Shown here one piece after another: positions 1 to 64,000 of a stretch of 64,000 nt of DNA. A program made the position numbers and the translations under genes. Numbering within the stretch: the first letter of the stretch is position 1; every line of letters starts with the position of its first letter. Source of the DNA: Nocardia tengchongensis (GTDB lineage: Bacteria > Actinomycetota > Actinomycetes > Mycobacteriales > Mycobacteriaceae); NCBI RefSeq assembly GCF_018362975.1, contig NZ_CP074371.1:4960001-5024000 (forward strand), read 5' to 3'. Below the pieces are notes generated by a model. The model was not told where the DNA came from and did no database searches. It worked only from the letters and a program-made list of their open reading frames with translations.

Positions 1-1009
1 CGATCGCGCACGGCTGCTCACGCCGCGCCGCATGCACCGCGCCCAGCGCCTTGGCCTCGATCATGTCGCCGAGCACCGTCCCGGTGCCGTGCGCCTCGAG
101 GAACGCGACCTGCTCCGCGGCTACTCCGGCCCGCCGGTACGCCTCGGCCACGACCTGCTGCTGAGCCCACCGATTCGGCGCGGTGATCCCGTTGCTGCGA
201 CCGTCGTTGTTCACCGCGCTCCCCGCGATCAGCGCATAAATCGGCAGGCCCGCCGCCCGCGCGTCCGCGAGCCGGCGCAGCACCAGCACCCCGACGCCCT
301 CGCCGCGGCCGATCCCGTCGGCCTTGCCGCTGAACGGTTTACAACGTCCGCCCGGCGCGGACAGGCCCGCCTGCGTGTAGAAGACATTGAGCGCGGGCGT
401 CACCGTGATGTTGACGCCGGCGGCGAGGGCTTGATCGCACTCGCCGGCCCGCAACGCGACGCAGGCTTGGTGGACCGCGACCAGCGACGACGAGCACGCG
501 GTGTCGACCGCCATGCTCGGACCCTTCAGATCGAACTGATAGTTGATCCGGTTGGCGGTCATGAAATAGCCGTTGCCCGAACCGATTTGCGGAGTGATCC
601 GCTGGTAGTCACGCATCTGCACGGTGGCCCATTCGTTGGCCATGACACCGACGAACACTCCGGTGTTCGAGCCCGCCTGTCCGCGCGGGTCCAGGGTGGC
701 GTCCTCGAACGCCCGCCACGCGGACTGCAGCAGCAGGCGCTGTTGGGGGTCCATCGCTTCCGCCTCGCGCGGGGCGATGCCGAAGAACTCGTTGTCGAAA
801 GCGTCGGCGTCGGTGAGGAAGCCGCCGGTGCGGTTGTTGACCTTGCCCGGCCCGCCCGCAGGATCGTGGAAATCGGCCGTGCGCCAGCGGTTTCCGGGCA
901 CTTCGGTGATCGCGTCGCCGCCCGCCATCAGCAGCGCCCACAGCGCCTCCGGGTCCGGTGCTTGCGGAAAGCGGCAGTCGATCCCGACGATCGCGATCGC
1001 GTCGCTCAT
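1..1009 (-). CDS. Type I polyketide synthase, N-terminal ketosynthase domain (partial)
   Basis: The open frame starts at an ATG at 1009 and runs off the left edge of the window, so only about 336 residues of a larger protein are visible. It opens with MSDAIAIVGIDCRFPQAPDP, the usual start of a modular PKS ketosynthase. The active-site stretch DTACSSSLVAVH (Cys near position 498) and the first catalytic His in EAHGTGT are present, so the condensing site looks intact as far as it can be seen. The start overlaps the ACP stop by four bases (ATGA), so the two are translationally coupled. With FAAL and ACP upstream it should extend an acyl chain loaded by them. Domains after the KS, and therefore the product, cannot be seen. 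Confidence 0.9.
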   Translation of the reverse strand, partial: MSDAIAIVGIDCRFPQAPDPEALWALLMAGGDAITEVPGNRWRTADFHDPAGGPGKVNNRTGGFLTDADAFDNEFFGIAPREAEAMDPQQRLLLQSAWRAFEDATLDPRGQAGSNTGVFVGVMANEWATVQMRDYQRITPQIGSGNGYFMTANRINYQFDLKGPSMAVDTACSSSLVAVHQACVALRAGECDQALAAGVNITVTPALNVFYTQAGLSAPGGRCKPFSGKADGIGRGEGVGVLVLRRLADARAAGLPIYALIAGSAVNNDGRSNGITAPNRWAQQQVVAEAYRRAGVAAEQVAFLEAHGTGTVLGDMIEAKALGAVHAARREQPCAI

Positions 1010-1287
1010 GCCGCGTACCCGGTCCGGTCGGCGGCCTCGGCGATGATGTACGCACCGAGTTCGCGGATCGTCGGGTAATCGAAGACGACGGTCGGATCAA
1101 CGTCGATGTCCCACTCGAATTCGATCTCGCCGCACAGGTTCACCGCCGACACCGAATCCAGGCCCAGTTCGGCCAGCGGCACGGCGGGGTCGACAGTGGC
1201 CGGAGCGCAGCCCAGGTACTTGGCCACCCGGGCGGTGAGCCAGTCCACCGCAACGTCATTCCGATGGGCGGGCACGATCGGTCTCAT
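1006..1287 (-). CDS. Acyl carrier protein
   Basis: A 93-residue free-standing carrier protein. The motif LGLDSVSAVNL contains the Ser that would receive 4'-phosphopantetheine, followed by an acidic helix typical of ACPs. I chose the ATG at 1287 because AGGAG lies 9 bases upstream at 1297-1301; an upstream ATG at 1308 would add seven residues without a comparable ribosome binding site. It lies 36 bases after the FAAL stop and overlaps the ketosynthase start by ATGA. The expected job is to accept the acyl group activated by the FAAL and pass it to the ketosynthase. Dedicated ACPs beside FAALs are known in actinobacterial lipopeptide and polyketide clusters. Confidence 0.9.
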   Translation of the reverse strand: MRPIVPAHRNDVAVDWLTARVAKYLGCAPATVDPAVPLAELGLDSVSAVNLCGEIEFEWDIDVDPTVVFDYPTIRELGAYIIAEAADRTGYAA

Positions 1288-1323
1288 CAGTGGTATCTCC
1301 TGAGTCATTCGAGGGCCTGTCCG

Positions 1324-3069
1324 TCAGTGCGCGACGAGCACGCCGGCCCGCACCCGTTGAACCGATGGTTCGATCTCCTCGTGCAGCACCCCGTCGACGA
1401 CATTGCCGAGGAACGCGGATCGCATCGAGTTGCGTTGCACCTTGCCGCTGGTGGTGCGGTGGACCGCGCGATGTTCGACCAGCACCACATTCGGGGCCGG
1501 GAGACCGAAGCCGCGAGCCACCTGCGACCTGATGCGGGCCGACAGCTCGGCGATCGGCAACTCGCCCAGCTGCTCGATGCGCACGCCCTGGACCACCAGC
1601 AGGCGTTCCTGGTCCGCGGTGTCGATGGAGAGCACAACCCCCGGCGCGTCGGCGACGGCCCGATGCGCGTCGCGCACCGCCTCTTCGATGTCCTGCGGAT
1701 ACAGATTGCGGCCGTTCACGATGATCAGATCCCCGAGCCGCCCGGTGATGAACAGTTCGCCGTCCAGGAGTGCGCCGAGGTCGCCGGTCCGCAGGTACGG
1801 CCCCGCACCCTCGGTGCGGGCCTCGAACCGGTCGCGGGTGTCGTCCAGCCGATTCCAATAGCCTTGCGCCACACTCGATCCACCGATCCAGATCTCGCCG
1901 ATGTGACCGTCCGGCAGGGTGCGCAGGCTGACCGGATCCACGATGCGCAGGTCCAGGCCGGTGACCGCCGCGCCGCAGCCCACCAGGCGGGTCCCGGGTC
2001 CGGCGACGAGCCGATTGCGTTCCAGCGCTGCGGAATCCACGTCGAGGTACACCGGCGGCCGCCCGGGGCGCGCCGCGGTGGCCATCAGGGTGACCTCCGC
2101 CATGCCGTACGCCGCGAAGAACGCGTCGGAGCTGAAGCCCGCGGGAGCCAGGCGCTCGATCACCGCGTCCAGGGTGCGGGGGCGGATGGGTTCGGCGCCG
2201 GTCAGCGCCACCCGCAGCGAAGTCAGGTCGAGTTCGGCCAGTTGGGCATCCGTCACCCGCCGGGCGAGCAGGTCGTAGCCGAAGTTCGGCCCCATCGTCA
2301 CGTGGCCGCGGTAGTGGTCGATCGCTTCGAGCAGAAGCACGGGACGCTTCAAGAAGGTGATCGGCGACATGTAGACCAGGCTCGCGCCCGCGTACATCGG
2401 CTGCAGCAGCATGCCGATCAGACCCATGTCGTGAAAATGCGGCAGCCAGCCGACGACGACATCGGCGGGACCGGTGCCGACCGCGGCGGAGATGGCCGCC
2501 TGATTGTGCACAAGATTGCGGTGCGAAACCGCCACGCCCTTGGGGGTACTGGTCGAACCGGAGGTGTACTGCAGGAACGCGATCGTCTCGCCGGTGATGC
2601 CGGGCATGACCCAGGCGTACGGATCGCCGAGCGACTCGGCGTCGGTCGCCGCCACCGCGACGGTGTCCGACCCGTTCCGCGCACTCAGCCACGCGGCCAC
2701 GGACGCGCCGAGTTCGGTGGTGGTGAGGACGAGCCGGACATCGGCGTCGTCGAGCATGCCCGCGACGCGCGCCATGCTGCGCGCATCCGTCGGCACCGGC
2801 GCCGGAACCGCGATCACCCCGGCGTACAGGCAGCCGAGAAAGGCGCGCAGGAACTCGGGTCCCGGTGGGTAGAGCAGCAGCACCGGCCGATCGGACTCGG
2901 TGCGGTGGGTGAGCCACTCCGCGAGCGCCCGGGCGTCCCGGTCCAGTTCGCGGTAGGTCGCGACGTCCTCGACCAGTTCACGCCCCGCCTCACGCAGGTA
3001 GGTGTACGCCCTGGTGTCGCCGAAGGTTTCGACTCGAGCGCGAAAGTGTGCGACGAAGGTGGATTGCAT
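1324..3069 (-). CDS. Fatty acyl-AMP ligase (FAAL), adenylate-forming
   Basis: About 581 residues from the ATG at 3069. An adenylate-forming enzyme with the ATP-binding signature YTSGSTSTPKGVAVSHRN, the HFHDMGLIG segment and RTGDLG near the C-terminal subdomain. This resembles FadD32/FAAL enzymes, which activate fatty acids as acyl-adenylates and hand them to an ACP rather than to CoA. The gene order FAAL, ACP, KS supports an ACP acceptor. The frame stays open to 3150, but the segment before the chosen Met does not look like FAAL sequence. No strong ribosome binding site is visible at the start. It appears to be the first gene of a leftward operon. Confidence 0.88.
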   Translation of the reverse strand: MQSTFVAHFRARVETFGDTRAYTYLREAGRELVEDVATYRELDRDARALAEWLTHRTESDRPVLLLYPPGPEFLRAFLGCLYAGVIAVPAPVPTDARSMARVAGMLDDADVRLVLTTTELGASVAAWLSARNGSDTVAVAATDAESLGDPYAWVMPGITGETIAFLQYTSGSTSTPKGVAVSHRNLVHNQAAISAAVGTGPADVVVGWLPHFHDMGLIGMLLQPMYAGASLVYMSPITFLKRPVLLLEAIDHYRGHVTMGPNFGYDLLARRVTDAQLAELDLTSLRVALTGAEPIRPRTLDAVIERLAPAGFSSDAFFAAYGMAEVTLMATAARPGRPPVYLDVDSAALERNRLVAGPGTRLVGCGAAVTGLDLRIVDPVSLRTLPDGHIGEIWIGGSSVAQGYWNRLDDTRDRFEARTEGAGPYLRTGDLGALLDGELFITGRLGDLIIVNGRNLYPQDIEEAVRDAHRAVADAPGVVLSIDTADQERLLVVQGVRIEQLGELPIAELSARIRSQVARGFGLPAPNVVLVEHRAVHRTTSGKVQRNSMRSAFLGNVVDGVLHEEIEPSVQRVRAGVLVAH

Positions 3070-3449
3070 CTGGTAATCGTGACCGTGCAAATCCCCCGCA
3101 AATAGACACCTAGGTGGTAAAACAACCCCACCCTTGGAGGACGCGGCCACCTCCGAAGGGGTGCGCCGACCGGGCGTAGGTCCGGCTCCAACGGGCCTTT
3201 CACGACGTCGCCGACAAAGGAAGCGGCGTAGCTCGGGTTTTACCGGATTTCTCTAATTTACCATCGTGCCAATGCATTTCATCGATGCCAGATCGTGGAC
3301 GACGCCGCAAGTCCTATTGACAAAACGTTGGCATAACTTTTGAATTGCGACGGCTCGGAACCCGGCATACGCCACTTGCCGACCAGCGACGTTCGTGGCA
3401 CCGTATACGACGGTTTGACTCAGTTCAGCTCACAACGAGGAGTTTGGAA
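3070..3449. other. Divergent intergenic region
   Basis: About 380 bases without a convincing gene between the leftward FAAL operon and the rightward glycosyltransferase. It has more A+T than its surroundings, as expected of a promoter region. The only element I can support is the sigma-70-like promoter at 3317-3345 facing the glycosyltransferase. Confidence 0.6.
3317..3345 (+). promoter_or_regulatory. Predicted sigma-70-type promoter of the glycosyltransferase operon
   Basis: A perfect TTGACA hexamer at 3317-3322 is followed after 17 bases by TTGAAT at 3340-3345 (four of six matches to TATAAT). Transcription would start near 3352 and leave a leader of roughly 100 bases before the ATG at 3450. 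This also argues against the longer frame that opens at 3345. Confidence 0.5.
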
Positions 3450-4691
3450 ATGAGGAACAACCTTTCTTTCGATGCTTCGATCGAGAACGCATTCGATTTT
3501 CTGCAGGTTCAGCCCGACAATTCCGCCCAGCACCTGGCGGCGAATTCCCGGAACCGACCTCTGCATATCGTTCTCGTTGCGCCGCCGTACTTCGACATCC
3601 CGCCGGTGGGTTACGGCGGCGTCGAGGCCGTCGTCGCCACCCTGGCCGACGAGCTGGTCGATCAGGGGCATCGAGTCACCTTGCTCGGCGCCGGCCGGGC
3701 CGGCACCAAGGCCACCTTCATCCGGGTCTGGGACGAGGTGATGACCAAACGCCTGGGCGAGCCGTATCCGGAGATCGTCAATGCCATGAAGGCCTGGCAG
3801 ATCATCGAGCGACTACACGCCGAGGACCCCATCGACGTCATCCACGACCACACCTTCGCCGGCCCCGGCAACGCGCCCGCGTACCGGATGCTGGGGATTC
3901 CCACCGTCGTCACCGTGCACGGCCCGGTCGACCCCGAGATGTTCGAGTACTACGGGTCCTTCGACCACAGTGTGCGACTGGTGGCGATCAGTGACCGGCA
4001 GCGCTCGCTGGCGCCCGACCTGAACTGGATCGGCCGCGTCCACAACGCGATTCGGCCCTCGGAGTGGCCCTTCCGCACCGAAAAGCTCGACTACGCCCTG
4101 TTCCTGGGCCGCTACGCCCCCTACAAGGGACCCCACCTGGCGCTCGAGGCCGCGCACGCCGCCGGTCTGCGCCTGGTACTGGCGGGCAAGCTGAACGAAC
4201 CGCCCGAGCACGAGTTCTTCGCGAAGTCCATCACGCCGTTGCTCACCGACACCGACGAGGTGTTCGGCGAGGCCGACGCGACCGCGAAACGCCACCTACT
4301 CGCCGGGGCGCGCTGCCTTTTGTTCCCGATTCGGTGGGAAGAACCCTTCGGCATTGTCATGATCGAGGCCATGGTCTGTGGCACCCCGGTGATCGCACTG
4401 CGCGGCGGCGCGGTGGAAGAAGTCGTCGAACACGGCGTGACCGGATGGATCTGCGACGATCCGTCCGAATTGCCCGGTTTCATCGCGCGCGCCGATGAGA
4501 TCGACCCCCACGCCTGCCGCGATCGGGTCGAAAGACTGTTCTCCACCGACCTGTTCGCGCAAGGCTACGAAGCCGCCTACCGCGACGCGATCCGCATGGC
4601 GGCCGAACGCGCCGGGCACACCTCGGTGCGGGTGCGGCTCCCCGGGGCCGGGCGGGTCCTCAGCACCCAGGTGCCGGGCGGTCACGCGTGA
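3450..4691 (+). CDS. Glycosyltransferase family 4 protein
   Basis: 413 residues. The frame is open from 3345, but the ATG at 3450 has GAGGAG at 3437-3442 and is the credible start. A GT-B fold is indicated by the N-terminal glycine-rich PPVGYGGVEAVVATLADEL stretch. A GT4-type donor-site motif EEPFGIVMIEAM, with the two spaced Glu residues, is followed by CGTPVIALRGGAVEEVVEHG. The acceptor and nucleotide sugar cannot be deduced. The stop overlaps the GTG start of the debranching-type glucosidase (GTGA), so the two are almost certainly one operon acting on a common glucan or glycoside. Confidence 0.85.
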   Translation: MRNNLSFDASIENAFDFLQVQPDNSAQHLAANSRNRPLHIVLVAPPYFDIPPVGYGGVEAVVATLADELVDQGHRVTLLGAGRAGTKATFIRVWDEVMTKRLGEPYPEIVNAMKAWQIIERLHAEDPIDVIHDHTFAGPGNAPAYRMLGIPTVVTVHGPVDPEMFEYYGSFDHSVRLVAISDRQRSLAPDLNWIGRVHNAIRPSEWPFRTEKLDYALFLGRYAPYKGPHLALEAAHAAGLRLVLAGKLNEPPEHEFFAKSITPLLTDTDEVFGEADATAKRHLLAGARCLLFPIRWEEPFGIVMIEAMVCGTPVIALRGGAVEEVVEHGVTGWICDDPSELPGFIARADEIDPHACRDRVERLFSTDLFAQGYEAAYRDAIRMAAERAGHTSVRVRLPGAGRVLSTQVPGGHA

Positions 4692-6787
4692 GTGTCTTCA
4701 ATGCCGGACCGCCGGTTCTCATCGAGGGTGGCTCAGGTGTGGTCACCCTCGTCGAGGCCGGCACCTTCTGCCTGTCCGACCAGCTCGGCGATATTCACCC
4801 CGGCACCGCGCACGGCCTGTTCTACCGGGACGCGCGCATCCTCACCCGCTGGGTGGTGCGCGTGGACGGCGCTTCGCCGGAACAGCTTTCGGTGGTGGTG
4901 CGCGAACCGTTCCAGGCCCGGTTCGTCGCGCGCAAGCCGCCACCGCACGGTGTCGCCGATGCGACGGTGCTGATCCAGCGCCGTCGCATCGTCGGCGAGG
5001 GGATGCAGGAGATCATCAGCGTGCTCAACCTCGGCGACGAGGACACCGCCCTGACGGTGGCCCTCGACGCCGAGGCCGATTTCGCGGATCTGTTCGCGGT
5101 CAAGGAGGGTCGCGCCGGCGGTGGCGGCGCCGAGTCGACCGCCACCGAGCAGGCCCTGCGCATCACCGACCGCGGCCAGCAGGGGCGCGGCATCATCATC
5201 ACCGCCACCGAGGACCCCGAATTCCAGCCGGGATCGCTGACCTGGCAGGTGCTGATACCCGCGCACGGCAGCTGGCAGACGGTGGTGCACTGCCAGCCGA
5301 TCGAGGACCATCGCGCCGTTCCGATGAACTTCGCAGACGGCGACGAGGAGCACCCGGAGGGCAAGATCCGGCGCTGGCGCGCCAGCACCACCTCGCTCAC
5401 CGCGACCGGCGCCGGTCTCAACACGATTCTGCAGCGCACCGAAACCGACCTGGGCGCACTGCGTCTCGACGACCCCTCCGACGGCACCTCCTACGTGGCG
5501 GCGGGCGCGCCCTGGTTCATGGCGCTGTTCGGCCGTGACAGTCTGCTCACCTCCTGGATGGCCCTGCTACTGGATTCGGACCTGGCGCTGGGAACTCTGC
5601 GCCAGCTGGCCAAACTTCAAGGCACCGAGAGCAATCCGATCACCGAGGAGGAGCCCGGCCGGATCATGCACGAGCGGCGCTACGGGCCCGGCAGCGATCG
5701 GGTGCTCGGCGGCACCGTGTACTACGGCACCGCCGACGCGACCCCGCTGTTCGTGATGCTGCTCGCCGAATGTCATCGCTGGGGTGTCGGTTCCGCGGCC
5801 GTGCGCGAACTGTTGCCGGCCGCCGATGCGGCGCTGGCCTGGATCGACACCGACGCCGACCTCGACGGCGACGGCTTCGTCGAGTACCGGCGCAAGACCG
5901 ACCGCGGGCTGGCCAACCAAGGGTGGAAGGACAGCTGGGACGCCATCAGCTTCGCCGACGGCCGCCTCGCCGACCCGCCGATCGCGCTGTGCGAGGTGCA
6001 GGGCTACGTGTACGCCGCCCGGATCGGCCGCGCGGAACTGGCCGAAGAGGCCGGCGACCACGCGCTCGCCGCCCGGCTGCGCACCCAGGCCGCCGACCTC
6101 AAAGACCGTTTCGACGAGGCGTTCTGGCTGCCGAAGAGCAACTGCTACGCCATGGCGCTGGACGGCGCGAAGCAGCCCGTCGATGTCGGATCCAGCAACC
6201 CCGGCCACTGTCTGTGGACCGGCATCGTGCCCGACGAACGCGCCGCGGAACTGATCGAGCGGCTCGCCGCGGCCGATCTCAACAGCGGATTCGGTTTGCG
6301 CACACTGTCTTCCACCGCCCGGCGCTTCAACCCCATGGGCTATCACACCGGTTCGGTCTGGCCGCACGACACGGCCATCGCCGTGGCCGGTCTCATGCGC
6401 TACGGCCACATCCCCGGCGCCATCGACCTGGCCGTGAAACTCGCCAGCGGCCTGCTCGAGGCCATCCAGGAATTCGGCGCCCGCCCCCCGGAACTGTTCT
6501 GCGGCTTCGCCCGCACCGAATTCAGTTCCCCGGTGCCCTATCCCACCTCGTGCTCGCCGCAGGCCTGGGCCAGCGCCGCGCCCCTGCTGCTCATGCGGTC
6601 GTTCCTGGGACTGATGCCCGACGTCCCCAACCGCACCCTCACCATCGCGCCCCGCCTGCCCGACCGCGCGGGCACGATCCGGCTCGCCGACCTCCGGCTC
6701 GGCCCCGCCACCATCACCATCGAGGCCTGCGGCAAGGAAGCGAAAGTCCAGGGCCTGCCGGCGGATTGGCAGCTGAACCGGAAGTAG
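4688..6787 (+). CDS. Amylo-alpha-1,6-glucosidase / glycogen debranching family protein
   Basis: 699 residues from a GTG that overlaps the preceding stop. The N-terminal part (about residues 1-220) matches the beta-rich N-terminal domain of bacterial glycogen debranching proteins (GLFYRDARILTRW). The rest looks like an (alpha/alpha)6 glucosidase barrel with FGRDSLLTSW, NQGWKDSWDAI and GSVWPHDTAIAVAGLMRYG, including candidate acidic catalytic residues. Enzymes of this type are thought to hydrolyse alpha-glucosidic branches in the cytoplasm. The family is broad and often only annotated by similarity, so the exact substrate is uncertain. Coupling to the GT4 suggests a joint role in glucan metabolism. 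Confidence 0.85.
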   Translation: MSVFNAGPPVLIEGGSGVVTLVEAGTFCLSDQLGDIHPGTAHGLFYRDARILTRWVVRVDGASPEQLSVVVREPFQARFVARKPPPHGVADATVLIQRRRIVGEGMQEIISVLNLGDEDTALTVALDAEADFADLFAVKEGRAGGGGAESTATEQALRITDRGQQGRGIIITATEDPEFQPGSLTWQVLIPAHGSWQTVVHCQPIEDHRAVPMNFADGDEEHPEGKIRRWRASTTSLTATGAGLNTILQRTETDLGALRLDDPSDGTSYVAAGAPWFMALFGRDSLLTSWMALLLDSDLALGTLRQLAKLQGTESNPITEEEPGRIMHERRYGPGSDRVLGGTVYYGTADATPLFVMLLAECHRWGVGSAAVRELLPAADAALAWIDTDADLDGDGFVEYRRKTDRGLANQGWKDSWDAISFADGRLADPPIALCEVQGYVYAARIGRAELAEEAGDHALAARLRTQAADLKDRFDEAFWLPKSNCYAMALDGAKQPVDVGSSNPGHCLWTGIVPDERAAELIERLAAADLNSGFGLRTLSSTARRFNPMGYHTGSVWPHDTAIAVAGLMRYGHIPGAIDLAVKLASGLLEAIQEFGARPPELFCGFARTEFSSPVPYPTSCSPQAWASAAPLLLMRSFLGLMPDVPNRTLTIAPRLPDRAGTIRLADLRLGPATITIEACGKEAKVQGLPADWQLNRK

Positions 6788-6796
6788 CGGGTTCGG

Positions 6797-8194
6797 CTAG
6801 GCCGCGACCGGCGTGCGCGATCGGGCACGCTCGGTCGCCGCGGCAGCGACATTCGACGGCACGCTGTCGTGGTGCGCCGGTTCGGGGTTCACCACCTCAC
6901 GCCAGATGGCGGAGGCGCGCAGTTCGCGCAGCCGCAGGCCCGCGATTCGAGTGAGGATCAGGCCGATGACGACGGCGGCGAGGGCGGAGACGGCGCCACC
7001 CGCGGCGAAGCCGACGCGCGGACCGTAGGTGTCGGTGATCCAGCCGACCAGGGGCGCACCGATCGGGGTGCCGCCGGTGAAGACCATCATGAACAGCGCC
7101 ATGACGCGGCCGCGCATGGCCGGGTCGGTGGCCATCTGGATCGAGGAATTCGCGGTCACGTTCACCGTCAGGCCGAACATCCCGATCGGTATGAGCACGA
7201 GCGCGAACAACCAGAAGGACGGGGTCAGCGCGGCCACGATCTCGAGCAGCCCGAAGACCAGCGCCGCCGCGACCAGCATGCGCAGCCGGGAGGTGCCGCG
7301 GCGGGCCGCCAGCAGCGCACCGGCCAGCGAGCCGGCCGCCAGCAGTGCGTTGAGCAGGCCGTAAGTCTGTGCGCCCGAATGGAAGACGGTGTGGGTGAAC
7401 GCCGTGAGCCAGATCGCGAAGTTGAAGCCGAAGGTGCCGATGAAGCCGACCAGCACGATCGGCCAGAGCAGCTCGGGCCGGCCCGCGACGTACCGCAGTC
7501 CTTCACGCAGCTGGCCCCGGCCGCGCGGCGTGCGCTCCACCTGACGCAATTCGCTGGTGCGCATCAGCAGCAGGGCCGCGATCGGGGCCACGAACGACAG
7601 CCCGTTGAACACGAACGCGTAGCCGCTGCCGACCGCCCCGATCAGCACACCCGCGACCGCGGGACCGACCAGCCGGGCGGATTGAAAGTTCGCCGAATTC
7701 AAGCTCACCGCGTTCGACAGCTGGTCCGGTCCCACCATCTCCGAGACGAAGGTCTGGCGGGCAGGGTTGTCGACGACGGTCACCAGACCGAGCACGAAAG
7801 CGGTCGCGTAGACATGCCACACCTGCACCTCTCCGGTGAGGGTGAGCACGCCCAGCGCGAGCCCGGTCGCACCCATCGCGGACTGGGTGAACACCAGCAA
7901 CGGCCGCTTGGGCAGCCGGTCGACCAGCACCCCGCCGTAGAGCCCGAACACCAGCATGGGCAGGAACTGCAGCGCCGTCGTGATGCCGACGGCGGCCGCG
8001 GATCCGGTCAGGGTGAGCACCAGCCAGTCCTGCGCGATCCGCTGCATCCAGGTGCCGATATTGGAGATGACCTGACCGGTGAAGAACAAGCGATAGTTGC
8101 GGATTCGCAGGGAGCCGAAGGTGCTGTGCGGGGGAGGAGCATCGCCGGGGGTGTGTCGAACATCGGACTGGGGCGATACGACTCCCGGCCTCAC
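6797..8194 (-). CDS. MFS transporter, EntS/MFS_3-type exporter
   Basis: 465 residues from a GTG with AGGAGG at 8202-8207, eight bases upstream. The sequence is hydrophobic throughout, with about twelve predicted membrane segments. It starts with the FRIRNYRLFFTGQ-type segment (here SLRIRNYRLFFTGQVISNIG) and GTWMQRIAQDWLVLTLTGS, characteristic of the DHA3 / enterobactin-exporter-like group. The loop LVDRLPKRPLL corresponds to the conserved MFS loop between helices 2 and 3. Members export siderophores, drugs or peptides. The IdeR-like box at 8364-8382, about 170 bases upstream, makes iron-controlled siderophore export a reasonable inference. Confidence 0.85.
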   Translation of the reverse strand: MRPGVVSPQSDVRHTPGDAPPPHSTFGSLRIRNYRLFFTGQVISNIGTWMQRIAQDWLVLTLTGSAAAVGITTALQFLPMLVFGLYGGVLVDRLPKRPLLVFTQSAMGATGLALGVLTLTGEVQVWHVYATAFVLGLVTVVDNPARQTFVSEMVGPDQLSNAVSLNSANFQSARLVGPAVAGVLIGAVGSGYAFVFNGLSFVAPIAALLLMRTSELRQVERTPRGRGQLREGLRYVAGRPELLWPIVLVGFIGTFGFNFAIWLTAFTHTVFHSGAQTYGLLNALLAAGSLAGALLAARRGTSRLRMLVAAALVFGLLEIVAALTPSFWLFALVLIPIGMFGLTVNVTANSSIQMATDPAMRGRVMALFMMVFTGGTPIGAPLVGWITDTYGPRVGFAAGGAVSALAAVVIGLILTRIAGLRLRELRASAIWREVVNPEPAHHDSVPSNVAAAATERARSRTPVAA

Positions 8195-8628
8195 AGATCT
8201 GCCTCCTGGGGGTGCGACGGACTACGGGTATGCGGGTCCGCTCCTGAACCGCTACCGCCCGGAGGGGGTGAGAACATATCGCCGGCTCTGCGACAAGATC
8301 GGCAGCAGCACACGCGGCCCGGCAGCTTACGACGTCGTCGGCGTGGCCGGGAATCCCAAATACTTTCCTTAGGCTAACCAATTTGCTGCGCGGATGCTAC
8401 TGATTTTGGCGAGGCTCACAACGGGGGCCGACCTCGATAACTGACGACGGTCAGCACGCGAACGGCATATTCGCTTGCACTGCAATGCATTTCAGGCCGG
8501 ACTCGCGGCGGCCAAACGAGGATAGTGCATCCCGCACGGACCAGGTCGGACATTTGACAAGATCACTCGGAGGGGTTGCAGTGGATCACTCGGAATCGAA
8601 ACGGGCACAGTTGATCGGGGGAAATTCG
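8195..8628. other. Divergent intergenic region with an IdeR-like box
   Basis: 434 bases between the leftward MFS gene and the rightward hydrolase. It holds the MFS ribosome binding site (8202-8207), the iron box at 8364-8382, an upstream alternative GTG for the hydrolase at 8581 and its GGAGGGG at 8569-8575. Nothing else was recognised. Confidence 0.6.
8364..8382. promoter_or_regulatory. IdeR/DtxR-like iron box
   Basis: Bases 8364-8382 match the 19-bp IdeR consensus at 14 positions by my alignment. The uninterrupted core TTAGGCTAACC at 8369-8379 is the best-conserved part of the box. It lies between two divergent genes; on the minus strand the embedded TAGCCT could serve as a -10 element of the MFS exporter. 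Iron-dependent repression of the exporter is inferred. Confidence 0.55.
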
Positions 8629-9654
8629 ATGACAACAATGCTGCGCGCAGCACTGGCAGTAACCATCGCGGCCGCGGGGATGGCCATGATGCCGGCGCGA
8701 GGACACGCGGAAGCCGATCCCGTCTGCCGCGAGGTGGACATCCCGGTGCAATTGTCGGGACGAACCGAGCACATGTGGGGTGAGATCTGCGATCCGGTGG
8801 GCGGTCCGTCGGCGGTGCTGCAGGTGCTGATTCCCGGTATCACCTACGACCATCACTACTGGGACATGCCGGGATTCGACGGCAAGTACTCCTACCCTCG
8901 ATATGCCGCGGCGGCAGGCTATTCCACACTCGCCATCGACCGTCTCGGCACCGGCAACAGCTCGCGCCCGGCGGCCCTCGACGTGACGACCGTGTCCCAC
9001 GCCGATACCGTGCACCAATTGGTGCAAGCGGTGCGCAGGGGCGATCTGGGGGAGCGCTGGAACACGGTCGTGACCGTCGGTCACTCCCTCGGCACCTTGA
9101 TCGCCGAGCAGGAAGCCGCGGTCTACCGCGACGTGGACGGCGTGATCGCCACCGGCTGGCTCATCCCGCCGGGCGTGGTGGCCAGCGCCGGGATACTCGC
9201 CCGCCACGGCGTCGCGACACCGGGCAACGGTGTGCCCCAACAGGATTCCCTGCCGCTGTACTTCGCCATGACGCCGGGCAACCGAGCGTTCTTCTACACG
9301 GCCGGCAACTACGACCCCGAACTGCTCGCCGCCGACGAACGCTACCGCCAGACCGACACCGCCGGCGAGATGATGACCGTCCCTATACCGTGGGCCTCGG
9401 CAGCCCTGGCCCCGATCTCGGCCCCGGCCCTGCTGGTCGTCGGCGAATCCGACTCATTCTTCTGCACCCCACCGGAACACACCGTCTGCACCGCGGCACA
9501 GGCCGCCGAATCACAGCGCTGGTTCTTCGCCCCGCAGTCGAACCTCCAGGCCCACGTCCAGCCCGGCTCCGGCCACAACATCGCCCTCTCGCTGAACAAC
9601 GACGACGGCTACAACGCCATGATCGCCTGGATCCGAGCGACCTTCGCGGGCTGA
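8629..9654 (+). CDS. Secreted alpha/beta hydrolase
   Basis: 341 residues from the ATG at 8629, which gives a clean Sec signal peptide (MTTMLRAALAVTIAAAGMAM, likely cleavage after GHAEA). A GTG at 8581 with a better ribosome binding site (GGAGGGG at 8569-8575) would add 16 residues and cannot be excluded. The nucleophile elbow is VGHSLGTLIAEQ (G-H-S-L-G). The late GSGHNIAL supplies the catalytic His and ESDSFFCTP a plausible acid. Four Cys residues of the exported part could form disulfides. The substrate is unknown; an ester or lipid in or outside the envelope is likely. A perfect palindrome at 9680-9724 ends the unit. Confidence 0.82.
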   Translation: MTTMLRAALAVTIAAAGMAMMPARGHAEADPVCREVDIPVQLSGRTEHMWGEICDPVGGPSAVLQVLIPGITYDHHYWDMPGFDGKYSYPRYAAAAGYSTLAIDRLGTGNSSRPAALDVTTVSHADTVHQLVQAVRRGDLGERWNTVVTVGHSLGTLIAEQEAAVYRDVDGVIATGWLIPPGVVASAGILARHGVATPGNGVPQQDSLPLYFAMTPGNRAFFYTAGNYDPELLAADERYRQTDTAGEMMTVPIPWASAALAPISAPALLVVGESDSFFCTPPEHTVCTAAQAAESQRWFFAPQSNLQAHVQPGSGHNIALSLNNDDGYNAMIAWIRATFAG

Positions 9655-9679
9655 GCGTCGGAAACCGCCCTGCGACAAC

Positions 9680-9724
9680 GAGAACGGGTGGTCGTGGAGA
9701 AGTTCTCCACGACCACCCGTTCTC
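9680..9724. terminator. Perfect 22-bp inverted repeat, probable bidirectional terminator
   Basis: GAGAACGGGTGGTCGTGGAGAA at 9680-9701 is the exact reverse complement of 9703-9724, with a single base between. It lies between the convergent ends of the alpha/beta hydrolase and the leftward tRNA-Leu, so it would terminate both. No long U-tract follows, as is common in actinobacteria. Confidence 0.65.
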
Positions 9725-9734
9725 GGTCTGTCTG

Positions 9735-9819
9735 TGTCCGGAGGGGGACTTGAACCCCCACGCCCTAATACGGGCACTAGCACCTCAAGCTAGCGCGTCT
9801 GCCATTCCGCCACCCGGAC
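9735..9819 (-). tRNA. tRNA-Leu (anticodon GAG), copy 1
   Basis: 85 nt. The acceptor stem GTCCGGG pairs with TCCGGAC followed by discriminator A. The T-arm contains GGTTCAAGTCC and there is a class II long variable arm. The anticodon stem CTAGC/GCTAG encloses loop TTGAGGT, giving anticodon GAG (reads CUU/CUC). CCA is not encoded. The gene is identical over all 85 positions to the plus-strand copy at 11922-12006. Frames running through this region in both directions translate tRNA sequence and are not genes. Confidence 0.97.
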
Positions 9820-9917
9820 CGGTGGTGCTGCACAAGATTAGCGGAGCGGTTGACAGAAACGGAAATCGGGGCTGGGCCAGGCGAAACAGGGTGGGCCCGG
9901 GGAGGATTCGGGGTGGG

Positions 9918-10229
9918 TTAGCGGAAGAGGATGCCCGCGAGGTTGGCGTTCTTGATAGGGGTGTCCTTGTTGTTCTGGACCTGGCAGAGGGCTTGGACGG
10001 CGGCCATCGAGAGGTCGACCTGGGTGCCGGAGGGCTCGTTCTGGGTGCCGCTCTGCTGCTTGATGAACTTGGTGATGGTGACGCGCTGGGTGTCGGCGTT
10101 CTGGATCAGGTAGTCGCTGCACTTGGTGTCGCCGCCCTGGTTGAGCGCCTTCTCGACGTCCGAGCAACCCGAGAGCAGGGTTACGGCCAGTGCGGCGGCC
10201 GCCACGGCCGTCCATCGCGCAGTGTTCAT
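9918..10229 (-). CDS. Small secreted lipoprotein of unknown function
   Basis: 103 residues from the second of two adjacent ATGs (10229), six bases after GAGGAA at 10236-10241. The N-terminus is a lipoprotein signal (ALAVTLLSGCSDVEK, lipobox LSGC), so the mature protein should be lipid-anchored on the outer face of the membrane. The mature part is about 80 residues with two further Cys (TKCSDYL and ALCQVQN) that could form a disulfide. The spacing recalls small HdeA-like stress proteins reported in mycobacteria, but I cannot confirm this. It lies between the two tRNA-Leu genes. The long frame upstream of the Met is not coding. Confidence 0.65.
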   Translation of the reverse strand: MNTARWTAVAAAALAVTLLSGCSDVEKALNQGGDTKCSDYLIQNADTQRVTITKFIKQQSGTQNEPSGTQVDLSMAAVQALCQVQNNKDTPIKNANLAGILFR

Positions 10230-10368
10230 CATGGGTTCCTCGTGGGTCGTGCGCGGGGCCGTACCGGCCGCGCGATCGACCGCCACTGTAGATGGGCGTG
10301 ACCGTGCGGCAATCGGGGCTCGACCCCGAAATTCGCCTCCGGGTCGCGTGATGTGCGTCACGGGCCGG

Positions 10369-11193
10369 TCAGCGCTCGGCGGCGCGCCCCGCACGCCACG
10401 CCCGGGCCTCGCCGGGATTGCCGCGGCGGGTGAGCAGTTCGGCCAGCCCGGCCATGGCACGCGAGTCACCGTGGGTGGCGGCGGTGCGCCACCAGTGTTC
10501 GGCCTCGGCGTAGTCACCGCGGCGATAGCGGACCACGCCCAGGTCGTAGGCCGCCCCCAGATGCCCGAATTCGGCTGCCTGCGTCCATAATTGGCACGCC
10601 TGCTCCTCGTCTCCGCGACTGTGCATGGCCACGCCGAGCTCGTAGAGGGCGTTCTGATAGCGGGCCGCGTCGGCGGGCGGCGCGGGTCGCGGAATGGTGA
10701 GGGCGGTGGTGAGTTCCACGACCAGCTCGCCGAAATCGGGCGGGCCGACGCCGGTGCTGCAGTGCAGGACGGTGATGGTCGGCTCGCGGGTGATGAGCAT
10801 CCCGTAGTTGCCGGCCCAGGAGACAGTCGCGCCGGCGTCGTCGACCCAGACCGGGGTGAGGGTGATGGCGGCATCGGTTCCGGTGGGGCACACCTCGAGG
10901 TCGATCCCGCCGTCCATCGCATCGCTCCAGACGTCAACCCCCCTGAGCCGGCGGCCGCCCAGCAACACGTGCCCGCGGTCCACCGCGAGCCCGATGCCGA
11001 GACTGCGCACACCCGCGCGCGCGGCGGCCGTGCGCAGGGTCAGCCGGACCGTGGTGGGGGAGACGCCCAGGACCTCCGAATACAGGGGGTAGACGCGGGC
11101 TCCGTTCCAGGTCACGGGGTCCGCGCCGGCATATCGATCGGCCAGTGGCGGCACGGTCGTGGCCGGTTCGGCATACGGATACGACCCCTGCAT
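10369..11193 (-). CDS. Sel1-like repeat protein
   Basis: 274 residues from the ATG at 11193, preceded by GAAGGG. The C-terminal third (about residues 180-270) has successive Sel1-like helical repeats: YELGVAMHSRGDEEQACQLW, then GHLGAAYDLGVVRYRRGDY and SRAMAGLAELLTRRGN. The N-terminal 170 residues form an unrecognised domain with alternating hydrophobic strands. Sel1 repeats are protein-interaction scaffolds, so a role in assembling a complex is plausible but unproven. There is no signal peptide or membrane segment. The same frame stays open to 12264 only because it crosses the tRNA-Leu, so a longer start is not credible. Confidence 0.75.
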   Translation of the reverse strand: MQGSYPYAEPATTVPPLADRYAGADPVTWNGARVYPLYSEVLGVSPTTVRLTLRTAAARAGVRSLGIGLAVDRGHVLLGGRRLRGVDVWSDAMDGGIDLEVCPTGTDAAITLTPVWVDDAGATVSWAGNYGMLITREPTITVLHCSTGVGPPDFGELVVELTTALTIPRPAPPADAARYQNALYELGVAMHSRGDEEQACQLWTQAAEFGHLGAAYDLGVVRYRRGDYAEAEHWWRTAATHGDSRAMAGLAELLTRRGNPGEARAWRAGRAAER

Positions 11194-11467
11194 CTGCGCC
11201 GCCCTTCGCCGGTGCCCGGTGATGTTCGCGCCCACCGTAGTCCTGATGTCGGGCGTGGGTCCGGGTATTTGCCAGCTACGTCTTCCAGCAAACATCTGGT
11301 CGTCCGACCGGTGCTGTGGGAGGCTCCAGAGGGGCCTCCGATGTCCGAATTTCGCCGATCGCTCGACGTGTCGGCCACGTCCGCGCGGTGTGTCGTACTT
11401 GCGGAGGGCCCTGTGTCCTGTTGAATCGTCGGCGAAATACCAGCGAACGAGTGAAAGGTAAGGACAT

Positions 11468-11782
11468 ATGGCTCTGCCCACCATGACCCCCGAACAACGC
11501 TCCGAGGCGCTGGCCAAGGCCGCAGCGGTTCGCAAGGCCCGCTCGGAACTGATCGCGCAGGTCAAGAAGGGTTCGGTCAGCCTGGCCGAGGTGCTCAAGC
11601 GCGCCGATGCGGAAGACTTGGTCAAGAAGACGAAGGTGGCGGCCGTGATCAAGGCGCTGCCCGGCATCGGCCCGGTCAAAGCGGCCAAGCTGATGGACGA
11701 GGCCGAGATCCCCGTCGACCGCCGCATCGGCGGCCTGGGCTCCCGCCAGCGCGCCGCGCTGCTGGAGGCACTGAAGGCTTGA
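11468..11782 (+). CDS. mihF: Integration host factor, actinobacterial type (divergent paralogue)
   Basis: 104 residues, the usual length of mIHF/sIHF. The family hallmarks are visible: start MALPTMTPEQR, a basic helical N-terminus, VAAVIKALPGIGPVKAAKLM (helix-hairpin-helix-like) and RIGGLGSRQRAALLEAL at the end. The family binds DNA without strong sequence preference and helps compact the nucleoid. The gene is normally beside gmk and is essential. This copy is instead alone between a Sel1 protein and a tRNA-Leu and differs from typical sequences in the middle (DLVKKTKVAA instead of a GKMKVSALLE-like stretch). It is therefore probably a second, specialised copy. AAGGTAAGGA precedes the ATG. 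Confidence 0.85.
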   Translation: MALPTMTPEQRSEALAKAAAVRKARSELIAQVKKGSVSLAEVLKRADAEDLVKKTKVAAVIKALPGIGPVKAAKLMDEAEIPVDRRIGGLGSRQRAALLEALKA

Positions 11783-11877
11783 GATCGGGGGGTGGCCTGC
11801 CGGGGCGGTAACCGGCCCGGCGGCAACCACTCCCACCGCCTCTGGTCGCTCGGCAAAAACGCACTACATCGATCGAT

Positions 11878-11906
11878 TTGGTCCGCGCGGCCCGATCCGA
11901 TAACCT
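11878..11906 (+). promoter_or_regulatory. Predicted promoter of tRNA-Leu copy 2
   Basis: TTGGTC at 11878-11883, a 17-base spacer, then TAACCT at 11901-11906, placing the start point about 8-10 bases before the tRNA 5' end. A related -10 region (TAATCT in a similar context) precedes the minus-strand copy, so the duplication seems to have included the promoter. Confidence 0.5.
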
Positions 11907-11921
11907 TGCTGAGCATCACCG

Positions 11922-12006
11922 GTCCGGGTGGCGGAATGGCAGACGCGCTAGCTTGAGGTGCTAGTGCCCGTATTAGGGCGTGGGGGTTCAAGTCCCCCTC
12001 CGGACA
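11922..12006 (+). tRNA. tRNA-Leu (anticodon GAG), copy 2
   Basis: Identical over 85 nt to the minus-strand gene at 9735-9819, with the same cloverleaf, GAG anticodon and no encoded CCA. The flanks also share short stretches (CACCGGTCCGG before and CCGGACACAGACAG after), then diverge. Confidence 0.97.
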
Positions 12007-12021
12007 CAGACAGTACGTTGA

Positions 12022-12062
12022 GGGCGGTTGTGGCTGAGGATTCAGCCATAGCCGCCCTTTTT
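12022..12062 (+). terminator. Rho-independent terminator of tRNA-Leu copy 2
   Basis: GGGCGG...TGGCTGA at 12022-12037 pairs with TCAGCCA...CCGCCC at 12042-12057 and is followed directly by five Ts (12058-12062). This is a rare textbook terminator in this GC-rich sequence, 15 bases after the tRNA. Confidence 0.85.
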
Positions 12063-12079
12063 CGTTCGAGACGCGCGGA

Positions 12080-12727
12080 ATGGAAACAGCGATGGCCGAA
12101 CCGAATTCGACGATGCAATCCGCGGCCGGGACTCGCCTCAATCGACGGGGCCGGGAAACGCGGCAACGACTGCTCGACATCGCCATCGGCACGCTCGCGG
12201 AGGGCTCCGGGGAACCGCTGTCGGCGAATCGGGTGGCGCGTGACGCCGGCGTCAGCTGGGGCACCTTGAAGCATCAGTTCGGCGATATCGACGGACTGTG
12301 GGCCGCGGTGCTGACCGAGGTGACCGATCGCAGCGGCGCGAACAGTCCCGAGATCTGGCCCCCGATCACCGGTTCGATCCAGGAGCGGGTGTCGCAGATG
12401 ATCACCGCGATCTGGACCATCCTCGACACCCCGGAGGGCCGGGCGGTCGAGGCGCTGCGCGCCGGATTGCCCAATGACCAGGCCGAACGCCTCTCGGTGT
12501 TCCCGCTGACCACGGCCGCCATGGCCGGCTACGAGGACGCCTGGCTGCGGGCGTTCGAATACTCCCTGGCCGACCTGAACCTGGATCCGGACAAGGTGCA
12601 CCGGGTCCGGCATCTGATCCCGATGGCGATACGCGGGATCAATAACGAGCGCCGCCTGTCCTCGGCCGCCGAAGTGGCCGGCGCGCGCGATTGCCTGGTC
12701 GACGCGATAGCCGTCTACCTGCAGTAA
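12080..12727 (+). CDS. TetR/AcrR-family transcriptional regulator
   Basis: Up to 215 residues; starts at 12080 or the ATG at 12092 are both possible and neither has a strong ribosome binding site. The N-terminal helix-turn-helix is clear: RETRQRLLDIAIGTLAEGSG, then ANRVARDAGVSWGTLKHQFGD. The C-terminal ligand-binding part is generic, so the inducer is unknown. It lies directly after the tRNA terminator and upstream of the APH-like phosphotransferase and LLM oxidoreductase, which are its most likely targets. I did not find a convincing palindrome in the short gap at 12728-12816. Confidence 0.85.
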   Translation: METAMAEPNSTMQSAAGTRLNRRGRETRQRLLDIAIGTLAEGSGEPLSANRVARDAGVSWGTLKHQFGDIDGLWAAVLTEVTDRSGANSPEIWPPITGSIQERVSQMITAIWTILDTPEGRAVEALRAGLPNDQAERLSVFPLTTAAMAGYEDAWLRAFEYSLADLNLDPDKVHRVRHLIPMAIRGINNERRLSSAAEVAGARDCLVDAIAVYLQ

Positions 12728-12816
12728 TTCAAACTCTTTGAGAACCCTCGTTGACAATTGCGGGGTGGGAGGTCCATGGTTACCCCCAGCTTTCGCAATC
12801 CAGTGAGGAGTGACCC

Positions 12817-13956
12817 ATGTCTCCGTCCCCGCCTCCGGGCGACAAGGGCATGCGCCTGCAACGGTCCAGCCGTGACGCCGCCACCCTGATCCCGCGCCTG
12901 ACCGAGTGGCTGGCCGCGCAGCTGCCGGCCGACGCCGACCCGAACCTGACCCTCGGGTCCGGTATCGACAGCAACGGCATGTCGGCGGAAACCCTGACGC
13001 TGACCATGAATTGGCGCGAAGCGGGGGAGGCGCGCACCGCCGACCTGATCGCCCGCGTGGTGCCGGCCCCCGGCGACTTCCCGGTCTACGAGAGCTACAG
13101 CCTGCCCGAGCAGTTCGACGTCATGCGCATCGTGGCCGAGACCAGCGCGGTCCGCGTCCCCCGGGTGCGGTTCCTGGAGCCGACCGGCGACGTGCTGGGC
13201 ACGCCCTTCCTGCTGATGGACCGCATCGAGGGCCTGGTGCCGCCCGACGTGATGCCCTACACCTTCGGCGACAACTGGCTCTTCGACGCCGACCCCGAAC
13301 AGCAGCGGCGCGTGCAGGACAGCACCATCGAGACCTTGGCCGCGCTGCACGGCATTCCCGACGCGGCGACCACGTTCGCGTTCCTCGACCCGCAACAGCC
13401 CGGCGACAGCCTGGTCGAGCGCAACCTGAACCGGGCTCGCGCCTGGTACGAGTTCTCGGTCCGTGACACCGGGCCTTCACCGCTGGTGGAGCGAATCCTG
13501 GCCTGGCTCACGGCGAATCTCCCGCGGACGTTCTCCAGCGAGGCCGTCCTGTCGTGGGGCGACGCGCGGCTGGGCAACTGCATGTACCGGGACTTCACCC
13601 CGGTCGCGGTGCTCGACTGGGAGATGGCGACGATCGGCCCCCGCGAACTCGACGTGGCCTGGATCCTGTTCGGGCACCGCGTCTTCCATCACATCGCCAC
13701 CAACTTCGGCTTCCCCGGCATGCCGGACTTCATGCGGGCCGAAGACGTTCGGGCGACCTATGCGAAGCATTCGGGCGTGCAGCTCGACGACCTCACCTGG
13801 TACACGATGTTCGCCGCCCTGAACTACTGCGTGGTGTTCCTGCGCGCCGGTGGCCGTCAGGTCCACTTCGGCGAGATGGAACGTCCCGAGGACATCGAGA
13901 CGCTGCTGCACCACAAGTCCCTCGTCGAGGAACTGCTCGCCGAGCTCGGCGCCTGA
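12817..13956 (+). CDS. APH-family phosphotransferase (kinase-like), unknown substrate
   Basis: 379 residues, with GAGGAG a few bases before the ATG. It has a protein-kinase-like fold of the aminoglycoside phosphotransferase family. The Brenner-type catalytic loop is LSWGDARLGNC (W-G-D where H-G-D is usual, with Asp and Asn in place) and the metal-binding Asp is in VLDWEMA. Actinobacterial members of this type commonly sit with acyl-CoA dehydrogenases or redox enzymes in lipid catabolism and are not resistance genes. Here it precedes an F420-type oxidoreductase in the same direction, with 53 bases between. Substrate unknown; a small hydroxylated metabolite is likely. Confidence 0.8.
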   Translation: MSPSPPPGDKGMRLQRSSRDAATLIPRLTEWLAAQLPADADPNLTLGSGIDSNGMSAETLTLTMNWREAGEARTADLIARVVPAPGDFPVYESYSLPEQFDVMRIVAETSAVRVPRVRFLEPTGDVLGTPFLLMDRIEGLVPPDVMPYTFGDNWLFDADPEQQRRVQDSTIETLAALHGIPDAATTFAFLDPQQPGDSLVERNLNRARAWYEFSVRDTGPSPLVERILAWLTANLPRTFSSEAVLSWGDARLGNCMYRDFTPVAVLDWEMATIGPRELDVAWILFGHRVFHHIATNFGFPGMPDFMRAEDVRATYAKHSGVQLDDLTWYTMFAALNYCVVFLRAGGRQVHFGEMERPEDIETLLHHKSLVEELLAELGA

Positions 13957-14009
13957 TTGCCGGCGTCCACCGTCATCGTTCCGAAAACCATTGGGGAAGT
14001 AAAACTATC

Positions 14010-15098
14010 GTGATCGAGCAACTGAACGAACTGTCCTACTACTGCATCACCCGGCACCCCGCCGACGCGCGGGTGCTGATCCCGGAGGCCCGCGACGCGG
14101 AGCGGCTGGGCCTCGGGTCGTGCATGATCGGTGAGCGCATGACCGTCAAGGACTCCGCGGTCCTGTCCGGCGGCCTCGCCGGCTGCACCACCGATCTCGG
14201 CATCGCCGCGGCGGCCACCAACCACCACACCCGCCATCCGATGGTGACGGCCACCATGGGTTCGACCATGCAGGCCATCGCCGAGGGCCGCTTCGCCATG
14301 GCCTTCGGCCGCGGCATGGCGGCCAACTGGAAGGCGATCGGCCTGCCCGCCGTCACCGAGGCCCAGCTGCGGGACTTCGTCGGCATCCTGCGCCGGCTCT
14401 GGGCCGGTGAAACCATCGTCAACCACGACGGACCCGCCGGTTCGTGGCCGGTCCTGTACCACCAGAACGGCCTCGAGGACGCGCCGCCGATCGGCTTCGT
14501 CGCGGTGGGCCCGAAGACCATGGAACTGGCCGGCGCGATCGGCGACTTCGTCGTCCTGCACACCTTCTTCTCCGACGAGGCCACCGCCAATTCGGTTGCG
14601 GCGGTGCGCCGGGGCGCCGAGCGGGCGGGCAAGGACCCCGACAGCGTCCGCATCTGGTCGTGCCTGGCGACCGCGAGCGACGCGCTCTCCGCGGAGGATC
14701 AGCTGCGCCGGCGCACCGGCCGGCTGGTGACGTACCTGCAGGCATACGCCGACATCCTGATCACCGCCAACGGCTGGGATCCGCAGGTGTGGGAGCGAAT
14801 TCGCGCCACCCAGCTGTACCAGGACGCGGCGGCGGCCGGGCCGATCGACGCGTCGGCGCCGGTCGAGGTGCTCGAACAGCTCGACGCCATGGTCCCGGAC
14901 GAGTGGCTCGCGTCGGCCGCCTACGGCACACCCGAGCAGTGCGTGAAGAAGATCTCGCGCGAGTACGACCTCGGCTGCCACTCGGTGATCATGCACGGCG
15001 CGAGCCCGCACGAGCTGGAGTCGGTGGTCGAGGCCTACCGCGCCAATCGGCCCACGCTGCGCCGGGCGGTGGCGGCGAACCCGGGCAAATTCGCCTGA
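14010..15098 (+). CDS. LLM-class F420-dependent oxidoreductase (TIGR03857-like)
   Basis: 362 residues from a GTG at 14010 with GGGGAAG at 13993-13999. The frame is open much further upstream, but that part overlaps the phosphotransferase. A luciferase-like TIM barrel is indicated by the N-terminal ELSYYCITRHPADARVLIPE, EAERLG-like helix, central TAAATNHHTRHPMV and FGRGMAANW. In mycolata such proteins use coenzyme F420 rather than FMN to reduce or oxidise small molecules. The resemblance is closest, by my reading, to the family recognised by TIGR03857. The reaction is unknown. It is probably cotranscribed with the upstream phosphotransferase. Confidence 0.8.
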   Translation: MIEQLNELSYYCITRHPADARVLIPEARDAERLGLGSCMIGERMTVKDSAVLSGGLAGCTTDLGIAAAATNHHTRHPMVTATMGSTMQAIAEGRFAMAFGRGMAANWKAIGLPAVTEAQLRDFVGILRRLWAGETIVNHDGPAGSWPVLYHQNGLEDAPPIGFVAVGPKTMELAGAIGDFVVLHTFFSDEATANSVAAVRRGAERAGKDPDSVRIWSCLATASDALSAEDQLRRRTGRLVTYLQAYADILITANGWDPQVWERIRATQLYQDAAAAGPIDASAPVEVLEQLDAMVPDEWLASAAYGTPEQCVKKISREYDLGCHSVIMHGASPHELESVVEAYRANRPTLRRAVAANPGKFA

Positions 15099-15175
15099 CG
15101 ACCCGGATTCGCGGGGCAGACCGATTAGCCTGTGCACGTATGCGTGTGGCGGACGGCCGATCGGAGCGGAATGCG

Positions 15176-15967
15176 ATGAGGGGAGACGGGCCGCTCGACC
15201 AACCGCACACTTCACGCATTTACGACTACTTTCTCGGCGGCAAGGACAACTACGAGATCGATCGGCGGGCCGCACAGGAAATCCTGACGGTGTGGCCCAC
15301 GATCCGGACCGCCGCCCGGGTGAATCGTCAATTCATGCACCGGAGTACACGTTTCCTGGCAGAAGCCGGGATCCGGCAGTTCCTCGATATCGGCACCGGG
15401 ATTCCCACCGAGCCCAATCTGCACCGCATCGCGCAGGAGATCGCACCGGATTCCCGGGTCGTGTACGTCGACAACGATCCGCTGGTGCTGGCACATGCCC
15501 GCGCGTTGATGATGGGCGGCGAGCAGGGAGCGACGACCTACCTGCACGGTGATGTCACCGAGCCGCTCGACATTCTCGGCGCGCCGGAACTGGCCGAGAT
15601 CATCGACCTGGGTGAACCGGTCGGGTTGTCGATGATCGCACTGCTGCATTTCGTCGAGGACGATGTCGATCGCATCCTGTCGACCTTCCTCGACGCTCTC
15701 GCTCCGGGCTCGTACCTCGTAATCTGCACCATCACAGCCGATTTCGCGCCGGAGCAGGTGGAGGCCGCGCAGGACGTCTACCGCGTCCGCAAGCTGCCCG
15801 CGCAGGTCCGCACCCGCGCGGAGGTCACCGGCTGGTTCGCCGGGCTCGACCTGGTCGACCCGGGAGTGGTGCCGCCGCACCGGTGGCGGCTCGGCGCGGG
15901 CGACGAGATGCCGGCGGCCTTCGACGCCAAGGTGTCCTGCTACTGCGGCGTCGCCCGCAAACCCTGA
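15176..15967 (+). CDS. SAM-dependent methyltransferase (DUF574 / Methyltransf_19 family)
   Basis: 263 residues from the ATG at 15176, chosen because GGAGCGGA at 15163-15170 precedes it; an ATG at 15140 would add 12 residues without a ribosome binding site. The family signature HTSRIYDYFLGGKDNYEIDR is near the N-terminus, the SAM-binding glycine loop is FLDIGTGIPT and the acidic residue after it is in VVYVDNDPLVL. The family is greatly expanded in actinomycetes and mostly uncharacterised; some members act in secondary metabolism. There is no close functional partner nearby. The gene stands alone between the LLM gene and the NTF2-like gene. Confidence 0.85.
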   Translation: MRGDGPLDQPHTSRIYDYFLGGKDNYEIDRRAAQEILTVWPTIRTAARVNRQFMHRSTRFLAEAGIRQFLDIGTGIPTEPNLHRIAQEIAPDSRVVYVDNDPLVLAHARALMMGGEQGATTYLHGDVTEPLDILGAPELAEIIDLGEPVGLSMIALLHFVEDDVDRILSTFLDALAPGSYLVICTITADFAPEQVEAAQDVYRVRKLPAQVRTRAEVTGWFAGLDLVDPGVVPPHRWRLGAGDEMPAAFDAKVSCYCGVARKP

Positions 15968-16019
15968 TCCGACCTCGATCCGCGGCCGTTCCCGGTCGCG
16001 GAGACAGTCGTCAGCCACT

Positions 16020-16039
16020 ATTAAGCAATAGTGCTTAAT
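16020..16039. promoter_or_regulatory. AT-rich palindrome, candidate operator
   Basis: ATTAAGCA (16020-16027), ATAG, TGCTTAAT (16032-16039): perfect 8-bp arms, conspicuous in a GC-rich setting and just upstream of the NTF2-like gene. The size and symmetry suit a TetR- or MarR-type repressor. No cognate regulator is identifiable. Confidence 0.5.
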
Positions 16040-16044
16040 TCAAG

Positions 16045-16551
16045 ATGGTGGGCCGTCACGGCACACGAAAACGAAAGGGACACACCATAGGTAAGTTCAG
16101 CCGCACCGAATTGGAAGACGCGCTGCGCGAGTACAGCCGGGTCGTCGACCGCTGCTCGGAAACCGGCGACTGGGGTCCGTTCGCGGACCTGTTCGTCGAG
16201 GACGTCGAATACATCGAGCACGCCTACGGCACTTTCCATGATCGCGAATCGGTCCGGACCTGGATCATCGAAGTCATGAAGCCGTTCCCGCACATGCGTT
16301 TTCCGCACGAGTGGGTCGCCTACGACGACGACAACGACGCCATCGCGGTCGGCATCAAGAACCTCCTGGACCACCCCACCGAGCCGGGCGTGGACTTCTG
16401 GTTCCCCAACACCACGCGGCTGGTCTACGCCGGTAATGGCCTGTTCGCCAGCGAGGAGGACATCTACAACCCCGCCCGTGACGCCGCGCGCGTCATCGGC
16501 GAGTGGGTCGAGGCGGGGGTGTCATGCGGTGCGCCCCGCAGGTCGAGATGA
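16045..16551 (+). CDS. NTF2/SnoaL-like domain protein, probable frameshift near the 3' end
   Basis: The core is a SnoaL-like alpha+beta barrel protein: LEDALREYSRVVDRC, DWGPFADLFVEDVEYIEHAYG, FHDRESVRTWI and LVYAGNGLFASEEDIYNP. Such proteins are small isomerases, cyclases or binding proteins. Two oddities. First, the best ribosome binding site (GAAAGGG at about 16074-16080) points to an ATA at 16087, not to the ATG at 16045, whose extra 14 residues look noncoding. Second, after the five Gs at 16515-16519 the frame ends in an unconvincing tail. One extra G would continue it to a stop at 16577 with a sensible end (GGVMRCAPQVEMKYIVKPPV). I read it as one gene of about 16087-16577 with an indel. 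Confidence 0.65.
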   Translation: MVGRHGTRKRKGHTIGKFSRTELEDALREYSRVVDRCSETGDWGPFADLFVEDVEYIEHAYGTFHDRESVRTWIIEVMKPFPHMRFPHEWVAYDDDNDAIAVGIKNLLDHPTEPGVDFWFPNTTRLVYAGNGLFASEEDIYNPARDAARVIGEWVEAGVSCGAPRRSR

Positions 16552-16700
16552 AGTACATCGTCAAGCCGCCGGTGTAGCGGCCCGAGTCAAAATCCTTGGC
16601 TTTCACGCTGTTTCACGCGTCCGTCGCGGTTCCCGGCCGCGGCGGACGTCCGCAGGTGGAGTAGGGTCTGCGACCGTATGTTTTCGAGATCGGAGTGCGT

Positions 16701-17336
16701 ATGAATGCGGTGATGTCCCCGGCGAAGCAGGGGCAGTCGCGGCAGCGGTGGGTGTGGATCGTCGCCTCGGTGGCAGTGGTGGCCGCGGTCGCGGCCGGTG
16801 CGGTATTCGCGTTGCGGGACGGGGACTCCGACGACGCGGCCGGGGGAACGACTTACCGCCAGCAGACCGACGAATGCGTGCTGGTCTCGGCCGCCGTGCT
16901 GACCCGCTACGTCCCGGGGGCGACGTGCAAGCGCACGCCGTCGATGACGATCAACCCCGACGAGATCACCCAGACGCCCAGCTGGACCAGCGATTCGCTG
17001 ACCCATCCGACCAGCATTCAAGCCGTGCTGCGGTTGGTCTCCAAGTCGCCGTCGGCCTATTCCCGGGCCAAGGCCTCGCTCGTCGATGTGTATCAGCAGC
17101 AACTCACCGGCGCGGTGACCGCCGACGTCGCGACCGCCGAGCTCGGGCCGCTGGCGCAGGAGGCGTTCGTGGTGAGCGGTGCGTCGAAGTCGATCCCGGG
17201 TCGCTCGGACGGGCGGATCGTGGTGCGCGCGGGCAACGCGGTCGTGGATATCGTCGTCACCGATTGGACCAGCGCCGCGGGCGCCGAAGCCGCGGCGAAA
17301 GCCGTTGCCGCCGATTTCATTTCCAATCTCCGATAG
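16701..17336 (+). CDS. Membrane-anchored protein of unknown function
   Basis: 211 residues from the ATG at 16701 (GGAG at 16692-16695). A short basic N-terminus (SRQRW) is followed by one hydrophobic helix (VWIVASVAVVAAVAAGAVFA), so the remaining 170 residues should face outside the membrane. There are two Cys (TDECVLVS and GATCKRT) in the exported part. The organisation recalls mycobacterial and nocardial DUF3558-like or sensor-tail proteins, but I recognise no defined domain. It is flanked by the NTF2-like gene and the P450 with gaps of over 90 bases, so it may be transcribed alone. Confidence 0.7.
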   Translation: MNAVMSPAKQGQSRQRWVWIVASVAVVAAVAAGAVFALRDGDSDDAAGGTTYRQQTDECVLVSAAVLTRYVPGATCKRTPSMTINPDEITQTPSWTSDSLTHPTSIQAVLRLVSKSPSAYSRAKASLVDVYQQQLTGAVTADVATAELGPLAQEAFVVSGASKSIPGRSDGRIVVRAGNAVVDIVVTDWTSAAGAEAAAKAVAADFISNLR

Positions 17337-17433
17337 CCACTGTTCAGCGGGCTTTATCGCGCTTCGGGTTGAGCACCCCCTCCCTCGCAGGTAACTTCCG
17401 GCACTATCGTTCGTCACGCAGGAGGGGTTTGCT

Positions 17434-18795
17434 TTGCCCAGAACACAATTCGTCGTAGCACCACCGGCAGGCAGCGAACTCCGACAGGTCAGCGGGCCTG
17501 CGACGAACTCGATTTCGCAACTGCTGCGGCAGCGCCGCGACCCGGTGCGGGCCGCGCGGGAGGACGAGGCCGCTTACGGTCCGGTGTACGCGCTGAACAT
17601 GTTCGGCACGCGGTGGATCATCGCCGGCGGACCCGATGCGGCCCAGCAGGTTCTGATGAGCAAGGACCGGGTGTTCGCCAACGGCCCCGCCTGGCAGCCG
17701 CTCAACGGCCCGTTCTTCGACCGCGGCCTGCTGATGCTCGATTTCGAGGAGCACCGCGCTCACCGCTCGATCATGCAGCAGGCCTTCGGCCGCCCGGCGC
17801 TCACCTCGTACCTGACCGACCTGCACGCCATCGTCGAACGCCATCTCGGCGAATGGTCCGAAGGCAGTCTCGCCCAGGGCGATCCGGCGCTGATGCACCG
17901 CCGCCTCGAGCGACTGACCCTCGATGTCGCGCTGGAGGTCTTCATGGGCGCACGCCTGCCTCGCGAGGAGAGCGCCCGCATCAGCAAGGCCGTCATGGAG
18001 ACCCTGGCCGGCGGCGGCGCCATGGTGCGCGCCGCGATCCCCGGCAACCGGTGGTGGCGCGGGCTGCGCGGCCGGCGCATAGTCGAGGCCTTCCTCATGG
18101 ACCGGATCCCGGCCGCGCGCGAGCAGCAGGGCAGCGACCTGTTGTCCATGCTGTGCCACGCCACCGACGAGGACGGCGCGCGGTTCGACGACCGCGACGT
18201 CGTCAACCACATGATCTTCCTGCTGGCCGCCGCGCACGACACCACCACCGGCACGCTGACGAACATGGTCTACAACATGGCCAAGTATCCGGACTGGCAG
18301 AAGCGCGCCCGGGTCCGCTCGCTGGAGATGCCGCACGAACTCGGCTACGACGAGCTGGCCGAACTCACCGAGCTGGAGTGGATTCTCAAGGAGACCACCC
18401 GGTTGTGCACTCCGATCCAGATCGAGCCGCGCGTCGCGGTCGCCGACACCGAGGTCTGCGGCTACTTCATTCCCGAGGGATCCGTGGTGGTGGTGCCCAC
18501 GCTGGTCAACCACCAGCGCCCCGAAATCTGGTCACACCCCGAGGAATTCGATCCCGAGCGGTTCGGCGACGAGCGCGCCGAGCACAAGCAGCACCGCATG
18601 GCGTGGGCCCCGTTCGGCGGCGGCCCGCACAAATGCATCGGCCAGCACTTCGCCGGCCTGGAGATCAAGATGGTGCTGCACCAGCTGCTGCGCAGCTTCG
18701 AATGGGAAGTCCCGCAGGACTACATCATGCCGCTGGACATGAGCGCCACGCCCATTCCCAAGGACTCGCTGCCGGTGACGCTGCGGCGGCGCTGA
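17434..18795 (+). CDS. Cytochrome P450
   Basis: 453 residues. The start is a TTG at 17434, fixed by GGAGGGG at 17421-17427, six bases upstream; no nearby ATG or GTG fits. All P450 landmarks are present: I-helix AAAHDTTTGT (with the acid-Thr pair for oxygen activation), ExxR as KETTR, and the heme-thiolate loop FGGGPHKCIGQ. Soluble bacterial type with no membrane anchor. The substrate is not predictable, and no ferredoxin or reductase gene is adjacent. It is followed after 75 bases by a secreted lipase in the same direction. Confidence 0.93.
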   Translation: MPRTQFVVAPPAGSELRQVSGPATNSISQLLRQRRDPVRAAREDEAAYGPVYALNMFGTRWIIAGGPDAAQQVLMSKDRVFANGPAWQPLNGPFFDRGLLMLDFEEHRAHRSIMQQAFGRPALTSYLTDLHAIVERHLGEWSEGSLAQGDPALMHRRLERLTLDVALEVFMGARLPREESARISKAVMETLAGGGAMVRAAIPGNRWWRGLRGRRIVEAFLMDRIPAAREQQGSDLLSMLCHATDEDGARFDDRDVVNHMIFLLAAAHDTTTGTLTNMVYNMAKYPDWQKRARVRSLEMPHELGYDELAELTELEWILKETTRLCTPIQIEPRVAVADTEVCGYFIPEGSVVVVPTLVNHQRPEIWSHPEEFDPERFGDERAEHKQHRMAWAPFGGGPHKCIGQHFAGLEIKMVLHQLLRSFEWEVPQDYIMPLDMSATPIPKDSLPVTLRRR

Positions 18796-18870
18796 CCCGC
18801 ATACGGAACGAGCCCGGAACACGCCACCGAGGGACCCGCCGAGTCAAATCCGACGGGTGCGGTCGGTCAC

Positions 18871-20121
18871 GTGCAACGATTCCCGACCGTGGCGAACGTC
18901 CGGGCTTTGCGGATAGGCATGCTGGTAGCGCTCGTAACCGCGCTGCTGCCCCTAGACGCGCACGCCGACCCCATCTCCGATCTGATCAATCCGAGCCATG
19001 ACCCGGCCGGCGTGCTACCGACCCCGCCCGCCGACCCGTTCTATACGCCGCGGCCGGGCTTCGAGGCCGAGGCGCCGGGCACGGTGCTCAGCGCGCGCCC
19101 GAGCAGCGGCCTGTTCCCCAGCGCCGACGCCTACGAGCTGCTGGTGCGGTCCACCGACTCGCACGATCAGCCGGTCGCGATCATGACGACCCTGCTGCTG
19201 CCGCACGCCGCCTGGCCGGGTCCGGGGCCCCGGCCGTTGGTGTCGTACAACATTCCCATCTCCTCGATGGGGTACTCGTGCGCGCCGTCGATGGAACTCA
19301 AGAAGGGGGTGTCCGCCGACGTCGTGGCCATCTCCCTGCTGCTGGCCAAGCAGTACGCCGTGGTCATCCCGGATCACCAGGGGCCGCGGCAGGCGTACGC
19401 GGCCGGATTGATGGGCGGGCACGCGGTGCTCGATTCCATTCGCGCGGTGACCCGGTCGGAGTCGCTCGAGCTCGGACCCGAGACGCCGGTGGTGATGACC
19501 GGCTACTCCGGCGGCTCGATCGCCACTACCTGGGCGGCGCAGCTGGCCGGGACCTACGCGCCCGAGATCCGGTTGGCGGGCACCATCATCGGGGGTGAAC
19601 CCGCCGATTACGAACAGCTGCTGCCGGGAATGAACGGCAACTGGGGTTCGGGAGTGCTGCTGGCGGCCGTGCTCGGCTTGGCCCGCGAATACCCGGAATT
19701 GCTGACCCTCTTCAATGACAACGGGTGGCGGGTCGCGCGCATGTTCCGCGATATCTGCGTCTCGCAGGAAACGATGCTCGGAATGATCGCGCCGCTGCGG
19801 GTCGAGGAGTTGTCGACGGTCTCCGACCCGCTGAAACTGCCCATGGTGCAACAGATTCTGGAGGAGAACCGGCCGGGCGGAACGACCCCCTCGGCGCCGG
19901 TTTACCTTTTCCACGGCGCCAACGAGATCTTCATTCCGTTCACCGGGGCGCAAGAGCTTTTCGACGACTGGTGCGACCGGGGTGCCCGGGTACGACTGCG
20001 GCCTTTCCCCGGTGAGCACTTCACGGCCGGCGCGCTCTCCATTCCCTTGACCACCGAATGGGTCGACCAACTTCTGACCGGGGAACTGGTGCCGCCGGGA
20101 TGCACCGGGCCCGGCCACTGA
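18871..20121 (+). CDS. Secreted lipase family protein
   Basis: 416 residues from a GTG at 18871; internal GTG (18889) and ATG (18919) starts are possible and none has a clear ribosome binding site. The N-terminus is a signal peptide (IGMLVALVTALLPLDAHADP). It has an alpha/beta hydrolase fold of the secretory lipase (LIP) type: nucleophile elbow TGYSGGSIAT, GANEIFIPF carrying a candidate Asp/Glu region, and PGEHFTAG with the catalytic His. Mycolata secrete several such lipases acting on triacylglycerols or cell-wall lipids. The next gene is an antigen-85-like esterase, so this is a small group of exported lipid enzymes. Confidence 0.85.
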   Translation: MQRFPTVANVRALRIGMLVALVTALLPLDAHADPISDLINPSHDPAGVLPTPPADPFYTPRPGFEAEAPGTVLSARPSSGLFPSADAYELLVRSTDSHDQPVAIMTTLLLPHAAWPGPGPRPLVSYNIPISSMGYSCAPSMELKKGVSADVVAISLLLAKQYAVVIPDHQGPRQAYAAGLMGGHAVLDSIRAVTRSESLELGPETPVVMTGYSGGSIATTWAAQLAGTYAPEIRLAGTIIGGEPADYEQLLPGMNGNWGSGVLLAAVLGLAREYPELLTLFNDNGWRVARMFRDICVSQETMLGMIAPLRVEELSTVSDPLKLPMVQQILEENRPGGTTPSAPVYLFHGANEIFIPFTGAQELFDDWCDRGARVRLRPFPGEHFTAGALSIPLTTEWVDQLLTGELVPPGCTGPGH

Positions 20122-20259
20122 GTACGCGATTGTGGTGTGGCGTACAGTCGGGGAATTGGGTGGCGTCGTTGCCGGTGAATCACCGTTGTTTCACATAGCA
20201 TTCGATGTGCCCGATAGGGGGCGCTCGCAGCACTGCTGGTTCCTGATGAATGGACATCG

Positions 20260-21234
20260 ATGAACGCCGATATGCGTGCCGTCGCGGCAACGGTTTTCAG
20301 CCTGGTGGCAATTCTGATATTCGGCGCCGGGGCGGTCCGTGCTGATCCACCCGCGGAATCGACCGTTTTCTCGGCCTCCGATATCGGTCCGGAGCAGACC
20401 AGGATTTCGGTGTATTCGGCGTCCATGGGTCGCACGGTCATCGTGGATGTCCTGCACCCCGACGACGACCAGCCGCGGCCCTCCTACTACCTGCTCGACG
20501 GCGTGGATTCCGGTGCGGCCGAGACCAATTGGACGCAGAAGACCGACATCGTGCCGTTCTTCTCCGGGAAACGCGTCAATGTGGTGCTGCCGGTGGGCGG
20601 CAAGGGGAGTTTCTATTCCGATTGGGAGCGGCCCGATCCCAATCTGGGCGGCGTGCAGATGTGGGAGACGTTCCTGACCCAGGAACTGCCGCCACTGATC
20701 GATCAGCGATTCGCGGGTAATGGACGCAATGCCATCGGCGGGCTGTCGATGGGTGCGCTCTCCGCGGCGGCGCTCACGTCCCGGTATCCGGACTTGTATC
20801 GCGGATTCGCCGCATTCAGCGGCTGCCTGGACACCATGAGCGCCAATGCCCGACTCGCCATCCGGAATTCGGTGCGCTGGGTCGGTGGCAATCCGGAGAA
20901 CATGTGGGGGCCCGACGGCGACCCGGACTGGGCGGCCCACGATCCGCTCACCAACGCACCCGCGCTGCGCGGAAAGGCGGTGTACGTGTCGACCGGCAGC
21001 GGGATGCCCGGCCCCGAATCGCTCACCGATCCGCTGATGCCGCAGGCGGTGACATTCGGCGCGGTGCTCGAGTATTTGGTGCTCGGATGCACCGAATCGT
21101 TCCAGCGGCGACTCGACGAGGTCGATGTTCCGGCGACATTCGTCTTCCATCCGCTGGGTACGCATTCCTGGCCGTACTGGCAGCAGGATCTGCACGACTC
21201 GTGGCCGCTGATGGAGGCGGCGCTCACCGACTAG
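20260..21234 (+). CDS. Mycolyltransferase / antigen 85-type esterase family protein
   Basis: 324 residues with a signal peptide (VAATVFSLVAILIFGAGAV, cleavage near VRA-DP). An esterase-D/Ag85 fold is indicated by SYYLLDGVDSGAAETNW, the nucleophile elbow GGLSMGALSA, WERPDPNLGGVQMWETFL and the final THSWPYWQQDL with the catalytic His. Ag85 proteins transfer mycolic acids onto trehalose and arabinogalactan outside the cell. The many paralogues in Nocardia and Corynebacterium may have narrower roles. Its last 11 bases overlap the 3' end of the convergent sigma-factor gene. Confidence 0.87.
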   Translation: MNADMRAVAATVFSLVAILIFGAGAVRADPPAESTVFSASDIGPEQTRISVYSASMGRTVIVDVLHPDDDQPRPSYYLLDGVDSGAAETNWTQKTDIVPFFSGKRVNVVLPVGGKGSFYSDWERPDPNLGGVQMWETFLTQELPPLIDQRFAGNGRNAIGGLSMGALSAAALTSRYPDLYRGFAAFSGCLDTMSANARLAIRNSVRWVGGNPENMWGPDGDPDWAAHDPLTNAPALRGKAVYVSTGSGMPGPESLTDPLMPQAVTFGAVLEYLVLGCTESFQRRLDEVDVPATFVFHPLGTHSWPYWQQDLHDSWPLMEAALTD

Positions 21235-22207
21235 GGGCGAACAAGGCCACCAACGCCGGATCGTGGAACGCGACCACCCGCGCGACACCGGCGGCGGTCG
21301 CGGCCAGCACCACGACCCCGCTCGCCCGCAGCACGCCATCCGCGTCACGGCGATGGATGACCGCGGCGGGCTGGCCATTGGCGCTGGTGGCGGCCATCTT
21401 CCAAGCGCCGGGGGCGCCCAGCACCTGCGCGTCGAGCATGCGGATGCAGTTCGCCAAACCCGCCTGCCAGTCGCGGAACGGTGTCGCCTCCAACGTCGCA
21501 TCGGTGCGCAACACCTGTTCCAACAGCGCGGCATCGGCGCGTTCGAAGGCCGCGATATAGCCGTCGAGCAGCGCGCGGGCGCGCGGGTCGGCCGGTTCGA
21601 GCAGGCGCTCGGGCTCCGGGTCGAGATCGTGCAGGCGGGCGCGGGCGCGCTGCAGGCCGCTCTTGACCGCGGCCGTGGTGGTGCCCAGTATGTCCGCGGT
21701 CTCCGACGCGGAGAAGGCGAGCACGTCCCGCAGTAGCAGGATCGCGCGCTGACGGGCGGGCAGGTGCTGCAAACTCGCGATGAGGGCAAGGCGCAACGAT
21801 TCCCGGGCGACCACCATCGCCGCCGGATCATTGCCGGCCGGGGCGACCCAGTGGTCGGGGAACGGCTCCAGCCACGCGACCTCGCCCGGCGCGACGGGAT
21901 CCGACGGGCGATCGGGGTCGGTGGCCGGGGCGTCCAGGCTCGAGGGCAGGACGCGGATCCTGCGATGCCGCAACGCCGTCAGGCAGACATTGGTGGCGAT
22001 GGTGTAGAGCCAGGACCGGATCGAGGCGCGGCCCTCGAAGGACGGGTAGGCGCGCCAGGCTCGCAGGTAGGTTTCCTGGACCAGGTCCTCCGCGTCCTGC
22101 GCCGAGCCGACCAGTCGGTAGCAGTGCGCCAGCAGCTCCTTGCGGAACCGCTCGGTCTCGGCGGCGAACCGGTCCTGGTCGGCGGCCTGCCGCAGCTGCG
22201 CCGTCAT
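21224..22207 (-). CDS. ECF-type sigma-70 factor with C-terminal SnoaL-like domain
   Basis: 327 residues. Region 2 is visible as LLAHCYRLVGSAQDAEDLVQ and RAWRAYPSFEGRASIRSWLY. Region 4 is visible as LQHLPARQRAILLLRDVLAF followed by SASETADILGTTTAAVKSGL. The C-terminal 120 residues (DGYIAAFERADAALLEQVL, TPFRDWQAG) look like an NTF2/SnoaL domain, as in the SigG/TIGR02960 and SigJ groups, where the extension replaces a separate anti-sigma factor. The DGGGR-type linker of the ECF41 group is not seen, which favours the SigG-like type. No anti-sigma gene is adjacent. Signal and regulon are unknown. Confidence 0.87.
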   Translation of the reverse strand: MTAQLRQAADQDRFAAETERFRKELLAHCYRLVGSAQDAEDLVQETYLRAWRAYPSFEGRASIRSWLYTIATNVCLTALRHRRIRVLPSSLDAPATDPDRPSDPVAPGEVAWLEPFPDHWVAPAGNDPAAMVVARESLRLALIASLQHLPARQRAILLLRDVLAFSASETADILGTTTAAVKSGLQRARARLHDLDPEPERLLEPADPRARALLDGYIAAFERADAALLEQVLRTDATLEATPFRDWQAGLANCIRMLDAQVLGAPGAWKMAATSANGQPAAVIHRRDADGVLRASGVVVLAATAAGVARVVAFHDPALVALFAPSR

Positions 22208-22359
22208 GCTGCGAGTCTAGGACTCGGAATCCGCGCCGATCGACAAGTCATCTGTGCTCCCAGCCGCTGTGGCTCCGCTGATCGGAACCTTCGCTCATAT
22301 CGACCCGCAGAACGAGGCAAAGGAATCGATTCCCAGGTCAGCGGAACACTTGGGCGCGG

Positions 22360-23349
22360 CTAGGGGAGCAGGGCCAGCTTGCCCACGGTGGCTCTGGCCT
22401 CCAGCTCGGCGAGCACTTTGGGGCCATCGGCCAAGTCGTAGGCGGTGCTCGCCCCCGGTGCCACCACGCCGGCGGCGATGAGTGCGAACAGCTCTCCCAT
22501 GAGCTCGCCGAACAGCTGTGGGGCCGCCTGGATCAGCACCCCGATATTGAGCCCGATCAGGTGCACCTGATGCTTGTAGACCAGCTCCCAGTTGGTGATC
22601 GGGGCCTCGCCGCCCGCCAGGCCGTAGACGACGACCCGGCCGGTGACCCGTTTGGCCGCAGCCAGACTGGCCTCGAAGGCGGAACCGCCCGCGGACTCCA
22701 GCACCAGATCCGCACCGGCGCTATCGGTCAGCCGCAAGACCTCGGCGGCGAGATCGGTTGCGCGGGAATCGAGTACGTGGTCGGCACCCAACCCCCGGAC
22801 GGTCGCGTGTTTAGCAGGGGACGCGGTGCCGATGACCCTCGCTCCGTAGTGTTTGGCCAGGATCACCGCGGCCTGTCCGGTCGCGCCCGCGGCCGCGGGG
22901 ATCAGCATGGTTTGCCCCGCCTCGAGCCTGCCGAGCTTCAGTGCGGCCAGCGCGGTCGGCCAGTTCACCAGCAGGCCGAGCGCCTGCTGGGCGGTCCAGC
23001 CGGCAGGCACCGGGACCGCCGAGGCGGCGGGCAGGACCAGGTATTCGGCGAACGCTCCCTCGCCGATTCCGGCCACACGGGTCCCGGGCACGGGTCCGGT
23101 CACCGCCTCGCCGAGCGCGACGACTTCACCGGCGGCTTCGAAGCCCGCGAGATAGGGCGGTCGCGGTCCGTCCCGGAAGACGCCGTGCGACTTCGACAGA
23201 TCGGCGAAGTTGACTCCGGCAGCGGTGACACGGACGAGGACCTCGCATCGGCCAGGGTTAGGGACCGGTGCATCGGTGATCAGGCGCATGTCCTGGGGGC
23301 CGCGCAGGGAGTCCTGCCGCAGTGCGCGCATGGTGGCGGGAATGCTCAT
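22360..23349 (-). CDS. Zinc-independent medium-chain dehydrogenase/reductase, quinone oxidoreductase-like
   Basis: 329 residues. A GroES-like N-terminal domain (VRVTAAGVNFADLSKSHG) is followed by a Rossmann domain with the NADPH loop AAAGATGQAAVILAKHYGA and the later VLESAGGSAFEASL. The Cys/His zinc ligands of alcohol dehydrogenases are missing, as in quinone oxidoreductases, which reduce quinones or enones with NADPH. The gene lies divergent to the 23569 gene across about 220 bases and convergent to nothing obvious; the sigma-factor gene follows after 152 bases in the same direction. Confidence 0.85.
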   Translation of the reverse strand: MSIPATMRALRQDSLRGPQDMRLITDAPVPNPGRCEVLVRVTAAGVNFADLSKSHGVFRDGPRPPYLAGFEAAGEVVALGEAVTGPVPGTRVAGIGEGAFAEYLVLPAASAVPVPAGWTAQQALGLLVNWPTALAALKLGRLEAGQTMLIPAAAGATGQAAVILAKHYGARVIGTASPAKHATVRGLGADHVLDSRATDLAAEVLRLTDSAGADLVLESAGGSAFEASLAAAKRVTGRVVVYGLAGGEAPITNWELVYKHQVHLIGLNIGVLIQAAPQLFGELMGELFALIAAGVVAPGASTAYDLADGPKVLAELEARATVGKLALLP

Positions 23350-23568
23350 GGTTGTCGGGTCCTTCCGGAGTTGTCGGCACGTCCCGGGGGAGTGCCCGGT
23401 CCTTCAGGTAGACCTCGCTCACCGCGGAAAGGAATCGGCGCGCCCTCCACCGCCACGCACCGGCGGGCCGGGGCTACGCCGAGAGTGAAATGGGCGGCGG
23501 CGGATGGGTTTTCGCGGCCAGAATGGGGCGGGCCGTTCGGTCCCTGACTCGTGTGGAGGCTGTGGGAG

Positions 23569-24685
23569 ATGACTGAGGTGCTGCTCACGCCGCCGGATGC
23601 CGCCGAGGTGCGGTTCCTGGCGCGGGGTGTGGGTGAGTGCGGCGACCTGCGATCAGGGGCTCACGCCCCTGCAGCAGTTGCTGATTCCGGCGATGTTCCT
23701 GTCGATGACCGGGCATCGGGTGGAATTGGCCGAGGTGACGCCGATCGGGGCGGCGGAGTTCGCGGCGGGCATGGCGCGGCGCAATCGGATCTTCCGGGAG
23801 CGGGTCGTGCAGACCATGCTGCTGGCGGCGCTGGTGGTGCGGCCGTTGCCCGAGGCGACCGGGAAGCAGTTGCGGGAGTTCGCCGACGCGCTCGGCGTCG
23901 ACGACGACATGATCGAGGTCGCCCAGCGCTACGCGGAGGGCGCGGTGGATCTGGCCGCGGTCGACTTCACCCGCAACGGGTATCTGGGCAACACCGACAC
24001 ACTGCGGCTGGACGCGCTGCACACCGAGGGCCTGGACAATTCGTGGAGCGCGGTCACCGACGATGCCGGGCTGGCCGGGCGCTGGGCCCAGCTGTGGGAG
24101 CTGCCGGTCGGCACGCTGGGTCGCGGCGTCGCCGACTTCTATCGCGATCGCGGCTTCGTGACCCCGGGCCTGCCCGGTTCCGCGCCGCCGCTGCTGGCCC
24201 AGCACGACTGGGTGCACGTGCTCGCCGGCTACGGCACCACCCTCGAGAACGAGATCGAGGTGTTCGCGTTCATGGCCCGCGCCAATGACGACCCGCGCGC
24301 GTTCAGCCTGCTGGCCATGGTGATCTCGCTGTTCGAGACCGGGTACCTGCGCGCGGGCGCGGGCCTGTTCGAGGCCGACGCCGGACACCTGAGCACCGCG
24401 GGCATGGCCACCCGGCTCGGGGACGCCATGCGGCGCGGGGCGCTGACCGAGGGCAGCCACGACTTCCTCGACCTGGACTGGTTCTTCCTCGCCGACCGCC
24501 CGATCACGGTGGTGCGCACCGAGATCGGGCTGGTGCCCAAGGACGGGATCGCGATCGCCGCGGGCTCGGCGGGGCCGTGGCAACCCGGCGGAATCACGCC
24601 CTACCAGCTGAATTCGTCGAAGAACGCGGCCGCGGCCGAGGGGCGCGAATATCTGCCCTGGCAGCCGGATCCGACACGCGATTGA
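23569..24685 (+). CDS. Conserved protein of unknown function, interrupted by a frameshift
   Basis: Two overlapping frames make one sensible protein of about 371 residues. The first (ATG at 23569, GGAGG at 23555-23559) reads MTEVLLTPPDAAEVRFLARG and continues to GDLRSG. The second continues with LTPLQQLLIPAMFLSMTGHR through to the stop at 24685. The join falls at the four Gs at 23656-23659, where removing one G restores the frame exactly. The protein is helical and acidic with no signal peptide. RRNRIFRERVVQTMLLAALV and LREFADALGVDDDMIEVA are faintly reminiscent of TerB-like helical domains, which I would not rely on. The reader should not take the internal Met at 23597 as a start. Confidence 0.6.
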
Positions 24686-24837
24686 CCGGGTGGCCCCGTC
24701 TGCCCGACCAGACAGGCGGGCGGGGGATCGACTTCACTACGCGGGCGCGGTGATCACCTCCCGGCAACTGGTGATCACCTTCCCTGCCGGCCACTCGTGA
24801 TCCCTTCCCCCCCGCACGGCGACCCGCGACTAGCTTG

Positions 24838-25968
24838 TTAGCTTGGCCCGAGTAGGTCGAGCATCCCGGAAACCGCTGCGGGCCAGGTGAATTGCTCGGC
24901 CCGGTGGCGGGCGGCGCGGCGGCGTTCGGCACGCGGGCGCGCCAGGACGTCGGTGACGGCGGTGGCGAAAGCGCGCGGATGGTCGGCGGCCACCGCGCCC
25001 GCTTCGGCGGTGATGATGTCGGCCAGCGCCGAGGAGCGGCTCACCACGACCGGGGTGCCGGCGGCGAGGGCTTCCAGGGCGGCCAGCCCGAAGGTCTCGT
25101 GCGGGCCCGGCGCCAGCGAGACATCGGCGGTGGCCAGCAGGGTCGCCAATGTTGTCCGGTCATCGATGAATCCGGTGAAGTGGACGGTGGGGCGGCCGTC
25201 GGGCAGCGGCGGGATGGTGCGGGCGCGCCGCTCGAGGGCTTCGCGGCGGGGGCCGTCACCCGCGACGACCAGACGGGCGTCCAGGCCCCGGCGGCGCAGC
25301 GCCCCGACCGCGGCGATGCTGCGGTCCACGCGCTTCTCGACCGAGAGCCGGCCGCAGTGCACCAGCAACGGGTAGTCGTCGGCGCCCAGATCGGTGCGCA
25401 GGCGGTGGTCGTGGCGGTCGGGCCGGAACATGTCCAGGTCCACCCCGAGGGGGACCAGTTCGACATTGGCGGCGTCGATGCGCTGGAATTCCTCGCGCGC
25501 GAACTCGGTGGTGCACACGACCACGTCGTAGGTGGCGGCGGTGCGCCGGTTGGCGGCGTCGGCGGCGCGGCGGGCCAGCGGGCCGGGCAGCACCTGACCC
25601 AGCAGCCGGTCGAGGCGTTCGTGGGAGATCATCACCCCCGCGATGTCGCGACGGCGCGCCCAGCGGCCGAAACCGCGCAGCGTCAACCGGTCCGACACCT
25701 CCAGCACGTCCGGGCGCAAACCCGACAGGGTGTCGGCGACGCGGCGCGGATCCGCGGCGCGATAGCCGCCCGTCCACGGAATCTCCGGCGCGGGCAGGGT
25801 GATCCGCAGGACGCCGGTGGCCAGCACCTCCTCCGCGCGCCGCGGGCCGGGCACCACCAGCACCACCTCGTGTCCGGCGGCCGCGTAGCCCGCGCCGAGG
25901 TGATGCAGTGCGGTTCGCAACCCACCCGAGCGCGGACCGTAGAAGTTCGCCAGCTGAACGATGCGCAC
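24838..25968 (-). CDS. Glycosyltransferase family 4 protein
   Basis: 376 residues from a GTG at 25968 (MRIVQLANFYGPRSGGLRTA); the frame is open further upstream, but that part is not protein-like. GT-B fold: N-terminal glycine loop GPRSGG, HCGRLSVEKRVDRSI at the start of the second domain, and the donor-binding motif HETFGLAALEALAAGTPVVV with the E-x7-E pattern. In mycolata such enzymes often use GDP-mannose for envelope glycolipids. Which acceptor applies here cannot be told. It is divergent from the small 26281 gene across about 310 bases. Confidence 0.83.
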   Translation of the reverse strand: MRIVQLANFYGPRSGGLRTALHHLGAGYAAAGHEVVLVVPGPRRAEEVLATGVLRITLPAPEIPWTGGYRAADPRRVADTLSGLRPDVLEVSDRLTLRGFGRWARRRDIAGVMISHERLDRLLGQVLPGPLARRAADAANRRTAATYDVVVCTTEFAREEFQRIDAANVELVPLGVDLDMFRPDRHDHRLRTDLGADDYPLLVHCGRLSVEKRVDRSIAAVGALRRRGLDARLVVAGDGPRREALERRARTIPPLPDGRPTVHFTGFIDDRTTLATLLATADVSLAPGPHETFGLAALEALAAGTPVVVSRSSALADIITAEAGAVAADHPRAFATAVTDVLARPRAERRRAARHRAEQFTWPAAVSGMLDLLGPS

Positions 25969-26280
25969 GAGGCCGATCGTGCAGGGTACCGGGTTACCGT
26001 CGGCACCTCCGACGCCAACACCACGTGAACAGCCGCGAAAGACCCGGACAACCGGGCGTGGTCCGCATCGTGCGGCCACCTGGACCGGGTCTGTCGGGCC
26101 GAATTCCGCACCGATCGGGGCGGCGACCGTCCCCGGCCCGCCGTCGAACTGCTTGCAGCCGACCTCAATTGGCCGAATTCGTGCCCGCACCGGTCTGGCG
26201 CACGGCCGACGACCTTGGTAGAGATTGGGGTACGCACAAGCGGAGTGATCCGGATCATTCCGGGGGACGGGGACGAATCA

Positions 26281-26502
26281 GTGGGTGCCAGAGCCGAACT
26301 GGAAAAGGAATTGGGCGGGCCGCTGGCCGCGCTCGATCAGTTGAACGAGGCCGAGGCGGCCGATCTGCTGGCGGTGTTCCAGCAGGCGCAGCGCACCGAG
26401 AACCTGGCGATGGTCGAGGCGGTCGACAAGACCGTCGGCGCGCTGCCGTGGCCGTTGCGCACGGTCGCGAAGAAGATCATGTTCGGCAACAAGCTCGGGT
26501 AG
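26281..26502 (+). CDS. Small protein of unknown function, upstream of helical-repeat paralogue A
   Basis: 73 residues from a GTG at 26281 preceded by GGGGACGGGGA; a longer start at 26215 is possible but less protein-like. The protein is charged and helical (LEKELGGPLAALDQLNEAEA, then RTENLAMVEAVDKTVGALPW) and ends in a basic KKIMFGNKLG. There is no signal peptide or membrane segment. Its stop is five bases before the next ATG, so the two are one operon. This suggests a functional partnership with the 357-residue protein. The second paralogue of that protein, at 33060, has no equivalent of this gene upstream. Confidence 0.6.
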   Translation: MGARAELEKELGGPLAALDQLNEAEAADLLAVFQQAQRTENLAMVEAVDKTVGALPWPLRTVAKKIMFGNKLG

Positions 26503-26507
26503 GGGCG

Positions 26508-27581
26508 ATGAGCGATCTGGTGACCCGCGCGCAGATCACCCTGCTGTCGCGGACTCTGCACGTGCCCGAGGAGCAGTTGGCCCATCTGGAGCAGCTGGGC
26601 GCGGCGAACCTGCACGAATTGCAGCAGCGGATGGCGACGGTGATGTTCGCCGCGCACAACGCGATCTTCTCGCGGCTGTCGATGCTGGTGCCGATCGTGC
26701 CGCTGAGCATTTCGATCCCGATCGTGCAGCGCGTGGTGCCGCCGGTGATGGCCGGGCGGGCGGCGGGCGCGATCGCGGTCGACCACCCGCAGAAGGCCGC
26801 CGAGGCGGTCAGCCTGCTCGATCCGGTCTACGCCGCCCAGGCGGTGCCCTACGTCGACCCGCACAGTGTCGGGCAGCTCGCCGAGATGGCGCCGGTCGAG
26901 CCGGTCATGCGGATCATCAACGAGTTGCTCGCGCGCGGGGACCACATCTCCGCAGGACCGTTCCTGGCCTACGCCACACCGACATTGGTGCAGGGGGTCG
27001 AGGAGCTCGTGCACGATGACGAGGGCTTGATCCGCTCGGCGTCCTACTCGTACTCCGGGACCAATATCAGCGTGATCGTGCGGCACCTGCTGTCCGGTCC
27101 GGGACGGCGCATCCCGAAACTGGTGCACACCATCCTGAATGGTTCCCAGGAGCTGCGGTTGGCGGCGTTGTCGGTCTTCGCCCGCTGTGACAGCGATGTC
27201 GTCACTCCGATCGGCGACATTCTCTTCGAGCTGGGCTCTACCGAGGAGATCGCCGACCTGGTCCGGACTTTCCTCGCCGCCGCCGCGATGCCGGAGACTC
27301 TTCGTTTCGTCGCCGAATTCAGCCCCTCGGCGCTGGACCTGCTGGCCGCCAACCCGATCGTCGCCGAGCCCGACCTGATCGCGGCCCTCGTCGACGCGGC
27401 CGACGGCTCCACCGAGCCCGCGGTGTGGCGGGGTCTGCTGGCACTGGCGAACCGCACCGAGCCGGCCGTCGCCGGTGAATTCGCCACCGCGGTAGCGCAA
27501 TTGGATCCGGCGATCCTGGCGCAGGTTGCCGACCTGGGGCTGAGCGAGGAGCTGGCCGCGCTCACGGCTCGGGCCGAATAG
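26508..27581 (+). CDS. Helical-repeat protein of unknown function, paralogue A
   Basis: 357 residues. I do not recognise the family. It is clearly paralogous to the product of 33060-34277 (shared stretches TRAQ.LL.RTLHVP, LHELQQRM, AAGAI, LLARGD/RRD, AGPFLAYATP, DDEGLIRSA and LRLAALSVFARC). Residues about 60-85 are hydrophobic with prolines (MLVPIVPLSISIPIVQRVVP), more like a membrane-associated hairpin than a full transmembrane helix. The rest is a series of helices with DP-containing turns (LLDPVYAAQAVPYVDPHSV), reminiscent of MgtE-N or HEAT-like superhelices. Probably cytoplasmic or membrane-peripheral and a binding scaffold; no catalytic motif is seen. Confidence 0.7.
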   Translation: MSDLVTRAQITLLSRTLHVPEEQLAHLEQLGAANLHELQQRMATVMFAAHNAIFSRLSMLVPIVPLSISIPIVQRVVPPVMAGRAAGAIAVDHPQKAAEAVSLLDPVYAAQAVPYVDPHSVGQLAEMAPVEPVMRIINELLARGDHISAGPFLAYATPTLVQGVEELVHDDEGLIRSASYSYSGTNISVIVRHLLSGPGRRIPKLVHTILNGSQELRLAALSVFARCDSDVVTPIGDILFELGSTEEIADLVRTFLAAAAMPETLRFVAEFSPSALDLLAANPIVAEPDLIAALVDAADGSTEPAVWRGLLALANRTEPAVAGEFATAVAQLDPAILAQVADLGLSEELAALTARAE

Positions 27582-27626
27582 CCCGGTGAAGTGTCGCGGG
27601 CCGGGAATCACGGCCCGCGACAAGGG

Positions 27627-28520
27627 TTATCGGCGCGAGGACGTCGTGGCGCGCAGCTCCTCGACGGTCCGTTCGAAGGCGTCCGCGCCGTGACCGGCCT
27701 CGATCTGACGATCCACCAGTGCGGCGAGCCCGCCGAGCGGTTCGAAGGTGACTCCGGCGTCGGCTGCCGCGCCGCGCAGGGCATCGAGCGCGGATTTGGT
27801 GAACACCAGATCCTGGAAGACATCGGCGGTGTAGTCGCCGCCGTCGATGATCTTGGCGAAGGCCGGCAGGGACTGCGTCATGGCCGCCACCCAGGCGGTC
27901 GCGCGGGTCGCGAACTCCGAGGCGGTGACCCCGGCCGTACCCATCAGGGCCGCTCCCTGGAAGAACCCGCCGAACATCGCGTACATCGACGAGAGCAGCG
28001 CGAAGTCCCACAGCGCTGCCAAGCCCGGGTCGGACCCGAAATACTCGGCGGATCCCAGCAATTCGAGGGTCTGCCGCTGCGCCTGGAACACCGAGTCCGA
28101 TCCGCTGTAGAGGATGCTCGAGCCGGGCCCGCCGATCATGGCCGGCACCGCCATGATTCCGCCGTCGAGGAAGTCGATCCCCCGGGCGGCTGCCCACGCG
28201 GCCAATTCCCGTGACTGCTCGGGGCTGGTGCTGGTCAGGTTGAGCCACTGTTTGCCGGCCAGTTCGGCGGCGATCGGGTCGAGCGTCTCGTGCACCGACG
28301 CGTGGTCGAGCAACACGGTGACGATCAGCTCGCCGCCACGCGCCGCCGCACCCGCCGTGGCGGCCGGAACCGCGCCTGCCGCTGCGGCTTCCGCGTCACG
28401 GCCCGGCGTTCTGTTCCACACGGTGGTCGGTACGCCGGCGGTCACGAATCGCACCGCCAGCGCGCGGCCCATCGCCCCGAGTCCGAGGACGGTGACCGGG
28501 CTGTACTGAATATTCGTCAT
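27627..28520 (-). CDS. Imine reductase-like NAD(P)-dependent oxidoreductase
   Basis: 297 residues from the ATG at 28520, with AGGAG upstream. The N-terminal Rossmann domain has the dinucleotide loop VLGLGAMGRALA and VWNRTPGR, whose Arg suits NADPH. The middle (FLDGGIMAVPAMIGGPGSSI) and the C-terminal all-helical dimerisation domain match the 3-hydroxyisobutyrate dehydrogenase / imine reductase superfamily. The Lys typical of 3-HIBADH active sites is not evident, which points towards the imine reductase branch. The substrate is unknown. It is convergent with helical-repeat gene A and is the last of four leftward genes. Confidence 0.8.
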   Translation of the reverse strand: MTNIQYSPVTVLGLGAMGRALAVRFVTAGVPTTVWNRTPGRDAEAAAAGAVPAATAGAAARGGELIVTVLLDHASVHETLDPIAAELAGKQWLNLTSTSPEQSRELAAWAAARGIDFLDGGIMAVPAMIGGPGSSILYSGSDSVFQAQRQTLELLGSAEYFGSDPGLAALWDFALLSSMYAMFGGFFQGAALMGTAGVTASEFATRATAWVAAMTQSLPAFAKIIDGGDYTADVFQDLVFTKSALDALRGAAADAGVTFEPLGGLAALVDRQIEAGHGADAFERTVEELRATTSSRR

Positions 28521-28688
28521 TGCGGGACAACTCCTGCTCGCATTGTCGAGGACTGGGCAGCGCGCGCTGTGATCGAGGCTGCCGCCAACGGCGTTGCCCC
28601 ACAAGTACGCACAAATTCCTCAGACACTGACCGCGAGGTATGTGTCCAGCTCGAGCGCGGACCGTCGGCGAGAAGACCTCGGCGACGG

Positions 28689-30140
28689 CTACCCGGCTTC
28701 CGGGGCGCGGGCCGCGGCGGATCCGGCTACGCGGCCGAAGGCCAGGGCGTCGGCGATGTGGAAGCCGCCGTCCTTGCACCACGAGTAGGTCGAGCTGACG
28801 TTTCCCGCGGCGTAGAGGCCGGGGATGGGGTTGGCGAAAGGGTCCAGGACTTGGGCGTTTTCGTTGCGGCGGGGGCCGCCGTTGCTCCAGGCCAGCAAGG
28901 GGGCGCTGGTGAAGGCGTAGTAGGGGGCTTCGGCGATGGGTGACAGGGTCTTCGCGGGGCGGGCGAACTGATCGTCGGTTCCGGTCGCGCAGGCGGCGTT
29001 GTAGCGATCGACGGTGCCGGACAGGACCTCCGGGTCGACGTCGAGCAGGGCGGCTAGTTCCTCGAGGGTGTCGGCTCGGTGGATCCAGCCGGCGTCGATC
29101 TCGGCGGAGTTGTCGGAGCTCCAGTCGTAGCCTTCGACGAGGGTGGCCCAGCCGACGGCCAGGCGTTCGCGGCCGGGGACGATCGGGCCTGCGCGGCGGG
29201 CGGATTCGTCGAAGACGATATGCATCGGGGTGGTGGGGAACAGTTGGTAGGAGCCGTTGATGCGGGCGTGGCCGTGACCGAGCGCGACGCGCTCGTTGCA
29301 CAGGCGGCGGCCGTCGAAGCCCACGTAGATGAAGGCGTTGGTGCTGGGGAATGCGGTGTAGAAACCGGCTTCATGGCCGGGGGCTCGCAGGCCGGGCAGG
29401 GTCATCATGTTGGACATGTGCCACAGGTCGGCTCCGGCCGCGAGGGCCATGCGCAGCCCGTCGCCGGTGGCGGCCGGGGTGCCCCACACCACCGGGTCGG
29501 TCAGCCGCAGGTGGTCGCGGACCATGTCGGGGTTGGCTTCGAAGCCGCCGGTGGCCAGCACGACGCCGCGGGTGGCTCGCACGCGCAGTGCGGTGCCGTC
29601 GGGTCCAAAGGCCAGCACACCGAGGACCGCGCCCTGGTCGATGATCAGTTCACGGGCGGGGGTGCCCAGGCGCACCTCGATGCCGCGGGCGTGGACCGCG
29701 CCCGACAGGGCCGCCCACAGCAGGCCATCACCCATGCGGCCCTCGACGCCGACCCAGCCGCGCATGACATCACTGCCTTCGAGGTCGGGGAACTCCGGCG
29801 GCGGAGTGACCGCCACCCCGACCGGGATGCCGAGGCTTTCCATCCACTCGCTGTTGCGGGCGGTCTCGCGGGCCCACACCTCGATCACGGGCTCGGGGAT
29901 CGGGCGGCCGGCGCTGAGGCTGCGCAGATAGACAGCGGCCCGCTCGGGGTCCTGGTTGTCGAACCAGACCGCGCCCGAGACCCGGGTGCTGCCGCCGGCG
30001 CGGTCACCGGACTCCTTGTCCAGCACCAGCACTCGCGCCCCGGCGTCATGGGCGCTGATGGCGGCCGCGCACCCGGCCCCGCCGAACCCCACGACCACCA
30101 CGTCGGCCTCGACATCCCACGACAACCCCGCATCGACCAC
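28689..30140 (-). CDS. FAD-dependent oxidoreductase, fumarate reductase / 3-ketosteroid dehydrogenase-like
   Basis: 483 residues from a GTG at 30140 (GGAAGGAC upstream). N-terminal FAD-binding motif DVVVVGFGGAGCAAAISAHD, then GGSTRVSGAVWF, GVVLATGGFEAN and the C-terminal GLYAAGNVSSTYSWCKDGGF. This is the FAD_binding_2 fold shared by flavocytochrome fumarate reductases and ketosteroid dehydrogenases. Actinomycetes use such enzymes for steroid or polyketide dehydrogenation, but no steroid genes surround it. It is followed after about 170 bases by the imine-reductase-like gene and preceded by a flavin monooxygenase, all leftward. Confidence 0.82.
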   Translation of the reverse strand: MVDAGLSWDVEADVVVVGFGGAGCAAAISAHDAGARVLVLDKESGDRAGGSTRVSGAVWFDNQDPERAAVYLRSLSAGRPIPEPVIEVWARETARNSEWMESLGIPVGVAVTPPPEFPDLEGSDVMRGWVGVEGRMGDGLLWAALSGAVHARGIEVRLGTPARELIIDQGAVLGVLAFGPDGTALRVRATRGVVLATGGFEANPDMVRDHLRLTDPVVWGTPAATGDGLRMALAAGADLWHMSNMMTLPGLRAPGHEAGFYTAFPSTNAFIYVGFDGRRLCNERVALGHGHARINGSYQLFPTTPMHIVFDESARRAGPIVPGRERLAVGWATLVEGYDWSSDNSAEIDAGWIHRADTLEELAALLDVDPEVLSGTVDRYNAACATGTDDQFARPAKTLSPIAEAPYYAFTSAPLLAWSNGGPRRNENAQVLDPFANPIPGLYAAGNVSSTYSWCKDGGFHIADALAFGRVAGSAAARAPEAG

Positions 30141-30270
30141 GACCGCACCGTCCTTCCGTCTCGTCTACCGCGAACGGAACCAGCACCGTGCGCGGACCGA
30201 AAACGCCGGTCCCACTCAGCGGATCCCGTCACCCGCACCCGCGACGATCATCGGTCACCGCGCGATCGGG

Positions 30271-31791
30271 TCAGAGCGGATCGCCGAACCACGTCGTGAG
30301 CGCGAGGTCCAGGGCGTGTGGTTCGGCCGAGGTCCAGCACACGATGCCGTCGGGACGGATCAGCAGGGCCAGCGGTTCGCGCGGCTGGGCGGGCTTGGCG
30401 GTGACGACCGTGACCCGATCCGACCACGGGGCCGCCTGCTCGCGCAGGGCCGGGGAATCGGTCAGGTCGAGCAGAACCGCTGCGCCGGAGCCGAAATGGT
30501 CGGCGACGCGGGTGCCGTCGGCCAGCTCGAAGTCGGGGGCGGCCTTGCCGACCAGGGGATCGGCACTGCCCAGGTCGTAGCGGTGCAGGACACCGGAGAT
30601 CTTGGTCAGCACCCGGGTGGTGGCGGCGCGGGTGTCGAGCAGGTCGGCGGTGACCGCGCGCAGGGCGCGGCTGCGCGGGTCGGTACGCATGAGCGCGACC
30701 TGCGCGCGGGTCCAATCCAGCACCCAGGCGCCGATCGGATGGCGTTCGCGAGTGTAGGTGTCCAGCAACGATTCCGGAGAGCGGCCACGAATGACGGCGG
30801 CCAGCTTCCAGCCGAGGTTGACCGCGTCGCCGACGCCGAGGTTGAGGCCCTGACCGCCGAACGGCGAGTGCACATGGGCGGCATCGCCGGCGAGCAGCAC
30901 CCGGCCCTTGCGATAGTCGGGGACCTGGCGGGTGTTATCGGTGAAGCGGGTCGCCGAGATCACCCGGGAAATGGACACTTTCACACCGGTGACGCGTTCG
31001 AAACTGTCCTCGAGTTCTTGCGCGGTGATCGGGGTGGTCCGGTCGGCGGGCGGGCCGTCGAGTTCGACGGTCAGGAAGCGGCCGGGGATCGGGCCGTTGA
31101 CGAAGATGCCGGTAGGGGTGGTGTGCCAGCCCAGGGGCACGTTCTCCGCCCCGGTCATCTCGACCAGCGCCTGGCGGCCGGTGATTTCGGGGTCCAGGCC
31201 CGGGAATTCGAACCCGGCGAGCTTGCGCACGGTACTGCGGCCGCCGTCGCAGCCGACCAGCCAGCTCGCGCGAATGCTGTGGTCACCGCACTGCACGGTG
31301 ATGCCGATGCCGTCGTCGGAGAATCCGGTCACCTCGACACCGCGACGCACGGGCACCCCGAGTTCGGCGGCACGTTCGGCCAGCATGGCCTCGATGGACT
31401 GCTGATCGATGAAGCGGACGTCGCCGGCCGGTCCGATATCGGCGAAGGCCGGGTCCTCGCCGTCGATATTGTCCTGCCAGAGCATGATTCCGGCGAAGTG
31501 TGCGCCCGCGGGCCGACGCACCGGCGCGGCCTGCACCTGCTTCATGCCGCCGAACATCTGGCCCATGCGGCCCATCGCCGCCTGCTGGACCTCCCGCATC
31601 CGCGGCAGCAACCCGCGCCGGTCCAATGCCTGGGCGGTGGGCACGTTGATCGCGCCCGCCTTGATCGTCGTATCCGGTGCGGTCAGCCGTTCGACCACCA
31701 GCACGTCCACGCCCGCCAGGCGCAGTTCACACGCCAGCATGAGTCCGACCGGTCCGGCCCCGACCACCACCACGTCTCGTGTCTCGTTCAT
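30271..31791 (-). CDS. FAD-dependent aromatic monooxygenase (PheA/TfdB type) with C-terminal thioredoxin-like domain
   Basis: 506 residues from the ATG at 31791; a GTG at 31800 is an alternative. Class A flavoprotein hydroxylase: N-terminal GXGXXG as VVVGAGPVGLMLACEL, middle DG motif VGCDGGRSTVRKLAG, and the FAD-ribityl GD motif RVLLAGDAAHVHSPFGGQGL. The last 90 residues (LVGKAAPDFELADGTRVADH onward) form the thioredoxin-like domain seen in phenol hydroxylase-like and rifampicin monooxygenase-like enzymes, here without a CxxC. Likely an NADPH-dependent hydroxylase of an aromatic or polyketide substrate. Confidence 0.85.
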   Translation of the reverse strand: MNETRDVVVVGAGPVGLMLACELRLAGVDVLVVERLTAPDTTIKAGAINVPTAQALDRRGLLPRMREVQQAAMGRMGQMFGGMKQVQAAPVRRPAGAHFAGIMLWQDNIDGEDPAFADIGPAGDVRFIDQQSIEAMLAERAAELGVPVRRGVEVTGFSDDGIGITVQCGDHSIRASWLVGCDGGRSTVRKLAGFEFPGLDPEITGRQALVEMTGAENVPLGWHTTPTGIFVNGPIPGRFLTVELDGPPADRTTPITAQELEDSFERVTGVKVSISRVISATRFTDNTRQVPDYRKGRVLLAGDAAHVHSPFGGQGLNLGVGDAVNLGWKLAAVIRGRSPESLLDTYTRERHPIGAWVLDWTRAQVALMRTDPRSRALRAVTADLLDTRAATTRVLTKISGVLHRYDLGSADPLVGKAAPDFELADGTRVADHFGSGAAVLLDLTDSPALREQAAPWSDRVTVVTAKPAQPREPLALLIRPDGIVCWTSAEPHALDLALTTWFGDPL

Positions 31792-31855
31792 GGGACCCAC
31801 TGTGGTGGTGGCCGATTGCCGGACGCTTGCGTCGGCTTGCGCGCGGCTTGCGCGG

Positions 31856-32878
31856 TCAGTTCCAGCCGCGCTGGTCCTGCTTGAGGGCGGTGTCGATGGC
31901 CAGACCGGAGGCCACCACCATCGACAGCAGCGGCTGCGGGAGCTGGCGGTGGATCTGCACCACGTAGTTGTCGGCGGAGGTGAACATGGTCTTGAGCAGG
32001 CCCTCCCACGTCTTGGTGATGCGGGCGACCTCCTGACCGGTGTGGTCGTGGATGGCGAAGTTCCAGGCCCGCCAGTTCTCGGCGCGGATGCCGCCGATCT
32101 GCTGACCGTTGACCACGAAGGAGAAGTTGATCTTGCCGATCATGTTCTCCTGGATGATCTCCCCGATCGGCGCGCCATTGCCGTGCTCGAGCAGGAACTT
32201 CGACTTGAACACCTTGGCGGGGCGGGTGATGCGCATCAGGCACTGCCCGTGCGCGTCGCGGATCTCGAGCTTGTGGGTCATGAACTGGTCGTAGCTGGAC
32301 AGGAAGCGCACGGCCTTCTTCAGCGCCGACTGCCCGACCTCGGCGACCGCGCCGATCTGGCGGCCGTGCTGATCGAAGACGCTGTACTCGTTGACCATTT
32401 CGATCAACTTGACCTTCTGGTTCACCACCAGCACCGGCTCGGTGAACACGGTGCCGCCGCCACCCTGCGCGGGCGCGACCCCGGCCTGCTGCCGAACCTG
32501 GCGCTGAATGTCGCCCGGGTTGTTGGCGCTGCCGACCTCGATCTCCCACGGGCTGGCCTCGCTGCGCGGGGCGAACTGCTGAGGCTGCTGGGCATAACCC
32601 TGCTGCGGCTGCTGCGCGTATTGCTGCCCGCCCGCGCCCTGCTGAGCGAACTGCTGCTGGCCGTATTGCTGCTGGCCAGGCTGCTGCGGCGCGAACCGCT
32701 GCTGCGGCTGGGACTGCTGCTGGGGCTGTTGCGGCTGCTGCTGGGGCTGGGCGGGTTGCTGGGCCGGGGCCGCCGGCTGCTGTTGGGGCTGTGTGTGATT
32801 GGTCCACTGGCTGCCGTCCCACCAGCGCAGCACTGGGGATCCGGGACGCTCGGGATACCATCCCGCGGGTTGACTCAT
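31856..32878 (-). CDS. LURP-one/scramblase-related protein with N-terminal DUF2510 and Q-rich linker
   Basis: 340 residues from the ATG at 32878. Three parts: a DUF2510-type Trp-rich start (PAGWYPERPGSPVLRWWDG), a long Gln/Pro-rich low-complexity linker (about residues 30-105), and a C-terminal tubby-like beta barrel of the LURP-one / phospholipid-scramblase-related type (TEPVLVVNQKVKLIEMVNEY to the end). In bacteria these barrels are thought to bind lipids at the membrane; true scrambling activity is not established. There is a short hydrophobic helix at the very end (PLLSMVVASGLAIDTAL). It is divergent from helical-repeat paralogue B, sharing a promoter region of about 125-180 bases. Confidence 0.8.
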   Translation of the reverse strand: MSQPAGWYPERPGSPVLRWWDGSQWTNHTQPQQQPAAPAQQPAQPQQQPQQPQQQSQPQQRFAPQQPGQQQYGQQQFAQQGAGGQQYAQQPQQGYAQQPQQFAPRSEASPWEIEVGSANNPGDIQRQVRQQAGVAPAQGGGGTVFTEPVLVVNQKVKLIEMVNEYSVFDQHGRQIGAVAEVGQSALKKAVRFLSSYDQFMTHKLEIRDAHGQCLMRITRPAKVFKSKFLLEHGNGAPIGEIIQENMIGKINFSFVVNGQQIGGIRAENWRAWNFAIHDHTGQEVARITKTWEGLLKTMFTSADNYVVQIHRQLPQPLLSMVVASGLAIDTALKQDQRGWN

Positions 32879-32909
32879 GGCCCGAATCCTAACGTCGTAC
32901 AGGGACTCT

Positions 32910-32949
32910 GCACTTTTTGCACTTTTTGCCGGGTGGTCACCTCTATGAT
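32910..32949 (+). promoter_or_regulatory. Tandem GCACTTTTT repeat and a -10 element upstream of paralogue B
   Basis: GCACTTTTT occurs twice head to tail at 32910-32927, an unusually A+T-rich run here. It is followed by TATGAT at 32944-32949, a five-of-six match to a -10 hexamer. No good -35 lies at the right distance, so activation by a factor binding the direct repeats is a reasonable reading. The region also serves the divergent LURP-one-like gene. Confidence 0.4.
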
Positions 32950-33003
32950 GGGCCCTCGACATCCGGGTGCCCAGCCCAGGCCAGCCGGGGAAATGGGGAA
33001 AGC

Positions 33004-33063
33004 ATGTCCGCCACAGTCGAATTCACAGGTTGCCACGCGCGCACGGTGCGGCCGCTCTTATGA
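33004..33063 (+). CDS. 19-codon leader ORF overlapping the start of paralogue B
   Basis: ATG at 33004 with GGGGAAAG at 32995-33002; it encodes MSATVEFTGCHARTVRPLL and stops at TGA 33061-33063, overlapping the ATG of the next gene (TTATGA). The big gene itself has no ribosome binding site of its own, so its translation may depend on termination of this leader. The peptide has no recognisable function. Whether it is regulatory or merely a coupling device is unknown. Confidence 0.4.
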   Translation: MSATVEFTGCHARTVRPLL

Positions 33064-34277
33064 CCGAACTGGTGACGCGAGCCCAACTCATCCTGCTGGC
33101 CCGGACCCTGCACGTGCCGGTGGAACGGCTCGCCCACCTCGAACACCTCGGCCCGCACCGGCTGCACGAACTGCAGCAACGCATGGCGGGCAACCTCTTC
33201 GACCGGCACACCCCGGTTTTCGAACGCATCGCCAAGCTCGTCCCCATCATTCCGCTGGCCATCTCGCTGCCGATCGTGCAGAAGCTGGTGCCGCCCACCA
33301 TGACCGGGCGCGCGGCCGGCGCGATCGGCGTGCTGTATCCGGACAAGGCGATCGAAGCGCTGCTGCGCCTGGACGTCTCCTACGCCGCGGACTGCGGACC
33401 GTACCTGGACCCGCGCACCGTCGGCCAGCTCACCGGCGACGCCCCGCCCGCACCAGTGGTGGCGATCCTCAACGAGCTGCTCGCGCGCCGCGACTACATC
33501 ACCGCGGGACCGTTCCTGGCCTATGCGACACCGGAACTGATCCGGGCCGTCGAGGAAGGCGTGCCCGACGACGAGGGACTGATCCGGTCGGCCGCCTACG
33601 CCTACTCGGCGGAATCGATCAGCGCGGTGATGCGGCAGCTGCTCACCGGCGACGGTCAGCGGGTGCCGCGGATGCTGGACACGGTCATCCACGGCTCCAA
33701 GGAGTTACGGCTGGCCGCGCTGTCGGTGTTCGCGCGCTGCGCCCCCGACGTGATCGCCGCGGTCGGCGACATCCTCTTCGAGGTGGCCCCGCCCTCGGCG
33801 GTCGCCGACCTGCTCACCACCTTCCTCGCCGCCGACGCCACCGACGACATGCTGCGCTTCATCGGCCGGCTCAGCCCGCAGGCGCTGACCCGCCTGGCCC
33901 TCAATCCGGTGCTGCCCGAGATCGCCGAGGCCCTCGTCGACGCCGTGGACGGCAGCAGCGACGTCGGGGTCTGGCGCGGGGTGCTCGAACCCCTGGCCCG
34001 TACCTCCGAGCAGGTGCGCCGCCGCGCCGGCGGGCGGCTGGCCCGGCTCGACCCGGCCACCGTGATCACGCTGCCGGCTCTGGCCCAGGCGGCGCGCCTG
34101 TGGCCGCCGCTGCTGTGGGTGCTGGCCGCCACCGACGTCGACGTCCAGTCCCGGGTCGGGGAACTGTGGGCCACCGCCACCCGCCTCGACCCCGACGTGC
34201 TCGAACGCCGCATCACCGATCAGCGGCTCGACGCGATGCTGACCACCCTCACCACCACCCTGCGTATGCTGCGCTGA
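33060..34277 (+). CDS. Helical-repeat protein of unknown function, paralogue B
   Basis: 405 residues from the ATG at 33060; the frame is open to 32967, but that part is unlike protein. It is a full-length paralogue of the product of 26508-27581, about 48 residues longer at the C-terminus. Conserved blocks are TRAQLILLARTLHVPVERLA, LHELQQRM, the hydrophobic Pro-containing LVPIIPLAISLPIVQKLVPP, GRAAGAIGV, LLARRDYITAGPFLAYATPE, DDEGLIRSAAYAYS and KELRLAALSVFARC. Predicted as a helical superhelix with a membrane-interacting hairpin near residues 60-80. No enzyme motif and no signal peptide. Function unknown; two copies within 7 kb suggest a duplicated, perhaps paired, component. Confidence 0.72.
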   Translation: MTELVTRAQLILLARTLHVPVERLAHLEHLGPHRLHELQQRMAGNLFDRHTPVFERIAKLVPIIPLAISLPIVQKLVPPTMTGRAAGAIGVLYPDKAIEALLRLDVSYAADCGPYLDPRTVGQLTGDAPPAPVVAILNELLARRDYITAGPFLAYATPELIRAVEEGVPDDEGLIRSAAYAYSAESISAVMRQLLTGDGQRVPRMLDTVIHGSKELRLAALSVFARCAPDVIAAVGDILFEVAPPSAVADLLTTFLAADATDDMLRFIGRLSPQALTRLALNPVLPEIAEALVDAVDGSSDVGVWRGVLEPLARTSEQVRRRAGGRLARLDPATVITLPALAQAARLWPPLLWVLAATDVDVQSRVGELWATATRLDPDVLERRITDQRLDAMLTTLTTTLRMLR

Positions 34278-34397
34278 CCGGGAAAACCTTGCGTGACCAC
34301 TGATTACAACCCCGGATCGCGGCCCGACCTGCGGCGCGCCGCACCCCGGCGGGCGGCGGGCCGACACGCGGGCCCGCCGAGGTGGTAGGACTGTGAC

Positions 34398-35747
34398 GTG
34401 TCCGAAACCGCCGAAACCCACACCCCCCGTGCCGTGTCGGAAGTCGTGGACCTGGTCAGCGCGCTGATCCGGTTCGACACCTCCAATACCGGCGAACTGG
34501 AAACCACCAAGGGCGAGCGTGAATGCGCGCAGTGGGTGGCCGAGCAACTCGAGGCCGCCGGGTACGAGACCGAATACGTCGAATCCGGGGCGCCGGGCCG
34601 CGGCAACGTGTTCGCGCGACTGCGCGGCGCGGACTCCTCGCGCGGCGCGCTGATGATGCACGGGCATCTGGACGTGGTGCCCGCCGAGGCCTCCGACTGG
34701 AGCGTGCACCCGTTCTCCGGGGCGGTCCGCGACGGCTACGTGTGGGGTCGCGGCGCCATCGACATGAAGGACATGGTCGGCATGATGCTGGCCGTCGCCC
34801 GCCAGTTCAAGATCGAGGGCACCGTCCCGCCGCGCGACATCGTGTGGGCGTTCGTCGCCGACGAGGAGAACGGCGGACGCTGGGGCAGTCAGTGGCTGGT
34901 CGAGCACCGCCCCGATCTGTTCGAGGGCGTCACCGAGGCCGTCGGCGAGGTCGGCGGGTTCTCGCTGACGGTGCCGCGCCCCGACGGCGAGGAACGCCGG
35001 CTGTATCTGGTGGAGACCGCCGAGAAGGGCCTGGGTTGGATGCGGTTGCGCGCCAAGGCCCGGGCCGGGCACGGCTCGTTCCTGCACGAGGACAACGCGG
35101 TGACGATTCTGTCGCAGGCGGTGGCGCGGCTGGGCACCCACACCTTCCCGCTGGTGGTCTCCGATTCGGTGGCCGAATTCCTGGCCGCGGTCTCGGAGGA
35201 GTCGGGTCTCGAATTCGATCCCACCGCACCGGGAATCGAGGATCAGCTGGCCAAGCTGGGCACCATCGCCCGCATCATCGGCGCGACCCTGCGCGACACC
35301 GCCAACCCCACCATGCTGCAGGCCGGCTACAAGGCCAACGTGATCCCGCAGACCGCCGAGGCGGTCGTCGACTGCCGCGTGGTGCCCGGCCGCCAAGCCG
35401 AATTCGAGAAGGAGGTCGACGCGCTCATCGGCCCGGACGTGGAGCGCGAGTGGATCACCAAACTCGACTCCTACGAGACCACCTTCGACGGGCACCTCGT
35501 CGACGCCATGAACGACGCCATCCTGGCCCACGACCCGGCCGGGCGCACCGTGCCCTACATGCTCTCGGGCGGCACCGACGCGAAAGCCTTCGCCAAGCTC
35601 GGAATTCGCTGCTTCGGGTTCGCGCCGCTGCGACTGCCGCCGGAACTGGACTTCTCGGCCCTGTTCCACGGGGTCGACGAGCGGGTTCCGGTGGAGGCGC
35701 TCGAATTCGGCACCCGCGTGCTGGAACACTTCCTGTTGCACAGCTGA
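34398..35747 (+). CDS. M20 family metallopeptidase / dipeptidase
   Basis: 449 residues from a GTG at 34398. M20 di-zinc peptidase: first metal site [11 protein letters not shown] (His and the catalytic-loop Asp), second [11 protein letters not shown] (bridging Asp), catalytic Glu pair FVADEENGG, and a C-terminal metal His in [11 protein letters not shown]. These enzymes cleave dipeptides or N-acyl amino acids in the cytoplasm; substrate specificity cannot be read off. It is followed by a PEBP-family gene 19 bases later in the same direction, probably cotranscribed, and both end at the strong hairpin at 36321-36357. Confidence 0.9.
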
Positions 35748-35766
35748 CGATTCGAAAGGACTGCTC

Positions 35767-36303
35767 GTGCCCGACTATTCGTACAATCCGTACGCCGCGC
35801 TGCCGCAGCTGCCGGAATTCACTCTGACCTCCACCGACATCAGCGAAGGCAAGCCGCTGGCGCTCGATCAGGTCAGCGCGCTGGCCGGTGCGGGCGGAGC
35901 CGATATCTCCCCGCAGCTGAGCTGGTCCGGATTCCCGGCCGAGACCAAGAGTTTCACCGTCACCATGTACGACCCGGACGCGCCGACCGCCTCCGGGTTC
36001 TGGCACTGGGTGCTGGCCAACGTGCCGGTCACCACCACCAGCCTCGAGACGGGGCAGGCCAGCAAGGGCGGCTCGCTGCCGGCCGGGGCGCTGCACCTGC
36101 GCAATGACGCCGGGCTGCACGAGTACACGGGCGCGTTCCCGCCCGCCGGGCACGGCGCGCACCGGTATTTCGTCGTGGTGCACGCGGTGGGTGTGGAGCG
36201 GCTCGAGGTCGACGAGCACGCCTCGCCCGCCTACCTGGGGTTCAACCTGTTCATGAACGCCATCGGGCGCGCTACCCTGATCGGCACGCACGAGCAGAAG
36301 TAG
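35767..36303 (+). CDS. YbhB/YbcL family PEBP (Raf kinase inhibitor-like) protein
   Basis: 178 residues from a GTG at 35767, GAAAGGA upstream. Phosphatidylethanolamine-binding-protein fold: the [20 protein letters not shown] block with the ligand-pocket Asp-Pro-Asp and His, and [13 protein letters not shown]. Bacterial members are small soluble proteins of uncertain biochemical role, possibly binding anionic ligands. No signal peptide. It lies directly after the M20 peptidase and before a terminator, forming a two-gene unit. Confidence 0.9.
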
Positions 36304-36320
36304 GCGGTACACGCCGAACC

Positions 36321-36357
36321 GACTGTGGCCCCGAGCGTTTCGCTCGGGGCCACAGTC
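36321..36357. terminator. Strong 17-bp stem hairpin, bidirectional terminator
   Basis: GACTGTGGCCCCGAGCG at 36321-36337, loop TTT, then the exact reverse complement at 36341-36357. It sits between the convergent PEBP and TetR genes. The outer stem GACTGTGGCCCCG recurs in the terminator after mshC (62712-62750). Confidence 0.8.
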
Positions 36358-36370
36358 ATGTCCGGGGTAC

Positions 36371-36922
36371 CTACTCGGTGGCCGAGCGGTCGGCGAGGCC
36401 GCGCAGTCCGGCCGCGAGGTCTTCGGCGGCGGGCGCGTGCTCGGGGTCGATCAGGTATTGCACGAGCAGGCCCGCGATCAGGGTTTGCAGGACCGCGCCG
36501 ACGGCCGGGTCGCCGCCGCCGAGGTCGGCCGACAGTCCCGTGCGCGCCTGTTCCTGTGCCGCACCGATTTCCGCGCGCAGGGTGGGGGAGTGCATGGCCT
36601 GGGCCATCGATTCGACATTGGCGGCCCAGATCACGCGGTCGCCGGTGAAGGAGTCGATCAGCCGCTGCCAGAAGGTGTTCAGGCGCGCGGACGCGTCGCC
36701 GGAGTCGGCGGCGGGCAACGAGTCGAGGATGTGGGAGACCGCGGCGGCGGTGGCCTCGAGCATGGCCTGGTTCAGCAGTCGATCGCGGGTGCCGAAGTGG
36801 TAGTTGATGGCCGCCAGATTGGCCCCGGACGCGGCGACGATGTCGCGCACGGTGGTGCGGGCGTAGCCGCGCTCGGCCAGGCATTGCTTGGCGGCGGCCA
36901 GCAGGTCTTCACGGGTTCCCAC
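36371..36922 (-). CDS. TetR family transcriptional regulator, divergent from the PapA-like acyltransferase
   Basis: 183 residues from a GTG at 36922, the only credible start (no ribosome binding site, possibly leaderless). The helix-turn-helix is well formed: REDLLAAAKQCLAERGYART then VRDIVAASGANLAAINYHFG. The C-terminal part (TetR_C-like, ending LRGLADRSATE) would bind a ligand, perhaps an acyl compound given the neighbour. Between it and the divergent acyltransferase lie nested inverted repeats that cover the acyltransferase promoter, so repression of that gene and itself is likely. Confidence 0.85.
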   Translation of the reverse strand: MGTREDLLAAAKQCLAERGYARTTVRDIVAASGANLAAINYHFGTRDRLLNQAMLEATAAAVSHILDSLPAADSGDASARLNTFWQRLIDSFTGDRVIWAANVESMAQAMHSPTLRAEIGAAQEQARTGLSADLGGGDPAVGAVLQTLIAGLLVQYLIDPEHAPAAEDLAAGLRGLADRSATE

Positions 36923-36963
36923 GCGGGACAGCCTAACAGCGGGCCGAACAACCGTTTGTGACG

Positions 36964-37004
36964 CACGTTTCAAACAGTTGTTTTGAACAGATGTATGAAA
37001 CGTG
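36964..37004. promoter_or_regulatory. Nested inverted repeats, probable TetR operator
   Basis: Outer arms CACGTTTCA (36964-36972) and TGAAACGTG (36996-37004) are perfect 9-bp complements. Inside them TTCAAA (36969-36974) and TTTGAA (36982-36987) form a second pair. The region is A+T-rich and lies between the TetR start and the acyltransferase, overlapping the predicted -35. Confidence 0.6.
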
Positions 37005-37012
37005 TGTATGGT
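36983..37012 (+). promoter_or_regulatory. Predicted promoter of the PapA-like acyltransferase
   Basis: TTGAAC at 36983-36988, 18-base spacer, TATGGT at 37007-37012. The operator arms overlap the spacer and -35, so a bound repressor would block the polymerase. Confidence 0.45.
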
Positions 37013-37052
37013 CGGTGATGGCTGATCCATCACACGGAAGAACGAGCCCGAC

Positions 37053-38357
37053 ATGACTGCGCAACGACCGTTGTCTCCCTTCGAATCCGGATATTTCGCC
37101 GCCGATGCCCGCCTGGGCAGCGTGCCGATCGGCGGGATGCCCCTGTTCATCGGTTCCGCCGTGCGCGGCGAGGTCGACGCGGGCATCCTGCGGCGGGTGC
37201 TCACCGAACTCGCCGACGGGCATGTGCTGCTGCGCAGTCGCGTGCACACCGTGGACGGGGTGGCGCGGTTCGTGGCCGAGGATCGGGTGACACCGCCGCT
37301 GTCGGTGCGCGCGGGCGGGGTGGACGAGTACTGGGATCTGGTGAACAGCCCGCAGGACTGGGACGAGGGACTGTTCCGGGCGGTGCTGCTGCGCGGGACA
37401 CGGGAGAGCCGGGTCGTGCTGGTCATCCACCACGGGATCAGCGACGGGCGCTCGGCGTTCGCGCTGCTCGAAGAGATGTGGCGGCGCTACACCGCGCACG
37501 CGGCGGGAACGGCACTGCCGCCGCATGATTCGGATCGAGAGCTGATCGGCGGGGTCGACGAGCTGCTGGCGCGGACCGTCACCGACGCGCAGGTCGACGG
37601 GTTCCTCGCGCAGCTGGGACAGGAGATCGCGGTGGCGTCGCCGCAGGACGCGCCGCGCACGCTGCCCCACGACGGCGACGGGATCGGCGACCCGGGCGGG
37701 CGATTGGCGTTGCGGCGCATCGAATTGTCCCCGCGGCACACCGCGGATCTGGTCGATGTCGCTCGCGGGCGCGGTATCTCGGTCAACAGTGTGCTGGCCG
37801 GGGCGGCACTGGCGGCGGTGCGTGGTGAGATCGCCGGGGACGGGCCGATCCCGCTGATGTGCGGGCACGCCGCGGACCTGCGGCCGGAAACGTCACCGCG
37901 ACTGGCGGTGTCGGCGATCCTCAACTGCGCTTCGGGTGCGGGGACTCCGGCACCGGTCGACCGGGACGCCGATCCGCTGGCGGTGGGCGCGATCGTCGAC
38001 GCGACGATGCGGGTCATGATCGAGACCCGGTTCCCGGCACTGTTCATGCGCGCCGCGCAGCGCCGGCTCGAGCCGCAGTTGGCGGCGATGCTGTCGCAGC
38101 CTCCGGCGATCGCCTTGTCGAATATGGGCCGGCTGCCCGCGCATCCGATGCCACGGAGTCTGGAGTTCGTGCGCGACGAGGTGTTCGCGATGGCGGCGGG
38201 CATGCCGCCGAAGATGACGATCTTCACCGTCGGCGGGCGGTTGACCGTGCAGGTCGAATACGACACCGCCGTGCACAGTCACACCCGCATGGGCCGGATC
38301 GCCGAGGCGATGAGCGATCGGCTCGCCCGTGTCGCCCACGTGGCCGCGCGCGGCTGA
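37053..38357 (+). CDS. PapA5-like acyltransferase (condensation-fold)
   Basis: 434 residues. Condensation-domain fold with the catalytic HHxxxDG as VLVIHHGISDGRSAFALLEE, where the second His is the general base. The start LSPFESGYFAADARLG and later LSNMGRLPAHP also suit the phthiocerol dimycocerosyl transferase (PapA5) group, which esterifies diols or polyketides with fatty acyl groups from an ACP or CoA. No PDIM genes are around, so the product must be another lipid. It is controlled, by inference, by the divergent TetR and ends at a hairpin (38363-38393). Confidence 0.85.
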   Translation: MTAQRPLSPFESGYFAADARLGSVPIGGMPLFIGSAVRGEVDAGILRRVLTELADGHVLLRSRVHTVDGVARFVAEDRVTPPLSVRAGGVDEYWDLVNSPQDWDEGLFRAVLLRGTRESRVVLVIHHGISDGRSAFALLEEMWRRYTAHAAGTALPPHDSDRELIGGVDELLARTVTDAQVDGFLAQLGQEIAVASPQDAPRTLPHDGDGIGDPGGRLALRRIELSPRHTADLVDVARGRGISVNSVLAGAALAAVRGEIAGDGPIPLMCGHAADLRPETSPRLAVSAILNCASGAGTPAPVDRDADPLAVGAIVDATMRVMIETRFPALFMRAAQRRLEPQLAAMLSQPPAIALSNMGRLPAHPMPRSLEFVRDEVFAMAAGMPPKMTIFTVGGRLTVQVEYDTAVHSHTRMGRIAEAMSDRLARVAHVAARG

Positions 38358-38362
38358 GAACG

Positions 38363-38393
38363 GCTGTGGGCCTGGACGATACGTCCAGGCCCA
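38363..38393. terminator. Hairpin between convergent acyltransferase and ligase genes
   Basis: TGTGGGCCTGGACG (38363-38376), loop ATA, and its exact complement at 38380-38393. Probably terminates both genes. Confidence 0.75.
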
Positions 38394-38420
38394 CATCGAT
38401 TCCGGGGTGAGGTCCCGGGA

Positions 38421-40251
38421 TCAGCTCATATTGACCACGCCTTCGGGCGCCGGGGTCAGATACAGCGCGGCGATCTCGGTGGCGTACTTGGCCGCGATCG
38501 GGTTGCGCTTGAGCTTGAGGGTCGGGGTGAGTTCGTCACCGCCGGGCTCCCAGCCCAGGTCCAGGATGGTGAACCGCTTGATCTGCTCGACCCGGTTGAG
38601 CTTGGTGTTGGCGGCGGCGATGGCCGCCTTGATCTCGGTGACGATTTCCGGGTGCGCGGCCAGGATCTTCAGGTCGGCGTCGGGGACGCCCAGCGCCTTG
38701 GCCCGTACCACCGCGATATCGAGGTCCAGGACGATGAGCGCCGCGATGAACGGCTTGGCGTCGCCGATCGCCGCCACCTGACCGACCAGCGAGGACGCCG
38801 CCTTCACGGTGTTCTCGATATTGGTGGGAGACAGGTTCTTTCCCGCCTCGGTGATGATGAGTTCCTTCTTGCGGTCGACGATGCTGATGTAGCCGTCACC
38901 GTCGATGGTGGCCACATCACCGGTGTGCAGCCAGCCGTCGGCGTCGATGGCCTCGGCGGTCTTCTCTGGCATCTTGCGGTAGCCGCGGGTGACGATGGCA
39001 CCACGTACCAGCAGCTCCCCGTCCTCGGCCAGGCGCACCTCGAGCCCGCGGATCGGGATGCCGACGGTACCCGGCTTGGGCTTGGCCAGCGGCGTGTAGG
39101 TGCCGACACCGCTGGTCTCGGACATGCCCCACACCTCGGTGACGGTGAAGCCCAGGCCCAGCAGGTATTCCAGGGTCTCGGGCGGGATCGCCGCGGCGCC
39201 GGAGGCAGCCACCCGCAGTTCGTCGAAGCCCAACGCGTGCCGCAGCTTCGACAGCACCAGCGCGTCGGCCAGCTTGTGCTGCACATCGAGCAGGGCACCG
39301 CGGCCGGTGCCGGCCAGGTCGGCGCGCGCGCGCCTGCGCGCCCACCCCGATCGCCCAATTGGCGAGGGCCTTCTTCACCGGGCTGGCCTCGGTGGCGAGC
39401 TTGGCGTCGATACCGGCCTTGATCTTCTGCCACACCCGCGGCACACCGAAGAACGCGGTGGGGCGGGCGTCGGGCAGGGCGGCGGCGATCTCGCGCGGAT
39501 CGGGCACGCACGTCATCTGGACGCCGGTGAACAGGTTGGCGCAGTGACCGGAAATACGGTCGGCCACATGGGCGGCCGGCAGATACGACACCGAACGGTC
39601 GTCGAGGCCGACGGTCAGCGGGCCCTCGACCAGGCCCACGATCTGGGCGACCACATTGCGGTGGGTCAGCTCCACGCCCTTGGACGGGCCGGTGGTGCCG
39701 GAGGTGTAGATCAGTGTCGCCACATCATCGGGCTGGACGGCCTGCCAGGCGGCGTCGAAGTCGAAGTCCGCCAGCGGCGCGGCCTCGACCTCGGCCAAGG
39801 TCAGCGTGCCCGCCGCGGAACCCTCCACCAGCACAATGTGTTCCAGTTCCACGCCCGCGCCGCGCACCACGTCCAGGAACGCCGGTTCGGTGATCACCAC
39901 CGCGTTCTCGGCATTGGTGAACAGGTGCGCGATCTGCTCGGGGGAGCTGGTGTTGTAGATCGAGAACGGCGTCGCCCCAAGGTGCAGCGCCGCGGTGTCG
40001 ACCAGATTGAACTCCGGCCGATTGGTGAGCATGATCCCCACCGCGTCCCCGCGCCCCACCCCGAGTGCCGCCAACCCGGCGGCGATACTGCGCACCCGCT
40101 CCCCGTACTCACGCCAGGTGAACTGCCGCGTCCCGCCCACGGTCCGCAATGCCACCTGCCCCGGCCGCAGCGTCAAGGTTTCCTGAAATGCCTCCGGAAT
40201 CGTGTGAACGGTCTTCCCAGATGCGTGCGCATACCCGATGTCAGTCGTCAT
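38421..40251 (-). CDS. Long-chain fatty acyl-CoA ligase, FadD15-like (frameshifted)
   Basis: About 610 residues in total, starting at the ATG at 40251. The N-terminal two thirds carry YTSGTTGPSKGVELTHRN and VPRVWQKIKAGIDAKL; the C-terminal part carries RVAASGAAAIPPE, WGMSETSG, HTGDVATIDGDGY and the catalytic-Lys region near the end. The two parts are in different frames. The break lies in the alternating GC run at about 39321-39332; correcting it gives AQARARADLAGTGRGALLD joined to VQHKLADALVLSKL, exactly where FadD15-type enzymes are continuous. Function: ATP-dependent activation of long-chain fatty acids as CoA thioesters for lipid synthesis or degradation. The frameshift is probably a sequencing error. 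Confidence 0.85.
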
Positions 40252-40467
40252 AAGCCCTTTTCCCGATAGCCTCTCGCTTCACCGTCCACCCGCGCGCCCA
40301 CCCGCGCGAACCTGAAGTCCGAGACCACGACCAACCCGATCACGCGATGGCCACGCGTCACCTGTGGCGCGGCTCACTCATCGTAACCAGACTTTCCCGA
40401 CTGTGTCGCGGGCTACATCGGTCAGAGTGGTGACCGAAATTGTCAATTAACGCGGGCGGCGGGTCAA

Positions 40468-40722
40468 TTACCGATGCCGATATGCCCCGGATATGCGCTG
40501 CGCCGTTTGGCTTTCGCCGCCATATAGGAAAGCCGCGCGCTCGTTCTGCGGGTCCGTCACCAGCGGCACCTCCTTCACGATCAAGCCCGCCTGCTCGACC
40601 GCCGCGATCTCGTCGTGGTTGTTGGTCATCAGCCGCACTGTGTGGAGGACCAGCGCGAACGCCGCGTGATCGTAGGTACGTCGGTTACCCACACACTCGC
40701 AGCTCGCGCCCCTTCCGAACAA
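40468..40722 (-). pseudogene. ribA (GTP cyclohydrolase II) C-terminal remnant
   Basis: The 84-codon frame contains TYDHAAFALV, then VRLMTNNHDEIAAVEQAGLI and KEVPLVTDPQNE, which correspond to the C-terminal third of GTP cyclohydrolase II (compare LTNNPxKI...GI.V.E.VPL). There is no N-terminal part with the zinc-binding Cys residues, and near the end the family-like continuation (YMAAKAKRR...GHIGIGN) lies in another frame. It starts 44 bases past the end of the PfkB-like gene at 40766. It looks like the decayed remainder of a third ribA copy of this island. Confidence 0.55.
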
Positions 40723-40765
40723 ACGAATGTGCGCTCGCTTGCAGCTCTTTCATGCCGACCGCCTA

Positions 40766-42289
40766 CTACTCGGGATCCGGTGACTGCGGCATCAGACCGA
40801 CCATCGCGTCGATTCTCTGCGCGGACGGTATGCCATCGGGAACGCTTTCGACCGGATGCCGGCCGGACGCCCGTTGAATCAACGTCGCCATCGCCGCGGT
40901 CGCCCAGACGAAGTCGCCGGCATCGGCCGGGCGAGCCTTCTTGACCAGTCGGCTGGTCAAGGCCGAGGAGAAGGCCGAGGCGGCACCGGCGACATTCGAG
41001 ACCGCGGTACCGAATCGATCGACGTCTATGGCGTCGAGACCGCGGCGGTGGAAGGTGCACTGCGATCGGTCGATCTGGCAGACCGTGCCGACTCCGTCGT
41101 TCACCAGCGCCTCGGCGACCGCATCGCCGGGGAGATCGAGACGCAGTTTTGCGAGATCGTCGGAGGAACCGACCAGGTAATCGATCGCCGACATGTGCTC
41201 GCGCATATAGGGCGTGAGCGGGCGTGGCGGGCTGACATTCACGATCACCCGCGGAGACCCGGGACCCGCAGACGAATCCTTGATCGCACCAACGATTTCC
41301 AGGACCTTCTCGATCACCTTGTCGGTCTGTTCGAAGGTTAGAACCACGGCCGCCGCACCGGTGATCGCGTGCCGGGTCGGGGCGAGATCGAGGTCGGAGA
41401 CGGTCAGCCGAGTGCGCCCCTTCTTGATCGCGATCGACGAGTAGTCGCCATCGGCCGGGGCCACCACGGTCGTCACCGGTGTCCGCTTGCTCGGTTCGAC
41501 CTTGATCAGGCTGGTGTCGACCTTCTCGCGGGTCAGATAGTCGAGAATCTCCCGGCCCTCACCGTCGTCGCCGATGGCCGCGAGTAGTCGGGCATCGAGC
41601 TGGAGGCGAGCCAGTGCGACGGCTCGATTCAAGCCCTTGCCGCCCGGGCGGCTGCCGGAGTCTTCGCCCCACATCGAGGTTCCCGGCTGCGGGAAGTGCT
41701 CGACTTCGAGAACGTGATCGATGACGGCGTCGCCGATGATGACGATCGCGTTCGGCGCACCGTCGTACGGATCAGACAGCGAGGTCAGCAGTTTCGCGAG
41801 CGCCTCAAAGGCGGGCACCTCGTATCTGCCACCGCGAACCGCCCGAGCCGACGGCGCGGCCGGGACATCCTGGGCGCCGAAGGCCTCGTGCAGAGTCCGC
41901 CAATGCTGTGCTAACGAGATGCGTCGCTTGGAGAGCACGGCGCCGTAGTGCATCGCCAGATCGACACCCGGCGGTCCGTTCCCTTGCAGCAGACCCAAGC
42001 CCAGTTCGGCATCGACGACGATGCGGTCGGTGACCGACAGCCGACGAGCCAGGTGGCGGATCGTCTGGGGTAGGGCGGCTTCCGGCGTGATTCCCTCGAC
42101 GAACGCACACCGGCGAACGGCTGTGAGCTGCAGCAGAATTCGGGCATCGATCTCGCTCGCGGCGTTGAGCCCCTCGCTCAGACCCGCATTCCTCCTGACC
42201 TGCATGAGCCTTCCGCACACTGCATCGGTGGCGTGGTCAGACAGCGCAATCGTGGGTGCGCCGCTCGGTCCGACGCTGTCTCCGGCCAT
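40766..42289 (-). CDS. PfkB/ribokinase-like protein with extra N-terminal region, GAGD motif lost (copy 1)
   Basis: 507 residues from the ATG at 42289 (a TTG at 42298 is possible). Residues about 1-185 form an unrecognised region containing ITPEAALPQTIRHLARRL and DRIVVDAELGLGLLQ, conserved in copy 2. The rest is a ribokinase fold: VIIGDAVIDHVLEVEHFPQPG, then RPGGKGLNRAVALARLQL (sugar/nucleoside-binding GGKGxN). The second PfkB signature, normally GAGD with the catalytic Asp, reads AGAASAFSSAL, with Ser in place of Asp (coding bases 40976-40987). Phosphotransfer should therefore be impaired, or the protein uses another chemistry. It is 45 bases downstream of a ribA homologue in the same direction. 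Parts of the gene are G+C-poor for this window. Confidence 0.8.
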   Translation of the reverse strand: MAGDSVGPSGAPTIALSDHATDAVCGRLMQVRRNAGLSEGLNAASEIDARILLQLTAVRRCAFVEGITPEAALPQTIRHLARRLSVTDRIVVDAELGLGLLQGNGPPGVDLAMHYGAVLSKRRISLAQHWRTLHEAFGAQDVPAAPSARAVRGGRYEVPAFEALAKLLTSLSDPYDGAPNAIVIIGDAVIDHVLEVEHFPQPGTSMWGEDSGSRPGGKGLNRAVALARLQLDARLLAAIGDDGEGREILDYLTREKVDTSLIKVEPSKRTPVTTVVAPADGDYSSIAIKKGRTRLTVSDLDLAPTRHAITGAAAVVLTFEQTDKVIEKVLEIVGAIKDSSAGPGSPRVIVNVSPPRPLTPYMREHMSAIDYLVGSSDDLAKLRLDLPGDAVAEALVNDGVGTVCQIDRSQCTFHRRGLDAIDVDRFGTAVSNVAGAASAFSSALTSRLVKKARPADAGDFVWATAAMATLIQRASGRHPVESVPDGIPSAQRIDAMVGLMPQSPDPE

Positions 42290-42334
42290 GTCCGCCAAGG
42301 ATACCGCCGCACACTGGCATGGGGGCAGGTCAGA

Positions 42335-43201
42335 TTACCGAGACGGTGTTGCCTGCGGGCGTTGGGTGAGTTTGCGACGCCAAGCCCGCAGTCGGAGCCG
42401 TACCGAGGTGCGGGCTGGGTGCCAAGCCTGGACGATGGCGACCATCAGGATGAAGGCCGCCACGGCGAGTGGGCGTGGGGCCCAGTAGATCGCGGCAGCG
42501 GTCACCGTCACCGCGAGGGTCAGGAAGACAGGATCGGCCAGTCTGCCGATGCGATGGAACGACATGGGCGGCAGCAGGTGGCCGCGGTGGGTTCGCTTGA
42601 CTTCCATATACTCTCGCGCGCGGCGGCTACGGGGTTCGGTGATCAGAGGCACGCGAGTAACGGCGATATCACCGATCTGCAGGGCGTCCACCTTGTCTTG
42701 GTTGTTGGTCAGCAAGCGGACCGAGCGCAGGCCGAGGTTTTCGGCGAGGAAGCGGGTGGCGGTGTCGAACTCTCGGTAGTCGGGCTGGTGCCCCAGAGCG
42801 ACATAGGCGGAATACGTGTCGTGGCCCTCGTTCTGGGCGACGCGCAGGCCCTCGGCCTTGACCTCCAGACCGGCGCCGCGGCCTTCTTGTTCGAGGTAGA
42901 GCAGTACGCCGGCATCGGCGCGTTGGATCATATCCATGGCCTGGTCGAGTTCCGGTCCACAGTCGCAGTCGTCGGACTGCAGAGCGTCGCCGTAGAGGCA
43001 GCGGGAGTGGATGCGCACCAACGGGGCGGTGACGCGTTCGATATCGCCGAAGATGAGGGCGTGGCCGCCGTCGCGTCCGGGGATCGAATGCACTCGAACC
43101 CGCATCTCTGCGCCTTTGCGGGCGAGCAGGTGACTGGTTCGGGCGAGTTTCTGCCAATTCGCCAGATCCGCAACAGCAATCGACTCGTCCGCAACGCTCA
43201 C
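42335..43201 (-). CDS. GTP cyclohydrolase II homologue with C-terminal membrane anchor (RibA-like 1)
   Basis: 288 residues from a GTG at 43201 (GAGG seven bases upstream). Zinc site HSRCLYGDALQSDDCDCG with the three Cys in family spacing; EQEGRGAGLEVKAEGL; HDTYSAYVALG and PDYREF, keeping the Asp and Arg equivalent to E. coli D126 and R128. At the position of E. coli Tyr105 it has Leu (KAEGL versus KIRAY). In S. coelicolor homologues a non-Tyr residue there is linked to stopping at the formylated intermediate. After the enzyme domain, residues about 222-265 contain two hydrophobic helices (PVFLTLAVTVTAAAIYWAP and PLAVAAFILMVAIVQAW) and a basic tail: a membrane anchor foreign to ordinary RibA. 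Confidence 0.85.
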   Translation of the reverse strand: MSVADESIAVADLANWQKLARTSHLLARKGAEMRVRVHSIPGRDGGHALIFGDIERVTAPLVRIHSRCLYGDALQSDDCDCGPELDQAMDMIQRADAGVLLYLEQEGRGAGLEVKAEGLRVAQNEGHDTYSAYVALGHQPDYREFDTATRFLAENLGLRSVRLLTNNQDKVDALQIGDIAVTRVPLITEPRSRRAREYMEVKRTHRGHLLPPMSFHRIGRLADPVFLTLAVTVTAAAIYWAPRPLAVAAFILMVAIVQAWHPARTSVRLRLRAWRRKLTQRPQATPSR

Positions 43202-43321
43202 GCGACCGCCTCGTATCCCCGCGGGCCGTGATCCACCGCCCGACAGTGTCCGTTTGTGTGTGGTTACCGCCGGTCGGGGAGTGGCACAGGGCAGAGATCC
43301 GACCGTTGCTGCCGAGTTGCC

Positions 43322-44131
43322 GTGGCGGCACACGCGGACGGAGCCGAAGCCTACCCGGTCTCGGCGATCCTGGAGCGCATCCGGAGAGAATTTTCGGCCA
43401 CCATTCTGGGCCGCCGCAGTGACGCCCGGTTCCGCGATACGGACAATCCGGACCTTCTCGGGACCTACCATTCACTGATGGGTGCGGGGCCGGCGAAAAG
43501 CGTTAGCCGACAGGCGATGTGGGCCAGCCTCGATCACGCCAGTCATCGGATCACTCGCAAGGGCCAACAGATGCGCGTGCGGGTGACAGGCCTGCCGACC
43601 GATATCGAAGCCGGGCATATTCTGGCCTTCGGGTCCATCGAGGACGACTGTCTGGTCCGCATCCATTCGCAGTGCCTCTACGGTGAGTCGCTGGCGTTTC
43701 AGGACTGCGACTGCGGGCCCCAGCTCGAGCGCTCGCTCGATCTGATCCAGGCCGCCGGGTCGGGCATCCTCGTCTACCTCAACCAGGAGGGCCGCGGCTA
43801 CGGACTTCTGGCCAAGGCCCGCGGTTACGAGATCAGCGAGAAGAACCGCCTCGACACCTACGACAGCTACCTGTCGCTCGGCTACACCGAGGACAAACGC
43901 GACTACACCCTTGCCGCGCAGACGCTCGCCAAACTCGGGCTGTCGTCGATCCAGTTGATGACCAACAATCCGCACAAACTGCAAGCGGTTCGCGACGCCG
44001 ATATCCACGCCACCGTGATCCCGCTACGCACACCACCGCGGACGCTGCGCGAAGCCGACTATCAAGCGGCGAAGCGCCGCCATGGACATTGGTTGCCGAC
44101 CGACGATCCGCCCTGGTCACCAGATCTCTAG
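43322..44131 (+). CDS. GTP cyclohydrolase II homologue (RibA-like 2)
   Basis: 269 residues from a GTG at 43322; the start is uncertain because no strong ribosome binding site is visible. About 65 residues of unrecognised N-terminal sequence (AILERIRREFSATILGRRSD) precede the enzyme core. Zinc site HSQCLYGESLAFQDCDCG, NQEGRGYGLLAKARGY (Tyr105 equivalent retained, unlike copy 1), LDTYDSYLSLG, EDKRDY (D126/R128 equivalents) and LMTNNPHKLQAV. It should open GTP to the diaminopyrimidine as normal GCH II does. There is no fused RibB domain and no other riboflavin gene nearby, so a role outside riboflavin synthesis is likely. Divergent from copy 1 across 120 bases; its stop overlaps the convergent PfkB-like gene by four bases. 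Confidence 0.85.
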   Translation: MAAHADGAEAYPVSAILERIRREFSATILGRRSDARFRDTDNPDLLGTYHSLMGAGPAKSVSRQAMWASLDHASHRITRKGQQMRVRVTGLPTDIEAGHILAFGSIEDDCLVRIHSQCLYGESLAFQDCDCGPQLERSLDLIQAAGSGILVYLNQEGRGYGLLAKARGYEISEKNRLDTYDSYLSLGYTEDKRDYTLAAQTLAKLGLSSIQLMTNNPHKLQAVRDADIHATVIPLRTPPRTLREADYQAAKRRHGHWLPTDDPPWSPDL

Positions 44132-45624
44132 GACGCGTCCAGAGTCGCGTTGATCGCCTCACGGGTCGGCATGGAGTCGGGGATGCTCTTCTCTTTCGCG
44201 GCGCGCGCGGGAATCGCGGCCGCGGCCCATTCGAGGTTGGCACGCCCGATCCGCCTGCGTTGGTCGGGGTCGACAGCGCGCGGCTGGGTCATCAGCCGGG
44301 CGATGAACGCCGAAGCGAACGCCGATGACGTTCCGGGCGCATCAGGCCGGTCGGTTTGGATGGTCGCCCATACCGGCTCGACCCCCGGATTCTCGTCCGA
44401 GTACATGGCACAGCTGAGGCCGTGCAGGACCACGACCGACCCGACCCCGTGTTTCACCAATTGCGCGGCGATGTCGGCAGTCTCGGTGTCGGGTCGCAGC
44501 GCGGCGAGCTCGCCGACCGAGGCGATCAGGTAGTCGACGGTCCTGAGATAGTCGGGCAAGCGGGCCGGGAATCGTTTCGGTGGCGGGGTGGCGCTGACGA
44601 ACAGCCACGGCCGAATCTCTCGGTCGGCGATCGCGTCGGCGACCGCGGTGAGCACCTCGACGTTCTGCTCGAAGGTCAACAGCACCGCATCGGCATGAAC
44701 GAGAGCACGGGTAATCGGGATATCGGCGATGTCCCTGGCATCGAACCGGATCCGGTCGTCCTTGCCCGCCACCGAGTAGTTCCCACCGTCCTTGGCGACG
44801 GTCACCGCCGCGGTCGGTGTCGCGCCGCGTCGCGCACGAACCAGGCTGGTGTCGACGCCACGTGCCTGTAGGTACTCGACGATCAGCCCGGCCTTGTCGT
44901 CGTCGCCGACCGCGGCGAACAGCCGCGCGTCGACCCCCAGCCTGGCCAGCGCGACCGCCCGGTTCAGCCCCTTGCCTCCAGGGTGCTCGGAGAACTCCCC
45001 GTAGAGCGAGTCCCCAGCCTGGGGCAGCACATCGACGGTGCAGATTCGATCCCAGGCGGCGTCGCCGATCACCACGGCACTGGGCCGGGTCGTCGCACGC
45101 GGAATACGGTCGGCGGCAACGACGGACTCGAGGGTGAGTCCTCGCGCCAACGCGGTGAAGGCTTCCTCTTCGCGCCGTCCGCGCAGGGCGCGATTGTTGC
45201 GTGGCACCTGGGCGACGGGCACGCCCAGCTGCTCGTGCAACACCACCCAGTGCAGGGCGAGGCTGTCCCGGCGCTGACCCAGCTCGGGCCCGTAGAGCTC
45301 GTCGGCGATCGGTGCGGGCAGCTGATCGGCCAGCATGGACAGGTTCAGCTCGGCGTCGACGATCAGGCGGTCGGCTGGTTCCAGACCGCTCGCGATGTAG
45401 CGCAACGCCTCGGGCAGTGCGGCTTTCGGATCGCAGCCGGTGAGGTGGGCGACGCGGCGGACGATCACCAGGCCGAGCAGGGCTCCCAGGTCCACCGAGC
45501 GGTCGCGGTCGCCGCCCATGGCCCAGCGCTTGCGCAATTGCAGCAGGGTGTCACGCACGGCGCGCACGTCGTTGTCCTGCGCGGCCGTGTCGGCTCCACT
45601 GCTTCCCAGGTTCGGCTGCATCAT
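44128..45624 (-). CDS. PfkB/ribokinase-like protein with extra N-terminal region, GAGD motif lost (copy 2)
   Basis: 498 residues from the ATG at 45624, with GGGG six bases upstream; TTG 45636 and GTG 45627 are alternatives. Paralogue of the 40766-42289 product over its whole length. N-terminal region with DPKAALPEALRYIASGL and DRLIVDAELNLSML, then VVIGDAAWDRICTVDVLPQAG and HPGGKGLNRAVALARLGVDA. The anion-hole/catalytic motif is APGTSSAFASAFIARL, again Ser instead of Asp (coding bases 44323-44334). Parallel loss in both copies suggests selection for a non-kinase role or an altered active site. Substrate unknown; a GCH II product or nucleoside is an attractive guess. Convergent with RibA-like 2. 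Confidence 0.8.
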   Translation of the reverse strand: MMQPNLGSSGADTAAQDNDVRAVRDTLLQLRKRWAMGGDRDRSVDLGALLGLVIVRRVAHLTGCDPKAALPEALRYIASGLEPADRLIVDAELNLSMLADQLPAPIADELYGPELGQRRDSLALHWVVLHEQLGVPVAQVPRNNRALRGRREEEAFTALARGLTLESVVAADRIPRATTRPSAVVIGDAAWDRICTVDVLPQAGDSLYGEFSEHPGGKGLNRAVALARLGVDARLFAAVGDDDKAGLIVEYLQARGVDTSLVRARRGATPTAAVTVAKDGGNYSVAGKDDRIRFDARDIADIPITRALVHADAVLLTFEQNVEVLTAVADAIADREIRPWLFVSATPPPKRFPARLPDYLRTVDYLIASVGELAALRPDTETADIAAQLVKHGVGSVVVLHGLSCAMYSDENPGVEPVWATIQTDRPDAPGTSSAFASAFIARLMTQPRAVDPDQRRRIGRANLEWAAAAIPARAAKEKSIPDSMPTREAINATLDAS

Positions 45625-45712
45625 CACTCGCCCCAACCATAAGACCGTCCACGTTTGAACGTCGGCGGAAACGGCAATCTAATTGTGACAGCGTCAAACT
45701 GCGTTTCGGAAG

Positions 45713-45738
45713 TGCCAAATGCCATCCTGGAATTGGCA
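45713..45738. promoter_or_regulatory. Inverted repeat, candidate operator
   Basis: TGCCAA (45713-45718) and TTGGCA (45733-45738) face each other across 14 bases in an A+T-richer stretch between two divergent units. Arms are short, so this is a candidate only. Confidence 0.3.
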
Positions 45739-45936
45739 AATGAGCGCCGCCCGACCAGATCTCCCGGGAGGTTCCGATGACCGGAGTAGTCACGATCCGG
45801 CGGATCCGGCGGCGCGCACGTCACGCGTGCGGTGCGTCCGACACCGACCTCCGGGTGAACGACCAAGTGCGATAGGCGGATTCGCCCGCCCACGTCGCCT
45901 CGGCCAAACCCGCGTCACACTCGATCCGGCGGTGAC

Positions 45937-45958
45937 GCCTCCTCGTCTCATCGGAGGC
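45937..45958 (+). promoter_or_regulatory. Hairpin that would mask the ribosome binding site of the first small paralogue
   Basis: GCCTCC (45937-45942) is complementary to GGAGGC (45953-45958), which contains the Shine-Dalgarno GGAGG of the ATG at 45963; loop of 10 bases. Folding would hide the ribosome binding site, giving a possible on/off control of translation. Confidence 0.35.
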
Positions 45959-45962
45959 CAAC

Positions 45963-46253
45963 ATGATTTACCCGAGTGCCAGCTCGATCACCAGCAGCGT
46001 CACCGGCGAGTGCGCCGAACGGCTGCCTCGCCGCCCGGAACCCGCGTGGCGGCTCAGTTGGCGCAGGGCGCCGCTGCTGACACGCGAACAGGCGCTGCTG
46101 GCAATGGAACTCACCGAGATCCTGCGCACCGCACCGATTCCCGCCGATCCGGCGTGGCAGCGGGCTCGGGACATCGGCGGGGAACTGGGCATCGATCTCG
46201 ATGACGCCAGTGACACCTTGCGGGCGCGACGGCGTGAGCGCGGGGAGTTATGA
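45963..46253 (+). CDS. Small protein of unknown function, tandem paralogue 1 of 3
   Basis: 96 residues, GGAGG six bases before the ATG. I do not recognise the family. The core WRLSWRRAPLLTREQALLAM...ELTEIL recurs in the two genes that follow, with the pattern W-R-x-S-W, then L-T-x-x-Q-A-x-x-x-M-x-L-x-E, then a helix ending in an Arg-rich tail (LRARRRERGEL). Predicted all-helical and cytoplasmic, no Cys motif, no signal. The stop overlaps the next ATG (TTATGA), so the first two are translationally coupled. Confidence 0.6.
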   Translation: MIYPSASSITSSVTGECAERLPRRPEPAWRLSWRRAPLLTREQALLAMELTEILRTAPIPADPAWQRARDIGGELGIDLDDASDTLRARRRERGEL

Positions 46254-46537
46254 CCATCTACGCGACCGATGACTGGTCGATGACCAGTGACCTGACCGAT
46301 GAGAACGCGGTGCGGGTGGCGGATCGGTGGATGCTGGCGTGGCGGTGTAGTTGGCTGCCGGATCGGCTGCTGACCCGGGCGCAAGCGCTGGCGGCTATGG
46401 TGCTGGCGGAGATCGTCGCGGCCGATCCCTATCCGCGACACGAAGCCGCGCAGGGGCGCATGATCAGCGCGGCGGGCGAGGTGGGGATCCCGGTGGAGCA
46501 GGCGGTGTTCCTGCTGATGCGGCGGCGCTCGGCATGA
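46250..46537 (+). CDS. Small protein of unknown function, tandem paralogue 2 of 3
   Basis: 95 residues from an ATG that overlaps the stop of paralogue 1. Core: WMLAWRCSWLPDRLLTRAQA, then LAAMVLAEIVAADPYPRHEA and GEVGIPVEQAVFLLMRRRSA. It shares with its neighbours the Trp/Ser/Trp start, the L-T-x-x-Q-A helix and the hydrophobic helix followed by Arg. The N-terminal 25 residues (including DDWSMTSDLTDENAVRVADR) resemble those of paralogue 3 (TTRAMTSDISPEYALREYRR), so copies 2 and 3 are the closer pair. Confidence 0.6.
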   Translation: MTIYATDDWSMTSDLTDENAVRVADRWMLAWRCSWLPDRLLTRAQALAAMVLAEIVAADPYPRHEAAQGRMISAAGEVGIPVEQAVFLLMRRRSA

Positions 46538-46677
46538 GAGCGGCCGGAAGCCGCGGTGCGAAATGAGCACTCGATGAGGGGATGGCAGGTCCCGGTGCGG
46601 CGATCAGCGGCGGCGGGCGAAACACGGTGGGCGGGCGGCGATCCCGCGGCGCGCACCGACGGCCTAGGGAGGTCCTT

Positions 46678-47085
46678 GTGACGATCGACATCACGACGCG
46701 GGCGATGACCAGCGACATCAGCCCCGAATACGCGCTGCGGGAGTACCGGCGCGGGCAGGCGGTGTGGCGGCTGAGCTGGCTGCCCGCCTATTACCTCACG
46801 CACGAGCAGGCCCAAGCCGGAATGGAATTGGACGAGGTGCTCTCCGACCCTGCCGTCGTCTACGACGAGGCGGCGCAGTTGTGGGCCGCGGACCTCGCGA
46901 CCCGGCTGGGTATCGGGGTCGAACGCGCGGTGATCCTGCTGGCGCAACGACTGGCCGAACGCCTGCACCGGGAGGAGTGGTCAGAGCAGGGAAGCGATGC
47001 ACCGACGGCGGCACTGTTGGGCTGGGGTGCCGCCGTCGGTCACGGCGCGGGGTCGGGCGCGCGGTCACAACACCTGTGGCGTTGA
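46678..47085 (+). CDS. Small protein of unknown function, tandem paralogue 3 of 3
   Basis: 135 residues from a GTG at 46678, set by AGGGAGG at 46666-46672. Core: QAVWRLSWLPAYYLTHEQAQ, AGMELDEVLSD, and TRLGIGVERAVILLAQRLAE. It has an additional C-terminal tail of about 40 residues, Gly/Ala-rich and unlike the other copies. It is separated from paralogue 2 by 140 bases and could have its own promoter. Function unknown. It converges on pyrD with 27 bases between the stops. Confidence 0.6.
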   Translation: MTIDITTRAMTSDISPEYALREYRRGQAVWRLSWLPAYYLTHEQAQAGMELDEVLSDPAVVYDEAAQLWAADLATRLGIGVERAVILLAQRLAERLHREEWSEQGSDAPTAALLGWGAAVGHGAGSGARSQHLWR

Positions 47086-47112
47086 CCGGACGGTGTTGCG
47101 CGCGAACCGGGG

Positions 47113-48198
47113 TCAGGCGCGGTGTTCGGCGCCGACGGCTTCGGAGAGGCTCGAGTAGCCGTGTTCGCGGAGCTTGGCGGCCAGGCCCTGGTGGATGTGC
47201 TTGGCCCACAGGGGGCCGCCGTAGATGAAGCCGGTGTAGCCCTGCAGCAGGGAGGCGCCGGCCAGGATGCGGGTCCAGGCCTGGTCGGCGGTTTCGATGC
47301 CGCCGACGGAGATCAGGGCCAGTTTGTCGCCGACGCGGGCGTAGAGGCGGCGCAGGACCTCGAGGGAGCGATCGGCGACCGGGGCGCCCGAGAGGCCGCC
47401 CGCGCCAATGGGTTCCACCTCGGCGGCGGGGGTGGCCAGGCCGTCGCGGCGGATGGTGGTGTTGGTGGCGACGATGCCGGCCAGGCCCAGCTCGACGGCG
47501 AGGTCGGCGACGGCATCGATGTCCTCGTCGGACAGGTCGGGGGCGATCTTGACCAGCACCGGGACGGTGACGGTATCGAGGACCGCCTGCAGGATCGGGC
47601 GCAGCGAGGTGACCGCTTGCAGGTCACGCAGGCCGGGGGTGTTGGGGGAGCTGACGTTGACGACCATGAAATCGGCCAGCGGGCCCAGCAGTTTCGCCGA
47701 GATCGCGTAATCGGAGGCCGCGTCCTCGGGCTCGACGACCTTGGTCTTGCCGATGTTCGCCCCGATCGGCACCCCGCCGGGCAGGCGGTGCGCCAGGTGC
47801 TCGGCGGCCGCGGCGGCACCGAAGTTGTTGAACCCCATACGGTTGATGAGCGCCCGGTCCGCGGGCAGGCGGAACAGCCGCGGCGCGGGATTGCCGGGCT
47901 GGGCCTGGGCGGTGACGGTGCCGATCTCGGCGTAACCGAAACCCAGCGGGCCCCACGCGTCGACGCCGTCGGCGTTCTTGTCGAAGCCGGCGGCCAGACC
48001 CAGCGGCGCGGGGAAATCCACGCCGAACACGCGGGTGCGCAGGATCGGATCGTCGGCCACCAGCAGCGCACCGGTGAGCTTGCGGCCCGGTGTGAACCGG
48101 GTCGCCAGCCGCATCGCGGCGAAAGCCAGATGGTGGATGCGTTCCGGCTGGAGCAGGAACATCGTCTTCAGCAGCAGGGCGTACAGGCGCTCATACAT
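47113..48198 (-). CDS. pyrD: Dihydroorotate dehydrogenase (quinone), class 2
   Basis: 361 residues. N-terminal amphipathic helices ([20 protein letters not shown]) that dip into the membrane to reach quinone mark the class 2 enzyme. The FMN barrel shows [32 protein letters not shown] with the catalytic Ser, and VATNTTI and [13 protein letters not shown] at the phosphate site. It oxidises dihydroorotate to orotate in pyrimidine synthesis at the inner face of the membrane. As in mycobacteria it sits beside an LppL-like lipoprotein and DUF5703 gene; the three are closely spaced and probably cotranscribed leftward. Confidence 0.96.
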
Positions 48199-48204
48199 GG
48201 GGGG

Positions 48205-48471
48205 TTACATCACCGCCTCGGGTGTCGGGGATAGCAGGGGAGTGGTCTTGCGGCGGCGCAGTAACACGCGGCGGCTGCCGTCGGTGTAGGCGCGCACTCG
48301 CGACAGTTCCCAGCCACCGAATTCGGCGTGAATGGACAGTCGCATGGTGGCGGTGACCCTGGTGATGCCGGGCGGCAGCCGCAGGGGCACGTACTCCCAT
48401 TCGTCGCTGGATTCCTCCCAGCCTTCCGGTAATGTGCGCGATTGGTGCGCCGATCGTGAGGCCCGAGCCAT
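48205..48471 (-). CDS. DUF5703 family protein
   Basis: 88 residues from the ATG at 48471 (GAGGG upstream), overlapping the stop of the lipoprotein gene; a GTG at 48474 is the alternative. Recognisable by LPEGWEESSDEWEYVPLRLP, RLSIHAEFGGWELSRVRAYT and RRVLLRRRKT, a short beta-rich protein conserved in mycolata beside pyrD or lppL. Function unknown. The pyrD start lies only six bases further on. Confidence 0.8.
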   Translation of the reverse strand: MARASRSAHQSRTLPEGWEESSDEWEYVPLRLPPGITRVTATMRLSIHAEFGGWELSRVRAYTDGSRRVLLRRRKTTPLLSPTPEAVM

Positions 48472-49475
48472 CACTGCCCTCTCTTCCGCTGGTCCGCGCC
48501 GATCCGCTGCAGACCGTCACCGGTCGCGGATCCCACGAACAGGTCACCGGTGCGGGCATCGACGGTCGCCGAGTTGGGCTGGCGCACCGTCGGGTAGCGC
48601 CCCACCTCTACCGGTATACCCGTCGACAGCTCGTAACCGACGACTTCGTTACTGCCAGTCAGCGTCACCCACACGGTCTCGGACCGCTGATCGTAGGCGA
48701 GTGCGTAGGGCGAAGAGCCTACCGGGAAACGCTGGTGCAGGACCAACGGATCGGCGGTGTAGACCAGCAGTTCGGCGCCGTCGGTGTCGGTGACCAGGCG
48801 CCGGCCGAAGTGGTCGCCGATCATCATGGCCGCCCCGTCACCGGCGCGCAGGGCCAGGCCGAGCTTGGCGGTGCCGTCGAGTTGCACGATCGCGGACTGG
48901 CGGCGGTCGAGCACCACGACCGAGCCGTCGCGGGCATCGATGGCGTCGGCGGCCGACAGGCCCGTAATGGTGTGGCGCACAGCACCGTCCGCGTCCAGCA
49001 GCAGCACCCGGCCGTCGGCCAGGCCCGCCACCAGCGAGCCATCGGCGTTCACCGCCACCGAATGCAGGTCACCCTCGACGGACACGGTGGTGAGCGCACC
49101 ACTGGCGACATCGACGCGAACGATCTTGCCGGGCACCGCGATCAGCACCTCACCGGGCTTGCCCGCGACCAGGGCGGCCGCCTTGCCGGGCAGCGCGACC
49201 GAGCGGGTGACGCCCTTGTCGATGAGATGCAGAGTGGTGCCGGAGTCCACGACCGCGGCCAGGACGCCGGTGGTCGGTTCGTCGAGCAGCAGCGAGATCG
49301 GCGCGCTGGCGCTCACCTCACCGGCGGGAGTGCCCGCGGCGGTGGGAGCGACGGCCGGGGCGGCCGGTTCCCGGGTGGCGTTGCTCGAGTTGTCCGGCTG
49401 GCCCGAACACGCGGTCAGCAAGGTCACCGCTGTCACCCCCACGAGGGCCGACCGGATCCAACCGCGACGGCGCAT
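48471..49475 (-). CDS. LppL-like lipoprotein with beta-propeller repeats
   Basis: 334 residues. Lipoprotein signal LVGVTAVTLLTACSGQ (lipobox LTAC), then a Ser/Ala/Pro-rich linker and a series of four-stranded repeats of YncE/NHL type (TVSVEGDLHSVAVNADGSLV, AELLVYTADPLVLHQRFPVG, VGSSPYALAYDQRSETVWVT). It should be anchored outside the membrane. The position between pyrD and DUF5703 equals that of LppL in mycobacteria. Biochemical role unknown; propellers usually bind ligands or proteins. Confidence 0.85.
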   Translation of the reverse strand: MRRRGWIRSALVGVTAVTLLTACSGQPDNSSNATREPAAPAVAPTAAGTPAGEVSASAPISLLLDEPTTGVLAAVVDSGTTLHLIDKGVTRSVALPGKAAALVAGKPGEVLIAVPGKIVRVDVASGALTTVSVEGDLHSVAVNADGSLVAGLADGRVLLLDADGAVRHTITGLSAADAIDARDGSVVVLDRRQSAIVQLDGTAKLGLALRAGDGAAMMIGDHFGRRLVTDTDGAELLVYTADPLVLHQRFPVGSSPYALAYDQRSETVWVTLTGSNEVVGYELSTGIPVEVGRYPTVRQPNSATVDARTGDLFVGSATGDGLQRIGADQRKRGQ

Positions 49476-49669
49476 GCAGCGAACTCCTTAACTGACCGAA
49501 CTGACCGACGAAAGTATGCGTGCACTCCAATCTGACCATGGTCCCTTGCCCGGCGGTGTGACCGGGGGTCCGCGCGGCGGTGTGGCGCGATCGCCGATCG
49601 TTGCATCGCGTGCCGATATGCATGATGTGACATGGGGATTCGGGGGCGGTGTCGGGGCGAGCGGTTACC

Positions 49670-50062
49670 GTGGAGAGCAAAAGCGGTCTGTATCAGGGAG
49701 ATCTGTTGGTTGCCGACCAGACTTCGGGGTTCACCGTCGAGGACGTCACCGTCGGGCGCTACGCGCACGGCTTCGGTGTCACCGCCGACGGGCGTAGCTT
49801 CGCGTTCCGCACCCACCGTTCCACGCTCACGGTGGAGATCTACCGCCCCGGCGTCACCACCGCGGTGCCCGCGCCCGAGGATGTCGAGGCGGTCGCGGTG
49901 GCCCCGGTCACCGATATCGACCTCGATGACGAACGCAGCGTGGTGGCACTCGTGCGGGACCTGATCCCGCAGGCGACGGTCGTGCCCGCGGCTCAGCCGC
50001 GCGAGGCCACCACGGTGCGCGCGCTCCTGGGCCGGCTGGGCGCGGTCATCGACGGGCGGTGA
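49670..50062 (+). CDS. Conserved protein of unknown function
   Basis: 130 residues from a GTG at 49670, chosen for GGGGCGAG at 49654-49661; a GTG at 49649 is possible. The first 85 residues look like a beta-rich domain (GFTVEDVTVGRYAHGFGVTA, FAFRTHRSTLTVEIYRPGV). The last 35 residues may be helical (ATTVRALLGRLGAVIDGR). No signal peptide or catalytic motif. It is divergent from the LppL-like gene and convergent with the CBS gene, 18 bases apart. Confidence 0.6.
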   Translation: MESKSGLYQGDLLVADQTSGFTVEDVTVGRYAHGFGVTADGRSFAFRTHRSTLTVEIYRPGVTTAVPAPEDVEAVAVAPVTDIDLDDERSVVALVRDLIPQATVVPAAQPREATTVRALLGRLGAVIDGR

Positions 50063-50080
50063 TTGGTTAAGCCTTGCTGA

Positions 50081-50503
50081 TCAGGGCCTTCCGTAGATGG
50101 CCGTGACGAACTCGCTGAGCTCCTTCTGATCGAGGTGCTGGGCGAGGTCGGCCTCACTGATCATTCCGACCATCCGCTTCTTGGCGTCGATCACCGGCAT
50201 GCGTTTGATCCGGTAGCTCCCCATCGAGTCGAGCACCTCGCTGATGTCGGCGTTGGCGGCCACCCAGCGCGGGGTGGCCTCGCACAGTTCCAGCGCCCGC
50301 GTGGCGCCGGGGTCACGCCCCTGTGCGACGCATTTCACCGCGATGTCGCGGTCGGTGATGATGCCGACCATTCGCTCGTTCGGATCGGCGACGATCACCG
50401 ATCCCACATCGAGTTCGTCCATGATGCGTGCCGCGTCGGCGACGGTCTCGTCCTGCGATATCCACTGTGCGCCGGGTTTCATGATGTCTCGTGCCGTGGT
50501 CAC
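50081..50503 (-). CDS. CBS domain-pair protein
   Basis: 140 residues from a GTG at 50503 with AGGAGG eight bases upstream (50512-50517). Two CBS motifs: TARDIMKPGAQWISQDETVA ... DVGSVIVADPNERMVGIITD and ATPRWVAANADISEVLDSMG ... RMPVIDAKKRMVGMISEADL. Stand-alone CBS pairs sense adenosine nucleotides and regulate partners; mycobacterial relatives respond to hypoxia. No partner domain is fused. A candidate general stress protein. Confidence 0.9.
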   Translation of the reverse strand: MTTARDIMKPGAQWISQDETVADAARIMDELDVGSVIVADPNERMVGIITDRDIAVKCVAQGRDPGATRALELCEATPRWVAANADISEVLDSMGSYRIKRMPVIDAKKRMVGMISEADLAQHLDQKELSEFVTAIYGRP

Positions 50504-50707
50504 CAGAGCTACCTCCTCGTATCGAGCCGTGCTGGATCTGGGATGGAGCGCCCTTGATTCTCCTCGAAACAACACCGACCGGCCGGTGTTTTTTCAGAAC
50601 CGGGGAACATCCGCCCGCCGAGTGTCTGTGACACAGAGATCACCCTCGGCCCGGGCACATGCCAAACTAACGGCACACAACCGCAGTTCGAGCTCACGAG
50701 GATGTTG

Positions 50708-51244
50708 ATGCGACTTCGACGACCGGCCGCCATCTTGCTCTTGTCGACCGTGCTCGGCGCGTCGATCGCCGCCTGTGGCGGCTCCGACGACGAGTCGAAG
50801 GTGGCGCAGGCGCGGTCCTCGGCGTACGCGGCGCTGAGTTCGTCCTCGCAGGCCGCGGCCGCGCAGACCAGCGCCGCCCGGCCCGCGATCCCGACCGCGG
50901 CGCAGCTGGACGCGCAGATCAAGAGCGCGCTGGATCCGAATCTGCCCGACAGTGAACGCACCGCGCTGATCGAGGACGGCGAAGCGTTCAAGGACGCGAT
51001 CCCCGACATGTACAAGGCGTTGAAGGACAACCCGCGCGCGGTGTACGGGGTCAAGGACCCGGTGTTCGACAATCACGACGGGACGCTGACGGCGACCTTG
51101 AGCCTGGACAAGGACGGCACCGGCAGCAACGTGCGCACCACGGTGGTGCACTTCGTCGCCAAAGACGGGCACTGGAAGATCTCGCGCACCGACCTGTGCG
51201 GGATTCTGCGCTCGGCCGACTACAAGACCGCGGCCTGCGGCTGA
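50708..51244 (+). CDS. Lipoprotein, MTB12-like low molecular weight antigen family
   Basis: 178 residues from the ATG at 50708 (GAGG at 50698-50701); an ATG at 50702 lies just upstream. Lipoprotein signal ILLLSTVLGASIAACGGSDD (lipobox IAAC), then a helical Ala-rich stretch and an NTF2-like domain (DDESK...; LIEDGEAFKDAIPDMYKAL, VYGVKDPVFDNHDGTLTATL, DGHWKISRTDLCGILRSA). MTB12-type proteins are secreted or surface-bound and of unknown function. Its TGA overlaps the ATG of the MmpL gene, so the two are coupled; a periplasmic accessory of the transporter is a fair guess. Confidence 0.75.
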   Translation: MRLRRPAAILLLSTVLGASIAACGGSDDESKVAQARSSAYAALSSSSQAAAAQTSAARPAIPTAAQLDAQIKSALDPNLPDSERTALIEDGEAFKDAIPDMYKALKDNPRAVYGVKDPVFDNHDGTLTATLSLDKDGTGSNVRTTVVHFVAKDGHWKISRTDLCGILRSADYKTAACG

Positions 51245-53344
51245 TGCTCGAAGCCGGATCCCTGCGGTGGGGGCGTCTGATCCACCGGTTCCGGTTCGTG
51301 GTGTTCGCCGCGTTCGGTCTGGTCGTGCTGGTGTCGGGGTTCTACGGACGCGACCTGGGCGATCACCTGACCCAGGAGGGCTGGTTCGACGAATCCAGCC
51401 AGTCGGTGGCGGCATCGAAGCTGGCCGACTCCACCTTCGGACGCGACACCGACGCCGACCTGATCGCCATCTACACCGCCCCGGCGGGATGACCGTCGAC
51501 GACGAGCCGGTGCGCGGCGCGGTGGCCGCGGAGTTGACCCGGTTGCGCACCGAGCACCCCGACCGCATCCTCAAGATCGACTCGTATTGGGACGGCGCGC
51601 TGATGGGGCAGTTCGCCGACCCGTCGCGCACCCATGCCTTCGCCAGCATCGGTTTGCGGGGTGACGGCGGCACCGACACCGTCAACAACTATCTAGCGAT
51701 CAAGAACGAATTCCATGCCGGGACAGCCGGTTCCGGGCCGGGCGGCACCACGGTGCAGCTGGCCGGATTGCAGCCGGTGGTCGAAGGCATCAACACCGGC
51801 ATGCAGCGCGATATCGAACGCGCGGAGCTGATCGCGTTGCCGCTGGTGGCGATCCTGCTGTATTTCGTGTTCGGCGGTGTGGTGGGGGCGCTGCTGCCGG
51901 TGCTCATCGGCGGCATGACGATTTTGGGCAGTCAGGGCATCATGCGGCTGCTCACCAACCATCTGCAGGTCAACGTGTTCGCCTCGGCGGTGGTCACGTT
52001 GGTGAGCCTGGGGCTGGCCATCGATTACGGGCTGTTCGCGGTGACCCGGTTCCGGGAGGAGCTGGCCGCGGGGCGCAGCGTGGAGGAGGCGACCGCGCGC
52101 ACCATCGCCACGGCCGGGCGCACGGTGCTGTTCTCGGCGGCGATCATCGCGGTCAGCCTGGGCGCGTTGTTCATCTATCCGAACGGGGTGCTGCGGTCGG
52201 TGCCGTTGGGCGGTATCTCCTCGGTGCTGCTGGCGGCGGTGCTGTCGGTGACGGCGCTGCCGGCGGTGTTGTCGATCGTGGGCCCGCGCATCGATTTGTG
52301 GGGCTGGCATCGGCTGGCCAGTATCCGCACCGCCGAGCAGATCGATCGCGGATTCTTCTCGCGGCTGGCGGTTTTCGCGATGCGCAAGCCGTGGCTGGTG
52401 ATCGTGCCGGTGGTGTTGATGCTGCTGGCGTTGATCCTGCCGTTCCGCCACATCGAGTTCGGCGGGCTCAGCGAGCGGTATCTGGCGGCCGACAATTCGG
52501 CGCGGGTGGCGCAGCAGGACTTCGATCGGCTGTTCCCGCATTTCCGCACCGAACCGCTGAAACTGGTGGTGGTGGGCGCGAATCCGCAGCAGCTGTCCGA
52601 CATCCGCTTCGAGGCCAACCATTGGTCGGGCCGCAGATGACCGGACCGTTCGACCCGGCGGCACCGACCAAGGATCAGGTGACGGTGCTGGCCTCCGGCC
52701 TGCTCGACAAACGCGATGCCGACACCGTGATGGCGGCGCTGCGCTCGATCCCGCAACCCGAGGGCGTGCAGGTGATGGTCGCCGGGGTGCCCGCCCTCGA
52801 ACGCGACAGCATCCAGGGCCTGATCAAGGGCCTGCCGCTACTGGTGTTGATCCTGGTGGCCGCGGCGATCGCGTTGATGTACGCGGCGTTCCGGTCGCTG
52901 GTGCTGGCGATCAAGGCGGTGGTGATGAGCGCGCTCAGTCTGGGTGCGACTCTGGGCGTGCTGACCTGGATCTTCGTGGAGGGTCACGGGGCGGGGCTGT
53001 TCAACTTCACGCCGGGCCCGCTGATGTTCGCGGTGCTGGTGCTGATCGTGACGGTGCTGTTCGGGCTCTCCACCGACTACGAGGTGTTTCTGCAGTCCCG
53101 CATGGCCGAGGCCCGCGCCGCGGGAGCCGACGCACCCGAGGCGATCCGCTACGGCATCGCCCACACCGGCGGGGTGATCACCTCGGCGGCGGCGATCCTG
53201 ATCGTGGTGACCGGAGCGTTCGGGTTCTCGGATCTGGTGCTGATGAAATACATTGCCTACGGCATGATCGCGGCATTGGTGTTGGACGCCACCGTGATTC
53301 GCATGCTGTTGACTCCTGCGGTATTGAAGTTGGTCTGGCGATGA
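51244..53344 (+). CDS. MmpL/RND family transporter (two frameshifts)
   Basis: The three frames add up to one protein of about 700 residues: 51244-51492 (first membrane helix, FVVFAAFGLVVLVSGFYGRD), about 51489-52621 (helices 2-6, FGGVVGALLPVLIGG, LGLAIDYGLFAVTRF), and about 52622-53344 (VFGLSTDYEVFLQSRMAEAR and last helices). The first break is near 51483-51488, restoring IYTAPAG to MTVDDEP. The second is near 52621, where one extra G gives EANQLVGPQMTGPF. Both joins are seamless, so a working gene with two indel errors is likelier than decay. MmpL proteins export lipids or siderophores using proton force; the YGLF and TDYE motifs carry the proton-relay Asp residues. Confidence 0.82.
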
Positions 53345-53672
53345 GCGTGCTCAAAGGCGCGAACCTGTTGGTGATGTTCCTGCTGGAACTGTGCGTGCTC
53401 GGCGCGGCGGCGTGGTGGGGGTTCACCGTGTCCGCGCCGATCGCGGTGCGCGTCGTGGCGGGGCTGGCGGCCCCGGCGGTGTTCATCGTGGTGTGGGCGC
53501 TGTTCGGGGCGGCCAAGGATCCGCGGTACCCGCAAACCGGGTGGCGGCGGGTCGCATTGGAGGTCGCCTGGTTCGGTGCGGCGGCGGTGCTGCTGGGGCT
53601 GGCGTGGACGCCGGTCGCGGGGGTGGCGATGTTCGCGGTGTGGTTCGTCAACGGCGCGCTGCGCCTGGTGGT

Positions 53673-53696
53673 GGGGTCAGCAGCAGCTCTGACCCC
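53673..53696. terminator. Hairpin between convergent YrdB and HmuV genes
   Basis: GGGGTCA (53673-53679) and TGACCCC (53690-53696) with a 10-base loop. It lies inside the extended YrdB frame, which supports an earlier true end for that gene. Confidence 0.45.
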
Positions 53697-53708
53697 ATCG
53701 CGGGGTCT

Positions 53709-54548
<840 letters not shown>

Positions 54549-54552
<4 letters not shown>

Positions 54553-55850
54553 GCCCAGCCTCCCGATCGTGAGCGGGTGCGGCGCAGCAGCCAGAAGAAG
54601 AACGGCCCGCCGACCAGTGAGGTGATCATGCCCAGGGGCAGGTCCGCGTTGTGGACCAGGGCGCGCGCGCCGATGTCGGCGGCCACCAGCACGACCGCGC
54701 CGACGATCGCCGAGAGCGGGATCAGCACGCGATGGCCGGGCCCGACCAGCATGCGCACCAGATGCGGCACGATCAACCCGACGAACAAGATGATGCCGGT
54801 GAACGCGACACCGGCGGTGGCCAGCACCGCGACCACCACGATCACGTTGCGGCGCAACCGTTCCACGTCCACACCCAGGTGCCGGGCCGCGGACTCGCCC
54901 AGGGCGAGCAGGTCCAGGCGCGGGGCCATCCAGATCGCGGCCGCCAATCCGATCAGCGTCAACGGCCACACCACGTTGACCGACTGCCAGGTGGCGCCGT
55001 TGAGACTGCCCATCTGCCAGAACACGATCTGATCGCGCGCGGCCGGGGACGCGGAGAACAGCAGGAACGAAATCAGGCCGCCGGCAAAGGCATTGATGGC
55101 CACACCGGTCAGCACCAGGGTCACCACTTCGGTGCGCCCGTTGGAGCGGGACAACAGATACACCAGCAGCGTGGTTCCGAGCCCGGCCACGAACGCACCG
55201 GCTGCCACCGACCACGCGGCCGCGAACGCGCCACCGGCGACGATGACCGTGCCCGCCCCGACCGCCGCACCCGCGGACACACCGATCACGCCCGGTTCGG
55301 CGAGCGGGTTGGCGAACACGCCTTGCAGCAGGGCGCCGGCGGTGGCCAGCGCGGCCCCGACGAGCATGCCCAGCACCACGCGCGGGAACCGCACCTCCCA
55401 CAGGGTCACGTATCCGGCCGGGTGGGCCGGCATCGGCCCCCAATCCAGTCCGAACCGGTGCAGGAACGCGCCCGCCACCTCGGCGGGGCTGGTCGGCACC
55501 TGACCGATGGCCGCCGAGATCAACGCCAGTACGACCAGTCCGGTCAGCGCGCCCGCGAAGATCAGCGTGGTGCGCGACCAGCGTCGGCGCGTGGCACGCG
55601 GACTCCCGGTGACGTCGGATTCCGCTTCGCGGCCGCTGTCCGAGGAGCTCGGCTGGTCGCCTGCCCCGGCGGAGTCCTGGTCCTCGGTGGCCGGGGCTGT
55701 CGCCGCCCCGCTCGTGGTCGAGGCTGCCGCGGCAGCGCCCGTCGCGGAGGCACCCGCGGCGTCGGCGGTGTGCGTGCCCGGCGGCCGCCCGGTGCCGGGT
55801 GAATCCGGGTGCGGGCCAAGCTGTCCGGCCGGGTCGAGAGGCTCGCTCAT
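54549..55850 (-). CDS. hmuU: Heme/iron-chelate ABC transporter permease HmuU
   Basis: 433 residues from the ATG at 55850, overlapping the HmuT stop (ATGA). The FecCD-type permease with about ten helices starts near residue 95: LWEVRFPRVVLGMLVGAALA, GVIGVSAGAAVGAG, FWQMGSLNGATWQSV and LIVPHLVRMLVGPGHRVLIP. The first 90 residues are an unusual hydrophilic Ala/Ser/Thr/Pro-rich cytoplasmic extension. FecCD permeases import iron-siderophores, cobalamin or heme; heme is inferred from the HmuT and HmuV similarity and actinobacterial order T-U-V. Confidence 0.88.
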
Positions 55851-56869
55851 GCGGTGGTCGGGCCGTAGACGGCCTTCACGAGGGCGGTCAGGACGCGGCC
55901 GGTGTTGGGGCCGAAGGACAGCAGCACGGCGTCGGACATGTCCACCACGCGGCGGTCGCGTCCGGCGGGGGTCTGGGCGATGCCGGGGACCTTCTCGAGG
56001 CCGTCGACGCCGCCGACGGAGGCCAGGCCGTCGCTCATGAGCAGCAGCACCTCGGGGGCGGCGGCGATCATGGCTTCGCTGGTGATGGGCAGGAAGTCCT
56101 TGGTCAAACCCGAGGCGGTGCCGGCGTCGATACCGCCGATGGCGTTGATCAGCGAGTCGGCGCCCGAGCCGGGGCCGGCGATCATGGTGATGGCGGCGCT
56201 GCGCAGGTACAGGAACGCGATCTTGGGTTTGGCGTCCTGGTGCGGCACCGAGGCGGTGGCGGCGGCGATCTCGGCGGCGGTGCGCTGCCCGAGGGCCTTG
56301 CCGGCGGCGGGGATGCCCAGGGCGGTGGCGACCGCCTCGATCTGCGGGACGACGCCGTCCATGGTGCGCTGGGAGTCGAAGTAGACCACGGTGATGCCCA
56401 GCGCGCGCAGCTGGTCGCGCAGCGCGGGGGTGACGGTGGTGGTGTCGGTGAGGAACACCGTGGGCCGCAGCGCCGCAACGGCTTCCACGCTCAGGGTGCC
56501 GCTGCCACTGGAGACGGTGGGCAGTTCGTGCACGGCGGGGAAGGCCGCGGAGTTGGAGCGGCCCACCAGTTTCGAGCCGAGCCCGAGCGCGACGACGGTC
56601 TGGGCGAGGGTGCCGTAGCGGTCGGCGGCGATGATGCGGCTGGTGTCGGTGACGGTGACCTGGGTGCCGTCGAAGGAGGTGACGGTGACCGGCAGGGTGG
56701 GCGCCGGTTCGGGGCCCAGCACAACGGGATCGAGGTTGCCGATCTCGGCGGTGACCGGTCCGCGTCCGCCGGTGTTCGTGGTGCCCGAGCCGCAGGCGGT
56801 GACACCGGCGACGAGTCCGGCACCGAGCAGCAGGATCAGCAGCGTGCGGGCGGCGGTGCGGGCATTCAC
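55847..56869 (-). CDS. hmuT: Heme ABC transporter substrate-binding lipoprotein HmuT
   Basis: 340 residues from a GTG at 56869, chosen because GAGG lies about six bases upstream; an ATG at 56881 is the alternative. Lipoprotein signal TLLILLLGAGLVAGVTACGS (lipobox VTAC). Class III periplasmic-binding-protein fold of the BtuF/HmuT type: RIIAADRYGTLAQTVVALGL, LRPTVFLTDTTT, LRALGITVVYFD and GLEKVPGIAQTPAGRDRRVV. It would capture heme at the cell surface and deliver it to HmuUV. The IdeR-like palindrome at 56889-56898 lies just upstream, in the 32-base gap after the aldo/keto reductase gene. Confidence 0.87.
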   Translation of the reverse strand: MNARTAARTLLILLLGAGLVAGVTACGSGTTNTGGRGPVTAEIGNLDPVVLGPEPAPTLPVTVTSFDGTQVTVTDTSRIIAADRYGTLAQTVVALGLGSKLVGRSNSAAFPAVHELPTVSSGSGTLSVEAVAALRPTVFLTDTTTVTPALRDQLRALGITVVYFDSQRTMDGVVPQIEAVATALGIPAAGKALGQRTAAEIAAATASVPHQDAKPKIAFLYLRSAAITMIAGPGSGADSLINAIGGIDAGTASGLTKDFLPITSEAMIAAAPEVLLLMSDGLASVGGVDGLEKVPGIAQTPAGRDRRVVDMSDAVLLSFGPNTGRVLTALVKAVYGPTTA

Positions 56870-56888
56870 GAGACACCTCATGCAGGCA

Positions 56889-56898
56889 AGGCTAGCCT
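56889..56898. promoter_or_regulatory. IdeR/DtxR-like palindrome upstream of hmuT
   Basis: AGGCTAGCCT is a perfect 10-bp palindrome equal to the centre of a DtxR/IdeR box; the 19-base window 56887-56905 matches the consensus at 11 positions by my count. The flanks are weak, so moderate confidence. Placement directly before a heme-uptake operon fits iron control known for hmu genes in corynebacteria. Confidence 0.4.
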
Positions 56899-56901
56899 GG
56901 C

Positions 56902-57861
56902 TCATTCTGTGCGTGCGCTCACGTCTCCCAGCGCCGCGGCGATCGCGCGCGGCAGTTCCAGGGTCTCGGCGGCCAGGATGCCGGTGAGCTGCCCGATGTC
57001 GCGGGCCCCGACCAGCATCGACGCCACCGCGGGCTGATCGCGGATCCAGGCCAGCGCCACCGCCAGCGGCGAGGTGCCCAGCCCGTCGGCGGCGGTGACG
57101 ACCGCGTCGACCACCCGCACCGCGCGGTCGTCGAGATGGGCGGTGATCTCCGCGGCGGTCGACTCGTCGGCGCCGCGCGAGTCCGCGGGCACCCCGTCCC
57201 GGTATTTGCCGGTGAGGATGCCCCCGGCCAGTGGCGCGGTGGCGATCACGCCGATGCCGTGATGCTGTGCGGCGGGCACGAATTCGTGTTCCACGCCGCG
57301 CGCCAGCAACGAGTACGGGGTCTGGGCGGCGGTCAGGGGTGCGGCGGTGGCCAGGGTCGCCAGCTGCCACCCGTCGTAGCCGCGCGCTCCCGCGTAGCGC
57401 ACCCGGCCCGAGCGCACCGCCCAGGCCAGGGTGTCGGCGATCTCCTCGAGCGGGGTGTGCGGGTCCCAGGCGGCGACGGTCCACAGGTCGAGGTGGTCGG
57501 TGCCGAGCTGGGTGAGGGTGTGGTCGAGCTGGCGGCGCATGGTGCGCCGGGAGGCGTCCACGGTCCAGCGCACCGCGGCGGGCGCTTCGGCGGCGGCGTC
57601 ACTGAGTATCGGTGTGTATCCGGCACTTCCGGACAGCACCAGGTCCTCGCGCCCGATTTCGGAGATCAGCTCGCCCAGGATGTGCTGGGCGGCGCCGTCA
57701 CCGTAGGCCGGGGAGGTGTCGACCAGGTTGCCGCCGGCTTCCACGAACGCCATCAGCTGGGCCGTGGCGTCCTCGGCGTCGGTTTCGCGGCCCCAGGTGT
57801 GGGTGGCCAGCCCGAGCCTCGAGACCCGCAGTCCGCTGCGGCCGACCGTCCGTTGTTGCAT
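56902..57861 (-). CDS. Aldo/keto reductase family protein lacking catalytic Lys
   Basis: 319 residues from the ATG at 57861 (a GTG at 57864 is possible). AKR barrel: RTVGRSGLRVSRLGLATHTW, NLVDTSPAYGDG with the Asp and Tyr of the catalytic tetrad, LTQLGTDHLDLWTVAAWDPH and ALAWIRDQPAVASMLVGARD. The strand that normally carries Lys reads DLVLSGSAGYTP, and the usual His (LxQxHxP) is replaced. Related actinobacterial proteins seem to share this, so it may be a cofactor-binding, non-reductase variant. It ends 33 bases before hmuT in the same direction. Confidence 0.82.
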   Translation of the reverse strand: MQQRTVGRSGLRVSRLGLATHTWGRETDAEDATAQLMAFVEAGGNLVDTSPAYGDGAAQHILGELISEIGREDLVLSGSAGYTPILSDAAAEAPAAVRWTVDASRRTMRRQLDHTLTQLGTDHLDLWTVAAWDPHTPLEEIADTLAWAVRSGRVRYAGARGYDGWQLATLATAAPLTAAQTPYSLLARGVEHEFVPAAQHHGIGVIATAPLAGGILTGKYRDGVPADSRGADESTAAEITAHLDDRAVRVVDAVVTAADGLGTSPLAVALAWIRDQPAVASMLVGARDIGQLTGILAAETLELPRAIAAALGDVSARTE

Positions 57862-58105
57862 CACCGCGCTTGCCCTTTCGTCACACGCGTCAGCCTAGGC
57901 GCACCGGAGGCCTGCGCCCGGCTACGGCCCGCGGCGAGCGCGCCGCCGGCCCAATTCCTGCGTGCGTATCCGGATTCGGACATCGGCCCGGTAGGGTCGC
58001 TGCGAACTTGCGGCGCGCCTGCGCCGCGCTGGTGGCGGCCCGGGGCGCGGCGAAATCCCCACCGGGAGCCGATGATTCGGGACTGGAGGGTGCGTGGGTG
58101 AGTCG

Positions 58106-59056
58106 ATGACGTGGGTGCAGGCGCTGGTGCTGGGCCTGGTGCAGGGGCTGACGGAATTTCTGCCGATCTCTTCCTCGGCGCACCTGCGCATCACCTCGGA
58201 GGTGTTCTTCGGCGACGACGCGGGCGCGTCGTTCACCGCGGTCACCCAGCTGGGCACCGAGGCCGCGGTGCTGGTGTATTTCGCCAAGGACATCTGGCGC
58301 ATCCTCACCGCGTGGTGCACCACCATGTGGATGAAGGTGGCCGCGCCGCAACGGGATTCGGTGCCGTTGCACGAGCGCGCGACCACGCAGCTGCCGGTGC
58401 TGGGTGAGGACGGCAATTTCGCCTACGGCCCCGACCCCGAGGTGCAGCGCGAGCTCGACTACCGGATCGGCTGGTATGTGATCATCGCCACCATCCCGAT
58501 CGGGGTGCTGGGATTGCTGTTCAAGGACCAGATCCGTACCGGCGCACGGAATCTGTGGCTGATCTCGATCATGCTGATCGTGTTCGCGCTGGTGATCGCG
58601 GCGGCGGAGTACTACTCGGGCAAGGCCTACGGACGTCGGCGCCGCCCCATCGAGCTGCTGACCACCCGCGACGGACTGATCATGGGCCTGGCCCAGTGCC
58701 TGGCGCTGATCCCGGGCGTGTCGCGCTCGGGTGCGACGAGTTCGGCCGGGCTGTTCGTCGGGCTCACTCGCGAGGCGGCGGTGCGGTTCTCGTTCCTGCT
58801 GGCCATCCCCGCGGTGCTGGCCTCGGGCCTGTTCAGCCTGCCCGACGCCTTCGAACCCGCTGGTGAGGGACTCAATGCGTCGGGCCCGCAGCTGCTGGTG
58901 GCGACCGTGCTGTCGTTCGTGGTCGGCTACGCCTCCGTGGCGTGGCTGCTCAAGTTCGTGACCCGGCATTCGCTGGACTGGTTCGTGGGCTACCGCATCG
59001 TGCTGGGCTTGACGGTGATGGCGCTGCTCGCGACCGGCGTCGTGTCGGCGACCTAG
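58106..59056 (+). CDS. uppP: Undecaprenyl-diphosphatase (BacA/UppP)
   Basis: 316 residues from the ATG at 58106; a GTG at 58094 with GGAGGG close by would add four. Integral membrane phosphatase with [20 protein letters not shown] (Glu-rich motif and PxSSSxH) and the second motif [15 protein letters not shown]. It recycles undecaprenyl pyrophosphate for peptidoglycan and wall polysaccharide synthesis. It carries an insertion of about 45 residues after the third helix ([20 protein letters not shown] onward) compared with the mycobacterial protein. It begins the rightward uppP / phosphatase / DUF3090 / SCO1664 / mshC block. Confidence 0.94.
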
Positions 59057-59072
59057 TCGGTAGGCTGTCCCG

Positions 59073-59813
59073 GTGACGGTGATCCTGTTGCGGCACGGCG
59101 TGTCCACGTCGAACACTGCCCGCACCCTGGCCGGGCGCAGCGCCGGCGTCGATCTGACCGACCACGGCCGCGAGCAGGCCCGGGGCCTGGTGGAACGGCT
59201 GGGATCGCTGCCCATCGAGCACATCGTGTGCTCCCCGCTGCTGCGCTGCCAGCGCACCGTCGCCCCCCTGGCCGACAAACTGGGCCTGGAAGCCGAACCC
59301 GACGAGCGACTGCTGGAAGTCGACTACGGCGACTGGACCGGCAAGGCGCTCGCCGACCTGGTCACCGAGCCGTTGTGGAAGGTTGTGCAGCGCCACGCCT
59401 CGGCCGCGCGCTTCCCCTCGGGCGAGTCACTGGCCGAGGTCCAGTTCCGGGCCGTGTCCGCTGTGCGCGAACGGGATCGGCAGTTCGCGGCCCGCCATGG
59501 TAGCGATGTGTTGTGGATTGCGTGCACGCACGGCGATGTCATCAAGTCGGTGCTGGCCGACGCCTTCGGTCTGCACCTCGACGGCTTCCAGCGGATCGTG
59601 GTGGAACCGGCGTCGGTGAGCGTGGTCCGCTACACCCCGACCGCCCCCTACGTATGGCGGCTCAATGACACCGGGCCTGATCTGTCCGGGTTGGCGGCGA
59701 TTTCACCGCGAACAGGCGGCGAATCGCGCTCGGGGCCGGTTCCCGGCGGAGAAACGGGTACCACCGACAGTACGGATAATGGGGCTGGCGAACGCCCCGA
59801 TTCATCAGTGTGA
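59073..59813 (+). CDS. Histidine phosphatase family protein (MSMEG_4193 / TIGR03848-like)
   Basis: 246 residues from a GTG at 59073. Phosphoglycerate-mutase superfamily: N-terminal VILLRHGVSTSNTARTLAGR with the phosphorylated His, SPLLRCQRTVAPLA with the second Arg, LLEVDYGDWTGK with the acid, and IACTHGDVIKSVLA with the second His. Phosphatase activity is expected; substrate unknown. The last 45 residues are a low-complexity Gly/Ser/Thr tail. 16 bases after uppP and 20 before DUF3090, part of a block conserved across mycolata. Confidence 0.88.
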   Translation: MTVILLRHGVSTSNTARTLAGRSAGVDLTDHGREQARGLVERLGSLPIEHIVCSPLLRCQRTVAPLADKLGLEAEPDERLLEVDYGDWTGKALADLVTEPLWKVVQRHASAARFPSGESLAEVQFRAVSAVRERDRQFAARHGSDVLWIACTHGDVIKSVLADAFGLHLDGFQRIVVEPASVSVVRYTPTAPYVWRLNDTGPDLSGLAAISPRTGGESRSGPVPGGETGTTDSTDNGAGERPDSSV

Positions 59814-59833
59814 GTGAACCGAATGGAGGTGCA

Positions 59834-60439
59834 ATGGGCCGGGCAATCCATATCTTCCGCACCCCCGATCGTTTCGTCGCCGGCACCGTCGGCGAGCCGG
59901 GCGACCGCGCGTTCTACCTGCAGGCCGTGCAGGAGCCGCGGGTGATCAGCGTGCTGCTCGAGAAGCAGCAGGTGAAGGTGCTGGCCGATCGGATGGGTCT
60001 GCTGCTCGACGAGGTGCAACGGCGGTTCGGAACCGCGGTGCCCCCGCAGGCCGCCGACGTGGCCGACACCGCGCCGCTGGTGACGCCGATCGACGCCGAA
60101 TTCCGGGTCGGCACCATGGGTTTGGGCTGGGACGCCGACGCGGGCGCGGTGGTGGTGGAGCTGTTGGCGATCACCGAGACCGAGGTCGACGAATCGGTGG
60201 TGCTCGACGACACCGAGGAGGGCCCCGACGCGGTCCGGGTGTTCTTGACCCCGATCCAGGCCCGCGAATTCGCGCTGCGCTCGGCCCGGGTGATCGCGGC
60301 GGGCCGCCCGCCGTGCCCGCTGTGCGGGGAACCGCTGTCCACGGCCGGGCACATGTGCGTGCGCACCAACGGCTACAAACGCGGCGACATCTTCGGCGCC
60401 ACCACCGCCGGAACCGACGACGACGAGCCCGAGGACTGA
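59834..60439 (+). CDS. DUF3090 family protein
   Basis: 201 residues from the ATG at 59834 (GGAGG at 59825-59829). Recognised by GRAIHIFRTPDRFVAGTVGE, DRAFYLQAVQEPRVISVLLE and EFRVGTMGLGWDADAGAVVV. The C-terminus holds a small zinc-ribbon-like PPCPLCGEPLSTAGHMCVRTNGY (two Cys pairs partly visible: C-P-L-C and later C). Function unknown. It is always next to the SCO1664-type kinase-like protein, here one base apart, so the two are likely partners. Confidence 0.88.
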   Translation: MGRAIHIFRTPDRFVAGTVGEPGDRAFYLQAVQEPRVISVLLEKQQVKVLADRMGLLLDEVQRRFGTAVPPQAADVADTAPLVTPIDAEFRVGTMGLGWDADAGAVVVELLAITETEVDESVVLDDTEEGPDAVRVFLTPIQAREFALRSARVIAAGRPPCPLCGEPLSTAGHMCVRTNGYKRGDIFGATTAGTDDDEPED

Positions 60440-60440
60440 G

Positions 60441-61241
60441 ATGGCGACCCCGGCCGGCAACCCCTCGGCCCCCGACCCGCTGTACGCGGCCGAGCTGACC
60501 GTGATCGGTCAGGTCACCACCGCCAGCAACGTCACGCTGGTGTGCGAGGCGGGACCGGGCGGGCCGCGGGTGGTGTACAAGCCCGAACGCGGGGAACGGC
60601 CGCTGTGGGACTTCCCCGACGGCACCCTCGCCGGGCGTGAGGTGGCCTCGTATCTGGTGTCGCAGGCCCTGGGGTGGGGCGTGATCCCGGAAACGGTGTT
60701 GCGGGAGGGTCCTTTCGGACTGGGCATGGTGCAGCGCTGGATCGACACCTCCGACGAGGAGACCGGCCCGGGCCTGGTGGATCTGTGCCCGGTCACGGAG
60801 GTGCCCGAGGGCTATCGGGAGGTGTTGCGGGCGTTGGATCCCGGCGGGCATCCGGTGTCGCTGGTGCACGCCGACGACGAGCGGCTGCGGCGCATGGCGG
60901 TGCTCGATGTGCTGATCAACAATGCCGACCGCAAGGGCGGGCACGCCCTGGCCGGGCTCGACGGGCGCGTGTACGGGGTCGATCATGGCATCTGCCTGCA
61001 CACCGAACCGAAGCTGCGCACCGTGCTGTGGGGCTGGGCCGGTGAACCGGTCGCCGACGAATTGCTCACCGACATCACGGTTTTGGTGAAGGCGCTGCCC
61101 GGTGAGCTGGGTGAACGGCTGGCGGAGTTGATCACCGACGCCGAGATCGAGGCCCTCGAAGCGCGCGGGCGTGAGCTGCTGGACAACCCGGTGATGCCGA
61201 TGCCCTTGTCGCAGCGGCCGATTCCCTGGCCCGCGTTCTGA
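60441..61241 (+). CDS. SCO1664 family protein (PI3/4-kinase-like fold)
   Basis: 266 residues, one base after the DUF3090 stop. VYKPERGERPLWDFPDGTLA contains the candidate ATP-binding Lys. VLDVLINNADRKGGHALAGL and VYGVDHGICLH supply catalytic-loop and metal-binding Asn/Asp residues. TIGR03843-type proteins resemble PI 3/4-kinases, suggesting protein or small-molecule phosphorylation, but no activity is established. Conserved neighbour of mshC in actinobacteria, hence sometimes linked to mycothiol or redox biology by association only. Confidence 0.88.
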   Translation: MATPAGNPSAPDPLYAAELTVIGQVTTASNVTLVCEAGPGGPRVVYKPERGERPLWDFPDGTLAGREVASYLVSQALGWGVIPETVLREGPFGLGMVQRWIDTSDEETGPGLVDLCPVTEVPEGYREVLRALDPGGHPVSLVHADDERLRRMAVLDVLINNADRKGGHALAGLDGRVYGVDHGICLHTEPKLRTVLWGWAGEPVADELLTDITVLVKALPGELGERLAELITDAEIEALEARGRELLDNPVMPMPLSQRPIPWPAF

Positions 61242-61458
61242 AAACCGGGACCGGCGGCCCGAATTCGGGCGGTTTGATTGCGGATTCGGGCAATCCTGGC
61301 GCGGTGCGGGCGCAACGTTCCCGTCTCGCTGATTGCAAGCCTTGACACCCTCGTGGACGCGACTAGGGTGCAGGTCGGCCCGGTCGGACGCGTGTCGTGC
61401 GGCACACCGGCGCGGGGGCGGCGGGAATGGCACGCGATCCCAGCGTTAACCTCGATTC

Positions 61459-62697
61459 ATGCAGTCCTGGTCCGATACCGCTGTCCCGACCGTCCCCGGA
61501 TCCGGACCAGCGTTGCGGTTGTTCGACACCGCCGACAAGCAGGTGCGCCCGGTGACCCCCGGCGCCACCGCAACGATGTACGTGTGCGGCATCACCCCCT
61601 ATGACGCCACCCACCTCGGGCACGCCGCCACCTACCTGACTTTCGATCTGGTCAACCGCCTGTGGCGCGACGCCGGACACGAGGTGCACTACGTGCAGAA
61701 CACCACCGACGTCGACGACCCGCTGTTCGAGCGTGCCGAACGCGACGGCATCGACTGGCGTGAGCTGGGCACCCGCGAGATCAACCTGTTCCGCGAGGAC
61801 ATGGCCGCGCTGCGGGTCATCCCGCCGCGCGACTACATCGGCGCCATCGAATCGGTGCAGGAAGTCGTGGAGCTGGTCGACAAGCTGCTGGCCTCGGGCG
61901 CGGCGTATGTGGTCGACGACCCGCAGTACCCCGACATCTACTTCCGCCACGACGCGACCGAGCAGTTCGGCTACGAGTCCGGCTACGACCGCGCGACCAT
62001 GGAGCGGCTCTTCGCCGAACGCGGCGGCGATCCGACCCGGCCGGGCAAGCGGGATCCGATCGACGCGCTGCTGTGGCGCGCCGAGCGGCCCGGTGAGCCG
62101 TCGTGGCCGGCGCCGTTCGGGGCGGGCCGTCCCGGCTGGCACATCGAGTGTGCGGCGATCGCGGTCAACCGCATCGGCACCGAGTTCGATATCCAGGGCG
62201 GCGGCAGCGACCTGATCTACCCCCACCACGAGTACTCGGCCGCGCACGCCGAAGCCCTGGTCAAGGGCCGCCGCTTCGCCCGCCACTACGTGCACGCGGG
62301 CCTGATCGGGCTCGACGGCGAGAAGATGTCCAAGTCGCGCGGCAACCTGGTGTTCGTGTCCAAGCTGCGCCGCGCGGGCACCGATCCGGCCGCGATCCGG
62401 CTGGGCCTGTTCGCCGGGCACTACCGGGCCGATCGGGAATGGTCGGATGCTGTTCTGGCCGAGGCGGTTTCCCGTCTGGAGCGGTGGCGTAGCGCCGCGG
62501 CGCTGGCGTCGGGCCCGGCCGCCGAGGACACCGTGGCCCGGTTGCGCCGCCACCTGGCCGACGACCTCGACACTCCGAAAGCCCTTGCGGCGGTCGATTC
62601 CTGGGCCGAGCAGGCCCTCGCCTACGGCGGCCCCGACGCCGGCGCTCCGGCGCTGATCCGCGACGCGGTCGACGCGCTGCTCGGTATCAGCCTCTGA
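61459..62697 (+). CDS. mshC: L-cysteine:1D-myo-inosityl-2-amino-2-deoxy-alpha-D-glucopyranoside ligase
   Basis: 412 residues, the normal MshC length. A class I cysteinyl-tRNA synthetase relative lacking the C-terminal tRNA-binding part. Zinc/Cys motif [20 protein letters not shown] with the HIGH-like [14 protein letters not shown] with zinc ligands, [13 protein letters not shown] and [10 protein letters not shown]. It forms the Cys amide of GlcN-inositol with ATP, the penultimate step of mycothiol synthesis. The hydrophobic-lid WxPA region [17 protein letters not shown] is typical. 217 bases separate it from SCO1664, so it may have its own promoter; it ends at the hairpin 62712-62750. Confidence 0.96.
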
Positions 62698-63101
62698 GCG
62701 AGGCTCATCTAACGACTGTGGCCCCGGGATGATGCCGGGGCCACAGTCGTCTCCCCAGCCGGGCACGGTCGAGGGGACGTGGTGGGAATCAGGGCGGCTG
62801 CCGTGGCTGCGCTGCGGACGCGTGGGCGGGCCGGGTGAGTTCCTGGTGGCGCGGGTCAGGCGCCCTCCGTGGGCCGGTTGCCGAGGTGGCAGCCGATGAG
62901 GTTGCGCGCGGGCACTGGCCGAGCCACACACCGATATGGCCAAGGCCGCGCTGAACACGGCGTGTCCCCTCCCGGCGCCCATACCGCGCGCAGGGGGCGT
63001 GGCGCGCGGTGAGCGCGGGCCCGGCGCAAATGAGTCGCCCCTGCGGTGGGGGTGGGCGCATTCTGGGGGCGTCGTGTCGTCGTTGTCGAGGAGGAATGTC
63101 G
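62698..63101. other. Noncoding gap after mshC
   Basis: About 400 bases. It holds the mshC terminator and, at its right end, the GAGGAGG ribosome binding site of the next gene. Frames on both strands here look like chance open frames in GC-rich sequence; I see no gene or RNA in it. Confidence 0.5.
62712..62750 (+). terminator. Strong 16-bp stem terminator after mshC
   Basis: ACGACTGTGGCCCCGG (62712-62727), 7-base loop, exact complement at 62735-62750. The outer stem is the same as in the terminator at 36321-36357. Confidence 0.8.
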
Positions 63102-63989
63102 GTGGGTGCCCCGGAGTCTGTGGCCGCGGAGCTGCGGGTGGGTGCGGCGCGTTTCGCGCGCGCGACCGCCCGGCTCGAGGAGTGCGCGGTGTTCTATCGG
63201 GAGATCGTGGGGCTGGCACAGCTTTTCGCGTTCTCCGATCACGCGGGCTACAGCGGGTTCGTGTTCGGATTGCCGGGGCAGTCCGCGCAGCTGGAATTGG
63301 TGCGCCTGCACGGTGCGCCGACACCGCCACCGGCCGATCCCGAGCACGCGGTGGTGCTGTATCTGCGCGGCGGGTTCGAGGCGTTGCGGACCCGGCTCGC
63401 CGATCACGGTGTGGGCGAGGTGGTTCCGGACAATCCGTATTGGGTGGCGGCGGGGGCGTTCGCGGTGCTCGATCCCGAGGGCTGGATGCTGATCGTGGTG
63501 CCGCCCGGGGAGGGTGCGGGGGCGGTGCGGATCGAGGAGTTCACCGGTGACCGCGCCGAGATCGCGTGGTCGTTCCGGATGGCCGAGGATTCCGAGCCGC
63601 TGCTGGCGGGCTATATCGGGCGCGGGCGGGTGTGGGTGGCGCGCAACGCCTCCGGTGCGGTGGTCGGCCACATTCAGGCCGCGGCCGATGCGGACGGGTC
63701 GACGTGGGAGATCGTCAATACCGCGGTAGTGCACGCGCTGCGTGGTACCGGGGTGGGTCGGGCGATGATCGATACGGTGGTGGCCGCGGCGACCGCGGCG
63801 GGGGCGCGGCGACTGGAGTTGGCCACGGCCACCGCCGATGTGGGGAATCTGCGGTTCTATCAGCGCTGTGGGTTCCGGATGACGCGGGTTGTGCCCGATG
63901 TGTTCACCGCGGCCGCCGGGTATTCCGACCTGGTGATGGTCGACGGGATCCGAATGCTGGATCAAGTCTGGTTCGCCCGCGAGTTGTGA
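63102..63989 (+). CDS. VOC-GNAT fusion protein
   Basis: 295 residues from a GTG at 63102, seven bases after GGAGG (63090-63094); an ATG at 63096 is too close to the ribosome binding site. The N-terminal VOC (glyoxalase/bleomycin-resistance) domain covers about residues 10-130: ARFARATARLEECAVFYREI, GYSGFVFGLPG and FAVLDPEGWMLIVVPP. The C-terminal GNAT acetyltransferase covers about 140-295: VVHALRGTGVGRAMIDTVVA is the acetyl-CoA P-loop, followed by NLRFYQRCGFRMT. The fusion suggests that a substrate bound by the VOC part is acetylated by the GNAT part, or dual detoxification. Not linked to mshC in transcription. Confidence 0.82.
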   Translation: MGAPESVAAELRVGAARFARATARLEECAVFYREIVGLAQLFAFSDHAGYSGFVFGLPGQSAQLELVRLHGAPTPPPADPEHAVVLYLRGGFEALRTRLADHGVGEVVPDNPYWVAAGAFAVLDPEGWMLIVVPPGEGAGAVRIEEFTGDRAEIAWSFRMAEDSEPLLAGYIGRGRVWVARNASGAVVGHIQAAADADGSTWEIVNTAVVHALRGTGVGRAMIDTVVAAATAAGARRLELATATADVGNLRFYQRCGFRMTRVVPDVFTAAAGYSDLVMVDGIRMLDQVWFAREL

Positions 63990-64000
63990 ACGGTGATTCG

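Follow-up and report, generated by a model that had tools for sequence, protein, structure and literature searches.

A recurrent pairing of a GTP cyclohydrolase II-like protein with a probable pseudokinase of the ribokinase fold in Nocardia

Two genes for homologues of GTP cyclohydrolase II (RibA) lie back to back in a 64,000-nucleotide stretch of the 8.0 Mb genome of Nocardia tengchongensis (hereafter, the window), each beside a gene for a ribokinase-like (PfkB-like) protein, and the locus raises the question of what such a set does away from the riboflavin genes. Gene calls and Pfam searches agree with the initial annotation, which described two RibA homologues, two PfkB-like partners and a ribA remnant at the edge; the four genes and the remnant occupy positions 40468-45636 as follows:

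40468..40746, minus strand: ribA-like remnant, with the family start motif and a C-terminal piece, the middle missing
40766..42298, minus strand: PfkB1, ribokinase-fold protein of 510 aa with an N-terminal helical domain (NTD); Ser at the catalytic-Asp position
41783..42235 (approximate limits), minus strand: NTD of PfkB1, from alignments
42335..~43231, minus strand: RibA1, GTP cyclohydrolase II-like; Leu at position 105; start codon uncertain
from 43256-43481 to 44131, plus strand: RibA2, GTP cyclohydrolase II-like; Tyr105; start codon uncertain, core from ~43540
44128..45636, minus strand: PfkB2, ribokinase-fold protein of 502 aa with the NTD; Ser at the catalytic-Asp position
45130..45597, minus strand: NTD of PfkB2 (residues 14-169), all-helical in the model

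PfkB1 lies 36 nt downstream of RibA1, and RibA2 and PfkB2 are convergent with a 4-nt overlap and not co-transcribed in the window. The C-terminal end of RibA1 is a hydrophobic hairpin, possibly a membrane element. Within the remnant, 40468-40692 is a RibA C-terminal piece according to the gene calls (tblastn, 45% over 40 aa), and since the start motif of the RibA-like family can be read by eye directly upstream of this piece, the remnant looks like an internally deleted gene. Pfam GTP_cyclohydro2 was detected in both RibA proteins (E 1.9e-38 and 2e-39; 132.1 and 135.2 bits against a cut-off of 23.3) and Pfam PfkB in both partners (E 2e-21 and 4.5e-24). PfkB1 and PfkB2 are 38% identical over their full length, N-terminal region included, and the unrecognised N-terminal region previously ascribed to both partners is indeed shared, at ~155 rather than ~185 residues; a Pfam search of the N-terminal regions of the RibA and PfkB proteins of the window returned zero domains. 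PADLOC 2.0.0 anti-phage models matched none of the four proteins at E 0.1 (0 families).

A search for RibA-PfkB neighbours in other genomes showed that the pair recurs across Nocardia and in a few Amycolatopsis. A full PfkB-like protein is encoded by 26 of 36 Nocardia genomes (that of the window and 25 others), and in all 25 other loci (L035-L059) its gene has an acyl-CoA synthetase gene on one side and pyrD on the other; these flanks were recognised by eye from gene starts, with one example of each confirmed by Pfam. The RibA-like gene adjoins the PfkB-like gene in 21 of these 25 loci and is absent, by tblastn, at L044, L052, L053 and L057. Across 150 Nocardia genomes, the NTD was found in 126, and 113 have a RibA-like protein with E no worse than 1e-60. 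On 36 genomes, RibA-like matches scored at least 238 bits and other RibA proteins at most 179. Both partners occur in 112 genomes, the RibA-like protein only in one (G466), the NTD only in 14 and neither in 23, two NTD rows (one of 47 residues in G029:C1 and the second fragment in G454) being omitted from this count. Furthermore, 142 of 146 RibA-like matches fall within 6 kb of an NTD match; the four distant ones are accounted for by additional copies in G468 and G538, a match on another contig in G501, and that of G466, which has no PfkB and retains a RibA gene along with a RibA remnant. G454, scored as having both partners, carries its NTD in pieces. Since the PfkB-like protein stands alone in 14 of 126 genomes and the RibA-like protein in G466, neither partner strictly needs the other.

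A scan of GTDB species genomes with two short patterns, which under-samples, returned six Amycolatopsis loci (A. vastitatis, A. eburnea, A. vancoresmycina, sp. 2-2, and sp. MtRt-6 twice), in which the pair overlaps by 4 bp and stands in a different neighbourhood. The NTD was matched in four of 394 genomes of the class, all same-genus, in a sample where Amycolatopsis members were not identifiable, and one database record with the NTD (P0218) carries, as given in the database, the label Streptomyces gardneri. Among 22 same-strand pairs measured on gene calls, nine overlap by 4 bp and the other 13 are spaced by 44-189 nt; loci L083 and L084 are near-identical and come from a single assembly. Orthologues thus exist, and related pairs are under purifying selection (omega 0.04-0.28), for which reasons the RibA-PfkB genes are not chance open reading frames.

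The proposal that the island was acquired, if this is taken to mean recently, is contradicted by its constant site in 25 of 25 Nocardia loci and by the presence of the NTD in 126 of 150 genomes, and the base composition carries little weight. The reported 50% G+C at 41281-41340 was confirmed; 53 of 6394 60-bp windows are equally low, one of these being inside the island, and the G+C of the island as a whole (66.4% versus 68.9% for the window) is matched by 5% of island-sized windows. Third-position G+C is 0.77-0.85 in the island genes compared to 0.86-0.92 in five other genes. The G+C is weak as an argument for acquisition, and the RibA-PfkB module is not recently acquired.

The PfkB-like proteins were compared over 140 aligned rows, generic kinases (P0042-P0046) being left out. 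Residues 184-502 of PfkB2 adopt a ribokinase fold in the model, as in E. coli RbsK (1rkd). The catalytic Asp of the GxGD motif is Asp in only three of the 140 rows (P0039, P0178 and P0253) and Ser in both window proteins, the ATP-side Asn is kept in two rows, and the TxGxxG motif is lost. On the sugar side, most residues are retained in 136-139 rows, with Asn46 being Asn in 94; the first position of the anion-hole motif is Gly in 136, and the ATP-side Glu position is acidic (Glu in 100 rows, Asp in 35). With the catalytic Asp and the ATP-side Asn lost in nearly all rows and most of the sugar side retained, the PfkB-like protein is best regarded as a probable pseudokinase. Within the Nocardia part of the tree, two of the three Asp-bearing proteins are early branches; the kinase centre may have been lost stepwise, or the Asp-bearing members may be active. 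The earlier question whether these proteins group with a known kinase has a divided answer: they are ribokinase-like by fold, and the window proteins score 90.6 and 89.2 bits against the NCBIfam ribokinase model TIGR02152, far below its cut-off of 299.65. Prediction for the N-terminal region likewise yielded an all-helical model and no confident structural match, a similarity to sigma-factor helices being weak and under the usable level.

These features lead us to favour, tentatively and at somewhat short of an even chance, a dedicated two-component metabolic module in which an enzyme that opens GTP would be joined by a catalytically dead binder of a ribosyl nucleotide. The original suggestion that the partner processes or senses the product survives in part: phosphorylation of the product is unlikely since hardly any PfkB-like member retains the kinase centre, whereas sensing is compatible with the data. 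We counted against the module the 14 of 126 NTD genomes that lack a RibA-like protein and the reverse case of G466, along with the three of 140 rows that hold the catalytic Asp, the retention of Asn46 in 94 of 140, the convergent arrangement of RibA2 and PfkB2, the fragmented NTD of G454, the inheritance of the Tyr and Leu types described below together with the second Leu type of G538, and, for signalling in particular, the failure of the NTD to match any structure confidently. Genomes with only the PfkB-like protein could hold a binder that uses the product of an ordinary RibA; other roles fit them equally.

The rival nearest to this explanation is regulation of RibA by the pseudokinase, in which the PfkB-like protein would regulate or scaffold the RibA-like enzyme in a hetero-complex, with a general sugar or nucleotide signal as its ligand. 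It accords with the asymmetry of the co-occurrence, a RibA-like protein lacking the NTD in one of 113 genomes and an NTD lacking the RibA-like protein in 14 of 126, and with the tight pairing of the genes, as seen in the 4-bp overlap of nine of 22 same-strand pairs; a sensor explains the same data, however, and we regard this rival as unlikely. A further reading, which we hold to be rather unlikely, keeps the PfkB-like protein as an enzyme: its centre would be altered, yet it would modify the opened-GTP product as a kinase or transferase. The intact ribokinase fold and conserved sugar side would agree with this, as would the anion-hole Gly (136 of 140), the acidic ATP-side position (Glu 100, Asp 35) and the three rows with the catalytic Asp, but the same centre has that Asp in just three of 140 rows and the Asn in two, and has lost TxGxxG.

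Returning to the two-component module, its first member was examined in an alignment of 122 RibA-like rows, i.e., 120 from databases and two from the window, in which RibA2 of the window is counted twice (P0103 is identical). Aligned with 2bz0, the zinc Cys triad, D126, R128, the EGR motif, T149 and K154 are kept, being invariant in 122 of 122 rows. We take the Cys triad to be the zinc ligands, and D126, R128 and K154 to be catalytic, as in GTP cyclohydrolase II, and since these residues are invariant the RibA-like enzyme is likely to be active. The family nevertheless differs from the E. coli enzyme (2bz0; TIGR00505), with which it shares the domain, the Cys triad and the catalytic residues, at positions 53, 56, 70, 118 and 105. 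E53 is replaced by Arg in 118 rows and by Gln in four, T56 by Tyr in all 122, N118 by Tyr in 121 and by Phe in one, and Q70 by Glu in 116, Gln being found in window RibA2 and five Amycolatopsis rows. The substitutions at 53, 56 and 118 are absent from the four other RibA proteins of the host genome, and in the tree the RibA-like proteins, Amycolatopsis copies included, form one group apart from these four (SH-aLRT 100 and 99). The window copies score 140.8 and 135.8 bits against the equivalog-domain model TIGR00505, below its cut-off of 205.85, as do two relatives (148.1 and 122), while against the subfamily model NF001591 (cut-off 148) one window copy lies above at 151.5 and the other below at 145.6, a Nocardia relative also passing this cut-off.

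The absence of ribB, ribD, ribE and ribH, claimed at the outset, was corroborated by the gene calls around the unit. The GTP_cyclohydro2 domain occurs at six places in the host genome, of which two lie within the RibA-PfkB unit. One RibBA stands between the riboflavin synthase and lumazine synthase genes (operon ribE-ribBA-ribH, C1:6.006M), a second RibBA at 7.384M, and the remaining two are single-domain copies. As the riboflavin operon and other RibA copies stand elsewhere, the unit is additional; it is not part of a split riboflavin operon, the operon being intact, and its placement outside that operon is supported. An auxiliary supply to the vitamin pathway from additional RibA copies is an improbable explanation of the locus. 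PMC9478397 places GTP cyclohydrolase II at the entry step of riboflavin synthesis, the catalytic residues are intact, and one window copy and a Nocardia relative exceed the NF001591 cut-off; against this stand the host's own operon and second RibBA, the family-wide changes at 53, 56 and 118 that its four other RibA proteins lack, the constant PfkB-like partner, and the TIGR00505 scores of 140.8 and 135.8 against 205.85.

Of note is position 105, which over the 122 rows is Tyr in 81, Leu in 36, His in three and Met in two. At least two RibA-like copies are found in 31 genomes, of which G501 was left out and G560 has only one copy that matches the pattern; 31 two-copy loci were recorded, representing 29 genomes (L101 equals L179, and L102 equals L175). 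Among these 29 genomes, 28 combine one Tyr copy with one Leu copy, the exception being G455 with Tyr and Asn, and no locus has the same residue in both copies. In G538, a distant third copy is a second Leu type. Amycolatopsis also supplies natural Tyr-type and Leu-type enzymes (A. eburnea, L081, and A. vastitatis, L080). The RibA-like tree, many forks of which are weak, calls for five changes between Tyr and Leu, of which well-supported branches force three, and inheritance of old duplicates accounts for part of the pairing.

The duplication itself is real, old and common to Nocardia terrae, as seen from trees and tblastn. PfkB1 and PfkB2 fall in separate, well-supported groups, each of which holds one N. 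terrae PfkB, and therefore the doubling predates both species; two NTD copies are found in six of 126 Nocardia genomes. In N. terrae the RibA2 copy next to PfkB2 is gone but for a 28-residue remnant, and PfkB1 has two RibA genes as neighbours, the opposite of the window arrangement, so that in this species pair the RibA copies turned over while the PfkB copies stayed. A decaying, non-functional relic would fit the remnants in the window and in N. terrae, the degraded pfkB of G454 and a G+C and third-position G+C under those of the neighbours, but is very improbable in view of omega values of 0.04-0.28 and the wide retention.

In the two-component module, the RibA-like enzyme would open the imidazole ring of GTP to give a ribosylated pyrimidine 5'-phosphate, as its residues suggest. 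By analogy with a Streptomyces paralogue, the Tyr type would yield the opened and deformylated product and the Leu type one that retains the formyl group. The pseudokinase, judging from its kept sugar side, would then bind a ligand with a ribosyl group, of which the product of the RibA-like enzyme is the simplest candidate, and the bound state might be passed on via the NTD to a target that is itself conjectural. An extension in which two opened-GTP nucleotides serve as messengers, read by the dead ribokinase, with the NTD controlling transcription or another target, is distinctly unlikely.

Each half of this scheme has known counterparts. SCO6655, a RibA paralogue with Met at the Tyr105 position, reportedly stops at the formylated intermediate; it resembles the Nocardia proteins as an actinobacterial RibA paralogue changed at this position, but has Met there instead of Leu. 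We know of no pseudokinase partner of SCO6655. The two-step chemistry of GTP cyclohydrolase II is covered in PMC9478397, and PMC2853524 lists SCO6655 of Streptomyces coelicolor as GTP cyclohydrolase II, with nothing further. Ribokinase (E. coli RbsK, 1rkd; TIGR02152) shares with the PfkB-like proteins the fold and the sugar-site Asp, GGKG and Glu, whereas the latter are without the catalytic Asp, the ATP Asn and TxGxxG, carry the extra NTD and score below the TIGR02152 cut-off. The PfkB-like protein is thus no ribokinase by motif or cut-off, and the RibA-like protein no RibA equivalog by cut-off. The plant FRUCTOKINASE-LIKE proteins FLN1 and FLN2, which occur in the plastid polymerase complex, and yeast Gal3p differ from the PfkB-like proteins in partners and clades. 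To our knowledge, neither FLN1/FLN2 nor Gal3p has a RibA partner or such an NTD. Gal3p is described in PMC3409070 as a non-catalytic sugar-kinase relative, and the module would work like a relative of that type joined to a relative of GTP cyclohydrolase II. No description of the RibA-like and PfkB-like pairing was found in the open-licence papers searched.

A role on a GTP-derived product is our best guess for the RibA-PfkB unit, and the sequence data suggest an undescribed route by which an opened-GTP nucleotide would be made and sensed outside vitamin synthesis. A RibA paralogue is routinely annotated as a riboflavin enzyme, and where members of these families are named in databases, the names are of the kind ‘GTP cyclohydrolase II’ and ‘carbohydrate kinase’. 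That a probable pseudokinase accompanies the RibA-like protein suggests a role other than riboflavin synthesis for at least one RibA branch; the easily cloned pair allows a test of whether an opened-GTP nucleotide acts as an independent metabolite or signal, and the NTD represents a new domain to assign.

RibA-like genes also occur away from PfkB-like genes. One of them, at positions 6454-7167 of locus L171 (G538:C1:28456) in the Nocardia genome G538, is a solitary gene of the Leu type (by the residue at position 105) that lies amid many small ORFs. A scan of eight of its neighbours returned an HNH endonuclease and one PHROG family, and this RibA-like gene is probably carried on a mobile element. 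In a second Nocardia genome, G468, a second RibA-like gene (L170, 8130-8915) is located on a different contig from that of the PfkB locus, where it adjoins genes that, judged by eye, resemble cytochrome P450 and other specialised-metabolism genes. The genome of the window itself encodes a further single-domain RibA paralogue (L008, 9288-9917; G000:C1:4.280M), which is very divergent and forms a long branch in the tree.

The six Amycolatopsis loci of the RibA/PfkB pair (L080-L085) were seen by eye to possess, in at least five cases, two genes divergently upstream of the pair, the first encoding a protein with an OmpA domain (this domain being tested in L080 only) and the second a protein of ~280 aa without a confident family.

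Adjacent to the unit in the window, gene calls break the acyl-CoA synthetase gene (38421-40251, minus strand) into two overlapping frames, 38421-39284 and 38917-40251, reflecting either a frameshift or a sequencing error; its equivalent in the related Nocardia locus L035 is a single frame of 609 aa. Beyond PfkB2, three small proteins of 95-135 aa are encoded in tandem (45963-47085, plus strand); they belong to one uncharacterised Nocardia family, present in several copies in each of the 30 Nocardia genomes tested. Elsewhere in the window, two tRNA genes are found in opposed orientation, ~2.2 kb apart:

9734-9819, minus strand, tRNA-Leu(gag)
11922-12007, plus strand, tRNA-Leu(gag)

Finally, some RibA-like proteins, namely RibA1 of the window and those of the Nocardia loci L037, L043, L047 and L049, end C-terminally in a hydrophobic stretch or hairpin, which could act as a membrane anchor.
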